Positions 1 through 64,000 of a DNA stretch of 64,000 bases are shown here, piece after piece; position 1 is the first letter of the stretch; each line of letters opens with the position of its first letter. The notes below the pieces were generated by a model. The model saw only the letters and a program-made list of their open reading frames with translations. It was not told the DNA's origin and did not search any database. The DNA is taken from positions 1-64,000 of the forward strand of contig SVIJ01000002.1 of assembly GCA_015069565.1 (NCBI GenBank). The letters run 5' to 3'. The position numbers and the translations under genes are program-made. This DNA comes from Clostridiales bacterium (GTDB lineage Bacteria > Bacillota > Clostridia > Christensenellales > Borkfalkiaceae).

Positions 1-63
1 TATTCAGGATATCGGAGTTATCGCCCCAAGACGACTTCGGCGATAACTCCGATATCCTGAATA
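1..63. repeat. Perfect 25-bp inverted repeat at the window edge
   Basis: Bases 1-25 are the exact reverse complement of bases 39-63, around a 13-base loop. The right arm plus loop reads as a plausible FakA sequence (DDFGDNSD), while the left arm only mirrors it. A perfect palindrome starting at base 1 inside a coding frame fits a fold-back artefact at a contig end better than a biological signal. Confidence 0.9.
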
Positions 64-1010
64 TGGACCTTGGCGAAATTCAGTTCGCGTACTGTACGGA
101 ATTTTTCGTTATCAACTTAAAAAAGAGCACCACGCTCTCCGACATCGACCGCTTAAAGGAACGCTTGATGCGCCTTGGCGACAGCGTTATCTGTATCGGG
201 GACTTGGAGCTGATCAAAGTGCACGTGCACACCAACCAGCCAGGCAAGGCGCTCACCTACGCGTTGGAGCTTGGTGAACTTGATAGACCGAAAATCGAGA
301 ATATGCTCGAACAAAACCGCGCGCTGAAAGCGAAGCTGGAAGCGGAAAAGAAGGAAATGGGCATGCTTGCCATCTGCGCAGGTACGGGCCTTGCGGATAT
401 GTTCAAGGATTTGGGCGTAGATCGCGTTTTGGAAGGCGGTCAGACGATGAACCCTTCTGCGGCGGATATCGCAAACGCGGCGCAAAAAATCAATGCGGAG
501 CACGTTTTCGTCTTCCCCAACAACAAAAACATCACCTTGGCGGCGGAACAGGCAAAGGCGCTGGTGGAAAACCGCATCTTGCATGTAATTCCCACCAAGA
601 ACGTACCGCAGGGCTTTGCGGCGGCGCTTGAATTTGATCCCGACGCAACGGCGGAAGAAAATATCACCAACATGATCCACGCTTTGGACAACGTTAAGGC
701 TGGTCAAATCACCCACGCGGTGAGAAACGCAACCATCGACGGCAGAGCGATTAAGGAAGGGGATATCATCGGCTTGGACGATAAGAAGATTTTAGCAAAG
801 GCCAAAGAAATTGACGACGCGGTGGTGAAGCTGATTGCGAAGATGAAGGAAGATTCTCACCAAGTGATCACCCTGTACTACGGCGAAGACGTCAAGGAAG
901 AAGACGCGGAAGCGCTCTGCGCGAAGATTGCCGATCTCTATCCCGATTGCGACGTCGATTTCCATAGCGGTGGACAGCCCGTGTACTACTATTTGATCTC
1001 GATGGAGTAA
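3..1010 (+). CDS. fakA: DAK2/FakA-type fatty acid kinase subunit, 3' part only
   Basis: This is the C-terminal part of a DhaL/DAK2-domain protein of the YloV/FakA family, the ATP-binding subunit that phosphorylates FakB-bound fatty acids. The N-terminal DhaL kinase domain is missing because the window begins inside the gene. The first ATG in the track is at 63, but the frame is open to base 3 and family-like residues (DDFGD) precede that ATG. The visible part carries the middle-domain motif KVHVHTNQPG and a C-terminal domain with GDIIGLDD and VTLYYGEDV. The roughly 315 residues match the middle plus C-terminal domains of a protein usually about 550 residues long. Residues before about position 38 lie in the edge palindrome and may not be genuine. 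A recG gene often follows yloV in Bacillota, as here. Confidence 0.85.
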   Translation, partial: FRISELSPQDDFGDNSDILNMDLGEIQFAYCTEFFVINLKKSTTLSDIDRLKERLMRLGDSVICIGDLELIKVHVHTNQPGKALTYALELGELDRPKIENMLEQNRALKAKLEAEKKEMGMLAICAGTGLADMFKDLGVDRVLEGGQTMNPSAADIANAAQKINAEHVFVFPNNKNITLAAEQAKALVENRILHVIPTKNVPQGFAAALEFDPDATAEENITNMIHALDNVKAGQITHAVRNATIDGRAIKEGDIIGLDDKKILAKAKEIDDAVVKLIAKMKEDSHQVITLYYGEDVKEEDAEALCAKIADLYPDCDVDFHSGGQPVYYYLISME

Positions 1011-1045
1011 TGCAAAATTATTCATAAAAATAGATATTTATTCAC

Positions 1046-1090
1046 AAAGGCAGGGTGGCGGTTTACGCGTTCCTGCCTTGCTTTTTCCAA
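1046..1090 (+). terminator. Probable terminator after fakA
   Basis: AAGGCAGG and CCTGCCTT form an 8-bp stem around a 17-base loop, followed by a short imperfect T-run. It sits between fakA and recG. Confidence 0.4.
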
Positions 1091-1171
1091 AAAACAGGGC
1101 AAAAAACACTCAAAAAACAGGCAAATTTTACGCAAAAAACGGCAAAAAAACGGTAAAAAAAGGGGCAAGCT

Positions 1172-3181
1172 ATGCAGCTTTCGGCGCTTAAAAATATAGG
1201 CGAAAAACGGGAAAAAGAGTTTATGGCTCTTGGGGTAAAGAGCGCGGAAGATCTCGCGCGCTACTTTCCGCGCGCCTATTTGGATTTGACGAGCCGTTCG
1301 CTTTTGAAAGACGCTTACCACAACGACGTCGTGCTGATTGCGGCGCAGGTCAACCGCGTGCAGGGGAGTCCCAACCCCAAGGCTCGCTTGAAAATCGTGC
1401 GCGCGTTTTGCGAACAGGACGGGTATCCTTTTACCATTGTTTGGTTCAATCAGCCGTACGTTGCAAATAAGCTTAAAACAGGTGAATACCTGTTTTACGG
1501 GCGCGTGCGCAACGAGTTCGGGCAACGGACGCTTATCAACCCGACCTTCGAGCCGCTCGATAAAAACGAGCACTTAAAGGGCATCATACCCGTCTATTCC
1601 TTGAAGGGCAAGCTGACGCAAAAGGTGGTGCGAAAGGCGGTGCAGGAAGCCTTGCAAAAGGTGAACATCGACAGCTTGATCCCGTACCCCTTGCAAAAAA
1701 AGTACGGCTTGCCGTCGCTGGCGCGGGCGTACTACGAAATCCATTCCCCGTCGAGTAGCTACAACATCGACAAGGCGGCGGAGCGGATTGCGATTGAAGA
1801 ATATTTCCTGCTCATCTCCGCGTTCAAAATGATCAAGGGGGGCAAGGAAGACGCGCGGCTGAAAAAATATTCAGTCACCGCGCGGGAAGTGAAGGCGTTT
1901 TCCGAACGGTTTGGCTTTGAGTTTACCGACGGGCAAAAACGGGCGGTGAATGAAATTTACGAAAACCTGCATAGCCCCACGAAGATGAATCGGCTTATCC
2001 AAGGGGACGTTGGCAGTGGTAAGACGGCGGTGGCGCTGTGCGGTATCTTCATGGCGGTGAAGAGCGGATATACCGCGGCGTACCTTTCCCCGACCGAAGT
2101 GCTCGCCGAGCAAAACTACCGCATTTTGCAAAAGTATTTCCCCGATTATCGCATCGGCTATCTTGCAGGCGCGATGAGCGCCAAGGAAAAGCGGCTGATG
2201 AAGGAAGCGCTGAAAGCTGGCGAAGTGGATATTTTGTGCGGCACGCACGCCATTTTGCAGGGGGACGTGGAAATCCCCAGCCTTGCCTTCGTCGTTTGCG
2301 ACGAACAGCACCGCTTTGGGGTGGCGCAGAGAAACGCGCTCAGCGAAAAAGGGGAAGGCGCCGACGTGCTCGTTATGTCCGCAACCCCGATCCCGAGAAC
2401 CCTTTCCTTGATCGTCTACGGGGATTTGGACATTACCACCATCACCGACAAGCCCAAGGCGCGGCAGGAAATTTCCACGTCGATTATTCCTGAAAGCCGC
2501 TATGAAGATATGCTCGACTACGTAGAGAGAGAAGTGCGCTCGGGCAAGCAAGCGTATTTCGTTTGTTCGAAGATCGAAGACGACGAAGAAGGGGAGCTGA
2601 TGAGCGTAAAAGAGCTCTACGACGAGCTCTCGGGCAGACTGCCCACCGTCCGTTTCGGGCTTTTGCACGGCAAGATGAAGGAAAAGGAAAAGGCGGAAGT
2701 GATGGCGGCGTTCAAAAACCGCGAAACGGATTGTTTGGTTTCGACGACGGTTATCGAAGTCGGCGTGGACGTGCCGAACGCCACCATTATGATTATCTAC
2801 AACGCCGAGCGTTTCGGGCTTTCCCAGCTTCATCAGCTTCGTGGGCGCGTCGGGCGGGGTAGCGAAAAGAGCTATTGTTTCCTGCTCATGGGCGCGGAAA
2901 CGGAGAGCGCGAAGGAACGGCTTTTGACCTTAAAGGGAACGACCGACGGGTTCAAGATTGCGGAAAAGGACTTGGAAATGCGCGGAAGCGGCGATTTCTT
3001 CGGCACGCGGCAATCGGGCAAGATGCTGACGGACATCAAGAACTTGCGGTATTCGACGGAAGTGATTTTCCTTGCCAAGCGGCTGACCGACGAAGCGTTT
3101 GAAGGGCAGTTCGATTTGGACGAAGTGCGCGACGCGGCAATACGCAAGTATGATGCGTTGAAGGACGTTGTGCTCAATTAA
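1172..3181 (+). CDS. recG: ATP-dependent DNA helicase RecG
   Basis: RecG is a superfamily 2 helicase that remodels stalled replication forks and branch-migrates Holliday junctions. The 669 residues match the usual length. The N-terminal wedge/OB region is followed by Walker A GDVGSGKT (about residue 279), the DEQH box with HRFG (about 376), motif III ATPIPRTL (about 403) and the C-terminal helicase motif QLRGRVGRG, so the enzyme looks intact. The ATG at 1172 is preceded by a GGGG-type ribosome site, and the protein begins with the expected helix-hairpin-like segment (LKNIGEKREKEF). A 160-bp gap with a probable terminator separates it from fakA, so it is probably transcribed separately. Confidence 0.96.
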   Translation: MQLSALKNIGEKREKEFMALGVKSAEDLARYFPRAYLDLTSRSLLKDAYHNDVVLIAAQVNRVQGSPNPKARLKIVRAFCEQDGYPFTIVWFNQPYVANKLKTGEYLFYGRVRNEFGQRTLINPTFEPLDKNEHLKGIIPVYSLKGKLTQKVVRKAVQEALQKVNIDSLIPYPLQKKYGLPSLARAYYEIHSPSSSYNIDKAAERIAIEEYFLLISAFKMIKGGKEDARLKKYSVTAREVKAFSERFGFEFTDGQKRAVNEIYENLHSPTKMNRLIQGDVGSGKTAVALCGIFMAVKSGYTAAYLSPTEVLAEQNYRILQKYFPDYRIGYLAGAMSAKEKRLMKEALKAGEVDILCGTHAILQGDVEIPSLAFVVCDEQHRFGVAQRNALSEKGEGADVLVMSATPIPRTLSLIVYGDLDITTITDKPKARQEISTSIIPESRYEDMLDYVEREVRSGKQAYFVCSKIEDDEEGELMSVKELYDELSGRLPTVRFGLLHGKMKEKEKAEVMAAFKNRETDCLVSTTVIEVGVDVPNATIMIIYNAERFGLSQLHQLRGRVGRGSEKSYCFLLMGAETESAKERLLTLKGTTDGFKIAEKDLEMRGSGDFFGTRQSGKMLTDIKNLRYSTEVIFLAKRLTDEAFEGQFDLDEVRDAAIRKYDALKDVVLN

Positions 3182-3219
3182 AAAAATATGATTTTTTTGT
3201 AAAAAATTTTTCTTGGCTA

Positions 3220-3248
3220 TTGACGAAAGGAAAAAAGTATTGTATAAT
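3220..3248 (+). promoter_or_regulatory. SigA promoter for the hisIE-like gene
   Basis: TTGACG, 17 bp, TATAAT. The predicted start is near 3255, giving a leader of about 48 nt that ends in the ribosome site AGGGGG. Confidence 0.8.
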
Positions 3249-3302
3249 AATATCGACAGGGGCTTGATAAGTAGCCTTAATACGAAACAGGGGGACTAAC
3301 CT

Positions 3303-3938
3303 ATGGCAGTAAAAAAAGTAGAAATGAACGTAAACGTAAATGAATTCGTATTTGACGAAAACGGGTTGATCCCCGTAATCGCGCAGGAATATGAAAGCGG
3401 CGAAGTGCTGCTTCTTGGCTCGATGAATAAGGAAGCGGCGGAAAAGACCTTTGAAACGGGCTTTGCCCATTACGTAAAGGACGGCAAAGTGGTGAAGTTC
3501 GGCGGCAGCGTGAACTCGCAAAAGGTGATGGCGGCGTTTTTGACGGCAGGGAGCAATTCGCTGCTTTTGAAGGTGGCGCAAAAAGGGGTTGCTTGCCCTG
3601 AAAGCAAGTCCTTCTCGACCTATGAAAAGCAAATCGTCGGCGCGTATAACCATATCGGCGCGGAAATGCTCGGCAGATTGCAACGTATGATTGAAAGCTG
3701 CATCAAAGACCCCGAAGAAGGCTCGTACACGAACTATTTGCTCATTCGCGGTGTGGACAAGATTGCGAAGAAAGTGGGCGAAGAAGCGGTGGAGCTTGTG
3801 ATTGCGGCGAAGAACCCCGACAAGGAAGAAACGATCGACGAAGCGGGCGATTTCCTGTATCACATGATGGTATTGCTTGCGGCGAAGGGCGTAAAGCTTT
3901 CCGATATCGGCGCGGAGCTTTGCAAGCGCAACCGTTAA
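3303..3938 (+). CDS. hisE: HisIE-like protein with degenerate HisI and intact HisE domain
   Basis: The protein (211 aa) aligns in order with HisI (phosphoribosyl-AMP cyclohydrolase, residues about 15-105) and HisE (phosphoribosyl-ATP pyrophosphatase, about 107-211). HisE looks functional: GSYTNYLL, the EEAVE metal-binding helix and EAGDFLYH are present. The HisI half keeps the fold signature (GLIPVIAQ, LLGSMN, LLLKVAQKG) but lacks the family's catalytic ligands: the Asp-rich DxDxD segment reads TAGSN, and of the zinc cysteines only one remains (ACPESKSFS). No other his gene is in the window. It may act only as a pyrophosphatase, perhaps on another nucleotide, or use a HisI encoded elsewhere. 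It has its own promoter and terminator. HisE identity is firm; loss of HisI activity is inferred from missing residues. Confidence 0.8.
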   Translation: MAVKKVEMNVNVNEFVFDENGLIPVIAQEYESGEVLLLGSMNKEAAEKTFETGFAHYVKDGKVVKFGGSVNSQKVMAAFLTAGSNSLLLKVAQKGVACPESKSFSTYEKQIVGAYNHIGAEMLGRLQRMIESCIKDPEEGSYTNYLLIRGVDKIAKKVGEEAVELVIAAKNPDKEETIDEAGDFLYHMMVLLAAKGVKLSDIGAELCKRNR

Positions 3939-3957
3939 TCACGGCGAAAAGAAAAAG

Positions 3958-3990
3958 AAAAGCAACCCGAAACGGTTGCTTTTTGTTTTC
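3958..3990 (+). terminator. Rho-independent terminator after hisE-like gene
   Basis: Stem AAAAGCAACC / GGTTGCTTTT with a 6-base loop, continuing into a T-rich tract. Confidence 0.85.
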
Positions 3991-4073
3991 TTCGGGCAGG
4001 CTTGGCGGTGTACACCTCATCCACCGCAAGCGGTCCAGTTTGGCTCCATAGTTTGGATGGTTATAGGTGGATT

Positions 4074-4682
4074 GTGATATATCAATTTATTAAAAAATTA
4101 CGATATTTCATAGCGGTGTTGCTGATGGTGGCGCTGTCGTTCTCGTTTTGCAGTTGCGGAGTGCGCGTCTATACAAAGGTGGAAGATTACGGTGTGTTTT
4201 TTCAAACTAAAAACTTGTATGAAGACGACCAGTTGTTAATCTTTCCTGAAACCTTGGAAAATGCAAGTGTTGTAAACGGTTATAAATATTTAGATGGGTA
4301 TTATGGCTTTTTTGCAGGTGCACAAATCTATTTGGACGTGACCTACGACGAAGAAACATTTGCGAAAGAAACGGAGTATTGGTCGAATTATAAATACGAC
4401 GATACCGTAGTGGATGACGTTCCGCCAAAGTTTGACGATGCTTATTTATTTAACTACCCAACTTTTGTATTTGAATATCAATCGGTGGAATATCAATATA
4501 TCAGCGTTATAGAGCAGGAATGTAGGATGATATATGTGTATATAGAGATTGGTTCTGATGAAGTTATCCCTGATGAGTTTTTGCCGAAGAATTATTATAA
4601 AAATACATACGGTGCAGATGATGAAGATGACGGGTATTTGTTTTCTATAAAAAGTGTGCACGACGAAAGTTGGTATGAGTAA
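4074..4682 (+). CDS. Putative lipoprotein, copy 1 of a duplicated pair
   Basis: I do not recognise the family. The track starts at 4002, but the region before 4074 reads like non-coding sequence. An in-frame GTG at 4074 follows AGGTGG and gives a clean lipoprotein leader (positive residues, hydrophobic run, cysteine near SFCSCG). The mature part is acidic and rich in Tyr/Asp. From about residue 88 to the stop it is almost identical to the lipoprotein at 5758-6363, while the N-terminal parts differ. The gene is AT-rich compared with its neighbours and lies in an islet with an RHS-like remnant and a membrane protein. An accessory surface or immunity-type lipoprotein is possible, but this is inference. 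Confidence 0.6.
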   Translation: MIYQFIKKLRYFIAVLLMVALSFSFCSCGVRVYTKVEDYGVFFQTKNLYEDDQLLIFPETLENASVVNGYKYLDGYYGFFAGAQIYLDVTYDEETFAKETEYWSNYKYDDTVVDDVPPKFDDAYLFNYPTFVFEYQSVEYQYISVIEQECRMIYVYIEIGSDEVIPDEFLPKNYYKNTYGADDEDDGYLFSIKSVHDESWYE

Positions 4683-4714
4683 AAAGGCGGGGCGTGGGGA
4701 CACGCCCTGTTTTT
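4336..4714. repeat. Direct repeat copy 1 (3' half of lipoprotein gene plus terminator)
   Basis: About 380 bp that recur at 6017-6395 with only two mismatches that I can count, both near the 5' edge. The repeat covers the 3' part of the lipoprotein gene, its stop codon and the terminator, and ends in the T-run. Confidence 0.95.
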
Positions 4715-4716
4715 TG
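4687..4716 (+). terminator. Terminator of lipoprotein copy 1
   Basis: GGGCGTG / CACGCCC stem with a GGGA loop, followed by TG and a T-run. An identical hairpin follows copy 2. Confidence 0.8.
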
Positions 4717-4719
4717 TTC

Positions 4720-4748
4720 TTGACAACCGTTCATGGTTGTGATACAAT
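4720..4748 (+). promoter_or_regulatory. SigA promoter inside the accessory islet
   Basis: TTGACA, 17 bp, TACAAT, immediately after the terminator of lipoprotein copy 1. It overlaps the start of the RHS-like reading frame, so it more likely serves the membrane-protein gene at 4956. Confidence 0.65.
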
Positions 4749-4954
4749 ACGTATACGACGCGTGGGGGAATCATAAGATTATTGATATTAACGCAAAATT
4801 AAAAAATGCAGGTTTTGGGAATTTGAAGATAGGAAGAGATGGTATAGAAAATATTATCGATACTATTTCTAATACTCCAGCCATAAGAATGGTAGAAAAG
4901 ATAACCAAAAGCGGTGCAGGTATCTTGGTTTCGCTCATTAGGGATATTATGTAA
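4733..4954 (+). pseudogene. RHS-repeat-like remnant
   Basis: The short frame opens with YVYDAWGNHK, which closely resembles the YDAWGN motif of RHS/YD-repeat proteins just before their variable C-terminal region. The remaining 55 residues (ending LVSLIRDIM) look unlike a YD repeat. A full RHS protein is over 1000 residues, so this is either a detached tail left by recombination or a chance frame overlapping the promoter at 4720-4748. The promoter overlap argues that the ATG at 4733 is not a real start. No function is claimed. Confidence 0.4.
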
Positions 4955-4955
4955 G

Positions 4956-5621
4956 ATGGAAAAGAAAAGAAAACTTTTTATTATATTTATGTTGCTTGCG
5001 TTATGCAATGGTATATCGCTAATTATTCAAGCGGTATTGATATATAAACAACAAATACATTTGTCGATACCGATTTTTACATTCATTTTATTTTGTGTTT
5101 CTTTCTTAATGGCTTTTTGGACATTTTCAAGGTATACGAATTGCTATTTTCGTACGCCGTTGAGTTGTCGTTTTCGAGAAGTTTTTTCTAAAAAAGAAGA
5201 GTTGTCGGATGGGAATTATCAGATTATCCTTGTGCATAAAGGTAAAGGTATTTGGATGCTGGGGGATGAAATTGCCTTTGATTTAAGGGGTTATTTGTTT
5301 CCTAAAATGTATTTGTGCAGTTATTTTGTCCGTAATTTTCATTATCCTGTTATGAATAAAAAGAAGTTGCCGCTAAAATGTTTGTTTGAACCGTTGAAGA
5401 TTGAGAAAATCCGTAGCTTTAACATTGTTTTTGTTGACGGCAAAAAGAAGAAAACGGCGGCTATTATAAAAAAAGGGAAAACGGTCGTTCCGTTTTTTCG
5501 TGGGTTGACGATTCAAAGTAGGTTTTATGCTGAAACGCTGCTTTATACGGAAACTGTTTTTGGAAAGCATGTTTTTAGAAAATATATCTATATGGACGAA
5601 GATATATATAACCGTCGTTAA
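4956..5621 (+). CDS. Two-TM membrane protein of unknown function
   Basis: The track starts at 4914, but ATG 4956 begins a normal protein (MEKKRKLF) right after the stop of the RHS-like frame. Residues about 6-27 and 33-55 are two hydrophobic segments; the remaining 165 residues form a basic, probably cytoplasmic domain rich in Lys and Phe. I recognise no family. It lies in the AT-rich islet between the two lipoprotein copies and is probably expressed from the promoter at 4720. Its place next to an RHS fragment is compatible with an immunity-type gene, but nothing in the sequence proves it. Confidence 0.6.
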   Translation: MEKKRKLFIIFMLLALCNGISLIIQAVLIYKQQIHLSIPIFTFILFCVSFLMAFWTFSRYTNCYFRTPLSCRFREVFSKKEELSDGNYQIILVHKGKGIWMLGDEIAFDLRGYLFPKMYLCSYFVRNFHYPVMNKKKLPLKCLFEPLKIEKIRSFNIVFVDGKKKKTAAIIKKGKTVVPFFRGLTIQSRFYAETLLYTETVFGKHVFRKYIYMDEDIYNRR

Positions 5622-5757
5622 GATGTGGCAGGGCGTGGGGCTTGCTCTCGCCGAAGGTGGGGGAATAGTTGTCCTGACGGACAAGCGAGATTACGCCTGC
5701 GGCGTAGCGATATTTGCCCAAATGGGGAACGGTAGCTTTAATGATTATAGGTGCGTT

Positions 5758-6363
5758 ATGAAAAAACAAAGGTGTCAAAATATTTTTCGTTTTTTATTTG
5801 TGTGGATACTGGCGTTTATGGTGTATAGTTTCAGTGGGTGTTCTTTGGCTCGTGTGAGCAGAGATATTGAAAAATATGGACAATTTCGCAAAAATGATAT
5901 GTTGCATGAAAGCGAGATTTTGATTTTTCCCGAAGATTTAAGCGAAGCAAAACAGGTAAATGAGTATGTTTATCTATTCGATACTATTGCGTGGGGCGGA
6001 ACGCAAATTTATTTAGACGTGACCTACGACGAAGAAACGTTTGCGAAAGAAAGGGAGTATTGGTCGAATTATAAATACGACGATACCGTAGTGGATGACG
6101 TTCCGCCAAAGTTTGACGATGCTTATTTATTTAACTACCCAACTTTTGTATTTGAATATCAATCGGTGGAATATCAATATATCAGCGTTATAGAGCAGGA
6201 ATGTAGGATGATATATGTGTATATAGAGATTGGTTCTGATGAAGTTATCCCTGATGAGTTTTTGCCGAAGAATTATTATAAAAATACATACGGTGCAGAT
6301 GATGAAGATGACGGGTATTTGTTTTCTATAAAAAGTGTGCACGACGAAAGTTGGTATGAGTAA
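5758..6363 (+). CDS. Putative lipoprotein, copy 2 of a duplicated pair
   Basis: The track extends to 5527, but ATG 5758 gives a typical lipoprotein signal (MKKQRC, hydrophobic run, lipobox FSGC with Cys about residue 28). Mature residues up to about 85 diverge from copy 1 although they still align with it (RDIEKYGQF against TKVEDYGVF). The rest is essentially identical at nucleotide level. So two old paralogues have recently been homogenised over their 3' halves. The family is not recognised. The gap before it (5622-5757) contains a degenerate GTAG-type REP and a segment that recurs near 31490-31545. Confidence 0.65.
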   Translation: MKKQRCQNIFRFLFVWILAFMVYSFSGCSLARVSRDIEKYGQFRKNDMLHESEILIFPEDLSEAKQVNEYVYLFDTIAWGGTQIYLDVTYDEETFAKEREYWSNYKYDDTVVDDVPPKFDDAYLFNYPTFVFEYQSVEYQYISVIEQECRMIYVYIEIGSDEVIPDEFLPKNYYKNTYGADDEDDGYLFSIKSVHDESWYE

Positions 6364-6395
6364 AAAGGCGGGGCGTGGGGACACGCCCTGTTTTT
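6017..6395. repeat. Direct repeat copy 2 (3' half of lipoprotein gene plus terminator)
   Basis: Partner of 4336-4714, offset by 1681 bp in the same orientation. Confidence 0.95.
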
Positions 6396-6397
6396 CT
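6367..6397 (+). terminator. Terminator of lipoprotein copy 2
   Basis: Same GGGCGTG / CACGCCC hairpin with a T-run as at 4687. Confidence 0.8.
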
Positions 6398-6432
6398 TTT
6401 GTTTTTCCTTTTTCGACAAAAAAGGTCGGTTT

Positions 6433-6461
6433 TTGACCTTGCGTCTTGGCTATACTATTCT
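6433..6461 (+). promoter_or_regulatory. Probable promoter of minD
   Basis: TTGACC, 17 bp, TATTCT, followed by the strong ribosome site AAAGGAGAA before ATG 6478. Confidence 0.5.
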
Positions 6462-6477
6462 CCGAAAGGAGAATGCT

Positions 6478-7242
6478 ATGGCTAGAAAAATCATCATCAC
6501 AAGCGGCAAAGGGGGGGTGGGTAAAACCACCATGACCGCCCTGTTGGGCGTTTGCCTTGCCAAAAAAGGGGAACGGGTTGCGCTCGTGGACGCGGACTTC
6601 GGGCTGAACAATTTAGACATCTGCGTGGGCGTGGAAGGGGAAACCGCCTACGGGCTTTGCGACGTTGCGGCAGGAAAATGCCGCGTTAAGCAGGCGCTTG
6701 CCCGTCACCCAAAATATCCAAACCTGTTTGTTTTGAGCGGCGGAAAAGGGGACGGCTCGATGGAGCGTGAACGCTTTCGTGCCGTTATCTCTGAGCTTGA
6801 TAAGGAGTTCGATTATATTCTCATCGACTGCCCTGCGGGCATTGACGGCGGCTTTGCGCTTGCCGCCTGCGTTGCCGACGAAGGGGTGGTGGTTGTCACC
6901 CCCCATCTCTCGTCCGTGCGCGACGCGGACAAAGCCATTCAGCGCTTGAAGGGGCAGGGGATAGAAACCCTTTCCCTGCTTATCAACCTTTGCCACGGGG
7001 ATTTGATTGTCACGGGCGAAGAGTTTTCCCCGATGGAGCTTGCGCGGCTTTTGAAGCTTCCTGTGCTCGGCGTCGTGCCCCATCAATACACCCTGCCTTG
7101 CGAAGAACACCCTACGCCGCATATTTCCGTGCGCTACGCCGCCGACATTTTGCGCGGCGGAAAACGGAAGGTGTTCGACCCCACAAAACGGTACTTGGGA
7201 TTTTTTGGAAGTCTGCGTAGAAAAATGAAAAGGAGTTTATAA
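6478..7242 (+). CDS. minD: Septum site-determining ATPase MinD
   Basis: MinD is a membrane-associated ParA/MinD-family ATPase that places the division site with MinC and MinE. The 254-residue protein has the deviant Walker A SGKGGVGKTT at residues about 8-17, LVDADFGLNNLD (switch region), DYILIDCPAG (Walker B) and a basic amphipathic C-terminus (FFGSLRRKMKR) like the family's membrane-targeting helix. The track start at 6433 lies in the promoter; ATG 6478 has a strong Shine-Dalgarno. The MinE-like gene follows two bases after the stop. No minC is in the window. Confidence 0.9.
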   Translation: MARKIIITSGKGGVGKTTMTALLGVCLAKKGERVALVDADFGLNNLDICVGVEGETAYGLCDVAAGKCRVKQALARHPKYPNLFVLSGGKGDGSMERERFRAVISELDKEFDYILIDCPAGIDGGFALAACVADEGVVVVTPHLSSVRDADKAIQRLKGQGIETLSLLINLCHGDLIVTGEEFSPMELARLLKLPVLGVVPHQYTLPCEEHPTPHISVRYAADILRGGKRKVFDPTKRYLGFFGSLRRKMKRSL

Positions 7243-7243
7243 C

Positions 7244-7468
7244 GTGAACAGGAAATTTGAACGCGCCTACGGGGTTTTGCAAGCGGACAAAACCGCCGTC
7301 AGCGAAGAATGTAAAACGCTGATTTTGCGAGAGCTGGAAGGGAAGCTGCGGGAATACTTCGAGCTTTCTTCCCCCCTTGCCTTGGACGTGGTGCAAACGC
7401 GCGGGGAGTACGAGATTAGCCTTTCCTTTACCGCCGAGCGCGTGAAGTGCTTTCAAGTGCTGAAATAG
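7244..7468 (+). CDS. Small MinE-like protein
   Basis: The 74-aa protein starts with GTG 7244, after AAAAGGAG with 9-base spacing, directly behind minD. Its second half (CKTLILRELEGKLREYF, then a beta-like run ALDVVQ and YEISLSF) resembles the topological-specificity domain of MinE, which stimulates the MinD ATPase and removes it from the membrane. The N-terminal MinD-displacing helix is only weakly similar. Position and the C-terminal pattern support a divergent MinE; sequence alone does not prove it. Confidence 0.5.
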   Translation: MNRKFERAYGVLQADKTAVSEECKTLILRELEGKLREYFELSSPLALDVVQTRGEYEISLSFTAERVKCFQVLK

Positions 7469-7472
7469 AGAA

Positions 7473-7688
7473 AGTGAATTGAAAACCGTCGGTTTTCGTG
7501 AATTGAAACTGCGGTTTCGTGAATTCTCGCTGACGCTCCGTGAATTGTTTGCCTATGGCAAACGTTGCGGAAAAATTTATAATAATTCGATAACGCAAGG
7601 CAACGCCTTGCAATTCACGACGGCAAAGCCGTCAATTCACGCGTTTGTAAAACGCAATTCACGATTGCATATGGCAAGCAATTCACTT
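7473..7688. repeat. Family 1 hairpin-array repeat, copy A (full)
   Basis: A composite element: hairpins GAAAACC-GTC-GGTTTTC, GAAAC-TGCG-GTTTC and GTTTGCC-TAT-GGCAAAC separated by GTGAATT, a central part with GCAAGGC-AAC-GCCTTGC, then GACGGC-AAA-GCCGTC, GCGTTT-GTA-AAACGC and an imperfect GATTGC hairpin separated by AATTCAC. With the repeat at 7703 it fills most of the 380-bp gap between the minE-like gene and ktrA. Confidence 0.92.
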
Positions 7689-7702
7689 TACGCTTGCCGT
7701 CC

Positions 7703-7770
7703 GAGATCCTTCGGCTACGCTCAGGATGACAAACAGGGGAGCTGTGCTCAGGATGACAATAGGGGCGCAG
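7703..7770. repeat. AGATCCTTCGGCTACGCTCAGGATGAC-type dispersed repeat
   Basis: Contains AGATCCTTCGGCTACGCTCA and a second CTCAGGATGACA. A related word, in inverse sense, is at 43097 (TGTCATTCTGAGCGGAG). Confidence 0.6.
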
Positions 7771-7811
7771 AAATAACAAGAACGGCGAAGGGATAGAACC
7801 TAAAAATCAAA

Positions 7812-7842
7812 GAAAAAAATCCCCCATTTGGGGGATTTTTTA
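7812..7842. terminator. Bidirectional terminator, minE-like / ktrA
   Basis: AAAAAATCCCCC / GGGGGATTTTTT with an ATTT loop. The A/T runs on both sides let it stop both convergent units. Confidence 0.9.
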
Positions 7843-7847
7843 ACGTA

Positions 7848-8495
7848 TTATTTTTCTTGGGTAAAGGCGAGTAGCTTTTCCGTCAGCCCAAACACCAGCA
7901 TATGGTCGCCTGCGGTAAACACGTAATTCGCTTCCGCAGGGGATACTGTACGATTCGTTTTTTCAATCGTCAAAACGTTCAAGCCAAGCGCGCGGGGGTT
8001 GGCTTCCGCTAAGGTCTTGCCGATCCATTTTTCGGGAACAACGCTTTCTATCACGGAGTACTCGTCGTTGAGAGCGAAGTACTCGAAAATCCGCGAAGAA
8101 TTGAGCGTGATCGCCAGCCGCTCCGCAACGTCTAAGTCGGGGTAGACGACGTGATCCGCGCCGTTCTTCAAAAGGAATTTTCTTTGGATTTCCGTTGCGG
8201 CTTTGGAAACGACGTATTTTGCGCCCAGCTCCTTTAAGAGCGAAGTGATTTGCAAGGACGCCTGAAAATCATCGCCGATTGCCACCACGCAGGCGTCGAA
8301 GGACGGAACGTCCAGCGCGCGAAGATTGTCTTCAAGCATACAGTTGGTAATCAATGCGTCCGTATACTTGGACGCGACCGCGTTGATGGAAGCTTCCTCT
8401 TTATCCACAGCCAAGACTTCGCAACCCAAGCCCATCAATTTTTGTCCGAGCGTATGCCCGAATTTCCCCATGCCGATCAAAAGTATATTTTTCAT
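7848..8495 (-). CDS. ktrA: K+ uptake regulatory subunit KtrA (TrkA family)
   Basis: KtrA is the cytoplasmic RCK ring that gates the KtrB potassium channel in response to nucleotides. The 215-residue protein has the N-terminal Rossmann RCK-N domain (IGMGKFGHTLG near residue 7, acidic residue in LAVDKEE) and an RCK-C domain in the last 80 residues (VIESVVPEKWIGKTL). The start has a clear AAGGAGA site. It lies 49 bp downstream of ktrB on the same strand, forming a ktrBA operon. Confidence 0.93.
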   Translation of the reverse strand: MKNILLIGMGKFGHTLGQKLMGLGCEVLAVDKEEASINAVASKYTDALITNCMLEDNLRALDVPSFDACVVAIGDDFQASLQITSLLKELGAKYVVSKAATEIQRKFLLKNGADHVVYPDLDVAERLAITLNSSRIFEYFALNDEYSVIESVVPEKWIGKTLAEANPRALGLNVLTIEKTNRTVSPAEANYVFTAGDHMLVFGLTEKLLAFTQEK

Positions 8496-8544
8496 AAATC
8501 TCCTTATTTTCCGCTTAGCGGAGTTTTGCTGTTTTAGCGGCGTA

Positions 8545-9936
8545 TCAGCCGATCAAAATATTTTCTACGGGGCGTTTAATTTGCGCCGAGCTCTTTGCCT
8601 TCGCCACCGAAAGCCCTATGGTGAGAATGCCCACTCTGCCAACGTACATAAGTACGATGAGTATTAGCTTCGAGCCTGTTGTTAGCAGTGGCGTGCAGCC
8701 GAGCGTCAAACCGACCGTGCCGAGCGCGGAAAAGACTTCGAAAACAATCTGCTTCAAAAGCAGGTTTTGTGCGGCAAGCTCCTGCATTTTCGGGTTGCCG
8801 TTCTCCATGCACAGTAGGGCAAAAATCGCCGTGAATGCAATAAACAAAAATGCGACGAAAACGGTGAGCGCTTGCTTCAAAAGTCCGTTTTCCACGCGGC
8901 GTTTGCAAACGTGGATGTCTTCCTTGCCGCGGAAGACGGAGAGCATACCCATTACGATGATTGCAACCGTCGTAATTTTGATCCCGCCTGCCGTTGAGCC
9001 TGAGCTACCGCCCACGAACATCAAAACGACGGTGAGCAAATAACCCATAGGGGAAAGGGCGTTGAGATCGACGGTGTTGAAACCTGCCGTTCTCGGGGTC
9101 ACAGCGCTGAAAAAGGCGACGAGTAGACGCTCGAAGAAGCCGTACTGCGCCAAGGCAGGGGAATTCCACTCGAACAAAAGAAACAAAAGGGTGGGGATGA
9201 CGACGATGATCGCGCTCATCCAAAGCACTACTTTCGTATGTAGCGCCAGCTTTTTGTAGCGGAATTTCTTTTCCAACAGATCGTCCCAAACGCAAAAGCC
9301 TAAGCCGCCCGTCAAAATTAGTAGCGGAACGACTACGGATACGATAGGATCGGTGGCGTAGTGGGTGAGAGAAACAAAGCTCCCTTGTCCGAACGTGCCG
9401 CCCATCAAATCAAAGCCTGCGTTGCAAAAAGCGGACACGGCGTGAAAGACAGCGTAGTACAGCCCGCGACCCCAGCCAAAGTCGGGTACGAAGCTTATGG
9501 AAAGCAGGAGCGCGCCCACTCCTTCAAAGAGCAGCGTACCAAACAGAATACGGCGAAAAAGCCGTTTGAGCTCGCTGCGCCGTTCTTCGCCTGCGGAGAG
9601 CATAAGCACCTTCGTTTCGTACATGCCCATGCGTTTTCCCACAGCGCTCAATGCGATAGATACAAAAGTCATAAAGCCCAAGCCGCCCAACTGGATCAAA
9701 CATAGAATGACAACCTGACCGAACGTGCTCCAATGCAGGTTGGTGTCGTATTGTATCAGACCTGTCACGCAAGTGGCGGACGTGGACGTGAACAGCGCGC
9801 CGACAAAGGTGGTGCGCTCTCCGCTACGCGTCGCAAACGGCAGGCAAAGAAGCCCTGCGCCGATCAGGATCGTCAGTAAAAATCCAACGGCTAAGTATTG
9901 CCATGGGTTGAGTTTTCGTTGAGAAACGGTTTTCAT
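8545..9936 (-). CDS. ktrB: K+ transporter subunit KtrB (TrkH/KtrB family)
   Basis: A multi-pass potassium/sodium symporter-type channel with four pseudo-repeats, each with a selectivity glycine. The repeats are visible as TSATCVTGL, SAFCNAGFDLMG, VTPRTAGFNTVD and SALGTVGLTLG. It works with KtrA, encoded next. The track begins at a TTG (9966) that lies inside the promoter spacer. ATG 9936 gives a normal N-terminus (MKTVSQRKLNPWQYL, 463 aa). The -10 box TATAAT ends 9 bases before this ATG, so the mRNA has almost no leader, and no Shine-Dalgarno is visible. Confidence 0.93.
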   Translation of the reverse strand: MKTVSQRKLNPWQYLAVGFLLTILIGAGLLCLPFATRSGERTTFVGALFTSTSATCVTGLIQYDTNLHWSTFGQVVILCLIQLGGLGFMTFVSIALSAVGKRMGMYETKVLMLSAGEERRSELKRLFRRILFGTLLFEGVGALLLSISFVPDFGWGRGLYYAVFHAVSAFCNAGFDLMGGTFGQGSFVSLTHYATDPIVSVVVPLLILTGGLGFCVWDDLLEKKFRYKKLALHTKVVLWMSAIIVVIPTLLFLLFEWNSPALAQYGFFERLLVAFFSAVTPRTAGFNTVDLNALSPMGYLLTVVLMFVGGSSGSTAGGIKITTVAIIVMGMLSVFRGKEDIHVCKRRVENGLLKQALTVFVAFLFIAFTAIFALLCMENGNPKMQELAAQNLLLKQIVFEVFSALGTVGLTLGCTPLLTTGSKLILIVLMYVGRVGILTIGLSVAKAKSSAQIKRPVENILIG

Positions 9937-9945
9937 AACGATTTC

Positions 9946-9974
9946 ATTATAGCATGCTTGCGGCAATTTGTCAA
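9946..9974 (-). promoter_or_regulatory. Promoter of ktrBA giving a near-leaderless mRNA
   Basis: Minus strand TTGACA, 17 bp, TATAAT. The expected +1 (about 9939) is only 3 nt upstream of the ATG at 9936. Confidence 0.85.
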
Positions 9975-10042
9975 GACTTCCATCGGGTTGAAAAGGCTAA
10001 GCGCTCGGGGGAAAATCGGACGGTTTTTTTTCGCGCAGACCG

Positions 10043-10071
10043 TTGACAATTTTTCGCCTTTATAGTATACT
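10043..10071 (+). promoter_or_regulatory. SigA promoter of the DUF1846 gene
   Basis: TTGACA, 17 bp, TATACT. The -10 box lies inside a perfect palindrome (10057-10078). Confidence 0.85.
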
Positions 10072-10078
10072 ATAAAGG
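10057..10078. promoter_or_regulatory. 22-bp perfect palindrome over the -10 box (candidate operator)
   Basis: The left arm CCTTTATAGTA is followed directly by its reverse complement. It covers the -10 box and the expected start site, where a bound dimeric repressor would block transcription. Confidence 0.6.
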
Positions 10079-10123
10079 AATACGGTATTCATTTACTGCA
10101 AAAGATAAAATAGGAGCGCGGCT

Positions 10124-11587
10124 ATGATTTTGAAGGGCTTTGACAACAGAAAATATCTTTCTCTGCAATCGGAAAAGATCGAAGAACGTATCGCCGCGTT
10201 TGGCGATAAGCTGTATTTGGAGTTCGGCGGCAAGCTCTTCGACGATTACCACGCGTCCCGCGTCTTGCCTGGCTTCGAGCCTGACAGTAAAATCAAAATG
10301 CTGTTAAAGCTTAAAGACATTGCCGAAGTCTTGATTGTAATTTCCGCAAACGACATTGAGAAAAATAAGTACCGTAGCGACCTTGGTATCACCTACGACG
10401 CCGACGTTTTGCGCCTGCTGGAAGTGTTCAAAAAGAAGGGCTTGTACGTGGGCAGCGTCGTGATGACGATGTATCAATCCACTTCGCGCGTGGACGCTTT
10501 CATCAAACGCTTGGAAGGCTTGGGCGTGAAGGTGTACAAGCATTACGCAATCGAAGGCTATCCTTCCGACGTGCAAAAAATCGTGTCTGAAGAAGGGTAT
10601 GGCAAGAACGAGTTTGTGGCAACGTCCAGACGTTTGGTGGTGGTCACCGCGCCTGGCCCTGGAAGCGGAAAAATGGCAACCTGTATGTCCCAGCTCTACC
10701 ACGAAAACAAGCGTGGCGTCAAGGCTGGGTATGCGAAGTTTGAAACCTTCCCGATTTGGAATTTGCCCCTTTCCCATCCCGTCAACGTTGCTTACGAAGC
10801 GGCAACCGCCGATCTCAACGACGTGAATATGATCGACCCGTACCACTTGGAAGCGTACGGAAGCTTGGCGGTCAACTATAACCGCGACGTGGAAATTTTC
10901 CCCGTCGTGAACGCGATGCTGGAACGCATTTTGGGGAAATCGCCCTATCAGTCCCCGACGGACATGGGGGTAAATATGGCAGGCTTTTGCATCGTGGACG
11001 ACGAAGTTTGCCGCAAGGCGAGCCGCGACGAGATCATTCGCCGCTATTATAGCGCACAGGGGGACGCGAGAAAAGCCCGCGTTTCCAAGGAAGTCGTGGG
11101 GAAAATCGAGCTCTTGATGAGCAAGCTCGGCTTGTCCGTAGACGATAGAAAAACGGTGTCTTTGGCGCTCAAAAAAGCGGAAAAGACGGGCGCGCCTGCC
11201 GTGGCAATCGAGATTTCCGACGGCGTTGCCGTCACAGGCAAAACGAGTAGGCTTTTGGGCGCGTCTGCCGCGGCTCTTTTGAACGCGCTGAAAGTGGTGG
11301 CGGGCATCGACGATAAAATTAAGCTCATCGAGCCGACGGTGATCGAGCCGATGCAAAAGCTGAAAGTCAACCACATGGGCGCGGCAAATCCCCGTTTGCA
11401 CACCAACGAAGTGTTGATGGCGCTTGCCATCTGCGCGGCGCAGAGCGAAACGGCAAAACGAGCGCTTGAAGGGCTGGATAAGCTCAAAGGGAGCGAAGTC
11501 CATTCCACCGTTATTTTGTCCGACGTCGATATGAAGACGTTTAAGGCGCTCGGGATGCACGTCACCTGCGAGCCTGTCAAAAATTAA
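10124..11587 (+). CDS. DUF1846 family protein
   Basis: The 487-residue protein matches DUF1846, a conserved cytoplasmic family of anaerobes and Firmicutes with no firmly assigned reaction. Recognisable parts are the N-terminal GFDNRKYLSLQ, a P-loop-like VVTAPGPGSGKMATC (about residue 181), GYAKFETFPIWNLPL and the late NPRLHTNEVLMAL. Length is normal. It is a single-gene unit with its own promoter, an operator-like palindrome over the -10 box and a terminator. It could be a nucleotide-dependent enzyme given the P-loop-like segment, but no reaction is claimed. Confidence 0.88.
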   Translation: MILKGFDNRKYLSLQSEKIEERIAAFGDKLYLEFGGKLFDDYHASRVLPGFEPDSKIKMLLKLKDIAEVLIVISANDIEKNKYRSDLGITYDADVLRLLEVFKKKGLYVGSVVMTMYQSTSRVDAFIKRLEGLGVKVYKHYAIEGYPSDVQKIVSEEGYGKNEFVATSRRLVVVTAPGPGSGKMATCMSQLYHENKRGVKAGYAKFETFPIWNLPLSHPVNVAYEAATADLNDVNMIDPYHLEAYGSLAVNYNRDVEIFPVVNAMLERILGKSPYQSPTDMGVNMAGFCIVDDEVCRKASRDEIIRRYYSAQGDARKARVSKEVVGKIELLMSKLGLSVDDRKTVSLALKKAEKTGAPAVAIEISDGVAVTGKTSRLLGASAAALLNALKVVAGIDDKIKLIEPTVIEPMQKLKVNHMGAANPRLHTNEVLMALAICAAQSETAKRALEGLDKLKGSEVHSTVILSDVDMKTFKALGMHVTCEPVKN

Positions 11588-11602
11588 GAATATTCTACAA
11601 AC

Positions 11603-11635
11603 AAAAAAGCAAGCCGCTTGGCTTGCTTTCTTTAT
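11603..11635 (+). terminator. Terminator after the DUF1846 gene
   Basis: AAAGCAAGCC / GGCTTGCTTT stem with a T-rich tail. A near copy lies at 12293-12325 on the other side of the Xre pair. Confidence 0.85.
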
Positions 11636-11645
11636 TGATAAAGAG

Positions 11646-11963
11646 TTAAAGTGCATTTGTAGGTAAGCTCATCAACGTGATTAAATTTGCAATTAGTAAG
11701 TAATCGCGTGCTTGCAACTGTTCGAGCTTTTTTGCTAAAGAGATAGCGCTTTCGCTTGGGGTTTCTTCCAAAAAACGACTGGGGGAGATGGAGAAGTATT
11801 CGCAAATGGATAAGAAACAAGACATTTTTAAGGGCGTTAATCCCCGTTCAATCGCAGATAATTGTTGCGCGGTCAATCCAATGTGGTTGGCTAAAACATA
11901 AAGCGAAATCTTTCGGGAAACGCGTTCTTCTCTTAATTTTTTCAATATTGCACAATATTCCAT
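11646..11963 (-). CDS. Xre-family helix-turn-helix regulator
   Basis: The 105-residue protein has an N-terminal HTH_3 domain (LREERVSRKISLYVLANHIGLTAQQLSAIERG, residues about 9-45), followed by a short helical tail that may serve for dimerisation. It is divergently arranged with a second Xre gene. The 100-bp space between them holds two matching 17-bp palindromes, so it probably represses itself and perhaps its neighbour. The ribosome site is CAAGGAGC before the ATG. The gene is AT-rich. Confidence 0.8.
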   Translation of the reverse strand: MEYCAILKKLREERVSRKISLYVLANHIGLTAQQLSAIERGLTPLKMSCFLSICEYFSISPSRFLEETPSESAISLAKKLEQLQARDYLLIANLITLMSLPTNAL

Positions 11964-11989
11964 TTTTTTGCTCCTTGAAAGTATTTTAA

Positions 11990-12006
11990 TACATGTGTTG
12001 CATGTA
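11990..12006. promoter_or_regulatory. Candidate Xre operator O1
   Basis: TACATGTGTTGCATGTA: perfect 6-bp arms (TACATG/CATGTA) with a 5-base spacer. It lies in the spacer of a possible minus-strand promoter (TTGACA at 12005-12010). Confidence 0.6.
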
Positions 12007-12019
12007 TGTCAAGCATAAT

Positions 12020-12036
12020 TACACGTATTCCATGTA
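12020..12036. promoter_or_regulatory. Candidate Xre operator O2
   Basis: TACACGTATTCCATGTA has the same architecture as O1 with one arm mismatch. Its centre is exactly 30 bp from that of O1, about three helical turns, so dimers could bind side by side on one DNA face. Confidence 0.55.
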
Positions 12037-12066
12037 AAATAGTTAAAAAGGGGTGGAATGCGAAAT

Positions 12067-12288
12067 ATGGTGACAACGGTGGATATATCCAAGCGCCTTG
12101 CGGAAGCTATTCGGCAAAGCGGTATGACGCAAAAGCAAATCGCCGAAGCAATCGGGGTGCGCCAGCAACAAATTTCTTGTTATTTGCAAGGAAAAACGTT
12201 GCCTGCGCTTGATACACTGTCTAGAATATGTACCGTTTTAGATTTGGATGCAAACGAGATTTTGTGTGTGGAAAGAGAAAAATATTAA
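12067..12288 (+). CDS. Small Xre-family regulator
   Basis: The protein (73 aa from ATG 12067) is almost entirely one HTH_3 domain: LAEAIRQSGMTQKQIAEAIGVRQQQISCYLQG. The track start at 12058 leaves one base after the GGGGTGG ribosome site; ATG 12067 has about 10-base spacing and is preferred. Divergent to the other Xre gene with shared operators, the pair resembles a two-repressor switch. No toxin, integrase or phage gene is adjacent. Confidence 0.75.
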   Translation: MVTTVDISKRLAEAIRQSGMTQKQIAEAIGVRQQQISCYLQGKTLPALDTLSRICTVLDLDANEILCVEREKY

Positions 12289-12292
12289 AAAT

Positions 12293-12325
12293 AAAAAGCA
12301 AGCCGTTTGGCTTGCTTTCTTTTAT
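12293..12325. terminator. Terminator after the small Xre gene
   Basis: AAAGCAAGCC-GTTT-GGCTTGCTTT with a T-rich tail. Nearly the same sequence as the terminator at 11603. It reaches into the end of the convergent RAYT gene. Confidence 0.8.
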
Positions 12326-12849
12326 TCTTCGGGGGAGTAAAAACAGTCCAGTTCCCAACGCAAAGGATTTTCCGCAACGTATTTTGCAATGTTTTCATAA
12401 TCGCTTGCGTTGCGAATGATATGGTCGTGGTAGCCCCGTTGCCATACGTGCGCTACTCCAAATTTTTGGCGGATTTGTTTTGACGCATTCATTTTCACAT
12501 AACCGATTGCTTTGGATATTTTAGAGCGCGTTTGCTCCCGTAGGGGCGATTCACGAATCGCCCGCGCATCTTCCGTTTCGGATATTATTAAAATAATGTG
12601 AATATGGTTGGGCATGATAACGTATCCGTCTACGGATAATGAAAAACGCGTAGATAGCTGTTCAATATAATATTGAACGATTTTTCCGTATTCGGTCAAC
12701 TCCGTTTCGGGCGATTCGTGAATCGCCCCTACGATGCGACTGAGCGTCTTTTGCTTTTGATGAGTGCAGACGGTGATAAAATACGCGCCTGGGGTGCTGT
12801 AATCATAATCTTGTAAGCGTAAACGCTTGCGTTTTAATAATTCTTTCAT
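12322..12849 (-). CDS. REP-associated tyrosine transposase (RAYT)
   Basis: A single-copy Y1-type HUH enzyme of the IS200-like/TnpA_REP group, which cuts and joins single-stranded DNA at REP hairpins. The 175-aa protein contains the family start KRKRLRLQDYDYSTPGAYFITVC, the HUH motif in MPNHIHIILI, the late GVAHVWQRGYHDHIIRN with the expected catalytic region, and YVAENPLRW. The track starts at 12921 inside trmO; ATG 12849, 8 bp after the trmO stop, is preferred. Two GTAG-headed REP-like hairpins lie inside the reading frame, encoding GAIHESPE and RAIRESPL in two predicted loops. TnpA_REP proteins are thought to be domesticated, non-self-mobile enzymes. Confidence 0.88.
   Translation of the reverse strand: MKELLKRKRLRLQDYDYSTPGAYFITVCTHQKQKTLSRIVGAIHESPETELTEYGKIVQYYIEQLSTRFSLSVDGYVIMPNHIHIILIISETEDARAIRESPLREQTRSKISKAIGYVKMNASKQIRQKFGVAHVWQRGYHDHIIRNASDYENIAKYVAENPLRWELDCFYSPEE
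12540..12563 (+). repeat. GTAG-headed REP-like hairpin inside RAYT (REP1)
   Basis: GTAG, then GGGCGATTC-AC-GAATCGCCC, a perfect 9-bp stem. Orientation is plus, so its head points to the 3' end of RAYT. Confidence 0.85.
12709..12732 (-). repeat. GTAG-headed REP-like hairpin inside RAYT (REP2)
   Basis: Exact inverse of REP1: GGGCGATTC-GT-GAATCGCCC followed by CTAC. The two elements are 145 bp apart with heads facing outward. Confidence 0.85.
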
Positions 12850-12856
12850 ATTCGTT

Positions 12857-13531
12857 TTATTCGACGGCGACGACGGTGAGCGTATCCCCGACAACGCGGA
12901 ATTTGACGTTTTGCGCGCCAAATGCCATGCCGTATATACGCTCTGGCTCGTCTTGGTAGGACGGGCGGGGGTCTTCCGCCAAACAATCTATCAGCCCTGC
13001 CAGCTTTTCGGCAGGGATTTTTTCTTTCGCGCCGTCTAAAAATTCAACGCTGAGCCGCTTATTTGCAACGCCGTCCGCATAGCCGCCAACCGCGCCTATA
13101 ATGCAATCCGCGTGGGGCAGGTATGGCTTGACGTCCAAAATCGGCGTTCCGCTGAGCAAATCCGCGCCCCCGACAAGCAGGCTGATCCCCTGCTCCGTTT
13201 TCTCAACCTTCAAGAGCTTGACAACGCTCAATCCGATGCCGTTCGGGCGGAAGGGGGAACGGCTTGCAAACACCCCTACGCGCGTGTTTCCGCCCAGCCT
13301 TGGCGGACGGACAGTGGCATGAAACTCCGTCGTTTTTGCCGCCGAAAAATCAAACAGCAGCCAAAGATGGGAAAAGCCGTCGATGGCTTTGAATGCGTCT
13401 TCCGTTTGATAGGGCGGATAGAAATGAATACGGCTTATTACCCCGTCCGCTTTGCCGCTCTGACGGGGAATGCCAAACTTTTCCGTGAAATCGTTTTCGA
13501 TATAGCCGATGGCTGATACTGTCTTTTCCAT
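12857..13531 (-). CDS. trmO: tRNA (N6-threonylcarbamoyladenosine37-N6)-methyltransferase TrmO
   Basis: TrmO/TsaA-family proteins methylate t6A at tRNA position 37 using SAM. The 224-residue protein has the family signatures IGYIENDF, GIPRQSG, FSHLWLLFDF and RSPFRPNGIGLSVVKLL, then DVKPYLPHAD (catalytic region) and a C-terminal extension ending VVAVE. The track starts at 13600, upstream of the promoter; ATG 13531 coincides with the predicted +1, so the mRNA is predicted leaderless. The substrate t6A needs TsaD, which is also in this window (58974). RAYT follows after 7 bp and may be co-transcribed. Confidence 0.9.
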   Translation of the reverse strand: MEKTVSAIGYIENDFTEKFGIPRQSGKADGVISRIHFYPPYQTEDAFKAIDGFSHLWLLFDFSAAKTTEFHATVRPPRLGGNTRVGVFASRSPFRPNGIGLSVVKLLKVEKTEQGISLLVGGADLLSGTPILDVKPYLPHADCIIGAVGGYADGVANKRLSVEFLDGAKEKIPAEKLAGLIDCLAEDPRPSYQDEPERIYGMAFGAQNVKFRVVGDTLTVVAVE

Positions 13532-13537
13532 ACGCAC

Positions 13538-13566
13538 ATTATACAGTAGCCAAAAAAAATTGTCAA
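13538..13566 (-). promoter_or_regulatory. Promoter of trmO giving a leaderless mRNA
   Basis: Minus strand TTGACA, 17 bp, TATAAT, then six bases, then ATG at 13531. The predicted +1 is the A of the start codon. Confidence 0.85.
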
Positions 13567-13594
13567 GAAGGGTTGTAAATTTCTTGTAAAAACC

Positions 13595-13623
13595 TTGCAT
13601 TTCGGAAAAATGTGTGTTATAAT
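13595..13623 (+). promoter_or_regulatory. Promoter of the metallophosphoesterase gene
   Basis: TTGCAT, 17 bp, TATAAT; leader about 54 nt with an AGGGGG ribosome site. Confidence 0.75.
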
Positions 13624-13683
13624 ACCGCCTACATTCGTTTATAAAAGAGTGAAAAAATCATTCAAAAAGGGGGAAAATTACAT

Positions 13684-14592
13684 ATGATTTACGTGACAGG
13701 GGACACACACGGCTACACCGATTTTTACAAGCTTCGAATGTTTGCAAACGCGCACCCGTGGCTGACAAGGGACGATTACGTGATCGTCGCAGGGGACTTT
13801 GGGGGCGTGTTCGATCCGTTCACGCTCGACGAAGATTTGGTGCTCTATGAGCGCTTGCCCTTCACCGTTTTGTTCGTGGACGGCAATCACGAGAATTTCG
13901 ACCTGTTAGAGCGGCTCTTTCCCGTGATCGAGTGGAAGGGCGGCAAGGCGCAAAAGGTGCGTGAGAATATCTACCATTTGATGCGTGGGCAGGTGTATGA
14001 AATTCAGGGCAAGACCATCTTCACCTTCGGCGGCGGCACGTCCGTCGACCGCGCGCGGCGTGTGGAAGGGCTTTCGTGGTGGAGTCAAGAATTGCCTACC
14101 TACGAACAGCAGGAAGAAGGGATTAAAAACCTTGCCCGCTACGGCAACAAGGTGGACTACGTGATCACCCACTCAATCGACGAGCGTGCGCTATACTATC
14201 CCGTGCTTCGCAACGTGCTCAGCACGGCAAAGGCGAAGGTGTATTTCGACAACCAAATCCTGAACTGGTTTGAAGACAACGTCGATTACGGGCACTGGTA
14301 TTTTGGGCATTATCACGTGGACGGGAAAGTGACGGAAAAAAAGACCGCGCTCTATTCCGATATCCTGCCATTGACGAAACAGCCGCCCCAGGTATGCGTT
14401 TATTCACTGAAAATGGTGGATAAAGACGCTTCACTTATTGCGGCGAAGGAGTGGCTGAAAACCGCCGAAGGGGCAACGATGAAGGTGAGCGAAGACCGCC
14501 TTATCATCCTGACGGACGACGGCGTGGACGTATCCGCGCTCTTTTCCGCGCTTGTAGGAAAGGCAAAGCCTTGCTCGGTGACTGCGCTGTAA
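13684..14592 (+). CDS. Calcineurin-like metallophosphoesterase
   Basis: The protein (302 aa) carries the dimetal motifs of the calcineurin-like superfamily in order: GDTHG (residues 6-10), AGDFGG (about 38), GNHEN (about 64), THS (about 161) and GHYH (about 210). A region after residue 230 ends in about 70 residues of lower similarity. The substrate cannot be told from sequence; such enzymes hydrolyse phosphomonoesters or diesters. It is a monocistronic unit with promoter and terminator. Confidence 0.88.
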   Translation: MIYVTGDTHGYTDFYKLRMFANAHPWLTRDDYVIVAGDFGGVFDPFTLDEDLVLYERLPFTVLFVDGNHENFDLLERLFPVIEWKGGKAQKVRENIYHLMRGQVYEIQGKTIFTFGGGTSVDRARRVEGLSWWSQELPTYEQQEEGIKNLARYGNKVDYVITHSIDERALYYPVLRNVLSTAKAKVYFDNQILNWFEDNVDYGHWYFGHYHVDGKVTEKKTALYSDILPLTKQPPQVCVYSLKMVDKDASLIAAKEWLKTAEGATMKVSEDRLIILTDDGVDVSALFSALVGKAKPCSVTAL

Positions 14593-14596
14593 AAAA

Positions 14597-14630
14597 GAAA
14601 ACTCTTGCGAGTATTCGCAAGAGTTTTTTC
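14597..14630 (+). terminator. Terminator after the metallophosphoesterase gene
   Basis: AAAACTCTTGCGA / TCGCAAGAGTTTT with a 4-base loop and T-run. Confidence 0.9.
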
Positions 14631-14642
14631 TATGTCGGTAAT

Positions 14643-14666
14643 GTAGGGTGTGGGCTTGCTTCCGCC
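14643..14666 (+). repeat. Degenerate GTAG-headed REP-like hairpin
   Basis: GTAGGGTGTGGGCTTGCTTC followed by CGCC, a degenerate version of the element at 31462 (same GCTTGC centre). It lies between the metallophosphoesterase terminator and the GNAT gene. Confidence 0.5.
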
Positions 14667-14683
14667 GAGTGTAGGGAAGGGGG

Positions 14684-15145
14684 TTAGCCGTGTTTTTTGC
14701 GCATAACGTAGTCTTGGTTGACCATGCCGCCGCCCAAATCAATGTCGATTCTTTCATCGACGGTAAAGCCGTTCTTTTGATAGCACGCAAGCGCGCGGGC
14801 GTTGCTTTGGTTGACGTTGAGAACAACGTCCTTGCCACGCTTTAATAGCTCGTCAAAGACAAACTTCGGATACCCTTTTCCGCGCGCGGTAGGGATGAGA
14901 TAAAGCTTGTCCAAATAGGTATCTGCTCCCCGATCGACAATCACCAAAACACCGACGTCGTCCACCTTGTAGTATTCGTAGCCCTTTTTGCGGAACTCGC
15001 AAAGGTGCTCGGGTGTGAAATACTTCTCCAAAAGAAACAAGATTTGTTCCTTGGGCAAAAAGCCGCCGTACGTTTCCAGCCAAAGGGGGCGCATAAACTC
15101 GTATAAAGACAGGTAGTCGTTTTCTTCAAAAGGAATGAGCTGCAT
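14684..15145 (-). CDS. GNAT-family N-acetyltransferase
   Basis: The 153-residue protein has the GNAT fold order: an N-terminal YLSLYEFMRPLW segment, the beta4 region LDKLYLIP, the acetyl-CoA loop TARGKGYPKFV (about residue 88) and NQSNARALACYQKNGF, typical of motif B. The acceptor substrate is unknown. The predicted +1 falls on the A of the ATG, and no Shine-Dalgarno is visible, so it should be translated from a leaderless message. Confidence 0.85.
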   Translation of the reverse strand: MQLIPFEENDYLSLYEFMRPLWLETYGGFLPKEQILFLLEKYFTPEHLCEFRKKGYEYYKVDDVGVLVIVDRGADTYLDKLYLIPTARGKGYPKFVFDELLKRGKDVVLNVNQSNARALACYQKNGFTVDERIDIDLGGGMVNQDYVMRKKHG

Positions 15146-15151
15146 ACGTTT

Positions 15152-15180
15152 ATTTTACACCCTTAGCGCGGAAAAGTCAA
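15152..15180 (-). promoter_or_regulatory. Promoter of the GNAT gene giving a leaderless mRNA
   Basis: Minus strand TTGACT, 17 bp, TAAAAT, six bases, ATG at 15145. Confidence 0.75.
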
Positions 15181-15200
15181 CGGATTTTTTCCATCTACCA

Positions 15201-15229
15201 TTGACAAACGGACGGAAAAAAGCTATAAT
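15201..15229 (+). promoter_or_regulatory. Promoter of the helicase gene giving a leaderless mRNA
   Basis: TTGACA, 17 bp, TATAAT, six bases (GGGCGT), ATG at 15236. It sits back to back with the GNAT promoter. Confidence 0.85.
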
Positions 15230-15235
15230 GGGCGT

Positions 15236-18172
15236 ATGAGCTTTGTACCCAACGACGAACAACGGCAGGTGGTGGAAAACCTTGCCGAAAATATCCTGCT
15301 GTTTGCCAGCGCAGGCACGGGCAAAACCTTTACGGTGGCGCATCGGACGGCGCACATTCTTGCAAGCGGCGCGGCACGTCCCGAGCAAATTCTTTGCCTG
15401 ACCTTCACCATCAAGGCGGCAAACGAGATGCGGGACGATATTCGTCGTATCGTGGGCGAGCAGGGGGAGAAGGTTTGTGTGCAGACCATTCACGGCTTTT
15501 GCTATCGGCTCTTGAAGGAAGAAGAACGCTTGCGCTCGGAGCGGTATTCCGATCCGCAGGTGATCGACGAAGTGGACGAAGAAACCCTTCTCGAAAGCAT
15601 TTTCGCCGCGCGTGCGCCCGAGTGGAAAATCGCGGACACGATTCAAAAATACAACTTAAAAGAAGGTGTAGAAGACTTAAAAACCGCGCCGCTCGTTGCC
15701 TATCGCGGAGAGCTTGGTTGGGCGGTGGACGGCGGCTTTTTGAGCCGAAAAGGAGTGTTTGAACGCGTACCTGCCCCCCATAAATGGGAAAAACCGCAAG
15801 GGGAATGTCCCTATTGCAAGGGGAAATATAGCGAAGGGGAAGAAGTGTGCGCCGCGTGCGGAAAACAGCTTCCTGCGCTTGTCGGGTTTCTCGATGAGCC
15901 TACGCCGCCCCTGCTTTTGAAAAAGAAAAGCCCGTTGATGGGGATTGTCACGCTCATCAAGCACACCCGTCAAGAAATGGAGATTTATTCTGAAAGCGCC
16001 GCCGCCGATTATCAAGCGGCGTGGAAGCATTGCAAAAAGCAAAAGGCGGAAGAAACGCTCCGCGCGCTCTCTTATTTTCAGTTTGCCGTTGGCGGCAAGG
16101 ATGGGGGAGAGATGCTGGTGGATGAGCGAATGGAGCGCGCGCTCGATTTGCACGCAGGGGAGCTTGTTGCCGAGTACGAAAGCGTGCTTGCAAGAAGCAA
16201 TCAGCTGGACTTTGATGATTTGATTTTGCGCGCGAGCCGATACCTGCAAGACGACAAAACACGGAAAAAATACGCCGCGCGCTATCCCTTTATCACCGTG
16301 GATGAAATGCAGGATACTTCCTTGACGGAATATGCTCTTTTGAAGGGGATTTTCACGGGCAACAACGTGATGCTGTGCGGTGACTTTTTTCAGACCATCT
16401 ACGCTTGGCGCGGCTCTTGTCCCGATCAGGTATTATCCGACTTTCAATCGGAGTTTACCCCCACCGTGTACGCGTTCAAGGAAAATTACCGCGCCACGAA
16501 AACGCTGGCAAACGCTACGTTTGGGTATTTGAAAAACACCTATCCTGCTTTGATCGGGAAGTATGCGCCCGCCACCTTGGATACGCATAGTGAAAGGGAC
16601 GGGGATAAGATTGTCTGTTGCGGCTTTGACAACCTGCGCGAAGAAGCGGCGCAAATCTATGAATACGTCCGCACGCATCGTCCGCAAAGCCCTAGCGAGC
16701 TTTGCATTATGGCGCGCTCGAACGGCTATATCGCCAACCTTACCGCCGCTTTTGAACGGCTGAATAGCTTTCAAAAACGGGAAGAAGACAAGGTGCGCTT
16801 TTTTACCGTTGAAAAGGACCACGCCTTTTTCAAGCGCGCGTGCGTCAAGGATATTTTGTCTATCTTGAAGCTGCTTGTCAATCCTACCGATACGGTGAGC
16901 ATGGAGCGGATTGTAGGCAAGTACGTTCGCGGCGTGGGCGCAAAGAGCTTGCAGGCGCTTCGCGATCATTCTACGCTTGGGCTGTCCGTTTGTTCCTTCT
17001 TAAACGAAGGGGTTATTTTGGGGCAAGACCCATACCAGGTATTGATTGAAGCGGCAAAACAGGGAAAAATCGTCGTCTACGATACGGAAACGACGGGCTT
17101 AGATTTGTCGAAGGACGAGCTTGTTCAGCTCTCTGCCATTCGTTTGGATGAACAGGGGGAGATAGCGGATACCTTGGATATGCTGGTCGAGCCGACCGTG
17201 CCCATTTCGCAGGGCGCGTATGAAACGCACGGCTTTGACTTAGACTATATTCGCGCGCACGGCGGCGTGGATGGAAGGACAGCACTCGAAAAGTTTGCGG
17301 CGTTTGCGGACGGGTGTGTACTCGTCGGGCATAATAGCCTGCGGTTTGACGCCCCCTTTCTTCGTCGGCTTTTTAAGGAGCAGGGCTTGCCGCAAGCGGC
17401 AATCCTTGGGGAATACGACACCTTGCCGATGGCAAAGCTCTTTTTGCAGGGGCTTACCGACTATAAGTTATCCACACTTTGCGCGCGGTATGGGGTGGTG
17501 AACGAAGCGGCGCACAACGCGCTCGGGGACATCACCGCGACGGGAAAGGTGCTTTGGAGAATGCTGCAAGAAAACGTTTTGCCCACCGCATCGGAGCGGC
17601 TTTCGGCGGTGGAAAAGTATGCGCCGAAGTTCGAGAAGTTCTTTGCCTTTTATCGGGAGCTTTCCGAGCTTTTAGCGCAGGACCGCGTGGGCGAGCTTGT
17701 ACCGCGTATCATTCAGCGAATGGCTTTGGAAAGGTTCTATCCTGCCGTAGGGGATCGGGAAGCAATGCAGGACGTTGCGGATAGCTTGCGCGGCGCGGAA
17801 GGGCAGGGCGGCGAGCGGTTTCTTGCCGAATATCTTGCGGACGCGGCACTTTCGGGCAGTCAAATGGACGTGCTTTTGGAAAAGCTGCAAAAAATTCCTG
17901 TGATCACCGTCCATCAGGCAAAGGGCTGTGAGTTTTCCACCGTGATTTTAGCAGGGGTGAACGAGCGGTTTTTCCCGTCTTCGCTCTCGAAGGGCACGCC
18001 GCTGGAAGACGAAGAAAAGAAGGTGTTTTACGTGGCGATTACGCGCGCGAAGGAAAAGCTTATTCTCACGCGCGTCACCAAGGATTATAAGACAGGCAAG
18101 CACATTCCTGCAAGCCCGTACGTTGCCGCGATTCCGAGCGAGTACGTTTACACCGATCAGAATTGGTGGTAG
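15236..18172 (+). CDS. UvrD/Rep-like helicase with inserted zinc ribbon and DEDD 3'-5' exonuclease domain
   Basis: A superfamily 1A DNA helicase of 978 residues. Helicase motifs: Walker A FASAGTGKT (about 23-31), motif Ia CLTFTIKAANEM, motif II VDEMQDTS (about 355), motif III YAWRG (about 387), motif V ITVHQAKGCEF (about 887) and motif VI YVAITRAKEKL (about 931). Two insertions are unusual. A four-cysteine zinc ribbon, CPYCKGKYSEGEEVCAAC, sits near 190-210. A complete DnaQ-like exonuclease sits at about 610-780, with DTETTG (Exo I), HNSLRFD (Exo II) and HNALGD (Exo III). The polypeptide thus combines unwinding and proofreading-type digestion. xseA follows 35 bp downstream, pointing to DNA repair or recombination. 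The start is fixed by the leaderless promoter. Confidence 0.92.
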   Translation: MSFVPNDEQRQVVENLAENILLFASAGTGKTFTVAHRTAHILASGAARPEQILCLTFTIKAANEMRDDIRRIVGEQGEKVCVQTIHGFCYRLLKEEERLRSERYSDPQVIDEVDEETLLESIFAARAPEWKIADTIQKYNLKEGVEDLKTAPLVAYRGELGWAVDGGFLSRKGVFERVPAPHKWEKPQGECPYCKGKYSEGEEVCAACGKQLPALVGFLDEPTPPLLLKKKSPLMGIVTLIKHTRQEMEIYSESAAADYQAAWKHCKKQKAEETLRALSYFQFAVGGKDGGEMLVDERMERALDLHAGELVAEYESVLARSNQLDFDDLILRASRYLQDDKTRKKYAARYPFITVDEMQDTSLTEYALLKGIFTGNNVMLCGDFFQTIYAWRGSCPDQVLSDFQSEFTPTVYAFKENYRATKTLANATFGYLKNTYPALIGKYAPATLDTHSERDGDKIVCCGFDNLREEAAQIYEYVRTHRPQSPSELCIMARSNGYIANLTAAFERLNSFQKREEDKVRFFTVEKDHAFFKRACVKDILSILKLLVNPTDTVSMERIVGKYVRGVGAKSLQALRDHSTLGLSVCSFLNEGVILGQDPYQVLIEAAKQGKIVVYDTETTGLDLSKDELVQLSAIRLDEQGEIADTLDMLVEPTVPISQGAYETHGFDLDYIRAHGGVDGRTALEKFAAFADGCVLVGHNSLRFDAPFLRRLFKEQGLPQAAILGEYDTLPMAKLFLQGLTDYKLSTLCARYGVVNEAAHNALGDITATGKVLWRMLQENVLPTASERLSAVEKYAPKFEKFFAFYRELSELLAQDRVGELVPRIIQRMALERFYPAVGDREAMQDVADSLRGAEGQGGERFLAEYLADAALSGSQMDVLLEKLQKIPVITVHQAKGCEFSTVILAGVNERFFPSSLSKGTPLEDEEKKVFYVAITRAKEKLILTRVTKDYKTGKHIPASPYVAAIPSEYVYTDQNWW

Positions 18173-18207
18173 GCAGGTATGGATTGAATGGTAAAAAGGG
18201 GGTAAAT

Positions 18208-19344
18208 ATGGCGGTTTTGACCGTATTGCAACTCAATGAGTACATCAAGGGGGTCTTTGAAGACGATCCCGCCCTTCAAACGGTGGCGGTAAAGGGGGAG
18301 ATTTCTAACTTTATCCACCATCGAAGCGGGCATATGTATTTTACACTCAAAGACGAAGAGAGCCAAATCAAGGCGGTGATGTTCAAGGGCGCGAATATGC
18401 GTCTTAGCTTCCGCCCTGAGAACGGGCAAAAGGTGGTGGCGATGGGGTCGATTTCCGTCTATTCGCCCGGCGGACAGTATCAGCTCTACGTCGGCGCAAT
18501 GAAGCCCGACGGCATCGGGGATTTGTACCAAGCCTATGAAAAGCTGAAAAATCAGCTTGCGGAAGAAGGGCTGTTTGACGCTCGGCATAAAAAGCCGTTG
18601 CCTGCGTTTCCGCAAAAAATCGGGGTGATCACTTCGGCAAACGGCGCGGCGGTTCGGGATATTATGAACGTCGCAGGCAGGCGTTGCCCGATAACGGAGC
18701 TTTTGCTATATCCTGCCATGGTGCAGGGGGCAGGTACGGATTCATCGCTGATTGCGGCGCTCGATTACTTTGAAAATCGCGGGGATATCGACGTCGTTAT
18801 CATCGGCAGGGGCGGCGGCTCGATTGAAGATCTTTGGGGCTTTAACAGCGAGAAGCTGGCAAGAAAAATCTTTTCGATGAATACCCCCGTGATCTCGGCG
18901 GTCGGGCACGAAACGGATTTCACGATTTGCGATTTTGTTGCCGATAAACGCGCTCCCACGCCGTCCGCGGCGGCGGAGATTGCCGTTCCCGATTTGAAGG
19001 TGGTGCGACAGCGTCTGGATTTGCTTGCCGAACGAGCGGTGAGCGGCGGCATAGGCTCTATCGAAGAAAAGCAAAAGTCGATTGCGGAGTTGCGGCTCTT
19101 TTATGGGGAAAAGAACGTCGAGAAGATTTTGGCGTTGCGTCGAGAACAGCTCAAAGGGATGGCAGGAAAAGCGCAGTCTTTAAGTCCGCTTGCGGTGCTT
19201 TCGCGCGGATACGCGGTGGTCAGCAAGGATGGCAGGGCGGTGAAAGACTCTGCGGAAGTTGGCGTTGGCGACAGCGTGGATATTCGCCTGCAACAGGGCG
19301 CGGTGACGGCGCAAATTACGAAAACGGAAAAGGAGAATGGATAA
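18208..19344 (+). CDS. xseA: Exodeoxyribonuclease VII large subunit
   Basis: XseA is the catalytic subunit of exonuclease VII, which degrades single-stranded DNA from both ends. The N-terminal OB domain (VAVKGEISNFIHHRSGHMYFTLKD) is followed by the catalytic core with GVITSANGAAVRDI, IGRGGGSIEDLW and AVGHETDFTICDFVAD. The 378-residue protein is shorter than usual (about 400-450): the coiled-coil between the catalytic core and the C-terminal LSRGYAVV segment is cut down to about 60 residues. ATG 18208 with an AAAAGGGGG site is preferred over the track start at 18163. Part of the helicase-xseA-xseB operon. Confidence 0.94.
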   Translation: MAVLTVLQLNEYIKGVFEDDPALQTVAVKGEISNFIHHRSGHMYFTLKDEESQIKAVMFKGANMRLSFRPENGQKVVAMGSISVYSPGGQYQLYVGAMKPDGIGDLYQAYEKLKNQLAEEGLFDARHKKPLPAFPQKIGVITSANGAAVRDIMNVAGRRCPITELLLYPAMVQGAGTDSSLIAALDYFENRGDIDVVIIGRGGGSIEDLWGFNSEKLARKIFSMNTPVISAVGHETDFTICDFVADKRAPTPSAAAEIAVPDLKVVRQRLDLLAERAVSGGIGSIEEKQKSIAELRLFYGEKNVEKILALRREQLKGMAGKAQSLSPLAVLSRGYAVVSKDGRAVKDSAEVGVGDSVDIRLQQGAVTAQITKTEKENG

Positions 19345-19345
19345 G

Positions 19346-19579
19346 ATGGATATGACTTACGAACAGGCGTACGAGAAACTGGAAGAATACACCGAGCAGC
19401 TCGAAAGCGGAGAGCTGACATTGGACGAGAGCTTGAAGGTGTTTGAAAAGGCAGTGGGGCTGATTCGCTATTGCGGCGAAAAGCTGGACGGCGCGAAAAA
19501 GCAAATGATGGTGCTCGTGGAAGGGCTGGACGGCGAGTTGGAAGAAACTCCCTTCAACCCCGAAGACTATCGCGGATAA
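19346..19579 (+). CDS. xseB: Exodeoxyribonuclease VII small subunit
   Basis: The protein (77-80 aa) matches XseB, the small helical subunit that binds the XseA coiled coil: YEQAYEKLEEYTEQLESGELTLDESLKVFEKAVGLIRYC. The track start at 19337 leaves one base after AAAAGGAG and overlaps xseA; the ATG at 19346, just past the xseA stop with normal spacing, is more likely. The C-terminal tail (NPEDYRG) is slightly longer than typical. Confidence 0.92.
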   Translation: MDMTYEQAYEKLEEYTEQLESGELTLDESLKVFEKAVGLIRYCGEKLDGAKKQMMVLVEGLDGELEETPFNPEDYRG

Positions 19580-19608
19580 AACGGCTTGCATAGTGTTTTA
19601 AGCGAAGG

Positions 19609-19634
19609 CACACCCTATAAAGGGTGTGTTTTTT
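19609..19634 (+). terminator. Terminator after xseB
   Basis: CACACCCT-ATAA-AGGGTGTG followed by TTTTTT. Confidence 0.92.
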
Positions 19635-19666
19635 GCTAAAACGAGTGAAAAACTTGCCTACGACTA

Positions 19667-19696
19667 TTGACAAATTAACGGAGAGTGTGGTAAAAT
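19667..19696 (+). promoter_or_regulatory. Promoter of the thioesterase-ior-paaK operon
   Basis: TTGACA, 18 bp, TAAAAT. The expected +1 near 19703 rules out the ATG at 19699 and supports ATG 19729. Confidence 0.65.
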
Positions 19697-19728
19697 AAAT
19701 GCAATCATTTTCAAAAAAGGAACAAGGA

Positions 19729-20124
19729 ATGTTGAATGACGCGGAAAAAGTAAAAGAATGGTTCTCGCATGATCTTTTCGTGCAGGGGATCGGCGCGCAA
19801 ATCGTGGAGCTTTCCCAAGAGAAAACGGTGGTGAAGGCGACGGTTTTGCCTGCTCATCAAAACGCCAACGGCTACGCGCAGGGTGGGATGCTCTATACCG
19901 TTGCCGATTACGCGTTTGCGCTCCATGCAAATTATTTGCACGGACCTACGGTCACGCAAGGGGGTAGAGTGCAATACTTGATCCCTGTTAAGGTCGGGGA
20001 AGAGCTGACCTTTACCGCCACCGAAACCGCGCACGCAGGGCATAATACGGTCAGCGAAGTGGCGGTGAAAAATAACGCAGGCGAAATCGTTTGCGTTTGT
20101 AATTTCAACGGTTTTGTCCGTTGA
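19729..20124 (+). CDS. PaaI-family hotdog thioesterase
   Basis: The 131-residue hotdog-fold protein resembles PaaI/YbgC-type acyl-CoA thioesterases: ANGYAQGGMLYTVADYAFALHAN carries the family's central helix with its catalytic acidic residue, and TQGGRVQYLIPVKVGEELTF the following strands. It would hydrolyse an acyl- or arylacetyl-CoA. ATG 19729 follows GGAACAAGGA and lies after the promoter. As the first gene before iorA, iorB and paaK, it fits release or recycling of CoA from phenylacetyl-CoA-type products. Confidence 0.85.
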   Translation: MLNDAEKVKEWFSHDLFVQGIGAQIVELSQEKTVVKATVLPAHQNANGYAQGGMLYTVADYAFALHANYLHGPTVTQGGRVQYLIPVKVGEELTFTATETAHAGHNTVSEVAVKNNAGEIVCVCNFNGFVR

Positions 20125-20193
20125 GCTAAAAGCGGCTATTTATTTCAACCCATACATGGGTGGCATAAAATACAAAAAAAGAGAGAAATACGC

Positions 20194-21903
20194 ATGAAAG
20201 AATTGATGTTGACGAACAAAGCGATTGCGCGCGGCGCGTGGGAAGCAGGCGTAGCCGTACTGTCGGCGTATCCCGGTACGCCGAGCACCGAGATTGCGGA
20301 AAGCTTTGCCGTGATGGACGGCGTGTACGCGGAATGGGCGCCGAATGAAAAGGTTGCCGTCGAAGTGGCAATCGGCGCGGCGGTGGGCGGCGCTCGGGCA
20401 ATGGCGTGTATGAAGCACGTCGGCTTGAACGTAGCCGCAGACCCCCTGTTCACCGTGGCTTATACGGGCGTGAATGCAGGGCTTGTGATCGTCGTTGCGG
20501 ACGACCCTGGAATGCACTCGTCGCAAAACGAACAGGATTCCCGCTACTACGCAAAGAGCGCGCATATCCCCATGCTCGAACCGTCGAATGCAAGCGAAGC
20601 AAAGGAATTTGTTAAGCTTGCCTACGAGCTTAGCGAGCAGTTCGATACCCCCGTGCTTCTTCGTGAAACGACGAGAGTGGCGCACTCCCACGGTGTGGTG
20701 GATCTTTGCGATCGGGACGAGAGAGAAATCAAGCCTTACGAAAAGGCGATCGGCAAATACGTGATGATGCCCGCGAACGCAATCAAGCGCCACGTCGTAG
20801 TGGAAAAGCGGGATAACGAGCTTGCAAGCTACGTTTGCTCGCTTCCCATCAACCGCGCGGAATATACAAGCGAAAACGAGATCGGTATCGTCTGCTCGGG
20901 TGTGGTTTACGAGTACGTAAAGGAAGCCCTTCCAAACGCCAACGTATTCAAGGTGGGAACGGTTCATCCCGTACCTGTCCCTGCCATTTTGGAATTTTCA
21001 AAGAAGGTAAACGGGCTGTACGTCGTGGAAGAATTAGAGCCGTTTATAGAAGAAACGCTCAAAGCCGCAGGCATTGATTGTAAGGGTAAGGAAATCTTTT
21101 CCCGTCAAGGGGAAATCTCTGTGCCTATACTCCTTGAAAAGCTTGTCGGCGCAAAGGTGGAAACGGCTACGCCTGCGAGCGTGCCTGCTCGTCCCCCTGT
21201 GATGTGCGCAGGCTGTCCGCATAGGGGCGTGTTCTACGTTTTGAACAAGCTCAAACTGACGGTGAACGGCGACATCGGCTGTTATACGCTCGGCGCAGTT
21301 CCCCCCTTGGCGGCGGTGGATACCTGCGTTTGTATGGGCGCGTCCGTCGGTATGGCGCACGGGTTCAAGAAGGCGACGAAGGGCGCAAGCAAAAACGTGG
21401 CGGTGATCGGGGATTCCACCTTCTTACATAGCGGTGTGACAGGGCTTATCAACGCGGTGTATAACCGTAGTGGAATCACCCTGCTCATTTTGGATAACTC
21501 GACGACAGGCATGACGGGGCATCAACAGCACCCTGCGACGGGAAAAGACCTTCAAGGCAACCCTGCCCCCATCGTTTTGCTCGATGAGCTGGTGAAAGCG
21601 TGCGGCGTAAAGGATTTACAAATCGTTGACGCGTACGACGTGAAGGCGGTGGAACAGGCGGTGAAGTCGGCAATCGCTTCGGATCAAGTGAGTGTAATCA
21701 TCGCGCAACGCCCCTGCGCTCTGCTCGATAAATCGAAGAAGCCGACGGCGGTTGTCACGAACTGCAAGAGCTGTGGGCTGTGTATGCGGCTCGGTTGCCC
21801 TGCCATTAGCATGGGGGAAAACGGCGTCGAAATCGACCCGAATCAATGCAACGGCTGCGGTGTGTGCGTGAAGGTTTGCCCCTTCCACGCTATCGAGATT
21901 TGA
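20194..21903 (+). CDS. iorA: Indolepyruvate:ferredoxin oxidoreductase, alpha subunit
   Basis: IorA is the large, thiamine-diphosphate-dependent subunit that oxidatively decarboxylates indolepyruvate, phenylpyruvate or hydroxyphenylpyruvate to the aryl-acetyl-CoA, reducing ferredoxin. The 569-residue protein begins with the pyrimidine-binding domain (NKAIARGAWEAGVAVLSAYPGTPSTEI). It continues with CAGCPHRG, GDIGCYTLG (about 358) and the TPP domain GDSTFLHSGVTG / LLILDNSTTGMTG, and ends in two [4Fe-4S] motifs (CKSCGLCMRLGCP and CNGCGVCVKVCP). All expected parts are present. iorB follows 16 bp later. Confidence 0.95.
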   Translation: MKELMLTNKAIARGAWEAGVAVLSAYPGTPSTEIAESFAVMDGVYAEWAPNEKVAVEVAIGAAVGGARAMACMKHVGLNVAADPLFTVAYTGVNAGLVIVVADDPGMHSSQNEQDSRYYAKSAHIPMLEPSNASEAKEFVKLAYELSEQFDTPVLLRETTRVAHSHGVVDLCDRDEREIKPYEKAIGKYVMMPANAIKRHVVVEKRDNELASYVCSLPINRAEYTSENEIGIVCSGVVYEYVKEALPNANVFKVGTVHPVPVPAILEFSKKVNGLYVVEELEPFIEETLKAAGIDCKGKEIFSRQGEISVPILLEKLVGAKVETATPASVPARPPVMCAGCPHRGVFYVLNKLKLTVNGDIGCYTLGAVPPLAAVDTCVCMGASVGMAHGFKKATKGASKNVAVIGDSTFLHSGVTGLINAVYNRSGITLLILDNSTTGMTGHQQHPATGKDLQGNPAPIVLLDELVKACGVKDLQIVDAYDVKAVEQAVKSAIASDQVSVIIAQRPCALLDKSKKPTAVVTNCKSCGLCMRLGCPAISMGENGVEIDPNQCNGCGVCVKVCPFHAIEI

Positions 21904-21919
21904 TAGGGGGTACGGCAAT

Positions 21920-22489
21920 ATGATGAATATATTGATTGCAGGCGTCGGCGGCCAAGGAACGCTTCTTGCTAGCCGTGTGCTTGGGAAATATGCGATGCTG
22001 TTAGACAAGGACTGTAAGCTCTCCGAAATCCACGGTATGAGTCAGCGCGGCGGGAGTGTAGTCACCCACGTGCGCATCGGGGAAAAGATCCATTCCCCCG
22101 TCGTTTGGGAAGGGAGCGCGGATATGATTATCGCCTTTGAAGGCTTGGAAGCTTTGCGCGTGAAGCATTATCTGCGCGACGGCGGTATCTTGCTTGTCAA
22201 CGATGAAAAAATCTTGCCTATGCCCTGTATCACGGGTGTGGCGAAATACCCCGACGACGTAAAAGCACAGCTTCTTTCGGCTGTGCCGAACGCAACGTTC
22301 GTCCCCGCGCAAGCGTGGGCGGCGGAAGCAGGCAGCGTAAAAGCAACCAACGTCGTGATGCTCGGCGCGCTTTGCCGTCTGTTTGGCTTCGATAAAGAAG
22401 TGATGAAAAAAGCGGTGGAAGAATGTGTGCCGCAAAAGTTCGTTGCGCTCAATTTAGCGGCGTTCGAGCTTGGCTACGAAAGAGTGTAA
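21920..22489 (+). CDS. iorB: Indolepyruvate:ferredoxin oxidoreductase, beta subunit
   Basis: The 189-residue gamma-type oxidoreductase domain shows ILIAGVGGQGTLLASRVLG at the N-terminus and EIHGMSQRGGSVVTHVR, the usual contact region with the TPP subunit. It pairs with IorA. ATG 21920 follows ATAGGGGG; a second ATG three bases later is equally possible. Confidence 0.94.
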   Translation: MMNILIAGVGGQGTLLASRVLGKYAMLLDKDCKLSEIHGMSQRGGSVVTHVRIGEKIHSPVVWEGSADMIIAFEGLEALRVKHYLRDGGILLVNDEKILPMPCITGVAKYPDDVKAQLLSAVPNATFVPAQAWAAEAGSVKATNVVMLGALCRLFGFDKEVMKKAVEECVPQKFVALNLAAFELGYERV

Positions 22490-22555
22490 AAAATCATTTT
22501 CCGCGCGTGGACGCGGACATGGTCGCCCCAAAAGGCGACAAAGGAATACATACGT

Positions 22556-23860
22556 ATGCAGTATTTTCAAAAAGAACTGGAAACCATGACCCCCGACCAA
22601 AAGAAGGTGTTGCAATCCGAACGCCTTGTAAAAATGGTCAAGTACGTGTACGAAAACCAAAAACCGTACCGCGCGAAGATGGACGCAATCAAGTTGAAGC
22701 CGTCCGACATCAAGTCGATTGACGACATCTATAAATTGCCTTACACCGTCAAGCAAGACCTGCGCGACGCCTACCCCTTCGGGATGATGGCGCGCCCGAG
22801 AAAGGATCTTGTGCGCTTGCACGCATCGTCGGCAACGACGGGTAAGCTCACCGTGGCAGGCTATACGAAAAACGATATCGACATCTGGGCGGACTGCGCG
22901 GCGCGTTCGCTTGTGATGGCAGGCGCGGATGAAGATAGTATCGTCCACATTGCCTACGGCTACGGCTTGTTCACAGGCGGGCTGGGTATGCACTACGGCG
23001 CGGAAAGAATGGGCGCGTGCGTGACGCCTGCATCCGCAGGCAATACGCAAAAGCAAATTCAGCTCATCACCGACTTTGGCGCGGACATCATTTGCTGTAC
23101 CCCTTCGTACATCATCTACCTTGCCGAAGAAATTGAAAAGATGGGCTTAAAAATCGGCACGGACATCAAGCTCAAAGGGGGCGTGTTCGGCGCGGAAGCT
23201 TGGTCGGAAGGGATGCGTGAAGACATCGAAAAACGGCTTGGGCTTCGCGCTTGCGACATCTACGGTCTGAGCGAAATTGCAGGCCCTGGCGTTGCGTGTG
23301 ACTGCCAGTACAAGACGGGTATGCACTTCCAAGACGACCATTTCTATCCCGAAATCGTCGACGTGGATACGCTCGAACCCCTGCCTTACGGCGAAAGCGG
23401 CGAGCTTGTAATTACGACGCTCACCAAGGAAGGAATGCCCTTGCTTCGTTATAGAACGCGCGATATTGCCAGCCTGAACGCCGATCCTTGTCCTTGTGGC
23501 AGAACGACGATTAAGCTCAACAAGATTACGGGCAGAAGCGACGATATGCTGATTATTCGCGGCGTAAACGTGTTCCCTTCGCAGATTGAAAGCGTGCTTT
23601 TGAAGAACCCTGATATTCAACCCCATTACCACATCAACGTGGACCGTGTGAACAATCTCGACGTTATGGAAATCGTCGTAGAGCTTTCCCCGAATATCTC
23701 GATCGACGAAGTCAGCCACGTGGAAGAAATCCGCAGAAAGCTTTCCGCAGATATGACGTCGGCGCTTTCCGTCAGCGCGAAGATTACGCTCGTTTCTCCT
23801 GGTACGGTCGCTCGTAGTGAAGGGAAGGCTAAGCGTATTACCGACCGCCGTAAGTTATAA
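22556..23860 (+). CDS. paaK: Phenylacetate-CoA ligase
   Basis: The 434-residue adenylate-forming enzyme activates phenylacetate or indole-acetate to its CoA thioester (ATP to AMP). Motifs: the P-loop-like RLHASSATTGKLTV (about residue 83), YGLSEIAGPG (about 240), GELVITTLTKEGMPLLRYRTRD and the C-terminal GRSDDMLIIRGVNVFPSQIE hinge region. In anaerobes iorAB-paaK-ACT clusters are common and link aryl-acetyl-CoA formation with CoA handling. Two small hairpins lie in the 66-bp gap after iorB. Confidence 0.95.
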   Translation: MQYFQKELETMTPDQKKVLQSERLVKMVKYVYENQKPYRAKMDAIKLKPSDIKSIDDIYKLPYTVKQDLRDAYPFGMMARPRKDLVRLHASSATTGKLTVAGYTKNDIDIWADCAARSLVMAGADEDSIVHIAYGYGLFTGGLGMHYGAERMGACVTPASAGNTQKQIQLITDFGADIICCTPSYIIYLAEEIEKMGLKIGTDIKLKGGVFGAEAWSEGMREDIEKRLGLRACDIYGLSEIAGPGVACDCQYKTGMHFQDDHFYPEIVDVDTLEPLPYGESGELVITTLTKEGMPLLRYRTRDIASLNADPCPCGRTTIKLNKITGRSDDMLIIRGVNVFPSQIESVLLKNPDIQPHYHINVDRVNNLDVMEIVVELSPNISIDEVSHVEEIRRKLSADMTSALSVSAKITLVSPGTVARSEGKAKRITDRRKL

Positions 23861-23867
23861 AACAAAG

Positions 23868-24056
23868 AATATGCGGCGCGTAGCGTCGTTGCGCTGCGGC
23901 AACCTTCGGTCGTTTACGCCAAGTAAACTCGCTCAGGTTATCCTCGCGCGTCTTGCTACGCTTGCATCTTGCATTGTTTTATGCGTTATTATGGAATATG
24001 TGGCGCGTAGCGTTCGTTGCGCTGTGGCAACCTTCGGTTGTTTATGCTAAGTAGAC
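23868..24056. repeat. Family 2-like repeat, two degenerate tandem units
   Basis: Unit 1 (about 23871-23975) and partial unit 2 (about 23999-24056) share ATGYGGCGCGTAGCG, TGCGCTG(C/T)GGCAACCTTCGG and GTTTA(C/T)GC(C/T)AAGTA. They resemble the family 2 elements at 28452, 48490 and 50644 in the GCGGCGC start and CTTGCATCTT end. The block separates paaK from the ACT gene. Confidence 0.65.
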
Positions 24057-24087
24057 AGCCATAGAAAATTTGATAAGGAGTAAAAAA

Positions 24088-24489
24088 ATGATTAAGCAAA
24101 TTGCAGTATTTTTGGAAAACAAAGAAGGCAAGGCAAGCGCTTGCTGTAAGCTTTTGAAGGAAGCAGGCGTCAACCTGTACGCAATCTCGATTGCGGATAC
24201 CACCGATTTTGGGATTTTGCGTTTGATTACGGCGGACAATGCTTTGGCTTTGTCCACCTTAAAGGGGGCGGGCTATATCGCGTCGGAAGTGGAGCTTGTC
24301 GGCATTGAAGTTCCCGATAAGGCAGGCGCGTTGGCGGACGTCTTGATTGCGCTTGGCGAAGCGCGCGTGAACGTGGAATATATGTATTCCTATGCGGAAG
24401 TGGACGGGCACGCAAAGATCGCGCTGAAAACCGCCGCGCCGCAAATGGCAATTTCCGTCTTGGAAGATTTGGGGGCGAAAATCCTGTAA
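24088..24489 (+). CDS. Tandem ACT-domain amino-acid sensor protein
   Basis: The 133-residue protein consists of two ACT domains (MIKQIAVFLENKEGKASACCKLL and VELVGIEVPDKAGALADVLIAL), which usually bind amino acids. Such proteins regularly accompany paaK/ior genes and may sense aromatic amino acids. ATG 24088 follows ATAAGGAG; the track start at 24070 lies before the ribosome site. The repeat block upstream separates it from paaK, so co-transcription is uncertain. Confidence 0.88.
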   Translation: MIKQIAVFLENKEGKASACCKLLKEAGVNLYAISIADTTDFGILRLITADNALALSTLKGAGYIASEVELVGIEVPDKAGALADVLIALGEARVNVEYMYSYAEVDGHAKIALKTAAPQMAISVLEDLGAKIL

Positions 24490-24525
24490 TACGCCAAAAA
24501 GTGGCATACAGGTACGAAATGAACG

Positions 24526-24557
24526 TAAAAAACACCGCTTTTTTGGCGGTGTTTTTT
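24526..24557 (+). terminator. Terminator after the ACT gene
   Basis: AACACCGC / GCGGTGTT stem with flanking A and T runs. Confidence 0.88.
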
Positions 24558-24567
24558 GTTGTCTTTT

Positions 24568-24600
24568 GAGATCCTTCCCCTCAAGGGGAAGGCAAGCAGG
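24568..24600. repeat. CCTTCCCC-AAGGGGAAGG dispersed hairpin
   Basis: AGATCCTTCCCCTCAAGGGG followed by AAGGCAAG. A close relative is at 42832-42866 (ACCTTCCCCTTAAAGGGGAA). Confidence 0.55.
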
Positions 24601-24609
24601 GCGTGTGCA

Positions 24610-24643
24610 TAAAATAACAGCCGACGGAAAATCCGTCGGCTGT
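24610..24643 (-). terminator. Terminator of the OB-fold lipoprotein gene
   Basis: Perfect 11-bp stem CAGCCGACGGA / TCCGTCGGCTG with an AAA loop, T-rich on the minus strand. Confidence 0.85.
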
Positions 24644-24662
24644 CGTTATTGATTACAATAGA

Positions 24663-27128
24663 TTAGTTTGCATCAAAGTTCGTAGTATTCAAAATCTTCG
24701 TGCCGTCTTCCAAGCAGATTGCTAAAACGCACGCTTTATAGCCTTTTGCGTTCCAGTTGCAAAGTGCGATTTCCAAAGTGACCACCTGATCCTTAGCGTA
24801 ATTGCTCAACCAAGAGTAAGCTGAAACACCGCTTGCATACAGAGTAATGGTAGAGTTTTCACCTTGCAACACAACAGTGTTTTGACCTACCGAAACTTTA
24901 CAAGATACGATGTAGCCGTTGGTGGTATAGTCAGCAGTGACGTCTACAGATGCAAGCGAATCAATCGTTGATTCGGTGAACTTTGCGGTGCTGTAAGCGT
25001 GGTTGCCGTAGTTGTTTTGTAAAACGACTGCATTGTAAATATCTGATTGACCGAAGTCGGTTTTTGTTTCACTAAACTTTCTATTTCTAGTACCCTTGAT
25101 AATGATTTCATGCCCAATTTCAATATTTGCAACCATTGCTGCTTCCTGCAATCTAACGGCAATCATGCTGCCGTCTTCGCCAAAGAGGTAGAAGCCAGAT
25201 TTTTGGTTTACAACAGAGGGACCAACAATCCCCTTTACGGTGATTTCGGTGCCGAGAGCGGTGGTAATAGCTTCAGCAACGGTAATAGACGGAATTTCAG
25301 CAGCCTTTTCGTAAGTGATTGCAAGCACCTTGGTTGCACTAACGCCGTTTAAGGTAGCTGTAATCGTCACGTTTGCCGTGCCGCTATCGCTGCCTGTGTG
25401 CATTTTCAAAACACCTTCTTCTTCCGCAAAGTAGATTACGTCGGTGTTGTCGGAAGCGTAGCTAAGTGCAACCCCTTCAAAGCCCAAAAGGTCGGAAGAA
25501 ACGCTGGGAAGCACTTCCAAAGCGGGATCGGCGGTGTATTTGCTTTCGAACTGGTCTGCGGCGTAGTAGTCAATCGCAAACTGCGGAGCGTTCGCCTTAT
25601 CGAAGGTGAAGCCTTCGTCCAGTACTTTGAGTACCTTGAAACGCCAGTTGCAGCCCGAAGACGTGCTCTTTGCATTGATAACGGAAAGGTAAACGGTGCA
25701 AATCTTGCCGTCGAACGGTTCCAACCAAGCAAGGTCGTTGCCGTTTGCTTGCGTGTAAACGTAGCTGCCCGTCACGTTGTCCAAATCGTCAACGTAGTAG
25801 TTGATGAAACCGTTGCCGACCAACTTCTTCACAACCGCAGTCACCTTGAATACGGTGGTGGTGATGTCCGTCGTGAAAGGCGTGTTCATAACTGCCTTAA
25901 CAGTGGTTTCTTCCACCCAAGAATAATTGGGCTCCGTGTTGCCCTTATCGTTAGCCCAAAGCCAAGCGTTGGTGAGCTGGTTGCAGCCCTTGTAGCCGTA
26001 CTTTTCAGCGCTCGACTGTTCGGTATCCAAGATCCACCAGTCTTTTTCCGCAAGGATGGTGACGGTGTTGCCTTCCGCAACGTTTGCCGCGATATCGCCG
26101 TCGAAGACGTAGATAGAGTTGGTGTCGTCCACGAGATAGAAGCCGTTGGGGATCATGCCGCTTGCATACGTGATTTGCGCAACCACGCCGTCGACCTTGA
26201 TCTTCGTTCCCTTTTCCGCAAGACGAGCGTCCTGTACGCTCATTTCTTGGTAATCCGCGTCGCTTAAAGTGACGTTTTCAAAAGCGATCAATCTTGCGTT
26301 TTGTACTTCCGCGCTACCCTTGTAGTTGTTCAAGGTACAAGAGAGCAATACGTCCGCGCCCTTCAAAGGCTTGGTTTCCATAGCGGCATAGCCGATGCTG
26401 CCGTCTTCGCTGTACATGCCATATACCGAGATGGAGCCCGTTTCGTCCGAGATCCACATTGCGCCGTATTGCGGCTTGGTGACGGTGTCTACGGTTGCGT
26501 GAATGTAATATCTTTCCGTCGTTGCGCCGTCGGAAACTGCCGCGATCGCAAGCGCCTGTTCGATGGTGATAACTTGATAGCCTTCTGCAATCCCCGTACC
26601 CGCCGAAGGAGTCACGTCGATAGAAGGCGCAAGCTTGCCGTCTTCATACGCGAGAAGCGTAGGCTTATCAAACTCTACCGTTCCCTTGTAGTTCTTGATT
26701 GTACCTTGTACGGCGACGATATCGCCAATGCCGATTTTTGCGGTGTCCGCGCCCTTCAAATAGAAGCAATAGATGGGAGAATCTTCGTACCCTTCCACAG
26801 CGATGGTCACGCAGATATCTTCTTCGCCCGTATAGCCTTCGGACGAGATGATTTGACCCTTCAAGGTGTGCGTGCCTTCCAAGGTTGTACCCGTATCCAA
26901 AGCGAATGCCGCAGGGATAACGACGGACGCGTCACTAAACTCGATACCGTCGAATACGGACGGCGCGGGCGGCGTGTCGGGCGTGCTGTCGTCGGGCGTG
27001 CTATCGGGAGTGGAATCCGAGATAGTGCTGTCGGGAGTGGAACTGTCAGGGGTCTTATCACAAGCCGCAACGCCGCCGATTACGGACAGCGCAAGCAAGG
27101 ACAAGAGAAGCGCTTTGAGTTTCTTCAT
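24663..27128 (-). CDS. Multi-OB-fold surface lipoprotein
   Basis: A secreted lipoprotein of 821 residues. The signal peptide ends in the lipobox VAAC (Cys about 23), followed by a Ser/Thr/Asp-Pro stalk (STPDSTPDDSTPD). The mature part repeats an OB-fold-like unit of about 100 residues at least four times; the clearest are LKGQIISSEGY...GDIVAVQGTIKNYKG, YIHATVDTVTKPQYGAMWISDETGSISVYG, KVDGVVAQITY...GFYLVDDTNSIYVFDG and VKGIVGPSVVNQKSGFYLFGEDGSMIAVR. This resembles the YhcR/DUF5689-type OB folds of secreted nucleases, but no nuclease domain is seen. ATG 27128 has AAGGAAGGAAAG upstream; the track start at 27185 overlaps the promoter. Its first OB unit also occurs in the protease lipoprotein at 53653. 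Confidence 0.75.
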   Translation of the reverse strand: MKKLKALLLSLLALSVIGGVAACDKTPDSSTPDSTISDSTPDSTPDDSTPDTPPAPSVFDGIEFSDASVVIPAAFALDTGTTLEGTHTLKGQIISSEGYTGEEDICVTIAVEGYEDSPIYCFYLKGADTAKIGIGDIVAVQGTIKNYKGTVEFDKPTLLAYEDGKLAPSIDVTPSAGTGIAEGYQVITIEQALAIAAVSDGATTERYYIHATVDTVTKPQYGAMWISDETGSISVYGMYSEDGSIGYAAMETKPLKGADVLLSCTLNNYKGSAEVQNARLIAFENVTLSDADYQEMSVQDARLAEKGTKIKVDGVVAQITYASGMIPNGFYLVDDTNSIYVFDGDIAANVAEGNTVTILAEKDWWILDTEQSSAEKYGYKGCNQLTNAWLWANDKGNTEPNYSWVEETTVKAVMNTPFTTDITTTVFKVTAVVKKLVGNGFINYYVDDLDNVTGSYVYTQANGNDLAWLEPFDGKICTVYLSVINAKSTSSGCNWRFKVLKVLDEGFTFDKANAPQFAIDYYAADQFESKYTADPALEVLPSVSSDLLGFEGVALSYASDNTDVIYFAEEEGVLKMHTGSDSGTANVTITATLNGVSATKVLAITYEKAAEIPSITVAEAITTALGTEITVKGIVGPSVVNQKSGFYLFGEDGSMIAVRLQEAAMVANIEIGHEIIIKGTRNRKFSETKTDFGQSDIYNAVVLQNNYGNHAYSTAKFTESTIDSLASVDVTADYTTNGYIVSCKVSVGQNTVVLQGENSTITLYASGVSAYSWLSNYAKDQVVTLEIALCNWNAKGYKACVLAICLEDGTKILNTTNFDAN

Positions 27129-27188
27129 GTTCTTTCCTTCCTTTGGTAATTTTTTAGGGGGCAACCAACCGTCGCTGGCTACCATTTT

Positions 27189-27217
27189 ATTATAGTATAT
27201 TTTGACGAAAAAGTAAA
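27189..27217 (-). promoter_or_regulatory. Promoter of the OB-fold lipoprotein gene
   Basis: Minus strand TTTACT, 17 bp, TATAAT; leader about 55 nt. Confidence 0.6.
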
Positions 27218-27268
27218 ATGAATAGCGTAATATTTTTTTATGATTTTGCGTGCGCGTGAGAAGCGGCT

Positions 27269-27302
27269 AAAAAACAACCGACGGATTTTTTTCCGTCGGT
27301 TG
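27269..27302 (-). terminator. Terminator of the nucleotidase-kinase gene
   Basis: CAACCGACGG / CCGTCGGTTG stem, with TTTTTT downstream on the minus strand. Confidence 0.85.
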
Positions 27303-27313
27303 CAAAAACGCCG

Positions 27314-28429
27314 TTATTTAAGTTTCAAGATTTCTATGAGCTTGTTATACGCTTCGTCGTAGTAGTTAAAATTGATCACGTAATCGCAAAGGGAGCGGTT
27401 TCTCTCGCAAAAATCCAAGCCCATAATACGGTTTGCCTTGTCTTTAATGGACGAGTTTTTCTTCAAAATCGTTTCGATAATCGCCTTCTTTTGGCGGCTG
27501 ACGTAGATGGTCGTCACGTTGTTGAAGTGGGTCTTCAAGGACATCGCGCCGCAAATATCCATGGTCGTGATTACGTGCTTTCCGCTTTGCAAAATCTTCT
27601 CTACGTCCGATTTCACCGAGCCGTACCCATGTCCTGCGTACATCGTGGACTGGAACATTTCCCCGCTTTCCACCATTTCGCGGAACTTCTCTACGGAAAC
27701 GTAGTGATACCATTCGTTGTCTTCGGTGGCGGTGGGGTCTTTCGTCGTGTAGCTGATCGGCTTTTCAAACTGCGGATAGTTATTGAGAATCCGCGTTGCC
27801 AGCTTGGATTTACCGCAGCCCGACGGCCCGACCAAAACCACGATGCTCGGCTCGCTTAAAATGGGTGCGACGTCCTGCTTTGCGTAGCTTTGCGCGATTA
27901 CGTCAACCACCTTTAAGAACTCGTCGTAGGTATTGACGGCAAGCATCCCCGTCGATTCCTGATTCCACGGCCGACGCATCAAGATGGGGTACTGCGCGTT
28001 GGAGTTTAAGACGTTATGAAGCGCGTCGTCGAACAAAATATCCGTTGTGATCTTATCCTTGCGCGCGCCCATATAGATATGGTCGGCAGGGATCTGGGGA
28101 AATTCTTCGCGAATACGCTTTGCGCGGATGCCCATAAACTCGGGGGGGACGGCGGTGGAAATGAAAATTTCCGCCTTTTTAGAGAGCTTGCTGACAAACT
28201 CCTTTGCCCCTTCCAAAACGGGCATGGTTTCGTAGAATTCCGCTTTGCCGAAAAACTCGTGGACGATATCCACGCGCGTGCCAAGCTTCCCCCAGCCGCT
28301 TGCTTCGTAAATGGTGATGGGGGGATCGTAGTTGTATTTTTGGTTTGCGAGCTCAATGGCGTACTCGGTACAGGACATGAGCAGGTCGTCGACGTCGAGC
28401 GCGACGGAAAGTCTAAAATTTCTATTCAT
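27314..28429 (-). CDS. 5'-nucleotidase (NT5C-like HAD) fused to guanylate kinase-like domain
   Basis: The 371-residue protein has two parts. Residues 1-190 resemble 5'(3')-deoxyribonucleotidases of the HAD superfamily (ALDVDDLLMS near residue 10, FISTAVPP, DILFDDALHNV). Residues 195-371 resemble guanylate kinase (P-loop GPSGCGKSKLA at 201, ISYTTKDP, FREMVESGEMFQSTMYAGHGYGS and the late VIETILKKNS). One chain could both dephosphorylate and phosphorylate nucleotides, or one half may be a sensor. The track's 73 extra N-terminal residues are translated from a family 2 repeat. ATG 28429 has AAGGAGAAATT upstream. Domain calls are firm; the combined role is unknown. Confidence 0.82.
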   Translation of the reverse strand: MNRNFRLSVALDVDDLLMSCTEYAIELANQKYNYDPPITIYEASGWGKLGTRVDIVHEFFGKAEFYETMPVLEGAKEFVSKLSKKAEIFISTAVPPEFMGIRAKRIREEFPQIPADHIYMGARKDKITTDILFDDALHNVLNSNAQYPILMRRPWNQESTGMLAVNTYDEFLKVVDVIAQSYAKQDVAPILSEPSIVVLVGPSGCGKSKLATRILNNYPQFEKPISYTTKDPTATEDNEWYHYVSVEKFREMVESGEMFQSTMYAGHGYGSVKSDVEKILQSGKHVITTMDICGAMSLKTHFNNVTTIYVSRQKKAIIETILKKNSSIKDKANRIMGLDFCERNRSLCDYVINFNYYDEAYNKLIEILKLK

Positions 28430-28451
28430 AATTTCTCCTTTTTGCCTACAA

Positions 28452-28565
28452 AATGCGGCGCAATACTTCGTCGCGCTTGCGTTTTCCCTTGCTCGTGTAC
28501 GTCTTGTACACTCCCGTCGGGGAAGCCGCGCGCTTCTTGTCTTGCTTGCATTTTCCAACGGCAAA
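28452..28565. repeat. Family 2 repeat, copy near the nucleotidase-kinase gene
   Basis: Starts AATGCGGCGCAATACTTCGT, contains the hairpin GTGTAC-GTCTT-GTACAC and ends CTTGTCTTGCTTGCATTTTC. It closely matches the copy at 50644-50786. The 345-bp gap otherwise holds only the promoter and leader of the next gene. Confidence 0.88.
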
Positions 28566-28677
28566 ATATCTAAAACACGGTGCTGATTTTCTCCGCGTGT
28601 CAATCTATTTTGTTTTTTTATTATACCGCATAATACGTAAAAAATCAATACTTTTTGAAAAATTTTTGCATTTGGGG

Positions 28678-28706
28678 TTGATTTCTTGAAAAATGTATGT
28701 TATAAT
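28678..28706 (+). promoter_or_regulatory. Promoter of the flavoprotein gene
   Basis: TTGATT, 17 bp, TATAAT. Confidence 0.7.
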
Positions 28707-28734
28707 AACTTGGACTTCGGGATAAATATTATCT

Positions 28735-28761
28735 GCGTTCCAACCAAGGAACGCTATTTTT
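28735..28761 (+). terminator. Hairpin with U-run in the leader of the flavoprotein gene (possible attenuator)
   Basis: GCGTTCC-AACCAA-GGAACGC followed by TATTTTTA, between the promoter and the GGGGG ribosome site. It has the form of an intrinsic terminator placed inside a leader. Confidence 0.45.
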
Positions 28762-28774
28762 ATGGGGGTAAAGT

Positions 28775-30151
28775 ATGGATAAGCAATACGACGTAATCAT
28801 CATCGGCGCGGGCCCTGGGGGGATTTTTTCCGCGTACGAGCTGATGAAAAAAGCACCTTCTTTGAAGGTGGCGGTCTTTGAAACGGGGAACGAGCTGAAA
28901 AAACGCCGTTGTCCCATCGACGGTGACAAGGTCAAGAGCTGTATCGGCTGCAAGAGCTGTTCGATTATGAGCGGCTTTGGCGGCGCGGGCGCGTTCTCGG
29001 ACGGTAAGTACAACATCACCAACGATTTCGGCGGCACGCTCTATGAGTATATCGGCAAGAAAAAGGCGCTTGAACTCATGGGCTACGTCGACGATATCAA
29101 TATGCGCTACGGCGGCGAAGGCACGAAGATGTACACGACGGCAGGCAGCAAGTTCAAGAAAATCTGCATGCAAAACGGCTTACACCTTTTGGATGCGTCG
29201 GTACGCCACTTGGGTACGGACAAGAACTATATCGTACTCGAAAATATGTATGCCGAGCTTAAAAAGCACGTAGATTTCTTCTTCAACACCCCCGTTCTTT
29301 CGTTGGACGCGCAAGACGGCGGCTATAAAATCACGACGAAGAAAGGGGAGTTTGTTTGCGAAAAGTGTATCGTATCCGTAGGCCGTAGCGGCAGTAAATG
29401 GATGGAGCAGGTATGCAAGCATTTGGAAATTCCCACAAAATCCAACCGTGTGGACATCGGTGTGAGAGTGGAAATTCCTGCGGAAATTTTCTCTCATTTG
29501 ACGGACGACCTATACGAAAGCAAGATTGTCTATCGCACCCAGCAATATGGGGATAGAGTGCGTACCTTCTGTATGAACCCGAAGGGTGCGGTGGTCAGCG
29601 AAAACACAAACGGAATCATCACCGTCAACGGTCACAGCTACGAAGACCCTGCCAAGCAGACGGGCAACACGAACTTTGCTTTGCTCGTTTCCAAGCATTT
29701 TTCCGAGCCGTTCAAGGATTCCAACGGCTACGGCGAGAGCATCGCAAGGCTGAGCAATATGCTCGGCGGCGGCGTAATCGTACAGCGCTTTGGGGATTTG
29801 ATTCGCGGCAAGAGAAGTACCCCTTCGCGTATCGAAGAATCTTTCACCGTTCCCACCCTTTCGGCAACGCCAGGGGATTTGAGCTTGGTTTTGCCCAAGC
29901 GCATCTTGGACGGCATCATCGAGATGATTTACGCGCTCGATAAGATTGCGCCCGGTACGGCGAACGACGACACCCTTTTGTACGGCGTGGAAGTCAAGTT
30001 CTATAACATGGAAGTGGAAGTCAACGAGCGTTTGGAAAGCCGCTACGAAGGCTTGTACATCATCGGTGACGGCAGTGGTATCACCCATTCCCTTTCGCAC
30101 GCGTCGGCAAGCGGCGTTTTGGTGGCAAGAGAGATTGCGGAAAACGTGTAA
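28775..30151 (+). CDS. FAD-dependent oxidoreductase (COG2509-like)
   Basis: The 458-residue flavoprotein has the N-terminal dinucleotide motif VIIIGAGPGGIFSAYEL, an unusual cysteine-rich segment after it (KRRCPIDGDKVKSCIGCKSC), FGGAGAFSDGKYN, the second nucleotide segment CIVSVGRSGSKW and the C-terminal FAD motif YIIGDGSGITHSLSHASASG. It belongs to the uncharacterised NAD(P)/FAD-dependent dehydrogenases found in many anaerobes. The CxxCxxC group could bind a metal or act in redox. The substrate is unknown. The leader hairpin at 28735 may control it. Confidence 0.88.
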   Translation: MDKQYDVIIIGAGPGGIFSAYELMKKAPSLKVAVFETGNELKKRRCPIDGDKVKSCIGCKSCSIMSGFGGAGAFSDGKYNITNDFGGTLYEYIGKKKALELMGYVDDINMRYGGEGTKMYTTAGSKFKKICMQNGLHLLDASVRHLGTDKNYIVLENMYAELKKHVDFFFNTPVLSLDAQDGGYKITTKKGEFVCEKCIVSVGRSGSKWMEQVCKHLEIPTKSNRVDIGVRVEIPAEIFSHLTDDLYESKIVYRTQQYGDRVRTFCMNPKGAVVSENTNGIITVNGHSYEDPAKQTGNTNFALLVSKHFSEPFKDSNGYGESIARLSNMLGGGVIVQRFGDLIRGKRSTPSRIEESFTVPTLSATPGDLSLVLPKRILDGIIEMIYALDKIAPGTANDDTLLYGVEVKFYNMEVEVNERLESRYEGLYIIGDGSGITHSLSHASASGVLVAREIAENV

Positions 30152-30154
30152 AAA

Positions 30155-30218
30155 GAGTGAATGGAACGCTGTGCGTTTGCAAAACGCAATTCACGATTGC
30201 CGTAGGCAATCAATTCAC
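30155..30218. repeat. Family 1 hairpin-array repeat, copy B (short)
   Basis: AGTGAATGGAACGC, then GCGTTT-GC-AAAACGC, AATTCAC, GATTGCC-GTA-GGCAATC and ATTCAC. It consists of the two ends of the element with the middle missing. Confidence 0.85.
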
Positions 30219-30225
30219 ATATAAA

Positions 30226-30258
30226 AAAGGAAGGTCCAAAGACCTTCCTTTTTTGTTT
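30226..30258. terminator. Bidirectional terminator, flavoprotein / YwaF-like gene
   Basis: AAAAAAGGAAGGTC / GACCTTCCTTTTTT stem with a CAAA loop. A near-identical copy is at 31686-31718. Confidence 0.9.
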
Positions 30259-30267
30259 TACTTTCGC

Positions 30268-31329
30268 TTATTGTCTGATGGTGAACTGATAAATCTTTTC
30301 CATCAAGCCGTCGGGAATTTCATCCCGCAGGCTGCCGAGCTTGACGAAGATTTGACGGAAGAACAGCTTGTTCTCACCGCCGATTTCGTATTCGGGGAGC
30401 TGAACGTCTAAATCCTTAGAGAGTAGCTGCAAGAACTGTTCTTTTTCTTGCTCGGAAAGAGTGGAAAGAAAGGCGTCTTCTTTGCCTTCGTCTTTCGTTG
30501 CGTTGTCTTCCGCTTCTGCGACGGCAACCGCCGCTACGGGCGTGCAGGTAGGCGCATCTTCCGCCTTTGCCGTTCTTTTCTTCTTGCCTGCAATCAAGCC
30601 GTAAATCGCGTAGAAGGCGAGTATATAGACGAAGAACAAGCCTACGACGATCAAGGGATAGAACACGGGATGACCGTTTACGAGATTGAAGAAAATGTCG
30701 TAAGGCGTGCCGTCGCCGCGCATCAGGAACATATAGTTATAATCCAGCGTGACGTTTGCAACGTACGCCAAGACGCAAAAGCTCGTCAAAATGCCCAAGC
30801 AAATAAGAATATTTCCCTTCTTCATGCTTGCCATACCCGAGAAAAGAATGTACAGGGATGCAAAGCCCGAGATGGAGTGGGTGATGCCCGAAACGATATT
30901 CGGCCACGAAAGAACGGGATAAGCGCTGTAATTTTGCGCCGCGCCGTAAGTTCCCATCACCGCGCCCAAAATCCCGAAAATGAGCACGAAATCTAAGGAT
31001 GCGTTTTTCAGCTTTCCTTTGGAGAATGCCGCAAGGGGAATGGCAATCAGTTGGATACTGCACAGGAACAAGGGGAGCATTCTACGCAAGGGCTCAATCG
31101 AGCCTTCCAAGCTGCATCCGATGATGATTTTTGCCAGCTCAAAGCCGTCGATGAGAATCGCCGCCCAAATCATCACGCGGTTTTTTGCCTTGTATTCTTG
31201 GTTTTTGTACCGTTTTCCAAGGAAGATTGCAGCCAAAACCATAATCACCATCAGGGTGGTGACAAACGTCAAATGTTGCCAGGAGTACGCGCCCTGCGCT
31301 TCGCCTGAGCCGCTTAAAAACTCTTTCAT
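30268..31329 (-). CDS. YwaF-like multi-pass membrane protein with conserved C-terminal tail domain
   Basis: The 353-residue protein starts YSWQHLTFVTTLMVIMV and has about seven hydrophobic segments over residues 15-255, including WPNIVSGITHSISGFASLYILF, like the TIGR02206/YwaF membrane family of unknown function. After a charged linker comes a tail of about 80 residues (FLSTLSEQEKEQFLQLL ... PEYEIGGENKLFFRQIFV ... IPDGLMEKIYQFTIRQ), which is also the end of the neighbouring membrane protein. ATG 31329 is chosen; the track's extra residues cover promoter and repeat. The tail probably faces the cytoplasm. Confidence 0.75.
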   Translation of the reverse strand: MKEFLSGSGEAQGAYSWQHLTFVTTLMVIMVLAAIFLGKRYKNQEYKAKNRVMIWAAILIDGFELAKIIIGCSLEGSIEPLRRMLPLFLCSIQLIAIPLAAFSKGKLKNASLDFVLIFGILGAVMGTYGAAQNYSAYPVLSWPNIVSGITHSISGFASLYILFSGMASMKKGNILICLGILTSFCVLAYVANVTLDYNYMFLMRGDGTPYDIFFNLVNGHPVFYPLIVVGLFFVYILAFYAIYGLIAGKKKRTAKAEDAPTCTPVAAVAVAEAEDNATKDEGKEDAFLSTLSEQEKEQFLQLLSKDLDVQLPEYEIGGENKLFFRQIFVKLGSLRDEIPDGLMEKIYQFTIRQ

Positions 31330-31369
31330 AACCAACCGCCTTTGTCGAAAATTGTCGAACCTTATTCCC

Positions 31370-31398
31370 ATTGTAGCAAATCCCCACGGCTTTGTCAA
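31370..31398 (-). promoter_or_regulatory. Promoter of the YwaF-like gene
   Basis: Minus strand TTGACA, 17 bp, TACAAT; leader about 34 nt. Confidence 0.8.
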
Positions 31399-31461
31399 GA
31401 GATAGGCATAACGTAGATGAGTGATTTCTCTTTCCGCAATACGAAAAGTCCGCGCCGCACC

Positions 31462-31485
31462 GTAGGGCGGGGGCTTGCTCCCGCC
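31462..31485 (+). repeat. GTAG-headed REP-like hairpin
   Basis: GTAG then GGCGGG-GGCTTGCT-CCCGCC. It is followed by a segment (AGTTGTCCTTACGGACAAGC and on to about 31545) that also occurs at 5665-5720. Confidence 0.7.
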
Positions 31486-31540
31486 GTGAACGATAGTTGT
31501 CCTTACGGACAAGCGCGATTACGCTTATGGCGTAGCGATA

Positions 31541-31682
31541 TGTTTGCTGTTGGCAAACGTTGTGGGGGAATTTATAATAATTCCATAACGCAAGGCAACG
31601 CCTTGCAATGCACGACGGCACAGCCGTCAATTCACGCGTTTGTAAAACGCAATTCACGATTGCCTACGGCAATCCATTCACA
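31541..31682. repeat. Family 1 hairpin-array repeat, copy C
   Basis: Contains GTTTGC-TGTT-GGCAAAC, a central GGAATT-TATAAT-AATTCC, GCAAGGC-AAC-GCCTTGC, GACGGC-ACA-GCCGTC, GCGTTT-GTA-AAACGC and GATTGCC-TAC-GGCAATC, the last ones separated by AATTCAC (once ATGCAC). With the REP and the YwaF promoter it fills the 400-bp gap. Confidence 0.9.
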
Positions 31683-31685
31683 TAT

Positions 31686-31718
31686 AAAAAAGGAAGGTCC
31701 GAAGACCTTCCTTTTTTG
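31686..31718. terminator. Terminator of the second tail-domain membrane protein gene
   Basis: Same AAAAAAGGAAGGTC / GACCTTCCTTTTTT hairpin as at 30226, with a CGAA loop instead. Confidence 0.88.
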
Positions 31719-31730
31719 TTTTACTTTCGC

Positions 31731-33119
31731 TTATTGTCTGATGGTGAACTGATAAATCTTTTCCATCAAGCCGTCGGGGATTCTTGCGCGCAAGCTACCG
31801 AGATTTACGAAAATCTTACGGAAGAATACCTTGTTGTCGCCGCCGATCTTGTATTCGGGGATTTCAGGCAGCTTGTTTTCCGAGCGGAGCAAGAAGATTT
31901 GCGTAAACTGCGTTCTTTCTTCTGCCGTAAGGGTTGCGATGAACGCGTCGAATTCGCTGCCGTAAGCGTCGCTGTCTACGGGAGCTTCTTCTGCTACGGG
32001 TTCTTCTGCAACAGCTTCTTCTACGGGAGCTTCTTCAACGACTTCTTCCACAGGCGCTTCTTCAACGACTTCTTCTACGGGAGCTTCTTCCACAGCTTCC
32101 GCTTCAGCCGCTTTCTTTGCTTTCTTCGCCTTCTTACGTCTTACGCTGACGATCGTGGATTCCAAAATGAGCATCAAAAGTGCAGCGCCAGCCGCGATGA
32201 TGCCGTAGATAAGGAAACCTGCAAGCGCTTCCACAAGGAAGGAAAGCACGATGATGCCTGCGCCAAGCAGGAGCATGATAACGCAACGGATAACGTCCGC
32301 GCCGTATACTTTCTTTGCGGAGATGCCAGCGAATGCGAGCATAACGAACAGAGCATAAGCGCAAACCACGCCAAGCGCAATCCACTTATAGAGAGCGTTT
32401 TCAGCGAACAAGCCTTGAACTGCCGTGTTTTCTACGGAAATAGCGTAGATAACGACGCCTGCGGATGCAACCGTAAGCAAGAAGATAAGCAAGCCTACGA
32501 AAGCACGAGCGCCCGACTTGATTGCGGACATGATTACGTAAAGCACCAAGGTGAACGCCGCGATGCCAAGGATTACGTAGTCAAGCGTAGCCATGATGTC
32601 CTGACCGTAGTATGCGTAGGGCAAAAGCAAGGACAGCGCGTAGCCAGTGTAAACGCCGAATTCAACGTAGATGATGAATCTTGCGATAGAAGGAGCAGCC
32701 TTACCGCAGAAGAGTGCGATAATGGATGCAAGCAAGCAAACCACCATGGAAACGGGCACGAGATAGAGCATTACGCTTGCCGAAATACCCAGGATACTGG
32801 TGTTGGTGGTCATCAAAGGAACTACGCCAAACAGCTTGGAAACTGCATAGCCGTCTTCGGTGAACATCTTGATGAACATATCAAGGAGCTTATTGTTTTC
32901 AACAATAAAAGCGCCTTCCTTGTACGCCAAGGTCTTCATTTCCAAGAAATAGAACACTGCGATCGGCGCGATTGCAAGGAGCAAAGCGAGCAAACGATAG
33001 AAGATGTTCTTTTTCTTCTTGGGAGCTGCGGGAGCTTCGGAAACTTCGGGAGCGGCGATGAATTCAGTCAATTCTTCGTTGGTCGCTTCGAGTTCTGCAA
33101 CGGGAGTTTTGGTACTCAT
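31731..33119 (-). CDS. Multi-pass membrane protein with acidic repeats and the same C-terminal tail domain
   Basis: The 462-residue protein has a short cytoplasmic N-terminus, about eight hydrophobic segments over residues 38-330, a basic stretch (RRKKAKKAKK), a repetitive acidic linker (EEAPVEEVVEEAPVEE) and a C-terminal tail of about 80 residues nearly shared with the YwaF-like neighbour (PEYKIGGDNKVFFRKIFVNLGSLRARIPDG, then the same last 12 residues). The membrane part is not YwaF-like and is not recognised. ATG 33119 follows AAAAAGGAGAG. The nucleotide similarity of the two 3' ends continues into the terminators, indicating a recent 3'-end duplication or exchange. Confidence 0.7.
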   Translation of the reverse strand: MSTKTPVAELEATNEELTEFIAAPEVSEAPAAPKKKKNIFYRLLALLLAIAPIAVFYFLEMKTLAYKEGAFIVENNKLLDMFIKMFTEDGYAVSKLFGVVPLMTTNTSILGISASVMLYLVPVSMVVCLLASIIALFCGKAAPSIARFIIYVEFGVYTGYALSLLLPYAYYGQDIMATLDYVILGIAAFTLVLYVIMSAIKSGARAFVGLLIFLLTVASAGVVIYAISVENTAVQGLFAENALYKWIALGVVCAYALFVMLAFAGISAKKVYGADVIRCVIMLLLGAGIIVLSFLVEALAGFLIYGIIAAGAALLMLILESTIVSVRRKKAKKAKKAAEAEAVEEAPVEEVVEEAPVEEVVEEAPVEEAVAEEPVAEEAPVDSDAYGSEFDAFIATLTAEERTQFTQIFLLRSENKLPEIPEYKIGGDNKVFFRKIFVNLGSLRARIPDGLMEKIYQFTIRQ

Positions 33120-33249
33120 AAATATACTCTCCTTTTTCAAATTACAAAATAGTTTTTCAAAATAGTAGGCGCATATTTTTTGTTGCGTATGGACGGGAAA
33201 ACCGCCAAGGCGCACGTATGTATAGGCGCAAAATACTATTAGTTAATTT

Positions 33250-33278
33250 ATTATAACACTTTTATTTTATGATGTCAA
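33250..33278 (-). promoter_or_regulatory. Promoter of the second tail-domain membrane protein gene
   Basis: Minus strand TTGACA, 17 bp, TATAAT. It yields a long leader (about 125 nt) bounded by AATAGTA and TACTATT, which can pair. Confidence 0.8.
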
Positions 33279-33361
33279 TAGACCATTTACTTTTTTTTCG
33301 AAAAAATCGCACAAAAAAAGCAAAAAAATCTTGATAAAATTGCACTTTTGCGTAAAACCCC

Positions 33362-33390
33362 TTGAAAAAAAAGAAAAAATGCGGTATAAT
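33362..33390 (+). promoter_or_regulatory. Promoter of the CdaR-like regulator gene
   Basis: TTGAAA, 17 bp, TATAAT. Confidence 0.8.
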
Positions 33391-33425
33391 GATGCAAAGA
33401 GATTTGAGAAAGGATTGTAGCAAGC

Positions 33426-34421
33426 ATGACGGAAAAAATCACGGCGGAAATAAAAGCCCGCTTTTACGTGGACGCGACGGTGGAAAAACGCGCGAAGGAG
33501 CACGCAAAAGCGGATGAAAAATGGTGGACGGAAGGGGATAGCGTATGCTTCCGCTTTCCCTATAAGGGAAGCGAGTATGTCGGCACGCTGGCAGGCGCGA
33601 CGGAAGGCAATCGCAGTATCGCGGCTTTGCTTGTCAGCTATTTTGAAACGGAAGACGACCGTCAATCCGAGCTTTCCAAAAACGACGGCTGGCGGAAGGT
33701 GTTGCTCGGGGAAGGTACGGTGCGGACGGTATTCCGCTTTTTAGCAAAGCATTCCATTAAGAATTGCCCCTGCTTCGTCTTGGCGATCCGCGTTCCTAAG
33801 CTTTTGGAAAGGGCTATGGAAACGCTGACGCAGTATTCGGACGTATCTTCGGATGCGGTGGTGCGGATGGACGAGCAGACGGTGGCGCTCGTGCGCTTTT
33901 CGCAGGTGGACGAGAGTGAAGAATACCAGTCTTCCTTTGAGTTTGGCGAATTCGTGGCGCAGTTTTTGAAAGAAGAGCTGGGGCTGGACGCAACCGTGGG
34001 CGTAGGCTCGACGGTGAAGGAAGTCAAGGACGCGTCTATCTCTTACGCGCAAGCGTATAACGCTTTGCGTTATGCCGACACCTTCGCGGCGCGCGGCAGG
34101 GTACATTCCTATCGCGAGTTCGTGCTCGTGAAGATGGTGGAAGAGCTGTCGGCAATCAAGCAGGAAGAATACCGTGGGGAGCTGATGGACGCTTCCGCGC
34201 AGGAAGTGTTTGAAGACGAAGAGCTGCTTGCCACGGCGGAAGAGTTTTTGCTCTCCGATTTGAACGTCAGCGAAACGTCCCGAAACCTGTATATGCACCG
34301 CAATACCCTTTCTTATCGGCTAGATAAAATCGAGAAGGCGACGGGGCTGAACATTCGGCATTTCTCGGACGCGGTTTCCTTCCGATTGCTGTCCGTCTTG
34401 TACAAGATTTTGTATAAATAA
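33426..34421 (+). CDS. CdaR/PucR-type transcriptional regulator
   Basis: The 331-residue protein ends with the PucR C-terminal HTH (LLSDLNVSETSRNLYMHRNTLSYRLDKIEKATGLNIRHFSDAVSFRLL, about residues 275-325). The middle (about 135-260) looks like the CdaR GGDEF-like domain (FGEFVAQFLKEELGLDATVGVGSTVKEV, SYAQAYNALRYADTF). The N-terminal region is not a recognised sensor. Such proteins usually activate sugar-acid or amino-acid genes, but no obvious target is adjacent; the divergent membrane protein gene is a candidate. Own promoter and terminator. Confidence 0.83.
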   Translation: MTEKITAEIKARFYVDATVEKRAKEHAKADEKWWTEGDSVCFRFPYKGSEYVGTLAGATEGNRSIAALLVSYFETEDDRQSELSKNDGWRKVLLGEGTVRTVFRFLAKHSIKNCPCFVLAIRVPKLLERAMETLTQYSDVSSDAVVRMDEQTVALVRFSQVDESEEYQSSFEFGEFVAQFLKEELGLDATVGVGSTVKEVKDASISYAQAYNALRYADTFAARGRVHSYREFVLVKMVEELSAIKQEEYRGELMDASAQEVFEDEELLATAEEFLLSDLNVSETSRNLYMHRNTLSYRLDKIEKATGLNIRHFSDAVSFRLLSVLYKILYK

Positions 34422-34447
34422 GCCTAAAAAACAACCAAAAAAACGGC

Positions 34448-34487
34448 AAAAAACAGCGAAAAAAGTGCATTTTTTCGCTGTTTTTTC
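34448..34487 (+). terminator. Terminator after the CdaR-like gene
   Basis: AAAAAACAGCGAAAAAA / TTTTTTCGCTGTTTTTT around a GTGCA loop. Confidence 0.88.
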
Positions 34488-34533
34488 ACATAGTTTTCGC
34501 ATGATTATCACATTTTATGGCTATAATAAAACC

Positions 34534-34653
34534 GTCGATGAGAGATCGACAGCACATAATACAGCACGACCAACCTTTGGTTGAGATTTTCTCAACCTAA
34601 AGAACCTCCACCTAAAAGGAAAACGGATGCCGAAACGCATCCGTTTTCTTTTT
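34534..34653 (+). ncRNA. Candidate small RNA with anti-Shine-Dalgarno segment
   Basis: A TATAAT at 34522-34527 (with only a weak -35) would start a transcript near 34534. It would open with the hairpin GTCGAT-GAGAG-ATCGAC, continue with CAACC-TTT-GGTTG and GGTTGAGA-TTT-TCTCAACC, which share GGTTG and so exclude each other, then an unpaired CCTCC (34605-34609), and end in the terminator hairpin AAAACGGATGC / GCATCCGTTTT. No ORF of note lies inside. CCTCC is complementary to GGAGG-type ribosome sites. No known RNA family is recognised. Confidence 0.35.
34617..34653. terminator. Bidirectional terminator, candidate sRNA / transketolase
   Basis: AAAACGGATGC-CGAAAC-GCATCCGTTTT with T-runs on both strands. 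Confidence 0.88.
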
Positions 34654-34669
34654 AGCTATTTTTCAAGAA

Positions 34670-36673
34670 TTATTTTGCCGATTTTGCGATGGACGCCTTT
34701 GCCTTTTCCACAACGTTTTCTACTGTGAAGCCGAAGTGGGGGAACAAAACGCCTGCGGGTGCGGAAGCACCGAACGAACGCATCGCGATGATTTCGCCGT
34801 TGTCGCCTGCATACTTGTACCAGCTATACGGGCAAGCCGCTTCCACGCATACGCGCGCTTTCAAATTGGAAGGCAATACGCTTTCCTTGTATTCGTCGCT
34901 CTGCTTTTCGAACTCTTCAAAGCAAGGCATGGAAATCACTCTCGCCTTCACGCCTTCTTCCGCAAGCGCCGCCTTTGCCTTGACGCAAAGCTCTACTTCC
35001 GAGCCCGAAGCAATGAGCAGTACGTCGGGCGTGCCTTCGCAGTCTTCCAAAACGTAGCCCCCTTTGAGCGCATTCTTGCCGCTATTTTCGTACTGGGGCA
35101 GAGCCTGACGGGTGAGTACGAGCACGGTGGGCTCGCTGCCGCTCATCGCGGAAACCCAAGCCGCCGCCGTTTCTTTGCCGTCCGCAGGGCGGTAGACCTT
35201 CATACCAGGTACGGAACGAAGCATAATGAGCTGTTCTACGGGCTGGTGGGTAGGGCCGTCTTCGCCGACGCCGATACTATCGTGGGTCATGATATAGGTG
35301 ACAGGCAAGCCCATCAGCGCCGCAAGACGCATTGCAGGTTTGCAGTAATCGGAGAACACGAAGAAGGTTGCGCAGTACGCCTGCATACCGCCGTGCAGCT
35401 GCAAGCCGTTGCAAATCGCCGCCATCGCGTGTTCACGGATACCGAAGTGAATGTTTCTGCCTGCAAAATCGGTGGGCGCGAACGTGCCGAAGGTGACCGC
35501 GTCCGTATTCTTCATATCCGAAAGGTTGGAAGGTCCAAGGTCAGCCGAGCCGCCGATGAGAGCAGGAAGCTCTTGCGCGAGCACGTTGAGTACCTGTGCC
35601 GACGTTTGGCGGGTTGCCATAGGCTTTGCAAAATCGTACAGACCTTCGATTTCATCGAAGTTGGGCTTTTCGCCAGCCATCATCTTCTTATAGAGAGCCG
35701 CAAGCTCGGGATATTCCGCTTCGTACGCCGCGAACTTTTCCTTCCAAGCGTCCTGCTTCGCCGCGCCTGCCGCCGCTGCCTTTGCGCAGTGCTCGAAGAC
35801 TTCTTCGGGGCATTCGAAGGGAGCGTAATCCCAGCCGAGCTTTTCCTTCGTGAGCTGTAAATTTTCCTTGCCAAGGGGAGCGCCGTGCGATTTTGCGCTG
35901 TCCTGCAAGGGGGAATACTGACCGATGTGTGTCTTGCAGATGATGATGGAAGGCTTATCCGTTCTTGCCTTCGCTTCTTCGATCGCCGCCGAGAGCGCGT
36001 CTACGTCGTCGGGGCGGGTGGCAAGGTCAACGTGGAGCACCTGCCAGTTTTGCGCCGCAAAGCGCGCGCCTACGTGTTCCTTAAAGGTGATGTCCGTATC
36101 CCCTTCGATGGTGATGTCGTTGTCGTCGTAGATCAAAATGAGCTTGCCGAGCTGATGCGCGCCTGCAAACGAGCAAGCTTCGTAGGAGATACCTTCTTCC
36201 AAACAGCCGTCGCCGCAAAGAACGTAGGTATAGTGATTTACGATTTCAAAGCCAGGCTTGTTGAAGCGAGCCGCAAGGTTGGCTTCCGCCATCGCCATAC
36301 CGACCGCGTTTGCAATCCCTTGACCCAAGGGGCCCGTCGTCGTTTCCACACCTGTGGTGTGGCGGTATTCGGGGTGACCTGCCGTCTTCGCGCCGAGCTG
36401 ACGGAAGTTCATCAGGTCTTCCTTTTCCAGTCCAAAGCCGTAAAGATGCAACAGCGAGTAGTACATCGCCGAGCCGTGACCTGCTGAAAGCACGAAACGG
36501 TCTCTATCGTCCCATTGCACGTCCTTGGGGTTGAACTTCAAGAAGTGTTGGAACAGGGTGTAGGCAATCGGCGCACAGCCAAGGGGAAGCCCGGGATGCC
36601 CGGATTTTGCCTTTTCAATGGCTTCTGCGGAGAGCACGCGGATCGCGTTGATCGTGGTTTTTTGAACGTTCAT
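34670..36673 (-). CDS. tkt: Transketolase (internal start within the fused ORF)
   Basis: Transketolase moves two-carbon units between sugar phosphates in the pentose phosphate pathway using thiamine diphosphate. From ATG 36673 the 667-residue protein has normal length and start (NAIRVLSAEAIEKAKSGHPGLPLG), the TPP motif GDGCLEEGISYEACSFAGAHQL, the pyrimidine domain DFAGRNIHFGIREHAMAAICNG and TYIMTHDSIGVGEDGPTHQPVEQL. It has its own AGGAGAT ribosome site 8 bases upstream, so it can be made as a separate protein whether or not the upstream frame reads through. Confidence 0.93.
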   Translation of the reverse strand: MNVQKTTINAIRVLSAEAIEKAKSGHPGLPLGCAPIAYTLFQHFLKFNPKDVQWDDRDRFVLSAGHGSAMYYSLLHLYGFGLEKEDLMNFRQLGAKTAGHPEYRHTTGVETTTGPLGQGIANAVGMAMAEANLAARFNKPGFEIVNHYTYVLCGDGCLEEGISYEACSFAGAHQLGKLILIYDDNDITIEGDTDITFKEHVGARFAAQNWQVLHVDLATRPDDVDALSAAIEEAKARTDKPSIIICKTHIGQYSPLQDSAKSHGAPLGKENLQLTKEKLGWDYAPFECPEEVFEHCAKAAAAGAAKQDAWKEKFAAYEAEYPELAALYKKMMAGEKPNFDEIEGLYDFAKPMATRQTSAQVLNVLAQELPALIGGSADLGPSNLSDMKNTDAVTFGTFAPTDFAGRNIHFGIREHAMAAICNGLQLHGGMQAYCATFFVFSDYCKPAMRLAALMGLPVTYIMTHDSIGVGEDGPTHQPVEQLIMLRSVPGMKVYRPADGKETAAAWVSAMSGSEPTVLVLTRQALPQYENSGKNALKGGYVLEDCEGTPDVLLIASGSEVELCVKAKAALAEEGVKARVISMPCFEEFEKQSDEYKESVLPSNLKARVCVEAACPYSWYKYAGDNGEIIAMRSFGASAPAGVLFPHFGFTVENVVEKAKASIAKSAK

Positions 36674-38263
36674 AGAAATATCTCCTGTTAAAATATTATT
36701 TTTCGTGTTTTGGTTGCAGGGCGCTTGGGGTTGCGGCTTTTTGCCGAGCTTGGAAACGAAAGGGGTCAAGTCCAAGAACTCATAGCGCTTTAAGAAATTA
36801 TACAAATCCTGCAAAATGAGCTGTGTGCCGCCCACGCTTTCGCTTTCAGCGTTGATGGGAAGAATGGGGTCGTGCAGGCTCATACGCATCAGTGCCCAGC
36901 CGTCGCCCAAATCCTTCGCATAGTTTACCCGATAGCCTTCGTGGTTATCCGTTGCGGGCGTGAGCCCCTTTTTGCCGTTTGCGTACCCCTTGAAATCTTC
37001 AATCACCTGTCCGCCGAGCGTCTTGAAATCCACCCCTTGGCGGAATTTCACACGCACTTCCGTTTCTTCTTTTGGCAGGGGCATGTCCGCGATGAGCGCG
37101 GAAAGCTCCCTTCCTTGGCGGCTTTCCTGCGCAAGCGCGATGAGCAGCCTTGTGATAAGATACGCGCCGTCGTCCAAGAAGTAGTTTTCCTGCAAAGCGG
37201 CGTGGCCGCTCGTTTCAATGGCAAGGGGAGTGTATTCCCCTGCGGCGTTCAAACGAATCGCTTCGTCTATCACGTTTTTATATCCGCGCTTGAAGCGGTG
37301 GTGTCTGCCGCCGTTTGCCGTGATGAAGGCGGCAAGCCCGTCCGAAGTCACGCTATCGGTGACGATCGTACCTGCTTTTTCACGCAAAAGCACCGCCGAG
37401 ATGAGCGCAATCAAGCGGTTGCGGTTGAGCTCCTTTCCGCCCTTTTCCACCGCGCCAGCGCGGTCTACGTCCGTATCGAAGATGATGCCGAAATCGGCGT
37501 CTACGCGTCTTACCGCGTCGCAAACCGATTGCATCGCTTTCTTGTTTTCAGGGTTGGGGATGTGGTTGGGGAAAGAGCCGTCGGGCTCTAAGAACTGCGA
37601 GCCCGTAATATCCGCGCCGAGCGGAAGAAGCACCTCGGTGGCGAAAAAGCCGCCTGCGCCGTTGCCTGCGTCCACCAAAATCCTCTTGCCTTCCAAGGGG
37701 CGTTCTTCGCCTGTCTTTGCGCGAACGAGCGCCACCAAATTGCTTGCATAGTCGTGTAAGTAGGGGGCATGTACGGTTTCACCCTTGATTGTTTGGGAAA
37801 AATCTTCCGCGGCAAGGGTGAGAATTTCCTTCATTTCCTTGCCGTCCAAGCCGCCGCCCGTATGGAAAAATTTCATGCCGTTGCGGTTGAAGGGCAAATG
37901 GCTTGCCGTAATCATCACGCTGCCGTCGCAGGGGTACTTAGCCAAGCGGCGTTCGTCTTTTAAGAGCATGAACATCGAAGGGGTGGTGGAAAGCCCTGTG
38001 GAAACAGCGTTAGCGCCGACGGAAACGATACCGTCCAAGGTCGCCGCCGAAAGGGAAGGGGAAGAAAGCCGACTGTCGTAGCCGACTGCCACCGTCACCT
38101 TGTCTTTACCGAGCTTTCGTTGCAGCCATACGGCGAACGCCTTGGCAATCTGCTTGACCGTTGCGCTATCCAGCGTAATCGGTTCGCCGTCCACGCCGTC
38201 GATGGCAACGCCGCGCACGTCCGTGCCGTTTCTCAGTGATAAGTAATGCTCTGCTGCGTTCAT
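34670..38263 (-). CDS. Phosphohexomutase ORF continuous with transketolase
   Basis: From ATG 38263 one frame runs 1197 codons without a stop. Residues 1 to about 510 form an alpha-D-phosphohexomutase (phosphoglucomutase/phosphomannomutase): phosphoserine loop ITASHLPFNRNG (about 116), Mg site FDTDVDRAG (about 258), sugar-binding IETSGHAALQ (about 347). The last 667 residues are a complete transketolase. The joint (QAPCNQNTKNNILTGDIS) looks like translated spacer and contains a full ribosome site (AGGAGAT) before an internal ATG at 36673. In the +1 frame a TAA stop occurs just before that site. So this is a true read-through fusion with an internal start, a lost stop, or a one-base error. The track start at 38317 lies in the promoter. 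Confidence 0.75.
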   Translation of the reverse strand: MNAAEHYLSLRNGTDVRGVAIDGVDGEPITLDSATVKQIAKAFAVWLQRKLGKDKVTVAVGYDSRLSSPSLSAATLDGIVSVGANAVSTGLSTTPSMFMLLKDERRLAKYPCDGSVMITASHLPFNRNGMKFFHTGGGLDGKEMKEILTLAAEDFSQTIKGETVHAPYLHDYASNLVALVRAKTGEERPLEGKRILVDAGNGAGGFFATEVLLPLGADITGSQFLEPDGSFPNHIPNPENKKAMQSVCDAVRRVDADFGIIFDTDVDRAGAVEKGGKELNRNRLIALISAVLLREKAGTIVTDSVTSDGLAAFITANGGRHHRFKRGYKNVIDEAIRLNAAGEYTPLAIETSGHAALQENYFLDDGAYLITRLLIALAQESRQGRELSALIADMPLPKEETEVRVKFRQGVDFKTLGGQVIEDFKGYANGKKGLTPATDNHEGYRVNYAKDLGDGWALMRMSLHDPILPINAESESVGGTQLILQDLYNFLKRYEFLDLTPFVSKLGKKPQPQAPCNQNTKNNILTGDISMNVQKTTINAIRVLSAEAIEKAKSGHPGLPLGCAPIAYTLFQHFLKFNPKDVQWDDRDRFVLSAGHGSAMYYSLLHLYGFGLEKEDLMNFRQLGAKTAGHPEYRHTTGVETTTGPLGQGIANAVGMAMAEANLAARFNKPGFEIVNHYTYVLCGDGCLEEGISYEACSFAGAHQLGKLILIYDDNDITIEGDTDITFKEHVGARFAAQNWQVLHVDLATRPDDVDALSAAIEEAKARTDKPSIIICKTHIGQYSPLQDSAKSHGAPLGKENLQLTKEKLGWDYAPFECPEEVFEHCAKAAAAGAAKQDAWKEKFAAYEAEYPELAALYKKMMAGEKPNFDEIEGLYDFAKPMATRQTSAQVLNVLAQELPALIGGSADLGPSNLSDMKNTDAVTFGTFAPTDFAGRNIHFGIREHAMAAICNGLQLHGGMQAYCATFFVFSDYCKPAMRLAALMGLPVTYIMTHDSIGVGEDGPTHQPVEQLIMLRSVPGMKVYRPADGKETAAAWVSAMSGSEPTVLVLTRQALPQYENSGKNALKGGYVLEDCEGTPDVLLIASGSEVELCVKAKAALAEEGVKARVISMPCFEEFEKQSDEYKESVLPSNLKARVCVEAACPYSWYKYAGDNGEIIAMRSFGASAPAGVLFPHFGFTVENVVEKAKASIAKSAK

Positions 38264-38315
38264 TTTCGTCCATCCTTTTTTGGGGATGATTTTTTTCAAA
38301 AATCCCACTAATAGC

Positions 38316-38344
38316 ATTATAGCCTATTTTTTTCCTTTTTTCAA
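38316..38344 (-). promoter_or_regulatory. Promoter of the phosphohexomutase-transketolase unit
   Basis: Minus strand TTGAAA, 17 bp, TATAAT; leader about 47 nt. Confidence 0.75.
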
Positions 38345-38439
38345 GTGTTTGGAAGCAAAAACTTTTTGGAAATTCTTCTTTTGCGCTACTGGCGGCAAAA
38401 AGCAGATAAAGAGAATGGGAAGAAAATGAAGAAAAACGC

Positions 38440-38468
38440 TTGCATTTTTTGGGCAGAGGGTATATACT
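38440..38468 (+). promoter_or_regulatory. Promoter of the cobalamin riboswitch unit
   Basis: TTGCAT, 17 bp, TATACT, about 10 bases before the aptamer. Confidence 0.7.
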
Positions 38469-38489
38469 GTAATCACAACTAAAAGATGC

Positions 38490-38665
38490 ACGGTACGGCT
38501 GATAAGCGCAGCCGTTTAATAGGGAAACGAGTATTGCTCTGCTACCCCCGTAACCGTAGGAATGCTTTGCCCCTTTTCATTGTCGAAAGATGAGAAGAAA
38601 GGGGGCAGGTATGCGATGAACGCATACAAGGCGTTGTAAGCCGGGAGACCTGCCGAAGAAAAACA
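38490..38665 (+). ncRNA. Cobalamin riboswitch
   Basis: The conserved core is readable: TTTAATAGGGAAACGAGT, then CTGCTACCCCCGTAACCGTAG, a variable arm, and the 3' segment AAGCCGGGAGACCTGCC. This order matches the adenosylcobalamin/B12 aptamer. Downstream GCCACG-TTTTGC-CGTGGC and a strong terminator hairpin complete an OFF-type switch: bound B12 should end transcription before the lipoprotein gene. Confidence 0.92.
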
Positions 38666-38748
38666 ATAGTTTTTTGCGTCTTTACCACCCTTTTGCGGGG
38701 ATGCGAAAGAAGGTGCGCTAAGCCACGTTTTGCCGTGGCGGTTTTGCG

Positions 38749-38785
38749 TTGTCTTTTTTCGCTAGAAAAAAGACAATTTTTTGTT
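38749..38785 (+). terminator. Riboswitch expression-platform terminator
   Basis: TTGTCTTTTTTC-GCTA-GAAAAAAGACAA followed by TTTTTTG, between the aptamer and the first gene. Confidence 0.8.
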
Positions 38786-38815
38786 GCCCGACGAAGGTCG
38801 GGAAAGGAGTGAAAC

Positions 38816-39238
38816 ATGAAAAAACTTTTGGCGTGTCTATTTGCGGCGGTGGGGCTTTTCGTCTTTGCGGCGTGCGGAACATCGAACGGCGCGGGCAAAA
38901 CGGTCGCTAACGTGATCAAGGAAGAAAATATGGTGATTATCACCATCGAAGAAGTGGACGGCGAGCCCACGCTTTTGGACGTAATGAACGATTTGAAGGA
39001 CGGCGGAAAGCTTACTTTCACCGTTTTAGCGGACGGAATGGTTGCTTCCATCGAAGGGAAAGAGAATGCGGCGGACTGGTCGGCGGTTTGGATGCTGTAC
39101 ACGTCGGACAGCGAGATGGCGGACGCTTCTTTTAGTATCGAATGGCAAGGGGAAAGTTGCGGTTCGGCGGTGGTGGGCGCAAATGCGCTTGGCGTGCTCG
39201 CAGGCGAAAGGTATATTTGGTATTATCAAAGCTTCTAA
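38816..39238 (+). CDS. DUF4430 (transcobalamin-like) lipoprotein
   Basis: The 140-residue lipoprotein has lipobox FAAC (Cys about 20) and a mature domain matching DUF4430, related to the C-terminal domain of transcobalamin/intrinsic factor: TLLDVMNDL, a central GMVASIEGKENAADWSAVWMLY and the end YIWYYQSF. Under a cobalamin riboswitch, its likely job is capture of B12 at the cell surface for the ECF transporter encoded next. The ribosome site is AAAGGAG before the ATG. The link to B12 rests on the riboswitch plus family; binding is not shown. Confidence 0.85.
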   Translation: MKKLLACLFAAVGLFVFAACGTSNGAGKTVANVIKEENMVIITIEEVDGEPTLLDVMNDLKDGGKLTFTVLADGMVASIEGKENAADWSAVWMLYTSDSEMADASFSIEWQGESCGSAVVGANALGVLAGERYIWYYQSF

Positions 39239-39241
39239 AAC

Positions 39242-39429
39242 AGTGAATGGAACGCGTTGCGTTCGTGAATTGTCGTTGACGCGACGTGAATTGTTTGCCT
39301 GTGGCAAACGTTGCGGTAGAGTTTCAATGTTTCCATAACGCAAGGCAACGCCTTGCAATTCACGACGGCTGTGCCGTCAATTCACGCGTTTGAAAAACGC
39401 AATTCACGATTGCCTTGCAATCATTCACT
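39242..39429. repeat. Family 1 hairpin-array repeat, copy D (full)
   Basis: GTGAATGGAACGC..., GTCG-TTGACG-CGAC, GTTTGCC-TGT-GGCAAAC, centre, CAAGGC-AAC-GCCTTG, GACGGC-TGT-GCCGTC, GCGTTT-GAA-AAACGC and GATTGC-CTT-GCAATC. It lies inside the B12 operon between the lipoprotein and the S component, where it would be transcribed and could fold. Confidence 0.93.
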
Positions 39430-39459
39430 TTCTATTACTTTCCCTATGGCAGGTATGCG

Positions 39460-40011
39460 ATGAACGAAAAAATAGACGTAAAAAACAAAGTGGCGCGCTC
39501 CGCAAAGGAAGTGGCGAGAACGGCGGTCTTTTTGGCTGCCGTTATCGGCGTACAATATGCCTTTGCCGCCATTCCCTTCGTGGAAGTGGTCACTCTGCTG
39601 TTTGCCTGCTACGCCTATGTGTTCGGTGCAGGGCGCGGAGTGGTCGCGGCGGTGCTGTTCGCCCTGCTTCGGCAGCTCCTTTTCGGGGTTTATCCCGTCG
39701 TACTTATCCTGTACTGCGTGCATTTTTCCTTCCTTTCACTCGTCTTTGGCGGCTTGAAACGGTTTTGCCCGTGGAAGGGCTGGCGGCTAATTATCCTTGC
39801 CATCGCGGCGGCGGTTGTGTGTACGGTTGCCTTTACCCTTTTAGACGACCTGCTCACCCCCCTTTGGTATAGCTATTCCGCACGCGCGGCAAGAGCGTAC
39901 TTTGTGGCGTCGCTGCCGTTTATGCTCGGGCAATCGGTATGTGTGGCGGTCACGGTCGGCGGACTTTTTTTGCCCCTGACAAAAGCGTTATTTTTTGTAA
40001 AAAATACGTAA
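39460..40011 (+). CDS. ECF transporter S component, probably for cobalamin
   Basis: The 183-residue membrane protein has about six hydrophobic segments (VARTAVFLAAVIGVQYAFAAI, VVTLLFACYAYVFGAGRGVVAAVLFALL, and so on), the layout of an ECF S component that binds vitamin and docks on a shared EcfAA'T module. It follows the riboswitch-controlled DUF4430 lipoprotein, so B12 or a precursor is the likely substrate (CbrT-like). No ATPase or T component is in the window. ATG 39460 is preferred over 39415, which lies in the repeat. Confidence 0.8.
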   Translation: MNEKIDVKNKVARSAKEVARTAVFLAAVIGVQYAFAAIPFVEVVTLLFACYAYVFGAGRGVVAAVLFALLRQLLFGVYPVVLILYCVHFSFLSLVFGGLKRFCPWKGWRLIILAIAAAVVCTVAFTLLDDLLTPLWYSYSARAARAYFVASLPFMLGQSVCVAVTVGGLFLPLTKALFFVKNT

Positions 40012-40030
40012 GAATTTTCAAGCAAAGGTC

Positions 40031-40059
40031 TTGCTTTTTTCATTAGGTTTTGCTACAAT
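40031..40059 (+). promoter_or_regulatory. Promoter of the UDP-sugar pyrophosphorylase gene
   Basis: TTGCTT, 17 bp, TACAAT. Confidence 0.65.
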
Positions 40060-40090
40060 AGAAAAAATTCGTTTTGAAGGAAGGTATCTT

Positions 40091-41320
40091 ATGACGTTTG
40101 AACAGGCAAAGGCGCTCTTGCAGGCGCACGGTCAAGAACATCTTTTGGCGTATTACGACGAGCTGTCCGCTGCGGAACAGGCAAGCTTGTTGCAGGTGAT
40201 TTCCGAGCTCGATTGGAGCTTTGAAGAAGAACTCAAAAACCCCGCCGATTTGACGGGCGCAGGGCGTGATATTCAGCCCATCAAGGGTATGGATTTGCCT
40301 GAAATCGAAGCGCGCAAAGCGGAGTTCGAAGCCATCGGCGTAGAAGCAATCAAGGCAGGCAAGGTGGCGGCGGTGCTTCTTGCAGGCGGTATGGGTACTC
40401 GTTTGGGCGTGGACGGGCCGAAGGGCGCGTACAATATCGGTATTACCAAGCCCTTGTACATCTTCGAACAGCAGATGAAAAATATTATGGACGTCGTAAA
40501 CAAGGTGGGCGTGTACGTTCCCCTGTACATTATGACGAGCGATAAAAACCACGACGCAACGACGGCGTTCTGGGCGGAGCACAAGTACTTCGGCTATCCG
40601 TCCGAGCTTGTGAAATTCTTTAAGCAGGATATGGCGCCTGCGGTGGATTATGACGGCAAAATCCTTCTCGAAACGAAGGGTATGCCTGCGATGTCCCCCA
40701 ACGGCAACGGCGGTTGGTTTGCGTCCATGAAGCGCGCAGGGCTCGTGGAAGACTTGCACCAAAAGGGCGTGGAATGGCTGAATATCTACGCAGTAGATAA
40801 CGTTTTGCAACGCATTGCCGATCCCGTATTCGTCGGCGCGACGATTGCGACGGGCGTGAACTGCGGTGCGAAGTCGATTTCCAAGACCAACCCCTACGAA
40901 AAGGTGGGCGTGCTTTGCCAAGACGGCGATAAGCCCGACATCATCGAATACTACGAGCTCACGGACGAAATGGCGAACCAAAAGGACGAAGACGGCAACC
41001 TTGCGTATCGCTTTGGCGTAATTATGAACTACCTGTTCCGTCTTTCCAGGCTCGAAGAAATCGTGGAACAGAAAATCCCCGTCCACATCGTGGAAAAGAA
41101 GATTGAATGTCTTTGCGAAGACGGCGTGACGAGAAAGCCCGAAAAGGAAAACGGGAAGAAGTTCGAGCTGTTGGCGGTGGACCTCATCAAGCTTATGGGC
41201 AGCGTTTTGCCGTACGTGGTCGTTCGTGAAAAGGAATTCGCACCCATCAAGAACAAGACGGGCGTTGACAGCGTCGAAAGCGCAAGAGAGCTTTTGAAGC
41301 TCAACGGAGTGGAACTCTAA
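40091..41320 (+). CDS. UDPGP-type (eukaryote-like) UDP-sugar pyrophosphorylase
   Basis: The 409-residue enzyme belongs to the UTP-glucose-1-phosphate/UDP-N-acetylglucosamine uridylyltransferase family otherwise typical of eukaryotes. Motifs: the nucleotide-binding LLAGGMGTRLGVDGPKG (about 95-111), the ITKPLYIFEQQ strand, SPNGNGGWFASMKRAG (UTP/sugar loop), NIYAVDNVLQRIADP and the late EKVGVLCQ / RFGVIMNYLF. It makes UDP-glucose or UDP-GlcNAc for envelope polymers. ATG 40091 follows GGAAGG; the track start is inside the promoter. It is translationally coupled to the next gene by a TAATG overlap. Confidence 0.9.
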   Translation: MTFEQAKALLQAHGQEHLLAYYDELSAAEQASLLQVISELDWSFEEELKNPADLTGAGRDIQPIKGMDLPEIEARKAEFEAIGVEAIKAGKVAAVLLAGGMGTRLGVDGPKGAYNIGITKPLYIFEQQMKNIMDVVNKVGVYVPLYIMTSDKNHDATTAFWAEHKYFGYPSELVKFFKQDMAPAVDYDGKILLETKGMPAMSPNGNGGWFASMKRAGLVEDLHQKGVEWLNIYAVDNVLQRIADPVFVGATIATGVNCGAKSISKTNPYEKVGVLCQDGDKPDIIEYYELTDEMANQKDEDGNLAYRFGVIMNYLFRLSRLEEIVEQKIPVHIVEKKIECLCEDGVTRKPEKENGKKFELLAVDLIKLMGSVLPYVVVREKEFAPIKNKTGVDSVESARELLKLNGVEL

Positions 41321-41673
41321 TGGCGACGGATTTGGTCGGGAACGTAAAGCTGCAACGGTTTATCGAGTTGCTTGCCGAGCTTAACCACCTGACGGCGGAC
41401 GCGATCCGCTCGGGAGAGCTTGCTCTGATCACGAAAATGAACGGCGTGATCAAGGAAATGCACTCCATTCAAAGCGTTGGGGAAGAAGAAGCGTATACGG
41501 CAATCGAAGAAGACGCGCAGGTGATTTATAAGAATTTCGACGCGGCGGCGCAGATGCTCAAAAGCAACGAAAACGGTTCGATTGACGGCGCGACGAATGC
41601 GGCGGTAAAAATGTTCCTGAAGAACATTTTTCAGGCGACGGTGAATATCGTCCATGCTTACGGCTTGGCATAA
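41320..41673 (+). CDS. Small helical protein of unknown function
   Basis: The 117-residue, mostly helical protein starts in the overlap TAATG with the pyrophosphorylase, so the two are probably co-translated. Heptad-like patterns (LQRFIELLAELNHL, IYKNFDAAAQML) suggest a helical bundle. No family is recognised. Confidence 0.7.
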   Translation: MATDLVGNVKLQRFIELLAELNHLTADAIRSGELALITKMNGVIKEMHSIQSVGEEEAYTAIEEDAQVIYKNFDAAAQMLKSNENGSIDGATNAAVKMFLKNIFQATVNIVHAYGLA

Positions 41674-41705
41674 AAAAGAACGCTTTATACAAAAGTGGGG
41701 TAGAT

Positions 41706-42047
41706 ATGGGATTTTTTTTCAGTAGCAGAAGATTGAGCGAGTGGAGCAAAAAGATGAAGGAAGCGGTGGATGCCGCCAGTCAATTTCCACCGTTTGGCGG
41801 AAACGACGTATATTTTACGACGCACGAGCTGACGGACAGTATTAAAATACACGGCAAGGTGTATTACGATCCCGACGCGTACGTCGGTAGTGGTTGGTCG
41901 CAGCATAAATTGACACGTCAGGAAGCGCAGGATATGTTTTTGGACAGCGTGCAGACGTGGGTTTCGATGAAGTGTAGCGATCTTGAAGGACCCGTTCCTA
42001 CCATAAAAGGTACTTTTTACGTTGTAAAAAGCCATTGGAAATATTGA
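41706..42047 (+). CDS. Hypothetical protein
   Basis: The 113-residue protein (GFFFSSRRLSEWSKKMKEAVDAASQF..., ending YVVKSHWKY) has no signal peptide or transmembrane segment after its short hydrophobic start and no motif I recognise. It follows GTGGGGTAG. A terminator after it ends this small gene string. Its base composition is more AT-rich than the upstream operon. Confidence 0.6.
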   Translation: MGFFFSSRRLSEWSKKMKEAVDAASQFPPFGGNDVYFTTHELTDSIKIHGKVYYDPDAYVGSGWSQHKLTRQEAQDMFLDSVQTWVSMKCSDLEGPVPTIKGTFYVVKSHWKY

Positions 42048-42048
42048 A

Positions 42049-42077
42049 AAAAGAGCCTTTTTAGGCTCTTTTTTTGC
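42049..42077 (+). terminator. Terminator after the 41706 gene
   Basis: AAAAAGAGCC / GGCTCTTTTTTT stem-loop. Confidence 0.85.
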
Positions 42078-42096
42078 AAAAATAAAGGAGAAAAAG

Positions 42097-42699
42097 ATGG
42101 AAAAGGTATTGTCTGCAAGAGAGCTGTTTCAAGCCTTGAAAGCGGAGCTTAAAAAGAACAAAAGTTTGCAAGAAACATATCATCATCATAAACCTTGGAC
42201 GGATTATATTAAAAAGCTTACGGAAACAATCATTGGCAAAGAAAAGGTCAGCAGAGAGTATTATCGGTTGGATAGCTTGAAATACGAGTACACCGATTTT
42301 TACAAGGAATACGGTGACGTAAAAAGAAAGTATTTTGACGGCGGAAAGTATTTGTCCGTACATAACTGGCGGAACGTATACACCATTGAATACGAAAACA
42401 GCGCAAAGGACTGGACGGATGAGCTTGTCAAACTTTCCCATTTGCGCAGTGAAATGAAGGTGATTATCACCTATTCCGAATGGGAAGGGGGCAAAGACGA
42501 GTATCTTGCTTTGATTGAAAAGAAGGTGGCGTTTGCCGTAGAGCTTTTGAAGAACTGCCAAGAGCTGGCGTTGCAGGATAAGTGGTTGCTTGTGTTTGGG
42601 CCGTGCGGAGCAAGCGGTCGGGACGTTTACGACAAGGATCTTGCCGAGCATTTTGTGGGCTATGAAATGCAAGGCGGAAGGTTTGTAAAAATAGATTGA
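42097..42699 (+). CDS. Hypothetical soluble protein
   Basis: The 200-residue, Lys/Tyr-rich protein (ARELFQALKAELKKNKSLQETYHHHKPW..., WLLVFGPCGASGRDVYDKDLAEHFVGYEM) has no transmembrane segment and no recognised motif. The ribosome site AAAGGAG is strong, so expression is likely. It lies in an AT-rich stretch between two repeats; horizontal origin is possible but not shown. Confidence 0.65.
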   Translation: MEKVLSARELFQALKAELKKNKSLQETYHHHKPWTDYIKKLTETIIGKEKVSREYYRLDSLKYEYTDFYKEYGDVKRKYFDGGKYLSVHNWRNVYTIEYENSAKDWTDELVKLSHLRSEMKVIITYSEWEGGKDEYLALIEKKVAFAVELLKNCQELALQDKWLLVFGPCGASGRDVYDKDLAEHFVGYEMQGGRFVKID

Positions 42700-42762
42700 C
42701 GGCTACCATGTCCGCGTTGAACATGGATTTTTGGGTGGTTGAAAGCAAATATTTGGCGTCTG

Positions 42763-42795
42763 CAAGAGCGGAAAATATCCGCTCTTGTTTTTTTG
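42763..42795 (+). terminator. Terminator after the 42097 gene
   Basis: Perfect CAAGAGCGGA-AAATA-TCCGCTCTTG followed by TTTTTTT. Confidence 0.9.
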
Positions 42796-42831
42796 CGGAA
42801 GGGCAAGGACACCTCATCCGAGCGGCTTCAC

Positions 42832-42866
42832 CACCCACCTTCCCCTTAAAGGGGAAGGCAAGGTGG
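42832..42866. repeat. CCTTCCCC-AAGGGGAAGG dispersed hairpin
   Basis: ACCTTCCCCTTAAAGGGGAA followed by GGCAAGGT, related to 24568-24600. Confidence 0.6.
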
Positions 42867-42877
42867 AAATCGTGTAC

Positions 42878-43090
42878 AGTGAATGGAACGCGTTGCGTTC
42901 GTGAATTGAAATCTACGATTTCGTGAATTGTCGCTGGTGCGACGTGAATTGTTTGCCTATGGCAAACGTTGCGGAAGAATTGAAATTTTTCCATAACGCA
43001 AGGCAACGCCTTGCAATTCACGACGGCGTTGCCGTCAATTCACGCGTTTGCAAACGCAATTCACGATTGCTACAAGCAATCCATTCACTT
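42878..43090. repeat. Family 1 hairpin-array repeat, copy E (most complete)
   Basis: GTGAATGGAACGCGTTGCGT, GAAATC-TAC-GATTTC, GTCGC-TGGT-GCGAC, GTTTGCC-TAT-GGCAAAC, centre, CAAGGC-AAC-GCCTTG, GACGGC-GTT-GCCGTC, GCGTTT-GC-AAACGC and GATTGCT-ACA-AGCAATC, with GTGAATT joints on the left and AATTCAC joints on the right. It fills most of the 550-bp gap before ileS. Confidence 0.95.
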
Positions 43091-43096
43091 TAATAT

Positions 43097-43135
43097 GTCA
43101 TTCTGAGCGGAGCGATAGCGCAGTCGAAGAATCTG
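43097..43135. repeat. TGTCATTCTGAGCGGAG dispersed repeat
   Basis: TGTCATTCTGAGCGGAGCGA through GTCGAAGAATCT. It is the inverse-sense relative of 7703-7730 and adjoins family 1 copy E just as that one adjoins copy A. Confidence 0.6.
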
Positions 43136-43181
43136 GCTGAATTAACGGCAAAAATTGTTGGGTTTTGGCGGGTAAATGCTC

Positions 43182-43211
43182 TTGACTTTTCGTTTGGCGG
43201 TGTGTTATAAT
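43182..43211 (+). promoter_or_regulatory. Promoter of ileS
   Basis: TTGACT, 18 bp, TATAAT; leader about 30 nt, too short for a T-box. Confidence 0.75.
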
Positions 43212-43247
43212 CCTTTATGATTATAAACTTCTATCAAGGAGCAGCTT

Positions 43248-46200
43248 ATGAAATACCAAGAACTGTCTGCAAAACCTGATTTTTGCAACTTCCAACAGGA
43301 CATTATCGACTTTTGGAAGGATGAAAAGATTTTCGAGCGTTCGGTAGACCAAAGAACGGAAAAGGAAAACGTCTTCTACGACGGGCCCCCGTTCCCTACG
43401 GGCAAACCCCACCACGGTACGGTGCTTGTTTCCTTCATCAAGGACATGCTTGCCCGTTATTGGACGATGCGCGGCTATAAAGTACCCCGCGTTTGGGGCT
43501 GGGATTGCCACGGCTTGCCTATCGAAAACCAAGCGGAAACCTTGCTCGGCATCAACGACAAAAACGAAATCGAGCGCACGCTCGGCATCGGCGCGTTCAA
43601 CGATAAGTGCTTTGAAATCGTGTCTTCCAACAACGAAGCTTGGAAGGAATACGTAGAGCAAATGGCGCGCTGGGTGGACTACGACCACGCTTACAAGACC
43701 ATGACGCCTGACTTTATGGAGAGCGTTATGTGGGCGTTCAAGACCTGCCATGATAAGGGCTTGATCTACCGTGATTACCGCGTGACCCCGTATTGTACCC
43801 ACTGCGAAACGTCCCTTTCCATCTCGGATACGAGAGAATCGGATTCCACCCGTCCCCGTCAGGATAGATGGGTGATTGCGCAGTTTAAGTCCCCTTTGAG
43901 CGAAAACGGCAAGCCCGTGTACCTGCTCGCGTGGACGACCACCCCTTGGACGCTCCCTTCCAACCTTTGCTTGGCGGTAGGGGAAAAGCTCGATTACGCG
44001 TTCGTGGACGTCGGCGAAAAGATTTTGGTGGCTTGTAAAAACACCCTTTCCAAGTTCGAGAAGGTGTTCGGCAAGAAGCCCGAAATCGTCAAGGAATGCA
44101 AGGGCGCTGACCTTGTCGGCTTGACCTACGAGCCCCTGTTCCCGTACTTTGCGGACAAGAAGGCGGAAGGCGCGTTCCGCGTTGTGACGGCGGATTACGT
44201 CGGCGCGGAAGAAGGCGTGGGGATCGTACACACTGCGCCTGCGTTTGGTGAAGACGACTACTGGACGTGCAAAAAGCATTCCATTCCCCTTGTCAATCCT
44301 GTGGATAGCAAGGGTCAGTTCACCGAAGAGATTGCCGATTTCTATCCCATTCAGGAAGAAAAGACGGTTATCGAGATGAACCCGATCATCATTCGTTTCC
44401 TGTACGACAACGGCTTGGCGGTTGCCGACGGTACGATTGAGCATAACTATCCCCATTGTTGGCGCTGTAAGCGTCCGCTCATCTACAAGGCGATGGACGC
44501 GTACTATTTCAACGTCGGCAAGATCAAGGATCGCTTGATTGAGCTCAACGAAGGGATCAACTGGGTACCCGAAACGGTAAAACACGGACGTTTTGGCAAC
44601 TGGCTGGAAGGCGCTCGCGACTGGAATATTTCCCGTAACCGTTATTGGAGCACCCCCATCCCCATTTGGAAGTGCGAATGCTGCGGCGGCGAAAAGGTGC
44701 TTGGCAGTATCGACGAGATCGAACAGGCAAGCGGCGTTCGCCCGACCAACCTGCACAGACAATACTTGGACGAAATCACCTTCACGTGCGGCTGTGGCGG
44801 CACGATGAAGCGTGTGCCCGAAGTACTCGACTGCTGGTTTGAAAGCGGTAGCGTTCCCTTCGCGCAAAAGCATTATCCGTTCGAGAACAAGGAATGGTTC
44901 GAAAGCCATTTCCCTTGCGATTTCATCGTCGAATATACGGGGCAAATCCGTTGCTGGTTCTATTATTTGCACGTTTTGGCGGTGGCGCTCTTCGACAGAC
45001 CTGCCTTCCAAAACTGTATCGTACACGGTACGATTTTGGCAAAGGACGGCAAGAAGCTTTCCAAGTCTTCCAAGAACTACACCGACCCGATGGAGCTTAT
45101 GAAAAAGTACGGCACGGACGCGTTCCGTCTGTACCTGTACCAGACGAAGGCGATGCTCATCGGCGATTTGCTGTTTGACGATTCGGGCATTCAGGACGCG
45201 TATCAGCAGTTCATTTTGCCCTACTGGAATGCTTGCAATTTCTTCATTTCCTATGCAAATATCGACGGCTTCCATCCCGAAAAGGCGGTTGCGCCCAACA
45301 GCGACAACCTGCTCGATCAATGGATTTTGGCAAAGCTCTACGACACCGAAAAGACCATCCGCGCGAGCATGGACAACTACCAAGTGGACGAATACGTCGG
45401 CCCGATCGAATCGCTCTTGGACGGCTTGACCAACTGGTATATTCGCCGTTCGCGTAGACGTTTCTGGGGTTCGGAGTTCACGCAGGATAAGAAGAACGCT
45501 TACGAAACGCTCTATTACGTTTTGGTGAACGTGACCAAGCTCCTTGCGCCCGTTGCGCCCATCGTTTCCGAAAAGATTTACAAGATGCTGACGGGCGAGC
45601 TTTCCGTGCATCTTACCGACTGGGAAGAAATCCCCGAAGCGTACAAGAACGAAGAGCTGCTTGCGAAGATCGAAACGGTGCAAAGCGTTATCGCTTTGGC
45701 GCGTAATATCCGCAATAAGAACAAGGTGAAGAACCGTCAGCCTTTGAGCCTGCTCCGCGTGGCGTCCACCGACCCCGTGAAGGTGAAGGTTATCAAAGAG
45801 TTTGAAGATATCTTGAAGGAAGAGCTCAATATCAAGAGCATCGAAATCCTGTCTAGCGTCAGCGACATCGCAACGATGAAGCGTGACCCCAACTTCAACG
45901 CAATCCGCGAAAAATATCCCACCGAGATCGGCCAGATCATCAAGGCGGTGAAGAGCGGCAAGTACGAAATCAATGGGGACGTGGTTGAATGCAACGTCGA
46001 CGGCGAAATCAAGACGTACGATAAAGAGATCATTTTGGTCACCTATATCGCAAAGGACGGCTTGTTCGTGGCGAGCGACTTCGATTTGGTGGTATCGCTC
46101 GATTTGACGATCACGCAGGAGCTGAAAGCGGAAGGGCTTGCGCGTGAGATGATCCGTGGGATTCAGGACGCGAGAAAGCAAATCGGCTGTGAAATCACCG

Positions 46201-46361
46201 ATAAGATTGTGATTGCAGTGACGGGGGATTATCCTGCGGCATGGCTCGATTACGTCTGCGGCGAAACCCTTTCTTCCGTTGCGGCGGTGGAAAACCCTGC
46301 TACGGTGGTAGAAGTGCAGGAAGGGGATGCGAATATCCAAATCGCAATCGCGAAGCTGTAA
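43248..46361 (+). CDS. ileS: Isoleucyl-tRNA synthetase, type 2-like
   Basis: This class I synthetase charges tRNA-Ile. The 1037-residue length and the pattern WGWDCHGLPIE, plus the long C-terminal domain without the bacterial zinc finger end, point to the eukaryote-like type 2 enzyme, which in many bacteria is less sensitive to mupirocin. The HIGH box reads PHHGTVL (about residue 53), so the second His of HxGH is Thr. The KMSKS loop reads KKLSKSSKN (about 600). The editing domain (TTPWTLPSN) and anticodon domain are present. Ribosome site AAGGAGC. Mupirocin resistance is inference from type only. Confidence 0.95.
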   Translation: MKYQELSAKPDFCNFQQDIIDFWKDEKIFERSVDQRTEKENVFYDGPPFPTGKPHHGTVLVSFIKDMLARYWTMRGYKVPRVWGWDCHGLPIENQAETLLGINDKNEIERTLGIGAFNDKCFEIVSSNNEAWKEYVEQMARWVDYDHAYKTMTPDFMESVMWAFKTCHDKGLIYRDYRVTPYCTHCETSLSISDTRESDSTRPRQDRWVIAQFKSPLSENGKPVYLLAWTTTPWTLPSNLCLAVGEKLDYAFVDVGEKILVACKNTLSKFEKVFGKKPEIVKECKGADLVGLTYEPLFPYFADKKAEGAFRVVTADYVGAEEGVGIVHTAPAFGEDDYWTCKKHSIPLVNPVDSKGQFTEEIADFYPIQEEKTVIEMNPIIIRFLYDNGLAVADGTIEHNYPHCWRCKRPLIYKAMDAYYFNVGKIKDRLIELNEGINWVPETVKHGRFGNWLEGARDWNISRNRYWSTPIPIWKCECCGGEKVLGSIDEIEQASGVRPTNLHRQYLDEITFTCGCGGTMKRVPEVLDCWFESGSVPFAQKHYPFENKEWFESHFPCDFIVEYTGQIRCWFYYLHVLAVALFDRPAFQNCIVHGTILAKDGKKLSKSSKNYTDPMELMKKYGTDAFRLYLYQTKAMLIGDLLFDDSGIQDAYQQFILPYWNACNFFISYANIDGFHPEKAVAPNSDNLLDQWILAKLYDTEKTIRASMDNYQVDEYVGPIESLLDGLTNWYIRRSRRRFWGSEFTQDKKNAYETLYYVLVNVTKLLAPVAPIVSEKIYKMLTGELSVHLTDWEEIPEAYKNEELLAKIETVQSVIALARNIRNKNKVKNRQPLSLLRVASTDPVKVKVIKEFEDILKEELNIKSIEILSSVSDIATMKRDPNFNAIREKYPTEIGQIIKAVKSGKYEINGDVVECNVDGEIKTYDKEIILVTYIAKDGLFVASDFDLVVSLDLTITQELKAEGLAREMIRGIQDARKQIGCEITDKIVIAVTGDYPAAWLDYVCGETLSSVAAVENPATVVEVQEGDANIQIAIAKL

Positions 46362-46377
46362 GAAAAAAATGTAATAG

Positions 46378-46410
46378 AAAACGACGGTGTAAAAGCCGTC
46401 GTTTTTATCT
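46378..46410. terminator. Bidirectional terminator, ileS / yfcE
   Basis: AAAACGACGG / CCGTCGTTTT hairpin with T-runs. Confidence 0.88.
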
Positions 46411-46423
46411 ATGATAAAAAGTA

Positions 46424-46975
46424 TTACAATTTTTGTTTGTGGAAAGGATTGCCTGTGGATAAGTCGATCCATTCGATATTCTCTTCCGAAAGGAGCATAC
46501 AGCTGTGCGGAGAGCCGTCCTTCGGCAAGCCCACAGAGCCGCAGTTCGCGTACAAAATGCCGTCTTCCAACCGCTTGAACGTCGGGACGTGAAAATGTCC
46601 GTTTACCTGCAAATCCCCTGCCTGTAAGGGGGTGAGCGGCTTGTCCTGTTCGTGCAAGTGTCCGTGCGTCAAATACAGCGTTCTATCCCCTAAGGAAAGC
46701 GTTTTATAATCGTCCATCATAGGGAAGTCGAGCACCATTTGATCCACTTCGCTGTCGCAGTTGCCGCGTACGCAAAGCAGGTCGTCTTTTCTGGTGTTGA
46801 GCATTTCATACACCTTTTGCGTGTCGTATCCTTCGGGGAAGGGGTTTCTCGGGCCGTGGTAGAGAAGGTCGCCGATTAAAAGGATTTTATCCACCTCTGC
46901 CTTTGCCGCGTAGTCGAGCAGCTTTTTGCACCAAAATGCCGAGCCGTGTATATCCGATGCGATGATATATTTCAT
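46424..46975 (-). CDS. yfcE: YfcE-type phosphodiesterase
   Basis: The 183-residue metallophosphoesterase of the MJ0936/YfcE type has ASDIHGSAFW (residue 6), IGDLLYHGPRN, VRGNCDSEVD (about 68), LTHGHLHEQ and VNGHFHVP, all the dimetal ligands. It hydrolyses phosphodiesters such as bis-pNPP in vitro; the natural substrate is unknown. The ribosome site is AAAAAGGAG. Monocistronic. Confidence 0.9.
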   Translation of the reverse strand: MKYIIASDIHGSAFWCKKLLDYAAKAEVDKILLIGDLLYHGPRNPFPEGYDTQKVYEMLNTRKDDLLCVRGNCDSEVDQMVLDFPMMDDYKTLSLGDRTLYLTHGHLHEQDKPLTPLQAGDLQVNGHFHVPTFKRLEDGILYANCGSVGLPKDGSPHSCMLLSEENIEWIDLSTGNPFHKQKL

Positions 46976-47045
46976 ACTGCTTTTACTCCTTTTTTACTTA
47001 AATAACCCACCCATGTACGCGTTGAACGGCGTTTAGGGTAGAAAA

Positions 47046-47083
47046 AAAGTGCCATTTTCCGCAAAGAGAAGATGGCACGAAAC
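47046..47083 (-). terminator. Terminator of the MDR oxidoreductase gene
   Basis: On the minus strand GTGCCAT / ATGGCAC with a long loop, then TTTTTTT. Confidence 0.75.
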
Positions 47084-47084
47084 G

Positions 47085-48083
47085 TTAGAATACGAACTTG
47101 AAAATATCCATCTTTTCGGGAAGGTTGCCGCCTGCGGAAAGAACGTCCGCATATTCTTGAAGCTTTTTGGGCAGGTCTTCTTCCGAGAAGGATTGATAGG
47201 GGAACTCGCTAAACGTGACCGCTTTGTTTGCCAAGATGTTGATTGCCGAAGAAACGTATTCTCTGCATTCGGTCACCCCTTTGACCGTCACGTTGTTTTT
47301 CAAAGCGTTTTCCAAGTTGACCGTAAGCGGTTTTTCCATCAGCGAACAGAACGCCACGGTGGTGTCGCGCGCCAAGAAATTGAACACGGCGGAAGGCTCG
47401 ATACGGTTGTTGAACGCAAGATAGATGGCACCGTCCGCCATTTTACCGCCCGTCACCTTTGCGATACTCGTTTTCAGGGTTTCGTCGAAGGGCAGGGTGT
47501 AGTAAATACCGCTCTTTTTCGCGCGCAAAAGACGTTCGGGGTTGTTATCCACAAGGATGGGAACGGCACGGTGATAGATCAAAATTTGGCAAAGTACGTT
47601 TCCGTACAGACCGCCGCCAAGCACCAAAATGTGCTGACCTGCGGTGACGTCCATTTCTTCCACGATCCGTTCCGCAAGCGCGACCGCGTCGATCAAAAAC
47701 GCCGCTTCGTCAGAGACGGAAGGGGGCAAAACGTACGCTTGGTTTTCGTCTACGAGCACGAAATCACGGTAAAAGCCGTCCACCGTTTGACCTGCCGTTT
47801 GCAAGCCGCTGGGGGCGAGCTCGTCTTCCAGCGTGTGCGCAAGGTAGACCCGTTCGCCTTTCTTCATGAAGGAATTTTCCCCTGCTTCGGTGACGACGCC
47901 GATGGCAAAACGACCGGGCACTAAGGGATACTGCACCTTGATTGCGCCGGTGTACGTCGCAACGTCCGCTTCGGAAAGCAACGCCTTGGTCACCTTTACC
48001 TTCGCCGTCGTGTCGCTGATTTTCAAATCGGGCGCGGTGCTCCTTTGTATTCTATTTTGTGCTGCAAGTTGCCAAATCTTCAT
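47085..48083 (-). CDS. MDR-superfamily oxidoreductase (zinc-alcohol-dehydrogenase-like)
   Basis: The 332-residue protein has the medium-chain dehydrogenase layout: a GroES-like N-terminal half (VPGRFAIGVVTEAG, KKGERVYLAHTLED, YRDFVLVDENQAYVLPPSVSDEAAFL) and a Rossmann half (GQHILVLGGGLYGNVLCQILIYH). The usual catalytic zinc Cys and the GHE motif are not present, so it is probably a zinc-independent or structural relative. The substrate is unknown. Its ribosome site is weak (AAGGCAG). Confidence 0.82.
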   Translation of the reverse strand: MKIWQLAAQNRIQRSTAPDLKISDTTAKVKVTKALLSEADVATYTGAIKVQYPLVPGRFAIGVVTEAGENSFMKKGERVYLAHTLEDELAPSGLQTAGQTVDGFYRDFVLVDENQAYVLPPSVSDEAAFLIDAVALAERIVEEMDVTAGQHILVLGGGLYGNVLCQILIYHRAVPILVDNNPERLLRAKKSGIYYTLPFDETLKTSIAKVTGGKMADGAIYLAFNNRIEPSAVFNFLARDTTVAFCSLMEKPLTVNLENALKNNVTVKGVTECREYVSSAINILANKAVTFSEFPYQSFSEEDLPKKLQEYADVLSAGGNLPEKMDIFKFVF

Positions 48084-48113
48084 AAAAAGTCTGCCTTGTT
48101 TTATTCTTCATAT

Positions 48114-48142
48114 AGTATATCGTATTTTTGGAAAATTTGCAA
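48114..48142 (-). promoter_or_regulatory. Promoter of the MDR oxidoreductase gene
   Basis: Minus strand TTGCAA, 17 bp, TATACT. Confidence 0.65.
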
Positions 48143-48170
48143 CTATTTTTTGTAAATAACCCAAAAACAG

Positions 48171-48199
48171 TTGACGAAGAGATAAAATCGGGGTATAAT
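48171..48199 (+). promoter_or_regulatory. Promoter of rpmE
   Basis: TTGACG, 17 bp, TATAAT; leader about 35 nt with GAGGTG. Confidence 0.85.
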
Positions 48200-48239
48200 G
48201 ATAAAGCATTTGATAGAAAATAACAGCGAGGTGAAAAGA

Positions 48240-48443
48240 ATGAAGGCTGATATTCATCCCAAATATCACGAAGTGACTGTGACTTGCGCGTGCGGCGCTA
48301 CGTTCAAAACGGGTACGACGAAAGACGGCGACGTTATGAAGGTAGATATTTGCAGCAACTGCCACCCTTTCTTCACGGGCAAGCAGAAGTTAGTTGATAC
48401 CGGTGGACGTATCGATAAGTTCAAGAAGAGATACGGAATGTAA
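48240..48443 (+). CDS. rpmE: Ribosomal protein bL31
   Basis: The 67-residue protein matches zinc-type L31: [19 protein letters not shown], then [32 protein letters not shown]. Four cysteines (CAC and CSNC) form the zinc site, so this is the zinc-containing form. ATG 48240 follows GCGAGGTGAAAAG; the track's start at 48198 lies in the promoter. In many Bacillota yqhQ, prmC and prfA follow rpmE, as here. Confidence 0.95.
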
Positions 48444-48489
48444 TGGTTTCGACTGGTCGGGATTTGAGGGTCTCCCTCGAATCCCTTTA

Positions 48490-48672
48490 TTTTTTTTCGT
48501 CTTATATGCGGCGCAATACGGCGTTGAACTTGCGCGCCCCTTGGTCACGTACAGCTAGTACGCTCCCTGCGGGGTGCTCAGTTCGCCTTGTCTTGCTTGC
48601 ATCTAAAACGAAAAATGCACTTTCAGTGAGTGGCGCAATAGGGCGTTGAACTTGCGCGCCCCTTGGTCACAA
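48490..48672. repeat. Family 2 repeat, copy upstream of yqhQ-prmC
   Basis: TTTTTTCGTCTTATATGCGG, GCGCAATACGGCG, hairpin CGTAC-AGCTA-GTACG, CCTTGTCTTGCTTGCATC, AAAACGAAAAATGCACTTTC; a second, shorter GGCGCAATAGGGCGTTGAAC segment follows. Flanks are the same as at 50644-50786 in the same orientation. With the hairpin at 48695 it fills the 366-bp gap. Confidence 0.88.
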
Positions 48673-48694
48673 ATAAGCAAAATCATAATATTTC

Positions 48695-48731
48695 CATATA
48701 AATTGCAAGGCAACGCCTTGCAATTTATATG
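48695..48731. repeat. 17-bp perfect hairpin related to the family 1 core
   Basis: CATATAAATTGCAAGGC-AAC-GCCTTGCAATTTATATG is perfectly paired over 17 bp. Its inner part equals the CAAGGC-AAC-GCCTTG core of family 1. A second inverted pair CGCGCGT / ACGCGCG follows. Confidence 0.85.
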
Positions 48732-48809
48732 CGCGCGCGTGATTAAATACGCGCGTGAGCGTGTATAATAAAAGTAAACGTTTAATTTTTCTAAAAAAAG
48801 AGTGAAAAT

Positions 48810-50648
48810 ATGAAAAAAGAGAAACTCCAAAGAACTTACATCGGCGGGCAAGCCGTTATGGAAGGGGTAATGCTCAAAGGGAAAACCGCCTATGCGACGG
48901 CGGTGCGCGATCCCGACGGCAATATCCAAATTGAATCCAAACGCATCACTCCCCCTGAAAAACAAAGCCGCTTCTTGCGCTTTCCCATTGTGCGCGGCGT
49001 CGTCAACTTTATCCAAGCCTTGGTGCTCGGCAATAAAGTACTCATGCGAAGCGCCGACGTTGCCATTGAAGAAGACGAGCAACCGTCCAAGGCGGAAAAA
49101 TGGCTGGAAGAAAAAAAGGTGGATACCAACGGCGTGATGAACTTTTTCACTACCCTGATTGCAATCCTGCTTGCGGTGGCAATCTTCATCTTCGTGCCTC
49201 AAAAGCTGACGGGCTGGATCAGCCGTTGGGTCGGCTGGGGGGAAACGCCCAAGGGACAGGAGCTGTTGTGGTTCAACCTGATTGAAGGTGGTATTCGCTT
49301 AATCGTCTTTGTGGCGTACATGCTACTAATGACCGTTTCCAAGACCCTGCGCCGCGTCTATATGTATCACGGCGCGGAGCACAAGACCATCACCTGCGTA
49401 GAACGGGGCATGGACTTGACGGTGGACAACGTGCGCACCTGCCGCAGAGTGCACGATAGATGCGGTACGACCTTCCTGTTCATCGTAATGTTCATTTCCA
49501 TCATCGTCTTTTCCTTTGCAAACTACGGCGTGGCGGAATGGCTGTACGTCGAGAACGTGACGGTGAATAATATCATTCGGATTGCGCTCAAACTTTTGAT
49601 GCTGCCCTTTGTGGCGGGCATTTCCTACGAAGTTTTGCGCCTGCTGGCAAAATCGGAAGCGAAGATTTTGAACGTTTTCAAGTGGCCTGGGCTGCTTTTG
49701 CAACGCATCACCACGCAAGAGCCGACGGACGATATGATCGAATGCGCTATCGCCGCTTTCCGCACTGTGGAAGCGATGGACGCGGATGAAAACATTCCTG
49801 AAAAGATGTTCGCAATCGGCGGCAAGCTGACGGAAATCTTGAAGAACACCAAGGATCGGCTGGCAAAGCTCGGCATCGACGGCGAGGAAGCGGAATGGAT
49901 TTTCGCTTTGAAGCTGGGCATGGCAAAGAGCGCGGTGGCGGGCGGCGAAGAACGCATCTTAAAGCGCGCGCAGGTACAGGAAATTTTTGCGGTCGTAGAC
50001 GAGCGCATGACGGGCAGACCCCTTTGGTACGTCATCGGGGATACCGATTTTTACGGCTATAAAATCAAAGTGGACGAACGGGTGCTCATTCCCCGCAGGG
50101 AAACGGAAGAGCTTGCCCTGCAAGTGGTAATGTCGGCGAGCGAAGGCTGTGATATTCTCGATCTTTGCACGGGTAGCGGCGCGATCGCGATTGCCGTTTG
50201 CAAGGAGCTTGAAAAGAACGGTGTGGAAGCGACGGTCACCGCCAGCGATATTTCGGACGACGCGCTTTCTTTGGCAAAAGAAAATGCGGCGGCAAACGAC
50301 GCGAACATTAAATTTATCAAATCCGACCTGTTTTCGCGCATCCGCAGCCGCTATCACATCATCGTATCCAATCCCCCGTACATTCCTACGGCGGACATTG
50401 AAGGCTTGGATCGCGAAGTGAAGGATTACGAACCCCATTTGGCGCTCGACGGCGGCGCGGACGGGCTCGATTATTACCGCAGAATTGCCACCGAAGCGCC
50501 CAAGTGCTTGACGCGCGGCGGTATGGTGATTTTAGAAGTGGGCGACGGTCAAGCATCGGACGTTGCAAAGCTTTTCAAGAACGCCGAATACACCATGATT
50601 ATCAAGGATTTGGCTGGGAAAGACCGTTTTGTTAAGGCGATTTTTTAG
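48810..50648 (+). CDS. prmC: YqhQ (DUF1385) membrane protein fused to PrmC methyltransferase
   Basis: One frame of 612 residues joins two proteins usually encoded side by side. Residues 1-320 are YqhQ/DUF1385 (YIGGQAVMEGVMLKGK, RRVYMYHGAEHKTITCVERG, RCGTTFLFIVMF) with about four membrane segments. Residues from about 330 are PrmC, which methylates the GGQ glutamine of release factors with SAM: N-terminal helical domain, IPRRETEELA, ILDLCTGSGAIAIAV (about 448) and VSNPPYIP (about 520). The joint is in frame without a stop, and no ribosome site with a good ATG is seen before the PrmC part. prfA, encoding its substrate RF1, follows. The fusion would place the methyltransferase at the membrane. 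Confidence 0.88.
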   Translation: MKKEKLQRTYIGGQAVMEGVMLKGKTAYATAVRDPDGNIQIESKRITPPEKQSRFLRFPIVRGVVNFIQALVLGNKVLMRSADVAIEEDEQPSKAEKWLEEKKVDTNGVMNFFTTLIAILLAVAIFIFVPQKLTGWISRWVGWGETPKGQELLWFNLIEGGIRLIVFVAYMLLMTVSKTLRRVYMYHGAEHKTITCVERGMDLTVDNVRTCRRVHDRCGTTFLFIVMFISIIVFSFANYGVAEWLYVENVTVNNIIRIALKLLMLPFVAGISYEVLRLLAKSEAKILNVFKWPGLLLQRITTQEPTDDMIECAIAAFRTVEAMDADENIPEKMFAIGGKLTEILKNTKDRLAKLGIDGEEAEWIFALKLGMAKSAVAGGEERILKRAQVQEIFAVVDERMTGRPLWYVIGDTDFYGYKIKVDERVLIPRRETEELALQVVMSASEGCDILDLCTGSGAIAIAVCKELEKNGVEATVTASDISDDALSLAKENAAANDANIKFIKSDLFSRIRSRYHIIVSNPPYIPTADIEGLDREVKDYEPHLALDGGADGLDYYRRIATEAPKCLTRGGMVILEVGDGQASDVAKLFKNAEYTMIIKDLAGKDRFVKAIF

Positions 50649-50786
50649 TTTTTTCGTCTTATATGCGGCGCAATACTTCGTCGCGCTTGCGTTTTCCCTT
50701 GCTCGTGTACGTCTTGTACACTCCCGTCGGGAAAGCCGCGCGCTCCTTGTCTTGCTTGCATCTAAAACGAAAAATGCGCTTTCAGT
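50644..50786. repeat. Family 2 repeat, copy downstream of yqhQ-prmC
   Basis: Begins in the stop codon region of yqhQ-prmC (TTTTTTAGTTTTTTCGTCTT), contains GTGTAC-GTCTT-GTACAC and TCCC-GTC-GGGA, and ends AAAATGCGCTTTCAGTG. Its ORF-like translation (MRRNTSSRLRFP) recurs at 28453 and is spurious. Confidence 0.9.
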
Positions 50787-50850
50787 GGGGCAAAACACAG
50801 CAAAAACATACAACATTTACACGAAAAAACCATAAAGGAGAAACCCTTCC

Positions 50851-51921
50851 GTGCTGAAAAAGTTGGACGACATCTTAAAAAGGGAAGAATTCTTATCTCA
50901 GCAGCTTCAAAGCCCCGACGTAATCGCGGATATGAGCATTTGGCAAAAGTATTCCAAGGAGCATTCCGATCTTTCCGAAACGGCGGAAAAGTATCGCGAA
51001 TACTTGGAATGTGAACGGCAAATGCAGGACGCGTTTGCCTTGGCGGAAGAAGAATCGGACGTCGAGATGAGAAAAATGCTTCTCGACGAAGGGTATCTTT
51101 GCAAGGAAAAGCTTGCTGGGCTGTTGGGAGAGCTGAAAATTTTGCTCTTGCCCAAGGACAAAAACGACGAAAAGAACTGCATTTTGGAAATCCGCGCAGG
51201 TACGGGCGGGGAAGAAGCGGCGCTGTTTGCCGCCGAGCTTTGCCGTATGTATCTGAACTTTTGCGCATCTAGGCGTTTGAAGGTGGAAGAGATTGAAGTC
51301 AGTCCCACCGAGCTTGGCGGAATGAAGGAAGCGATCTACTCCGTTTCTGGCGCGGGCGCGTATAAGCTTTTGAAGTACGAAAGCGGCGTTCATCGTGTTC
51401 AACGCGTACCTGCTACCGAGACACAGGGCAGAATTCATACTTCCGCGGCTACCGTTGCCGTCCTTCCCGAAGCGGAAGAAGTGGAAGTGGAGATCTCCGA
51501 TAAGGACATTCGTATCGACATTTTCCATTCGGGCGGCGCAGGCGGTCAAAATGTCAACAAGGTGGCGTCGGCGGTGCGTATCACCCATTTCCCGACGGGG
51601 ATAGTCGTCACCTGCCAAGACGAGCGTTCACAGCTTAAAAACAAGGAACGCGCCTTTAAGGTGCTTCGTTCCCGTATCTATGATTTTTACAACGGTCAAA
51701 GCGCGAAGGCGCGCGAGGAAAACCGTCGCAGCATGGTCGGCAGTGGGGATAGAAGCGAGCGAATTCGCACCTACAACTTCCCCCAAAGCCGCGTCACCGA
51801 TCACCGTATCGGGCTGAGCCAGTACAACTTAGACGCCTTCATTATGGGGGACATCGGCTCGATGGTGGAAGCGCTGTCGATTGCGGATAGAGAAGCGTTG
51901 CTTGCATCGCAAGGAGAATAA
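50851..51921 (+). CDS. prfA: Peptide chain release factor 1
   Basis: RF1 reads UAA and UAG. The 356-residue protein has the codon-recognition segment RVPATETQGRIHTS (PAT type), the GGQ loop HSGGAGGQNVNKVASAVRI and RAGTGGEEAALFAAELCRMY. The start is GTG 50851 behind AAAGGAG. The GGQ Gln is the target of PrmC encoded just upstream. The family 2 repeat separates the two genes. Confidence 0.96.
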   Translation: MLKKLDDILKREEFLSQQLQSPDVIADMSIWQKYSKEHSDLSETAEKYREYLECERQMQDAFALAEEESDVEMRKMLLDEGYLCKEKLAGLLGELKILLLPKDKNDEKNCILEIRAGTGGEEAALFAAELCRMYLNFCASRRLKVEEIEVSPTELGGMKEAIYSVSGAGAYKLLKYESGVHRVQRVPATETQGRIHTSAATVAVLPEAEEVEVEISDKDIRIDIFHSGGAGGQNVNKVASAVRITHFPTGIVVTCQDERSQLKNKERAFKVLRSRIYDFYNGQSAKAREENRRSMVGSGDRSERIRTYNFPQSRVTDHRIGLSQYNLDAFIMGDIGSMVEALSIADREALLASQGE

Positions 51922-51922
51922 T

Positions 51923-52726
51923 ATGGTCAGTTTTGTGGCAACTCCCATCGGGAACTTAAAGGACATCACCCTGCGCGCGCTTGAAACTCTAAAAGACGCG
52001 GACGTGATCTTTTGCGAAGATACCCGACATACCTTGAAGCTTTTGAACGCGTACGAAATTAAGAAGCCCTTGCAGGCTTGCCATAAGTTCAACGAAACGG
52101 AAGCGGCGGAGAAGATTTTGGCGGCGTCGAGAGAAGGAAAGAAGGTGGCGGTAGTGTCCGATGCAGGCACGCCCGTCGTATCCGATCCTGGCAACGTCGT
52201 GTGTAAAATTTTGCGAGAAGCAGGTGAGAAATATACGCTCATTCCTGGTGCTTGCGCGTTCGTCGCGGCGCTCGTGCTTTCAGCATTACCTGCGGACAGG
52301 TTTGCGTTCATCGGCTTTTTGCCCGATAAAAAGGGTGAAAAAATCAAGACGCTGGAAGGATATAAGGATTTGACGATGACCCTTGCCTTCCACAGCGCGC
52401 CGCAGGACGTAGACAAGGACGTGGCGGCGATGTACGAAGTGTTTGGCGAACGCAAAGCGGTGGCGGTGCGTGAGATCACCAAGATCCACGAAGAGAGCGT
52501 TTCCTTTATGCTTTCCAAAGGCTTGGAAGGGGAAAAGCGCGGGGAATACGTCCTGCTTGTTGAAGGAGCGAAGGCAGGGGAAAATCCCTTAAACGCGCTC
52601 TCTGAAACGGAGCATATCCGCCATTATATGGCGGCAGGCTTGCCTAAAAAGGAAGCCTTGAAGAAGGCGGCGAAGGATCGCGGCGTTTCCAAGTCCGAGC
52701 TCTATCCCTTCGCAGTCGAGCTTTAA
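51923..52726 (+). CDS. rsmI: 16S rRNA (cytidine1402-2'-O)-methyltransferase
   Basis: RsmI methylates the 2'-OH of C1402 in the 16S decoding centre with SAM. The 267-residue protein has the SAM-dependent tetrapyrrole methylase fold: VATPIGNLKDITLRALETLKDADVIFCEDTRHT, VVSDAGTPVVSDPG and TLIPGACAFVAAL. Typical HExxx segment and C-terminal helix follow. The ATG follows AAGGAGAATAAT one base past the prfA stop, so the two are co-translated. Confidence 0.95.
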   Translation: MVSFVATPIGNLKDITLRALETLKDADVIFCEDTRHTLKLLNAYEIKKPLQACHKFNETEAAEKILAASREGKKVAVVSDAGTPVVSDPGNVVCKILREAGEKYTLIPGACAFVAALVLSALPADRFAFIGFLPDKKGEKIKTLEGYKDLTMTLAFHSAPQDVDKDVAAMYEVFGERKAVAVREITKIHEESVSFMLSKGLEGEKRGEYVLLVEGAKAGENPLNALSETEHIRHYMAAGLPKKEALKKAAKDRGVSKSELYPFAVEL

Positions 52727-52785
52727 CCTTCCCCACCTATTCACTTTTCACTATTACTTATTACTTAAACTTCGGGGGTAAAAGT

Positions 52786-53520
52786 ATGACTTTACAAGAA
52801 TATATGTATTTTATTTTGGCGCTGATTGTGTGCGCGTTATTTTCGGCGTATGCGAGCCATAAGGTGACAAGCACCTTCCGCGCCTTCAACGGTACGCCTT
52901 GCCAAAGCAGAATGACGGGCTACGACGCGGCAACGCGGCTCTTGCGTGTAAACGGCGTTCACGATATTTCCGTCGGCAGAGTGCGCGGCTCGCTGACCGA
53001 TCACTATCATCCGACGAAGAAGATCGTCAATTTGTCCGATAGCACCTACGGCAGCCCTTCGGTGGGCGCGGTGGCGGTTGCGGCGCACGAAATCGGGCAC
53101 GTGATGCAAAAGAAAAAAGGCTACCTGCCCTATAAAATCCGCACGGCGCTTGTGCCCGTGGTGAATATCGGCTCTCGGCTGGCAATGCCCCTTGTGCTTG
53201 TGGGGATGCTGCTCGATTTGTTCGTGTATGCGGCAGGGGAATCTACCCTTGGTTTTACGCTTGCGATGGTGGGCGTGGCGTTGTACGGCTCGGCGTTTGT
53301 GTTCCAGCTTGTCACCTTGCCCGTAGAGTTCAATGCGTCTAAAAGAGCGAAAAGGATGCTCCGCGAAGAAGGGATTTTGACGGACGAAGAAATTTACGGC
53401 GCGGATAAGGTGCTTGACGCGGCGGCGCTGACCTACGTTGCAGGCATGGCAACGTCGCTGTTATATTTCTTGCGGTTTTTATTGTGGGTGTTGGCGATTT
53501 TCGGCCGCAGAAGAAGGTAA
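52786..53520 (+). CDS. YugP-type zinc-dependent membrane protease
   Basis: The 244-residue integral membrane protein has the zinc site AAHEIGHVMQ (HExxH, about residue 102) and about four membrane segments, matching the DUF2268/YugP-like neutral zinc metallopeptidases. VRGSLTDHYHPTKKIVNLSDSTY is the usual extracytoplasmic loop. Its substrate is unknown. The ribosome site is GGGGG. Confidence 0.9.
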   Translation: MTLQEYMYFILALIVCALFSAYASHKVTSTFRAFNGTPCQSRMTGYDAATRLLRVNGVHDISVGRVRGSLTDHYHPTKKIVNLSDSTYGSPSVGAVAVAAHEIGHVMQKKKGYLPYKIRTALVPVVNIGSRLAMPLVLVGMLLDLFVYAAGESTLGFTLAMVGVALYGSAFVFQLVTLPVEFNASKRAKRMLREEGILTDEEIYGADKVLDAAALTYVAGMATSLLYFLRFLLWVLAIFGRRRR

Positions 53521-53546
53521 ACCCCACCCAGGTACGGATTGAATAC

Positions 53547-53583
53547 AAAAAAACGGAGTTTTTACAAACTCCGTTTTTTTTGT
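53547..53583. terminator. Bidirectional terminator, yugP / M6 protease
   Basis: AAAAACGGAGTTT-TTAC-AAACTCCGTTTTT. Confidence 0.9.
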
Positions 53584-53618
53584 ATAATGAATAGTGTGGG
53601 ATTGTCGCAAGAAGCCAC

Positions 53619-53641
53619 GTAGGGCGGGGTTTGATCCCGCC
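53619..53641 (+). repeat. GTAG-headed REP-like hairpin
   Basis: GTAG then GGCGGGG-TTTGAT-CCCGCC, near the end of the M6 protease gene. Confidence 0.7.
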
Positions 53642-53652
53642 GCTTGGAGTGG

Positions 53653-55968
53653 TTAGCTATTGATGCTAAACGTGATGGTGGCTTGGTCGCCGATGAAAGA
53701 GTTGACGATAAAGAAGTAGGCAAGCTTTTCGCCGTTGTCCGTGTAGGTGTCCGTCGAAAGATAGTCGTACAGCCCAAAGACGTAGCCGCCGTTCGCACAT
53801 TCTACCAGCTCAATCAAATTGTTTTCCGTTCCGTAGCCATCGGGGTCGTCGGGGTTGGTATTGTTGTTGTAGACGTCGTAGTACGTTTCGCCGTCTTGCG
53901 TATCTACGTAGAGAGAAGCGTTCACGTGGTAGACAACGATGCCTTCGTCGTAAAAATACCCAAAGTCGTCCCCATTCAAGCCGTCGTGCGTGTAGTACAT
54001 CAGTACGAAATATTCTTGGTACGCGCCGAGCGTTTCATCCCAGTTGTTGGCAATAATTAGCGTATCCCCCGTTTTCGTAAAGGAATCCAAGGTCAAAAGT
54101 ACGTCTTCTTCCGCAACTACGAGCCGAGAAGAAGTCAGCCAACCATAGTTGAACTTCGTATACGGGTTGTGGTCGCCGATCATGCTGTCCATGATGTCGT
54201 AGCCGCTCATCGGGGAATATTCCCCTTCGTAGCTCGTGTCGTAGTAATCGTCCGCGCCCAAAACGTGCCCAAACTCGTGAATGAACGTGTACGTGTTGCA
54301 GGCGTTTTTGTTGGTAAAGTCCCCGTTATCGTCTTCGAACAGGAACTCATACGACGCCCACAAATAATCGTTGGCGGAAACACCGTCGTATTCGTAATAG
54401 TAGTCGTCACTATCCGTGTAGATATTCCAGTAGCGGTACGCCCATTGCATCGTCACGTCGTAGTCGATTGCCAGCGTGTTGATAAGAACGATGGCGTCGA
54501 TCATGCCGTTTTCGTCCGAGTCGTACTCGGAGAAATCCATTGTAGAATTGTACGCGCGCAGGAACTCATCAATGATCATTTGATCCCCACATTCCACTTC
54601 GTCGCCGTAGTAATCCATCGTTGCGTTTAAGTAGTGGCTGCTCTTGTTTGCGGGAGTGAACCATTCGTCCATAATGTCGAAGGTCAGGTTGAGCTTGCCG
54701 TAGCTGGACTCCTTATAGAACGCCGCAACGGACGGAAAGGATGTACCCGTGTCCGCGTTGAACGCGGTTTCTAAGCGGTCTAAGTCGTAGCCCAGCGTTG
54801 CCGCCTTTCGATCGGAAAACTGTACGGGAACGACCAAAACCTTGACGTCGCCCGTCGTGGGGCAACCGCCGAGATAGTAGCCCTGATCCTGAACGGTTTT
54901 GACGTTCGTAGCCTTGGTAAAGTCGACGTTATACACGCCGTCTACGCCCGTGGGCAAACCCTTGCCGTCGTTGGTGAGTACGTTTTCAGGCGTTTGAGAA
55001 GAGCCGCCTTGTCCCCCTTGATCGCCGCCAGTATTGCCACCTTGACCGCCTTGGTTGCCCGTATTGCCACCTTGACCGCCTTGGTTGCCTGCGCCGCCTT
55101 CATCGTCCTCGCCACCTGAGCCGCCCGAGCCAAACTCGTAGTCGAGAAGGTCGGGGTGGTCGAACTCAATCAAGCCGCCGAATCTCTTGATTGTGCCATA
55201 GACGGTGATGGTATCCCCAACTTCCAAGAAATAGCCGTCTTGCAACCAGTAGCAATACATCGGGTAGTCGGTGTAATCGCCGACAACGAAGGTCAGGCAA
55301 ATATCATCACCGCCCACCTTCTCGACGTCGGTAATCACGCCCGTCAGCATATATTCGCCGTCGAGATATTCGCCGCTTGCAAGGCTGTGCGCCGCTTGCA
55401 AGATGGAAAGATCGTCTTGCGGATAATCTTCACCGCCGCCGTTGTTAGAGATATACGCATACAGGTCGATATAGGTTTCGCCTTCGTATTCGTAATAAGT
55501 TAGGTCGACGTAATAGTCGGTGCTTTTATAAGAGTGCCAAAGCTCGCCTGCATCGTTGAAGGTGCCCAAGTAGGTATAGCGAGAGAACATACCCAGGTAT
55601 GCGTTGAACTCTTCTTGGGTGTTGCCTTCCGTGTAGAAGGCAATTCCCGTTTCTTCGGAGCTTGCATAGAATTCGAACTCGTAATAGTCGTTGGGAATAA
55701 ACGGAATCGTTTCGCCAAACAGCTCTGTCTGCGTCGACTTTTCACTGGGCGTGAAATCGTTAAAAAGATAGGTTTTTTCCGTTGGGGTATCGTCGGGCGT
55801 GCTATCATTCGGCGTAGTATCGTCAGGTGTACTGATAATCGGCGAGCTATCGTCAGGAACACTACCGATGGGGGTGGAAAGCCCATTTGGCGCGACGCAC
55901 CCGCCCAAGGTTGCCACCGCAAACAGCAGGGCGAACAAACCGCACAGTTTTCGTTTCATAGTTTTCAT
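53653..55968 (-). CDS. M6-like metalloprotease lipoprotein with OB-fold domain
   Basis: A surface lipoprotein of 771 residues: lipobox LGGC (Cys about 24), a Thr/Asp/Pro stalk (STPDDTTPNDSTPDD), a beta-rich region, an OB-fold-like domain (LTGVITDVEKVGGDDICLTF ... GDTITVYGTIKRFGG) closely like the first domain of the lipoprotein at 24663, a Gly/Asn/Gln-rich linker (GNQGGQGGNTG) and a metalloprotease domain with IHEFGHVLGADDYYD (about residue 560), the extended zinc site of M6/immune-inhibitor-A-like peptidases. It probably degrades host or dietary proteins. AAGGGGAAA precedes the first ATG. The promoter carries an operator-like palindrome. Confidence 0.85.
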   Translation of the reverse strand: MKTMKRKLCGLFALLFAVATLGGCVAPNGLSTPIGSVPDDSSPIISTPDDTTPNDSTPDDTPTEKTYLFNDFTPSEKSTQTELFGETIPFIPNDYYEFEFYASSEETGIAFYTEGNTQEEFNAYLGMFSRYTYLGTFNDAGELWHSYKSTDYYVDLTYYEYEGETYIDLYAYISNNGGGEDYPQDDLSILQAAHSLASGEYLDGEYMLTGVITDVEKVGGDDICLTFVVGDYTDYPMYCYWLQDGYFLEVGDTITVYGTIKRFGGLIEFDHPDLLDYEFGSGGSGGEDDEGGAGNQGGQGGNTGNQGGQGGNTGGDQGGQGGSSQTPENVLTNDGKGLPTGVDGVYNVDFTKATNVKTVQDQGYYLGGCPTTGDVKVLVVPVQFSDRKAATLGYDLDRLETAFNADTGTSFPSVAAFYKESSYGKLNLTFDIMDEWFTPANKSSHYLNATMDYYGDEVECGDQMIIDEFLRAYNSTMDFSEYDSDENGMIDAIVLINTLAIDYDVTMQWAYRYWNIYTDSDDYYYEYDGVSANDYLWASYEFLFEDDNGDFTNKNACNTYTFIHEFGHVLGADDYYDTSYEGEYSPMSGYDIMDSMIGDHNPYTKFNYGWLTSSRLVVAEEDVLLTLDSFTKTGDTLIIANNWDETLGAYQEYFVLMYYTHDGLNGDDFGYFYDEGIVVYHVNASLYVDTQDGETYYDVYNNNTNPDDPDGYGTENNLIELVECANGGYVFGLYDYLSTDTYTDNGEKLAYFFIVNSFIGDQATITFSINS

Positions 55969-55991
55969 AGGTGTTTCCCCTTGTTGGAGTT

Positions 55992-56011
55992 TGTGATACT
56001 ATTGTATCACA
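55992..56011. promoter_or_regulatory. Inverted repeat over the M6 protease -10 box (candidate operator)
   Basis: TGTGATAC-TATT-GTATCACA, 8-bp perfect arms. It covers the -10 box of the promoter 56001-56029. Confidence 0.55.
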
Positions 56012-56029
56012 CGCTTAGAAAAAATGCAA
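56001..56029 (-). promoter_or_regulatory. Promoter of the M6 protease gene
   Basis: Minus strand TTGCAT, 17 bp, TACAAT. Confidence 0.75.
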
Positions 56030-56069
56030 TAGGGGAAAGAAAAAATCCGTTAGGCATTTTTCGGCTGAA

Positions 56070-56100
56070 AATAAAAATACCTTCCCAAAGGGAAGGTAAG
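56070..56100 (-). terminator. Terminator of the sigma-factor operon
   Basis: TACCTTCCC-TTT-GGGAAGGTA with TTTTTATTTT on the minus strand. Confidence 0.85.
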
Positions 56101-56109
56101 TTTGTTTTA

Positions 56110-56466
56110 TCAGTATTTAATCACCACTTTAATTTCGCCGTCGGGGGTGACGGTGCGGGAAATGCTGACGCTGTCCACCAAGAACAAGCCCCGTCCGCTT
56201 TCGGCGGTGGGAGAAGAGCAGACGCTCTTTTCAGGCGGGAAAAACGCATGGGTCGAGCGAACGTAAATTTCCACGCAACCGTTTGCAATCACGCTGTTCA
56301 TCGTCGCGTAGCCGTCCGAATGGCGCAACACGTTGCCGACGAGCTCGTTGACGACCAAACGGCAGTCGAACACCTTTTCGTTGGGTACGGCGTGCGCTTC
56401 CAAATGCTTGCAAAGCGTTTGGGTGGCGTTTTTCAGGTCGGTGGTGGTTCTCACTTCAAACCGCAT
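56110..56466 (-). CDS. GHKL-type anti-sigma / serine kinase (RsbW-like)
   Basis: The 118-residue ATPase has the N box VVNELVGNVLRH (about residue 42) and the G1-like SGRGLFLVDSVS, so ATP binding looks intact. It resembles the HATPase_c_2 group that includes RsbW/SpoIIAB anti-sigma kinases. It is the last gene of the STAS-GHKL-sigma-GHKL string. Because the upstream paralogue at 57232 has lost its N box, this copy is the better candidate for the active kinase or sigma binder. The partner assignment is inference. Confidence 0.8.
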   Translation of the reverse strand: MRFEVRTTTDLKNATQTLCKHLEAHAVPNEKVFDCRLVVNELVGNVLRHSDGYATMNSVIANGCVEIYVRSTHAFFPPEKSVCSSPTAESGRGLFLVDSVSISRTVTPDGEIKVVIKY

Positions 56467-56499
56467 CGTTTTCTCTCCTTTGTTCTTATTTTTATGCGT

Positions 56500-57228
56500 T
56501 TACAATAGATTTTTTAACCGTTCTTTGAGCTTTGCAAGCGCCTTGCGCTCCATACGCGAAACGGTCATCTGGGAAACGTTCAGGCGCGACGCCGTTTCCG
56601 TTTGCGAAAGGTTTTCGATAAACCGAAGCTGTAAGATTTTTCGTTCGAGCTCGGGGAAATCATCCATTGCCGCCGCGAGCGTTTCTCTAAGTTCCAACCG
56701 TTCAAAGCCGCTATCCTGCGCGGGGAGCAAATCCCCCAGCGTCCTGCCGTCTTCATCGCCGCCGACCTGCTGATCGAGCGATACCGTGCCGCCGACTTCG
56801 AGCGCTTCGATCACTTCTTCTTCGGATAAATTGAGCGCCGCCGCGATGGTGCGGACTTCGGGCACGGAGCCGTTTTCTGCAAGATACCGTTCGGCAAAGC
56901 GGCGGATATCCAAGTTAAGCTCGCTCAATTTTCTCGGCACTTTCACCATTCTTGCGTGGTCGCGGAAGTAGTTTTTCAGCTTGCCCGTAATCGTGGGAGT
57001 GGCGAACGTCGAGAACTGCAATCCGCGCGCTTCGTCAAAGCTGTCGATCGCTTCCAAAAGATACATGGTGGCTTCCTGCACCAAATCTTCATACGCAACG
57101 CCGCGGCCTACGAACTTCTTGGCGAGAATCTCGGCTATGTACAGGTATTTTTCAGCGATTTGGTTGCGAATGGCAACGTCCTTCGTCTGCCTGTATTTTG
57201 TAAAAAGTTCGTGAATATTCTCGGACAT
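56500..57228 (-). CDS. SigB/SigF-type RNA polymerase sigma factor
   Basis: A sigma-70 group 3 factor of 242 residues with region 2 (YLYIAEILAKKFVGRGVAYEDLVQEATMYLLEAIDSFDEARGLQFSTFATPTITGKLKNYFRDHARMVKVPR contains the 2.1-2.4 pattern), region 3 (VRTIAAALNLSEEEVIEAL) and region 4 HTH (LSQTETASRLNVSQMTVSRMERKALAKLK). It resembles stress (SigB) or sporulation (SigF/SigG) sigma factors. The upstream STAS and GHKL genes are the typical partner-switch regulators. No other sporulation gene is in the window, so a general stress role is as likely. The ATG lies 3 bases after the upstream stop. Confidence 0.9.
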   Translation of the reverse strand: MSENIHELFTKYRQTKDVAIRNQIAEKYLYIAEILAKKFVGRGVAYEDLVQEATMYLLEAIDSFDEARGLQFSTFATPTITGKLKNYFRDHARMVKVPRKLSELNLDIRRFAERYLAENGSVPEVRTIAAALNLSEEEVIEALEVGGTVSLDQQVGGDEDGRTLGDLLPAQDSGFERLELRETLAAAMDDFPELERKILQLRFIENLSQTETASRLNVSQMTVSRMERKALAKLKERLKNLL

Positions 57229-57231
57229 GGG

Positions 57232-57585
57232 TTAACCTTCAAATGCAATCGCGAGCACTTTGCCCGTTTCATCCTTTTCGTATTCTACGTTTCCGATGAG
57301 CGCGGAAAGCAGGGCGTAGGAAATCTCATCCGTTTCGTCCATCGAAGGCGCGCCAGCGTCTTCACCGACGAGCTTGCAGGCAAGCGTTTCGCCTACGCGG
57401 AAGGTCAGGCTTGCGCTCGAAAAGCCGTTGCGCTGTAAAATGAGCAGGGCTTCCGTCACGCACACCTTGTAGTCTTCGGCAGAGTCTACGTCAAAGCCAG
57501 CCACCGAGCAAAGTCCGCCGACGGTGAGTCTTACCGTGGTCATATATTCCCCGTTGAGGGGCATTTTGATCGAAAAAACGTTCAT
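57232..57585 (-). CDS. Degenerate RsbW-like anti-sigma factor
   Basis: The 117-residue protein (from ATG 57585 behind GGAGATTGTGTAAT; the track has 57594) keeps the first half of the RsbW fold (PLNGEYMTTVRLTVGGLCSVAGFDVDSAEDYKVCVTEALL). The N-box Asn expected after EA (EACTNAI in the family) is missing, and no G1/G2 glycine boxes are seen. It probably cannot bind ATP in the usual way but may still bind the STAS protein or the sigma factor. It lies between the STAS and sigma genes, the usual place of the anti-sigma gene. Confidence 0.7.
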   Translation of the reverse strand: MNVFSIKMPLNGEYMTTVRLTVGGLCSVAGFDVDSAEDYKVCVTEALLILQRNGFSSASLTFRVGETLACKLVGEDAGAPSMDETDEISYALLSALIGNVEYEKDETGKVLAIAFEG

Positions 57586-57586
57586 A

Positions 57587-57895
57587 TTACACAATCTCCA
57601 TACGGCTACCGAGCGCGCAGATCGCGAACAGTTTTTTGATGCGCGCCTGCAACCCGAGCAGGCGTACGCGGTTGCCGTCCTTTTCCGTAAGCTTGGAAAT
57701 TTTTACAAACACGCCGAGCGTGGTGCTGTCGATGAAGGCAAGATCGGTGCAATCAAAAGCGATCGTGCGCTTGTTTTCGTTGTACGCGCTTTCCACAACG
57801 GCGAAAAAATCGTCCGCGTTGCCCACGTCGATGTCCCCCGAAAGGGCAATTTTCAGCTCGTCGTTTTCCACGCCGAGTACGGTGATTTCTTTCAT
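57587..57895 (-). CDS. STAS-domain anti-anti-sigma factor
   Basis: The 102-residue STAS protein (RsbV/SpoIIAA type) has KIALSGDIDVGNADDFFAVV and the phosphorylation site DLAFIDSTTLGVFVKI, where the Ser after ID is the usual kinase target. When unphosphorylated it should bind the anti-sigma partner and free the sigma factor. It is the first gene of the operon. Confidence 0.9.
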   Translation of the reverse strand: MKEITVLGVENDELKIALSGDIDVGNADDFFAVVESAYNENKRTIAFDCTDLAFIDSTTLGVFVKISKLTEKDGNRVRLLGLQARIKKLFAICALGSRMEIV

Positions 57896-57939
57896 TTAAG
57901 TATACCCCCTGTTAGGTTAGATCTTACTAATTTGTTTAT

Positions 57940-57968
57940 AAACAAAAAACGCGTTTTTTCAAACGCAT
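57940..57968 (-). terminator. Terminator of the tsaD-permease operon
   Basis: On the minus strand GCGTTT-GAAA-AAACGC followed by GTTTTTTG. Confidence 0.75.
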
Positions 57969-57969
57969 T

Positions 57970-58977
57970 TTATAGAATTCCTGCAAAAATCAGGTTGCAA
58001 AGCAGCCCAACCACCACGGCAACGGCATACAGCACGCCGATCAAAATCAAGTTGCGCTTCCATCTTCGCGTGTTGCGAAGGAGCACCACAAAGCCGAGCC
58101 CTGCGTTCGCGCAAAGCCCTGCGACGCAGCTGCCGAAGGCAATCGTTCCGTCCAAAAACGCGGTGGTGATAAAGACGGACGACGCGCAGTTGGGGATCAG
58201 CCCGACCAAGGACACGAGCAGGGGCTGTAAAAGCAGGTGTTTACTCATGAACGCGGTGAAGTTGGCTTCCCCCACAAAGTGGATAATTGCGCCGAGTACG
58301 AAATTGAAAGCGAACATCAACGCGGCAATTTTCAAGGCGTGCAAAATCGGGCCTACCACGTAGGTCATAAAGGGGCGGTTGTCGTCGTGCGGCCTTCCGC
58401 AGGAGCAGCCTTCTTCCACGCCCATGTCTTCAAAGTACCGAACCATGAAAATTTCGTGGACGGTTTCGGGGGCTCTTGCGCCCGTCACGGCGTCGATAGA
58501 ACGGGCTTCAAGGCGTACCTGCCCCCGTCCTATGAGTTTTAACAGCCCATCTGCGGCATAGCCAACGCCGATGCCGACGACGATTTTTATCGCCACCATA
58601 CTCAGCACGGAAATGGCGGCGTTTGCGTTCCCCGACGAGAGCATAATGATAAACGCTTCGTCGCTTGTGGATAAGAAAATGGCAAGCAAAGTGCCCACCG
58701 TGATGTATTTTTGTTCGTAGAGCTTTGCCGCCAAAACGGAAAATCCGCATTGCGGAATCAAACCCGTTGCCGAGCCGATCACAGGCCCTAATTTGCCCCC
58801 TAATTTTCCCGAAGTGGCAAGGCTCGTCTTGTTTTCCAGTAGCTGTAAAACAACGTAAATCAGAAGCAGCCAAGGGAGCAGGGGAAGGGTGTCTAAAAAG
58901 GCGTGGGAAGTATTTTCCCACAGGAATTCCCAAAAGGTGTGCGTTTCGTGCGCGGCGTGCAAAAAAAGGTGGCTCAT
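57970..58977 (-). CDS. Multi-pass permease of the ArsP_2 / putative manganese transporter family
   Basis: The 335-residue protein has about ten hydrophobic segments in two similar halves, each with a conserved loop (GLIPQCGFSVLAAKLYEQKYITVGTLLAIFLSTSDEAFII; later GLIPNCASSVFITTAFLDGTIAFG). Between them is a cytosolic Cys/His/Asp-rich stretch (EEGCSCGRPHDDNRPF) that could bind metal. This matches the PF11449 putative heavy-metal/manganese exporter family. ATG 58977 overlaps the tsaD stop (ATGA), so it is translationally coupled to tsaD. Confidence 0.83.
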   Translation of the reverse strand: MSHLFLHAAHETHTFWEFLWENTSHAFLDTLPLLPWLLLIYVVLQLLENKTSLATSGKLGGKLGPVIGSATGLIPQCGFSVLAAKLYEQKYITVGTLLAIFLSTSDEAFIIMLSSGNANAAISVLSMVAIKIVVGIGVGYAADGLLKLIGRGQVRLEARSIDAVTGARAPETVHEIFMVRYFEDMGVEEGCSCGRPHDDNRPFMTYVVGPILHALKIAALMFAFNFVLGAIIHFVGEANFTAFMSKHLLLQPLLVSLVGLIPNCASSVFITTAFLDGTIAFGSCVAGLCANAGLGFVVLLRNTRRWKRNLILIGVLYAVAVVVGLLCNLIFAGIL

Positions 58978-60035
58978 ACTTTGTCCCCCGTTTTCCAAGT
59001 CGCGGAAAGGGGAATGGACGCTTTCGCGTTCAAGTCCATCTTCGCAAAGTTCCCCAAACGGTATTGCACCAAGCCTTCGGAAGCGATCATTGCCGCGTTG
59101 TCCGTGCAGTAGCGTTTTTCAGGCAGGACAAGCTTCAAGCCTTCCTTTTGGCAAGCGGCGTACAGGGTTAGGCGCAGATAATCGTTCGCCGCGACGCCGC
59201 CGCCGACGGTGACGGTGTCCACCCCCGTTTCCTTTGCCGCCATAATCGTCTTTTCCACGAGCACGTCGATTGCGGCGCATTGAAAGGAGCAAGCCACGTC
59301 CGCTTTGGAGAAGTCTTCCCCCTTTTGTTTTTTGGTGTTGCAGTAGTTGATTACCGCCGTCTTTAAGCCGCTATACGAGAAGTTGTATCCGCCGCCACCT
59401 TTGAGCATCTTGGGCATGGGAATACAGGGCGAGCCGTCCATCGCGCACCGTTGTACGTTCGGGCCGCCAGGGTATTTGAGCCCCAAAACGCGCGCCACCT
59501 TGTCGAAGGCTTCGCCTGCGGCGTCGTCGAGCGTCGCGCCTAAGATTTCAAACTCCGCTTCCGTCTTTGCGTACAGGATTGCGGTGTGACCGCCACTTGC
59601 AAGCAGGGTGACGAAGGGTGGCTTTAACGCTTTTTCCACAAGATACGCCGCCGCGATATGTCCACGAATATGGTTGACGGCGATGAGCGGTTTGTTTAAG
59701 GCGTATGCAAATGCTTTCGCAAAGGAAACGCCGACGAGCAACGCTCCCAACAGCCCTGCGCCGTAGGTGACGGCAACCGCGTCGATTTGGTCGTAGGTAA
59801 TCCCAGCCTTCTTGACGGCGCGCGAAACGACGTCCGCAACGGCATCGGTATGCGCGCGGGACGCGATTTCGGGCACTACGCCCCCGAACAGCGCCTGCGT
59901 AGACGCGGAAGACGCGATCTCATCGGACAGGATTTCCCTGCCGCGAATCACCGCCGCCGCCGTTTCGTCACAGGACGATTCAATCCCCAAAATAACGGGA
60001 TCTTTTTTTGTTGGGTCAAAAGTAGGATTATACAT
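58974..60035 (-). CDS. tsaD: tRNA threonylcarbamoyltransferase TsaD
   Basis: TsaD transfers the threonylcarbamoyl group to A37 of ANN-reading tRNAs (t6A) with TsaB/TsaE. The 353-residue protein has ILGIESSCDETAAAVI, GGVVPEIASRAH, the metal-binding NHIRGHIAA (HxxxH), LASGGHT, GGVAANDYLR and the late CTDNAAMIA, all expected. ATG 60035 is preferred; the track's 18 additional residues come from family 1 copy F. TrmO, which further methylates t6A, is encoded at 12857. tsaB and tsaE are not in the window. Confidence 0.95.
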   Translation of the reverse strand: MYNPTFDPTKKDPVILGIESSCDETAAAVIRGREILSDEIASSASTQALFGGVVPEIASRAHTDAVADVVSRAVKKAGITYDQIDAVAVTYGAGLLGALLVGVSFAKAFAYALNKPLIAVNHIRGHIAAAYLVEKALKPPFVTLLASGGHTAILYAKTEAEFEILGATLDDAAGEAFDKVARVLGLKYPGGPNVQRCAMDGSPCIPMPKMLKGGGGYNFSYSGLKTAVINYCNTKKQKGEDFSKADVACSFQCAAIDVLVEKTIMAAKETGVDTVTVGGGVAANDYLRLTLYAACQKEGLKLVLPEKRYCTDNAAMIASEGLVQYRLGNFAKMDLNAKASIPLSATWKTGDKV

Positions 60036-60050
60036 AAAAACCTTGTTTTT

Positions 60051-60146
60051 AGTGAATTGATTTGCCTTGCAAATCGTGAATTGCCGCACAAGCGGCGTGA
60101 ATTGTTTTCCTTTGGAAAACGTGAATTGTAAGGCAACGCCTTACGT
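60051..60146. repeat. Family 1 hairpin-array repeat, copy F (left half only)
   Basis: Four perfect hairpins joined by GTGAATT: GATTTGC-CTT-GCAAATC, GCCGC-ACAA-GCGGC, GTTTTCC-TTT-GGAAAAC and GTAAGGC-AAC-GCCTTAC. No AATTCAC half is present. Confidence 0.93.
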
Positions 60147-60200
60147 TATGGAAAGGGGCAGTAATTGCATACCTGCCCCCTTCATTTTCATGTTTTGCTC

Positions 60201-61298
60201 TTAAAATTTCTTCAAGTAGTCGATTATGAAGCCGTGGATTTCGCCGTCCATAACCGCTTGAATGTCGCCTTTTTCGTAGCCCGTTCTATGGTCCTTTGCC
60301 AAGGTGTAGGGGCAGAAGACGTAGGAGCGGATTTGCGCGCCCCATTCAATCTTTTTCACGTCACCCTTCATTGCTTGCGCTTCTTCTTGACGTTGCTTGA
60401 TTTTCAGTTCCAAGAGCTTGGAGCGGAGCATATTAAAGCACATCGCCTTGTTTTGGAGTTGCGAGCGTTCGTTTTGGCACTGTACCACGATCCCCGTAGG
60501 GAAGTGGGTGATACGAACGGCGGACGCAACCTTATTGACGTTTTGACCGCCTGCGCCGCCCGAATGGTAAATGTCGATACGAATATCGTCGTCGTTGATT
60601 TCCACTTCGTTGTCGTCTTCGACTTCGGGCATAACTTCGAGGGACGAGAAGGACGTTTGACGGCGCTTGTTGGCGTCGAACGGGGAGATACGCACCAAAC
60701 GGTGTACGCCCATTTCCGCCTTCAAATAGCCGTAAGCGTTTTCCCCTTCGACGCGGAACGCAACGCTTTTCAAGCCTGCGCCGTCGCCCGCTTCGCGGTC
60801 AAGTTCAAACACCTTAAAGCCCATCTTTTCGCAGTAGCGGGTGTACATTCTGTACAGCATTTGACACCAGTCACAGGCTTCCGTACCGCCTGCGCCTGCG
60901 TGCAGGGCAAGCATGGCGTTATGGCTATCGTACGGGCCCTTCAAGATAGCGCGGATGCGCATATCTTCGATGTCCTTTTCCGCAACGGCGAGCATTTCGT
61001 CAAGCTCGGCAATCAAGCTTTCGTCTTCCGTTTCTTCAATGAGATCGACGACGTCTTCCGCGTCCGAGAGCGCGGTTTCGCCCGCTTCGTAAGCGTTGAT
61101 TTTCGCGCGCACCTGCGCGATTTCTCTGCCGATCTTCGTCGACTTTTCCAAATCCTGCCAAACGTCGGGGTTTTCCTGTTCCTTTTCCAGTTCCGCAAGA
61201 CGGGGTTTCAAATGCTCGATGTCCAGCGCGTAGCCCGCTTCGTCCAAGACGGTGCGCATGGCTTGTATTTTCAATCTATAATCGTCAGCCTTAAACAT
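60201..61298 (-). CDS. prfB: Peptide chain release factor 2
   Basis: RF2 reads UAA and UGA. The 365-residue protein has SPF in VRISPFDANKRR (RF2 codon recognition), the GGQ loop HSGGAGGQNVNKVASAVRI and ALHAGAGGTEACDWCQMLYRMY. The frame is uninterrupted from the ATG, so the programmed UGA frameshift that autoregulates prfB in many bacteria is absent. AAGGACG before the ATG lies in the end of secA, 8 bp upstream, so it is cotranscribed with secA. Confidence 0.95.
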   Translation of the reverse strand: MFKADDYRLKIQAMRTVLDEAGYALDIEHLKPRLAELEKEQENPDVWQDLEKSTKIGREIAQVRAKINAYEAGETALSDAEDVVDLIEETEDESLIAELDEMLAVAEKDIEDMRIRAILKGPYDSHNAMLALHAGAGGTEACDWCQMLYRMYTRYCEKMGFKVFELDREAGDGAGLKSVAFRVEGENAYGYLKAEMGVHRLVRISPFDANKRRQTSFSSLEVMPEVEDDNEVEINDDDIRIDIYHSGGAGGQNVNKVASAVRITHFPTGIVVQCQNERSQLQNKAMCFNMLRSKLLELKIKQRQEEAQAMKGDVKKIEWGAQIRSYVFCPYTLAKDHRTGYEKGDIQAVMDGEIHGFIIDYLKKF

Positions 61299-61306
61299 AT
61301 TCGTCC

Positions 61307-64000
<2,694 letters not shown>

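Follow-up and report, generated by a model that had tools for sequence, protein, structure and literature searches.

What recurs in the window, that is, in the whole 64-kb stretch of DNA analysed here, is probably an interspersed, mobile-looking DNA element without genes, which functions as a single DNA strand folded into successive hairpins. Many copies occur between genes in chromosomes of gut bacteria. Six copies or remnants of it (A to F) lie in the window, together with one remnant that has another linker (Table 1).

Architecture of the Element

Full copies measure about 212 bp and consist of two inverted arms with four hairpins each, in the order of GTGAATT-hairpin four times, CGTTRYGG, an AT-rich middle, CCRYAACG, and hairpin-AATTCAC four times. 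Every stem begins exactly at the linker. Stems are mostly 3 to 8 bp long and linkers are spaced by 16-26 nt, a spacing that follows stem length while the stems remain flush; binding sites phased on the duplex, another candidate, are ruled out by this spacing. Arms mostly have 3 to 5 units and at most about 9. Besides single arms, there are truncated copies and chimeras in which one arm has another linker type. In many copies, the two inverted arms lie about a common centre, and the 3′ end of the folding strand points outward at both ends. The sequence of a stem can be exchanged between units; that of the linker cannot. Terminal inverted repeats, (A)GTGAATT...AATTCAC(T), are present, and no target site duplication was found at the element ends or in an offset scan of 42 elements; the survey of ends covered 49 elements, some with approximate ends, and seven of them, some doubtful, came from the wider contig scan. 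The centre of some copies holds other material, for instance an intrinsic terminator or an additional repeat (L042:1450-1860, L035:1375-1620, and L048:1460-1760).

Table 1. Copies and remnants of the hairpin-array element in the 64-kb window
Feature	Positions	Strand	Description
Copy A	7474-7686		Full, two-armed; four hairpins, centre CGTTGCGG...ATAACG at about 7563-7595 (centre match 7563-7609), four hairpins
Copy B	30157-30218		Remnant of a deletion that joined a piece of the first left module to the final two modules of the right arm; module at 30188-30218
Copy C	31493-31681		Chimera; GCGATAT-type left arm, centre, AATTCAC right arm
Copy D	39243-39431		Two-armed, one left hairpin fewer
Copy E	42879-43088		Full, two-armed; outer linkers GTGAATG and CCATTCAC
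Copy F	60052-60165	-	Single arm, AATTCAC strand on minus, end at CCATAACG
Remnant arm, second linker type (GCGATAT / ATATCGC)	5665-5713		Remnant

Conservation of Linker and Stems

How strictly are the two parts of a module kept? The linker GTGAATT is exact in 278 of 323 modules, found by a scan that already demanded near matches to it, and stems are perfect in 265 of the 294 modules with at most one mismatch, to which the counting of mismatches was confined. In the window, the CGTGAATT linker has 23 matches where 4.1 are expected, a number reached by none of 100 shuffles, and the own genome of the window gives 141 heptamer-gap-heptamer matches (69 + 72), with 0 in the reversed control. It is to be noted that modules are paralogous and copies are related, so that these counts overstate independence.

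An earlier note on this DNA had described base changes that keep the pairing of the last hairpin, and the variants which it quoted are all present on direct reading: GATTGCC-GTA-GGCAATC in copy B (30195-30211), GATTGCC-TAC-GGCAATC in copy C, and GATTGCT-ACA-AGCAATC in copy E. The loops that it gave for the GACGGC/GCCGTC module are also there, namely AAA in copy A, ACA in C, TGT in D, and GTT in E. Copies B and C are not independent. The right part of copy C is duplicated together with the region of copy B, in a local duplication of 226 bp that is 89% identical (30173-30398 / 31636-31861), and the two hairpins are exact reverse complements (GTA versus TAC), so that their difference resembles a flipped hairpin and not separate mutations. 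Taken by itself, this pair therefore says little for compensation mutation by mutation. Besides the hairpin remnant, the duplication takes in a terminator as well as the 3′ end of a TMEM164-like gene region. Among GACGGC stems, a loop and its reverse complement are both seen (ATA/TAT, AAA/TTT, and ACA/TGT), as if whole hairpins flip.

Covariation was counted over eight hairpin stems in an alignment of 14 copies, complete or almost so, of the window's AATTCAC family from its own genome. There, 96.4% of the cells are paired, and 7 pairs and 15 cells are changed on both sides, where shuffles give 2.4 pairs and 3.1 cells and reach either real value in 0 of 500 cases; slid structures yield 0-3 pairs in the same test. 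The compensatory change proposed for the stems is thereby borne out, and the alignment of genomic copies, suggested as a check on it, indeed exceeds shuffles in covariation, although the majority of stem pairs in this single family never vary. Helix 3 is only 75.7% paired, several copies having a non-Watson-Crick tandem G.A variant. On the strand bearing AATTCAY, ATATCRC or ACTTCAC (the TCRC strand, on which modules are read here), this third hairpin is GGAGC...GCGA, and because of the tandem G.A mismatches it is only seemingly broken. Selection on structure, as the earlier note had put it, agrees with the covariation of the stems, but its addition that selection does not act on sequence has to be given up, since the 7-nt linker is the most conserved part of all.

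Do the linkers of the left arm also pair with those of the right arm, in a fishbone? Such pairing shows 1 covarying cell, a value reached by 100 of 500 shuffles, and no compensated left-right pair was found among 120, with 13 left and 11 right variants and none matched. In this count, two linker mismatches were allowed and the outer right linker of copy E was placed wrongly; the outer linkers of that copy, GTGAATG with CCATTCAC, are by eye a matching pair. Chimeric copies with different linkers in their two arms exist as well. From the null result in covariation and the direct count, left-right linker pairing is rejected as a selected structure.

Folding as DNA or as RNA

The earlier note left it open whether the selected structure forms in DNA or in RNA, and counts of wobble pairs, loops and tandem mismatches favour DNA. 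Pooled over four sets, and in modules with at most one mismatch, pairs on the TCRC strand are 2048 Watson-Crick, 19 G.T, 7 A.C and 19 other. G.T pairs are therefore about 1% in the stems of the element, against 8% in tRNAs of the same loci (32 G.T of 393 pairs in 18 tRNAs, whose output held only Watson-Crick and G.T pairs), and G.T exceeds A.C only weakly (19:7, p 0.029).

The loops had been called free. On the AATTCAC-type strand, most of them are triloops of the form purine-N-A or GNNA tetraloops: the 160 distinct triloops on the TCRC strand comprise 58 GNA, 48 ANA, 19 TNT, 9 TNC and 26 others, and the 68 tetraloops comprise 33 GNNA and no TNNC, GNYA (19) being as common as GNRA (14). When arms of other families are read on the opposite strand, their 35 triloops are TNC in 21 cases, TNT in 9, GNA in 1, ANA in 1, and others in 3. 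This polarity is looser in the largest set, that of AATTCAC in the own genus (50 GNA/ANA versus 23 TNC/TNT). The GNA:ANG ratio is 78:7 in elements versus 47:28 in control hairpins outside them (Fisher p 1.4e-5; p 0.004 on distinct stem-loop combinations), and pairing across the loop is avoided (7 of 190). Tandem mismatches number 13 in 365 distinct modules; 10 of them are G.A followed by A.G on the TCRC strand, spanning five of nine genome groups, and none is C.T/T.C. In GGC modules, the loop is TTC/GAA in 8 of 11, and the 3-bp module GGC-GAA-GCC fits stable GNA-loop DNA hairpins. GCGAAGC is a very stable DNA minihairpin. In RNA, too, loops of the GNRA kind and tandem G.A pairs are stable. Folding energy with DNA parameters favours the TCRC strand in all four sets, significantly in two (p 0.00077 and 0.012; the others 0.23 and 0.42). 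In DNA, Streptomyces telomeres provide known cases of GNA triloops with sheared G.A (PMC7205883 and PMC4513846). The stems thus look like DNA folding on the heptamer strand.

An RNA element, whose arms would work in transcripts as 3′-UTR structures, for example as mRNA stabilisers or terminators, and whose covariation would come from RNA folding, is in our view unlikely. It would explain the covarying stems, and it suits copies that are intergenic and, by crude ORF calls, frequently begin 0-10 nt after a stop codon; REPs, too, are described as often transcribed and as lying mainly downstream of genes (PMC3733652). Many copies are probably transcribed, being just behind stop codons in operons, and starts at such a place may reflect no more than harm from copies elsewhere. 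However, wobble pairs are far rarer than in the tRNAs, GNYA loops are no rarer than GNRA, and the arms are inverted within a copy, which puts the favoured loops on opposite strands. Single arms have no preferred direction relative to transcription (n = 25: co-directional 5 versus 4, convergent 7, divergent 7, other 2, as gene contexts counted from crude ORF calls), and copies inside dnaA-mnmG and leuA-ilvB argue against a strong terminator. Furthermore, a search of the window with Rfam 15 gave no family match on the hairpin-array copies, its sole match being a cobalamin riboswitch (RF00174, 38474-38671, 63.4 bits). It is the near absence of wobble pairs, the equal use of GNYA, the inverted arms and the lack of orientation to transcription that favour DNA.

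Could the palindromes have no function at all? Template switching at quasi-palindromes would then keep copying one stem arm onto the other, and the resulting double changes would mimic selection. One-sided intermediates are indeed rare, as the number of perfect stems tells, and the hairpin flipped between copies B and C is of the kind that this process would leave. Nevertheless, we regard it as very improbable as the whole explanation: it accounts neither for a fixed heptamer with stems that start exactly there, nor for the preference of GNA over ANG and the avoidance of pairing across the loop, nor for tandem G.A pairs on one strand.

Insertion Sites

One genome of the genus (G035) has copies in the dnaA-mnmG and leuA-ilvB gaps and where leuC meets ilvD, and the own genome of the window has them at clpX/ricT and glyS. 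At leuA, 28 of 30 loci were compared, two short ones being left out, and only G035 has the array. Its leuA-ilvB gap is 268 nt with the element, and the other 13 gaps measured (14 including G035) are 9-32 nt in ten cases and 106-157 nt in three. The near relative G022, whose LeuA is 90% identical to that of G035, reads TAAGGAGTAATCAGTTATG in this gap, and the dnaA-mnmG insertion of G035 is absent from it. Since copies sit in housekeeping operons in which the corresponding gaps of relatives are short, they appear to insert, and it is from comparison between species that we infer movement. The element also supplies natural insertion differences within essential operons.

Distribution and Linker Types

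The AATTCAC pattern occurs in 14 of 61 genomes, the own genome included. An order-wide sample has it in 21 of 396 genomes (14 among the 329 good ones) from several families, some of these positives having one match only, which may be chance. Arrays with AATTCA(C/T) in other families are built alike, their linkers being [AG]TGAATT and their stems small, and longer single arrays are found in other families of the order (L304:1220-1534 with 10 linkers and L299:1382-1619 with 7). Two further linker types are found in the genus. ATATCRC has a match in 51 of 57 genomes, many with just one or two, and such low counts are partly chance because the reversed control yields similar ones; it is strong in G022 (62), G017 (34), G013 (23), G065 (23), and G000 (22). 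ACTTCAC is found in 16 of the 57 genomes and is strong in G006 (68), G024 (59), G028 (58), and G074 (51). G035 has the AATTCAC type only, with 84 pairs. Most of these genomes come from uncultured bacteria and are incompletely assembled.

In the wider contig scan, in which at least 111 stretches matched, 47 of the 80 loci listed have at least one flush hairpin; the two of these 47 that have non-Clostridia names (L102 and L109) look like chance. Spread by viruses was also considered, and none of the 18 viral contigs that matched the linker pattern had a flush hairpin.

A Possible Mechanism

How might such an element work? The mechanism that we infer would begin when the locus turns single-stranded, for example at replication, so that the folding strand could form hairpins, to which GNA/GNNA loops and tandem G.A pairs would lend stability. 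Folding would then set the linkers at a constant spacing whatever the stem length, and a putative protein would bind, reading the foot of the hairpin plus the linker. Copies may spread via a single-stranded intermediate, which would leave no target duplication. A partner gene was not found when Y1_Tnp, RVT_1 and Y2_Tnp were looked for in the 57 genus genomes. As for reverse transcriptase, RVT_1 is found in 8 of them and not in G000, G035, G028 or G022, and this candidate was rejected. IS91-type Y2_Tnp was found in none of the 57, in a search whose controls failed as well.

The element is interspersed palindromic DNA, a known kind, and has a real chance of being a class of its own. It is quite possible, though we would not go so far as to call it probable, that it represents a new class of non-coding mobile DNA, in which the unit of selection is a single-stranded hairpin array: telomere-like, 3′-outward rows within chromosomes, whose stems can be swapped and whose heptamer code, of consensus A-N-W-T-C-R-C, has split into types. 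Each type would presumably have a single-strand-specific reader protein of its own, one that is not a known Y1 transposase. If this is true, it would be a natural case in which a folded DNA strand, and not RNA or duplex sequence, is the informational unit. Each genome would then offer many natural variants from which the rules of DNA hairpin recognition, as to loops, sheared G.A pairs and linker, could be read, and REP-like elements would be widened beyond the GTAG/RAYT system and linked in form to bacterial telomeres.

Relation to Known Elements

No description of this hairpin-array element was found in the open literature, which is not proof of absence. Like a MITE of a DDE transposon, the element has terminal inverted repeats, but it lacks the target site duplication. 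BOX-type repeats of streptococci are likewise modular, non-coding and interspersed, and to our knowledge they contain no hairpin array with a constant linker. The 3′ overhang of Streptomyces telomeres is closer in form: as described in PMC7205883 and PMC4513846, it has a row of palindromes on the 3′-outward strand, GNA loops with sheared G.A, and compensatory changes, all common to the element, in which several GNA-loop hairpins lie on the 3′-outward strand. The telomere protein Tap prefers hairpins of denatured telomere DNA (PMC4513846). Unlike the telomere, however, copies of the element are chromosome-internal, lie between genes and not at a DNA end, are many, and have conserved heptamer linkers. 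TAACTGA heptamer repeats are intergenic direct repeats of a heptamer, like the element, and the available text of PMC4679880 describes no hairpins between them.

The nearest mobile elements are REP/BIME/REPIN with RAYT, with which the element shares interspersed short palindromes in inverted pairs, a mostly intergenic position and, putatively here, recognition of single-strand hairpins (PMC3733652, PMC6006769, and PMC8049555). Its copies are intergenic inverted dimers of high copy number. Could it then simply belong to the REP/REPIN type, with a mobilising Y1 (RAYT/IS200-like) transposase that has been lost or is absent from the assemblies? The shared life style, as intergenic inverted palindromes without target duplication, and a RAYT-like gene in the window (12322-12921, minus strand) are in line with this, and still we judge it quite improbable. 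The element differs from a REPIN in its multi-hairpin arms on a fixed 7-nt linker and in its stems of any sequence, and its feet are GTGAATT/AATTCAC, ATATCRC or ACTTCAC instead of GTAG or GTGG. Nor is there a consistent Y1 gene: 21 of the 57 genomes of the genus have Y1_Tnp (PF01797), which went undetected in the array carriers G035, G028, G006, G008, G017, G020 and G024, which are incomplete assemblies (G035 is 93% complete). Moreover, the RAYT-like gene of the window has its own GTAG REPs. Two of these, in inverted orientation, lie within its reading frame (12539-12564 and 12708-12733), and in-frame insertions of REPs are reported for tnpAREP subclass 2.4 in PMC6006769.

Follow-up and report, generated by a model that had tools for sequence, protein, structure and literature searches.

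Two adjacent genes in the stretch of DNA analysed here (the window, 64,000 nucleotides) encode membrane proteins that a sequence-only reading had described as sharing one C-terminal domain despite unrelated membrane parts. How did such different proteins come to end in the same tail, and what might that tail do? Both genes, and the domain at the end of each, were recovered at the following positions.

30268-31329, minus strand: P0001, a TMEM164-like membrane protein of 353 aa with ~6 predicted TM helices and the shared domain at its C-terminus (Pfam, hydropathy)
31731-33119, minus strand: P0002, 462 aa, ~8 TM helices (by inspection), with a lysine-rich N-terminus, an acidic linker and the shared domain
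30271-30498, minus strand: shared domain, copy 1, carried by the TMEM164-like protein and 3 residues shorter in the loop (profile A1, E 1.4e-26)
31734-31967, minus strand: shared domain, copy 2, the resident copy, with which P0002 ends (profile A1, E 7.7e-35)
31950-32129, minus strand: acidic linker, rich in Glu, Ala, Pro and Val, that joins the last TM helix of P0002 to the domain (from sequence; net charge ~-17)

The domain comprises ~75 residues and is predicted to be helical. Used as a query, the P0002 tail retrieved the TMEM164 tail with E 6.5e-25 at 63% identity, and on this comparison the homology of the two window tails is beyond doubt. The TMEM164 copy has three loop residues fewer than the P0002 copy and keeps 8/8 invariant positions. 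The last residues of the two proteins are identical as claimed, but the identical run is 16 residues long (IPDGLMEKIYQFTIRQ) and not 12. The membrane parts are indeed different: residues 15-240 of P0001 match Pfam PF14808 (TMEM164; E 3e-17, model positions 2-214 of 217) with 63.3 bits against a gathering cut-off of 25, while no Pfam family matched P0002. Against TIGR02206, which NCBIfam names TMEM164-related acyltransferase, P0001 scored 45.5 (E 5.4e-12), below the cut-off of 75. The likeness of P0001 to the TMEM164/TIGR02206 (YwaF-like) family thus lies in its membrane part, over 226 residues; unlike P0001, its relatives within the genus stop behind the last TM helix, at most with a short charged stretch added, and none carries the tail; this includes the closest of them, among which are seven at 57-65% identity. 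In both window carriers a lysine/arginine-rich stretch immediately follows the last TM helix, and because of this charge the tail is predicted to lie on the cytoplasmic side. An Ala/Glu-rich linker comes after this stretch in both proteins and is strongly acidic in P0002.

The domain was said to be unrecognised, and it had no match in Pfam, NCBIfam, PHROGs or PADLOC; a search for a significant Pfam or NCBIfam assignment among its members also gave none. It is not limited to the window pair either, since profile searches of the whole genome and its relatives placed it on many genomes. Within the source genome itself (1.27 Mb, 83% complete) a sensitive profile found only the two window copies, the search for a further copy giving just a chance-level match at G000:C47 (E 0.2). 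Within the genus it was matched in 54/57 genomes, at the end of the P0002 orthologue, and in all 12 of the genomes with a completeness of at least 90% and little contamination. It almost always occurs once per genome, nearly all of the 54 having one P0002 orthologue each, and the window P0002 tail is 93% identical to that of its nearest relative, G028. The domain is also present in other genera of the window's family and in three further families of the same order (f14, f18 and f32). A class-wide sample of 341 genomes, which happened to include none of the known f14, f18 or f32 domain genomes, gave matches solely within the window's family. When the larger unit described below was run against a phylum-wide sample, one weak match was obtained besides the window, to the C-terminal half only; in neither of these samples was the domain found outside the order. 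Given its presence throughout the genus, the restricted matches in these samples and the lack of any Pfam or NCBIfam assignment, the domain is conserved, lineage-restricted and unannotated, and not a local curiosity. It is a nearly universal and highly conserved feature of a genus of uncultured gut Clostridia.

The tail is by far the most conserved part of P0002. In an alignment of 36 orthologues all 13 invariant columns fall in the tail, and mean column conservation is 0.73 there against 0.39 in the TM region. Identity to the window protein is higher in the tail than in the TM region for 35/35 orthologues, with medians of 54% and 25%, respectively, and between P0002 and its G028 orthologue the tail has dN 0.04 with dS above 1. 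What is conserved about P0002 is therefore its tail. Because the membrane part drifts while the domain stays nearly constant, it would be the domain that does the conserved job, the membrane part serving mainly to place it at the membrane.

A clue to the fold comes from the sister families f14, f18 and f32, where the domain is followed by ~110 further residues resembling TPRs and forms the first half of a ~190-aa TPR-like unit; the tail corresponds to the N-cap and first hairpin of this unit. The description of a tail domain on different membrane proteins therefore fits the genus but not the sister families, whose carriers include soluble proteins of small size, proteins with a single TM helix and a membrane protein bearing Sel1-like repeats. 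Pfam TPR_1 was matched in 4/15 members of the larger unit (best E 4.2e-4), and kinesin light chain TPR matched with E 6.7e-5 at profile positions 136-169, which is the C-half, outside the tail half. The AlphaFold2 model of the unit (pLDDT 84, pTM 0.80) has TPR domains as its best Foldseek matches (probability 1.00, E 0.01). Its Z values of 10-11 against TPR solenoids do not exceed the threshold that the tool sets for helical models, helical solenoids matching widely.

Structure prediction for the tail alone gave a small helical domain (AlphaFold2, pLDDT 80), but this model had no match among PDB structures. Pfam detected a TPR family in 0/34 tail sequences, a search of solved structures with the tail sequence gave just chance-level matches to cytokine receptors, and no separate C-half, as in a split TPR, was found in the source genome. 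Thus, while the sister-family unit resembles TPR alpha-solenoids (HOP TPR2A, kinesin light chain TPR) in that its C-half matches TPRs and it is predicted to fold as a solenoid, the window tail has only the first hairpin and N-cap and, taken by itself, matches TPRs in neither sequence nor structure. Proteins of the window's family end after the first hairpin, whereas the sister families keep the whole predicted solenoid. Judging from the larger homologue, the tail most likely folds as the N-cap and first helical hairpin of a TPR-like solenoid. A resemblance to TerB_N (PF13208) was rejected at hhalign probabilities of 0.2% and 0.9%; no TerB_N member was found in 61 relatives, where the controls were equally silent.

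The TMEM164-like protein is not the only one besides P0002 to carry the tail. A SipW-like signal peptidase of genome G055 (E 1.5e-18 with the SipW model, below its cut-off) likewise has the domain at its end. A tree of the tails, built without the homogenised 3' end described below, joins the TMEM164 copy to the P0002 tails from G000 (the window), G028 and G056 (97/96), and the SipW copy with those of G055, G041 and G015 (100/100). Since each copy falls within its own sub-lineage, the tree indicates two independent captures, in which the 3' end of P0002 would have been duplicated and acquired by a TMEM164-like protein in the window and by a SipW-like protein in G055. As the TMEM164 copy branches outside the pair formed by the window and G028, this duplication may pre-date the split of the two, although the branch is long. 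The proposed spread by 3'-end duplication was borne out as far as capture of a gene's 3' end is concerned. The domain is, though, mainly the conserved end of one core protein, present once per genus genome, and its spread is thus rare.

The 3' ends of the two window genes add a second, later event, which involves the following features.

30173-30318, minus strand: homogenised tract, copy 1, comprising the last 16 codons, the terminator and a dispersed repeat
31636-31781, minus strand: homogenised tract, copy 2
30223-30254, no strand assigned: terminator hairpin with T run, after the TMEM164-tail gene
31686-31717, no strand assigned: terminator hairpin after P0002

As the sequence-only reading had noted, DNA similarity continues into the terminators: 30173-30398 and 31636-31861 are 89% identical, through the hairpins. 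Such similarity is far beyond chance: a 37-nt motif from the 3' coding part is present twice in the window, against 0.00 expected. Upstream of the residues IPDGLM the two copies agree at 29/53 residues and 25/53 third positions, approximately the divergence of different species, and from IPDGLM to the stop codon they agree at 16/16 residues and 15/16 third positions (binomial p 1e-4). The terminators of the two window copies are nearly identical, while those of G028 and G056 at this place are unrelated. The sharp jump in identity at IPDGLM, together with these terminators, is best explained by an old duplication of the domain followed by gene conversion of the 3' ends. A recent duplication of the whole domain is not borne out, the near-identity being confined to the later-homogenised 3' end. 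Behind both terminators, at 31636-31681 and 30173-30218, lies a dispersed ~46-nt repeat (GCGTTTGCAAAACGCAATTCACGATTGCC...). It has ~25 copies in the genome, so the outermost DNA similarity is not specific to the pair; the repeat possibly aids recombination.

The surroundings of P0002 are conserved among its relatives, where the P0002 orthologue has a divergent PucR-type regulator on one side and a convergent SigB-like operon on the other. The corresponding window features are as follows.

33426-34421, plus strand: PucR/CdaR-type regulator, divergent from P0002, a conserved neighbour (conserved gene order)
56113-59118, minus strand: SigB-like partner-switch operon, displaced by 22 kb in the window

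The G028 orthologue of the regulator matches HTH_30 (E 1.1e-14) and GGDEF_2 (E 7.4e-8). The operon encodes an ArsP_2 permease, a STAS protein, a degenerate RsbW-like protein, a SigB/F/G-family sigma factor and an RsbW-like HATPase. In the window the TMEM164-tail gene occupies the place vacated by the operon, and when gene order is compared with G028, one rearrangement breakpoint falls immediately behind P0002. Relative to G028 and G047, a segment of ~24 kb that reaches from P0002 to the SigB-like operon (window 31600-56113) is inverted or moved.

This location raises the question of whether the TMEM164 tail is a passive by-product of local rearrangement, functionless on its new carrier. The tail-less TMEM164 orthologues in the genus, the position of the gene at an inversion/translocation breakpoint beside P0002 and the repeat common to both 3' ends are all consistent with that. 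However, the TMEM164 tail has kept its frame and all invariant residues even though synonymous sites are saturated (dN 0.30, dS above 1), and it has thus been under selection. Passive acquisition also has to accommodate the second, independent capture and leaves the genus-wide tail unexplained, and we regard it as very improbable.

We lean, by a modest degree, towards a reading in which the domain is a tethered cytoplasmic protein-interaction (docking) module, a TPR-like first hairpin on a flexible linker, found on membrane proteins in one order of gut Clostridia. The core membrane protein P0002 would be its resident carrier. The fact that the tail is unannotated, nearly universal in the genus and captured at least twice suggests that it probably plugs its carriers into a shared partner, to which the captured copies would bring the TMEM164-like and SipW-like proteins as well. 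The sharing of the domain, its conservation and distribution, the independent captures, the 3' homogenisation and the predicted cytoplasmic side are the results on which this reading builds. A binding function, a TPR-like fold of the tail itself and one common partner are the steps it would add. Most species have one carrier per genome, so few genomes would have several proteins to recruit to one partner. Captured by membrane proteins that are unrelated, the domain would be a clear example of a tethered interaction domain reused in bacteria, and it offers a testable bait with which to search for the partner.

An intramolecular or self-association role of the tail fits as well. As a self-association module the tail would multimerise P0002, or pair the carriers, with no separate partner; the presence of one carrier in most genomes agrees with this, and by structural inference a single TPR-like hairpin exposes the edge that solenoids use for stacking. 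Against it, f14 has soluble carriers beside the membrane ones. Taken as a full account of the tail, self-association seems to us distinctly unlikely.

The neighbouring operon suggests a more specific partner for the docking module. The tail could be the membrane-side input of the SigB-like switch, binding RsbW/STAS or the degenerate RsbW-like protein and so tying sigma release to the membrane. At 48/52 genus loci, two of the exceptions lying at contig edges, and at 8/9 loci of other genera, the tail gene is convergent with the operon and lies within ~2.5 kb of it. Within the family, tail and degenerate RsbW-like gene occur together in 26 genomes, each without the other in 2 and 2, and neither in 4 (Fisher p 0.004). 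However, convergent genes are not co-transcribed, the wider gene order is conserved too, and the losses are phylogenetically clustered, three of the four genomes with neither gene belonging to one genus. In the order sample outside the family 50 genomes have the degenerate RsbW-like gene and no tail, families f14, f18 and f32 show the reverse, and in the window both persist with the operon 22 kb away. With losses clustered and each gene occurring without the other outside the family, the SigB link is a lead, and we consider the input role unlikely. The operon resembles SigB partner-switching systems (RsbV/RsbW/SigB) in its STAS, HATPase and SigB/F/G-family sigma components, whereas P0002 and its tail are joined to it by gene order and co-occurrence only; to our knowledge they are not part of any described SigB system. 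A bolder, decidedly improbable version would have the tail as a clade-specific plug, a truncated TPR-like solenoid, that connects the SigB-like stress switch with a core membrane sensor, the TMEM164-like and SipW-like enzymes having been wired in by capturing it. The domain is the mark of a core membrane protein, as yet uncharacterised, which may take part in the stress response of the genus.

The degenerate RsbW-like protein of the window (57235-57585, ~118 aa) is encoded between the STAS and sigma genes and has a conserved KVCxTE motif. It matches no Pfam family, has weak N-terminal similarity to RsbW and occurs in 78/396 genomes of the order. At one locus (L038, G006:C98) the whole tail-SigB region is present twice on one contig, as an inverted copy, probably an assembly artefact. 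At three loci from other families of the order (L170, L171 and L172) the STAS/RsbW-like/sigma module lies beside what looks, from reading the sequences, like a YggS/SepF/DivIVA/LspA division cluster.

Follow-up and report, generated by a model that had tools for sequence, protein, structure and literature searches.

The window analysed here, namely the whole 64,000-nucleotide stretch at the start of contig SVIJ01000002.1 of a Clostridiales bacterium, contains at positions 42879–43088 a complete copy of an intergenic repeat built as a chain of perfect hairpins. Its left arm (42879–42967, + strand) consists of four joint–hairpin units, in which one GTGAATG joint and three successive GTGAATT joints are each followed by a perfect hairpin (hairpins 1–4). 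The centre (42968–42997, +) comprises a stem, GTTGCGGAA..TTCCATAAC, with an AT-rich loop, and corresponds to the position of a PF05635 gene in relatives. The right arm (42998–43088, +) consists of four hairpin–joint units, starting with hairpin 5 (GCAAGGC-AAC-GCCTTGC) and continuing with hairpins 6–8, with three AATTCAC joints and one CATTCAC joint. Joints and hairpins follow each other without a single spare base, the stems span 5–7 bp, and the loops of the window copies are mostly of 3 nt. An initial annotation of this DNA had taken CAAGGC-AAC-GCCTTG as the core of the repeat; this sequence is hairpin 5, and the true centre reads GTTGYGG...CCWTAAC (GTTGCGG..CCATAAC in the 42879–43088 copy). 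Its description of perfect-hairpin chains punctuated by GTGAATT in the left half and by AATTCAC in the right was confirmed in the window, far beyond chance, and all 27 words (13 GTGAATT and 14 AATTCAC) fall within the six loci that it had named.

A second complete copy, with eight hairpins and 4 + 4 joints, is found at 7474–7686 (+), where it starts 5 bp past a stop codon between convergent genes. The copy at 39241–39430 (+), which lacks one left hairpin, starts just past the stop codon of the gene at 38816–39238. A chimeric copy at 31497–31682 (+) combines a left arm with GCGATAT joints (31497–31558) with a centre and right arm of AATTCAC type, and a deletion copy at 30155–30218 (+) retains the first joint, followed by hairpin 1 fused into hairpin 7 and then by hairpin 8. 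The copy at 60052–60153 (no strand assigned) is a left half only, which runs into an intrinsic-terminator-like palindrome between prfB and tsaD; this palindrome is present without a chain in the sister genome G331. A dispersed repeat, TGTCATTCTGAGCGGAGCG..GAAGAATCTCGGACGGCAAGCGG, repeatedly abuts chain ends (window positions 43095–43135 and 7690–7730; L263:7840–7900). Elsewhere in the window, the neighbouring ORFs at 4002–4682 and 5527–6363 have identical C-terminal parts (YSNYKYDDTVVDDVPPKFDD...), indicating a recent partial duplication, and a cobalamin riboswitch (63 bits) is located at 38474–38671 (+), upstream of the lipoprotein-like ORF at 38816–39238. This riboswitch was the only match to Rfam covariance models in the window; the chains gave none, nor did locus Y of the sister genome G330 (see below), which agrees with the initial annotation, to whose author no named repeat family with this punctuation was known.

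The presence of many copies, which the initial annotation had proposed as a check, was verified in the source genome, a 1.27-Mb draft that is 83% complete. One copy returned 58 BLAST matches, and a pattern of three GTGAATT words at hairpin spacing returned 87, compared with 0 for the reversed control pattern. Direct reading of 417 kb yielded 59 chains of at least three hairpins, and shuffled sequence yielded none. Flush hairpins of at least 4 bp occupied 102 of the 117 distinct spacers between like joints, against 0.6% in shuffled sequence. Viral carriage was discarded, as none of 225 spacers was a hairpin among the viral-contig matches listed for the triple GTGAATT pattern. The source genome also contains a second chain family with GCGATAT/GCGAGAT joints, often reduced to a left arm and adjoining a GTAGGGCGGGGGCTTGCTCCCGCC palindrome (L263:15000–15320; L264:960–1240 and 2740–3060; L266:11500–11780). 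At L282:4253–4458, a right arm has expanded so that two hairpins (GCCAACACAGTTGGC / GAAAACTCCGTTTTC) alternate in tandem between identical joints.

As a single strand, the element is predicted to reach its energy minimum in a gap-free "fishbone" with 7-bp joint rungs, opposed hairpins and four four-way junctions (z-scores of −8.7 for RNA and −7.8 for DNA). DNA folding returned the exact ladder, and RNA folding paired the outermost segment slightly differently. The multi-branched fold with joints pairing across the element, as envisaged earlier, thus stands as the predicted energy minimum, yet strict conservation is lacking: many of the right joints in G022 read ATTTCAC, one mismatch away from complementing GTGAATT. 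As the joints are nearly invariant, they provide almost no covariation evidence for pairing across the element, and their constancy, taken with the mismatch in G022, is explained as well by sequence recognition as by pairing.

Comparison of 16 copies of the main subfamily gave mean pairwise differences of 0.50 for the loops, 0.27 for the centre loop, 0.063 for the hairpin stems and 0.023 for the joints, so that loop divergence exceeds that of the stems 8-fold and that of the seven-letter joints 20-fold. Covariation, another of the proposed checks, was found as double-sided compensation in 18 cells, compared with 3.9 in column shuffles, and was removed by sliding the partners. Loop inversion was rejected as the source of loop variety because both orientations are common in hairpin 6 and not in most others. 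Chains are also present in relatives, where the initial annotation had proposed to look for them: they occur in 17 of 57 congeneric genomes (in one by a single match; the other 40 have none), in another family of the same order (f16), and in other families of the class, where the same plan is realised with GTGAAGT/ACTTCAC joints and T..A-closed hairpins. The hairpin sequences are wholly different (88 distinct arms in the genus and 31 in f16), with flush hairpins in 74% and 71% of spacers, respectively, compared with less than 1% after shuffling. The dominant copies of the sister genome G330 keep the plan with other hairpins, and some identical hairpins reappear at other positions. The named records that share a conserved piece are clostridial MAGs, many of ruminant-gut origin. 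The repeats represent a clear natural case of an architecture that is kept while its sequence modules are exchanged.

At locus Y, an intergenic site upstream of a glnS-like gene, a 117-aa ORF lies exactly at the centre between the arms in G330, G326 and G006; G337 and G346, read by their flanks, have the same flanking genes and arms. The ORF matches PF05635 (E 2e-26) and TIGR02436 (E 8e-31), with 2RLD as a solved relative. These families correspond to the 23S rRNA intervening-sequence (IVS) protein S23, a four-helix bundle. The initial annotation, partly supported overall, had foreseen neither this gene between the arms nor the larger class of chains to which the repeat belongs, in which each PF05635-linked chain has a joint of its own (GTGAATT, GTGAAGT, GTGAAAT, GCGATAT, GTTATAT, ATGAATT, ATGATAT and others). 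A family scan found PF05635 genes above the curated cut-off in 20 congeneric genomes and no match in the source genome, which is 83% complete. Judged by eye, approximately 37 of 55 PF05635 loci from this and other families are within a chain or immediately after one, with the gene between arms in about 10 and a chain directly upstream in about 27; L465, L472 and L482 have no chain. A generic detector of three-hairpin chains lacking a shared joint was abandoned as too noisy near PF05635 genes (27/55 versus 84/531 in the background), and a blind inverted-repeated-word score was used instead. Scores of at least 7 were obtained at 28 of the 55 loci. In windows distant from the gene at those loci the figure was 2 of 93, and in G331, which has no chains, it was 33 of 438 windows. 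Within the genus, the presence of PF05635 does not track GTGAATT chains (7 of 17 genomes with chains versus 13 of 40 without; p = 0.56), and the class-level link is weak (7/12 versus 27%; p = 0.04). Both results would fit non-autonomous copies, loss of the gene, other types of joint and incomplete MAGs, but they are not positive evidence.

PF05635 relatives were also found on plasmids from Nostoc, Dolichospermum, Aulosira, Planktothrix, Euhalothece, Treponema and Bernardetia, with tandem heptamers upstream and, in many, the reverse complement downstream. Strong exact periodicity of 7 or 14 was present on 21 of 40 gene sides from plasmids and phages of other phyla, compared with 0 of 80 control windows, although several Nostoc loci are interrelated and these are thus not 20 independent cases; none of 1213 windows of G331 had period 7. 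In cyanobacteria and others, the heptamers abut directly with no hairpin between them, and a fecal phage scaffold carries a hairpin chain with GTGATAT joints before its PF05635 gene. In the 23S rRNA IVS of Coxiella, GACAGAT heptamer repeats are located before the S23 gene (PMC4990558). Homologous Nostoc plasmids that lack the gene (C052, C057 and UHCC 0870) differ through the replacement of a segment, rather than by a simple insertion, so that no target duplication is readable.

In our view, the repeats are probably MITE-like and non-autonomous copies of a structured element that, in its fuller form, bears a central PF05635/TIGR02436 gene. They have the form of MITEs, being non-coding, of ~210 bp, delimited by terminal inverted repeats (GTGAATT..AATTCAC) and numbering ~50 in one third of the genome; no transposase was identified, and no duplication was seen at the diverged sister loci. 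That PF05635 resembles no transposase counts against a mobile element. The most economical way to unite these observations is to equate the 7-nt joint of the window with the heptamer of an IVS-protein element, the hairpins being set between the heptamers. The element is founded on a heptamer that is repeated in tandem to one side and as its reverse complement to the other; in these Clostridia a perfect hairpin stands between successive heptamers, so that one strand is predicted to fold into the fishbone of 7-bp rungs and four-way junctions. The IVS protein, encoded in cis or supplied in trans, would bind the element's nucleic acid at its heptamers and hairpins. Acting with another enzyme, which might be a reverse transcriptase or a recombinase of the host, it would let copies spread and exchange hairpins at the heptamers. 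The architecture, its persistence while the sequence changes, the copies particular to one lineage and the place of the gene are observed; binding by the protein, mobility and the chemistry of mobility are inferred. PF05635 resembles the Avd protein of diversity-generating retroelements, and proteins of the Avd type work together with a reverse transcriptase.

Among the loci alignable between the source genome and G330, the element is present in both genomes at three, in the source genome only at five, and in G330 only at four. In one shared copy (L260/L406), stems and joints differ at 3 of 136 sites by hand count, compared with 20 of 74 in the left flank; at another shared locus several hairpins have been replaced in place, and one copy has a terminator-like palindrome inside it in both species. 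Neither a target-site duplication nor a clean empty site was seen at the loci of the source genome, G330 and G331, which are too diverged to yield exact junctions. The chains might instead be 3'-end elements used by the host, which would stabilise or terminate mRNAs or take up supercoils behind genes, functions that have been proposed for REP/BIME repeats, and be kept by selection. Such a role is in line with the enclosed palindrome and with the orthologous resident copy, which keeps its stems and joints while loops and flanks diverge; this constraint leaves room for a host function, as a purely selfish element would not need it. It is likewise in line with the placement of the copies, of which one out of 42 classified lies in a divergent intergenic region (9.4 expected; p = 0.0003) and not one lies within a predicted gene, counts that are approximate because the genes were called with a simple codon-usage caller. 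Avoidance of promoters, however, is equally expected of tolerated insertions. Furthermore, the centre is oriented at random to transcription (14 versus 11), which also led us to reject an RNA element specific to the transcribed strand; most loci differ between the sister species; 40 of the 57 congeneric genomes do without chains; and the PF05635 gene between the arms is left unexplained. We regard the host role as an unlikely account of the chains.

Even less credible is an origin as REP/BIME-type repeats moved by a RAYT, a Y1 HUH transposase recognising a short word plus a hairpin. The word-plus-hairpin units in opposite orientations do recall REPIN/BIME units, GTAG-hairpin repeats adjoin some chains, and a window ORF at 12322–12852 (−) matches Y1_Tnp. 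This RAYT-like ORF contains, in frame, a pair of GTAG-type palindromes in inverted orientation (GTAGGGGCGATTCACGAATCGCCC and its inverse), and it bears palindromes of that type and not GTGAATT units. Y1_Tnp does not track the chains (8 of 17 genomes with chains versus 13 of 40 without; p = 0.37) and is absent from G329, which is 93% complete and has 69 pattern matches, so that its distribution does not support such an origin. Moreover, REP families share one hairpin sequence, whereas eight different hairpins occur here with the joint alone in common. The chains are like REP, REPIN and BIME repeats with RAYT (PMC3116915, PMC3733652, PMC2817692) in being dispersed intergenic palindromes with a short unpaired tag by the hairpin and opposite orientations. 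They differ in having 7-nt joints, GTGAATT/AATTCAC and variants, instead of a GTAG/CGTC tag beside each palindrome, many different hairpins per element, and a link to PF05635 in place of one to RAYT. Least probable is a mutational process such as template switching at palindromes, through which perfect hairpins would arise and persist with no element-level function: it accords with stems that stay perfect, loops that vary freely and modules that change wholesale, but correction alone would let stems drift neutrally, yet stem sequence is conserved between orthologues, and the invariant joints, the left/right orientation switch and the PF05635 gene are all unexplained.

Among known systems, the chains resemble 23S rRNA IVSs such as that of Coxiella (PMC4990558) in the same-family gene (PF05635/TIGR02436), the flanking inverted repeats that form a stable stem, the heptamer repeats before the gene in Coxiella, and the long-suspected mobility. 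In contrast to IVSs, the chains are dispersed in many, mostly gene-less copies, are built of hairpins, and lie outside rRNA, between protein genes rather than within a 23S rRNA helix, the site from which RNase III excises IVSs. An S23/IVP gene inside the element is found in the gene-bearing relatives, at locus Y and elsewhere, and not in the window copies or the source genome. Mobility of IVSs has been suspected since the 1990s, with a mechanism lacking. The BOX elements of Streptococcus pneumoniae are likewise small modular intergenic repeats with a variable number of modules and a stable fold; BOX modules have fixed sequences, whereas the chains conserve joints and architecture only. STRR repeats of heterocystous cyanobacteria are tandem heptamers, and heptamers of a possibly related kind flank PF05635 genes on cyanobacterial plasmids here; unlike the chains, STRR heptamers have no interposed hairpins.

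Across phyla, PF05635 "IVS" proteins may be the dedicated partner of unrecognised heptamer-lattice mobile elements, tandem on one flank, inverted on the opposite one and with or without hairpins, of which the 23S rRNA IVS and perhaps the cyanobacterial heptamer repeats would be special cases. We advance this extension tentatively, being almost evenly divided about it. PF05635 proteins are present in many bacteria and, according to PMC4990558, lack a known function; recurrent heptamer and hairpin arrays outside rRNA provide a concrete candidate for their nucleic-acid partner. In the open-access literature searched, GTGAATT was not found together with "repeat", and PF05635 proteins were not linked to hairpin or heptamer arrays outside rRNA, both of which are weak observations as most subscription journals lie outside that corpus.

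PF05635 genes were encountered in further contexts. Some directly follow tRNA genes and are enclosed in long inverted repeats of the type TTACTTATTACCTATTCAC..GTGAATAGTAATAAG (L466, L469, L475, L490 and L502). On plasmids, they are flanked by cas1 and cas2 or embedded in restriction/helicase loci (L516, L524, L510, L517 and L527). Two cyanobacterial plasmids have the gene between cas1 and cas2, and a related plasmid has cas1–cas2 without it. This position may explain why a 23S rRNA IVP entry is listed among CRISPR-linked domains (PMC10910872).
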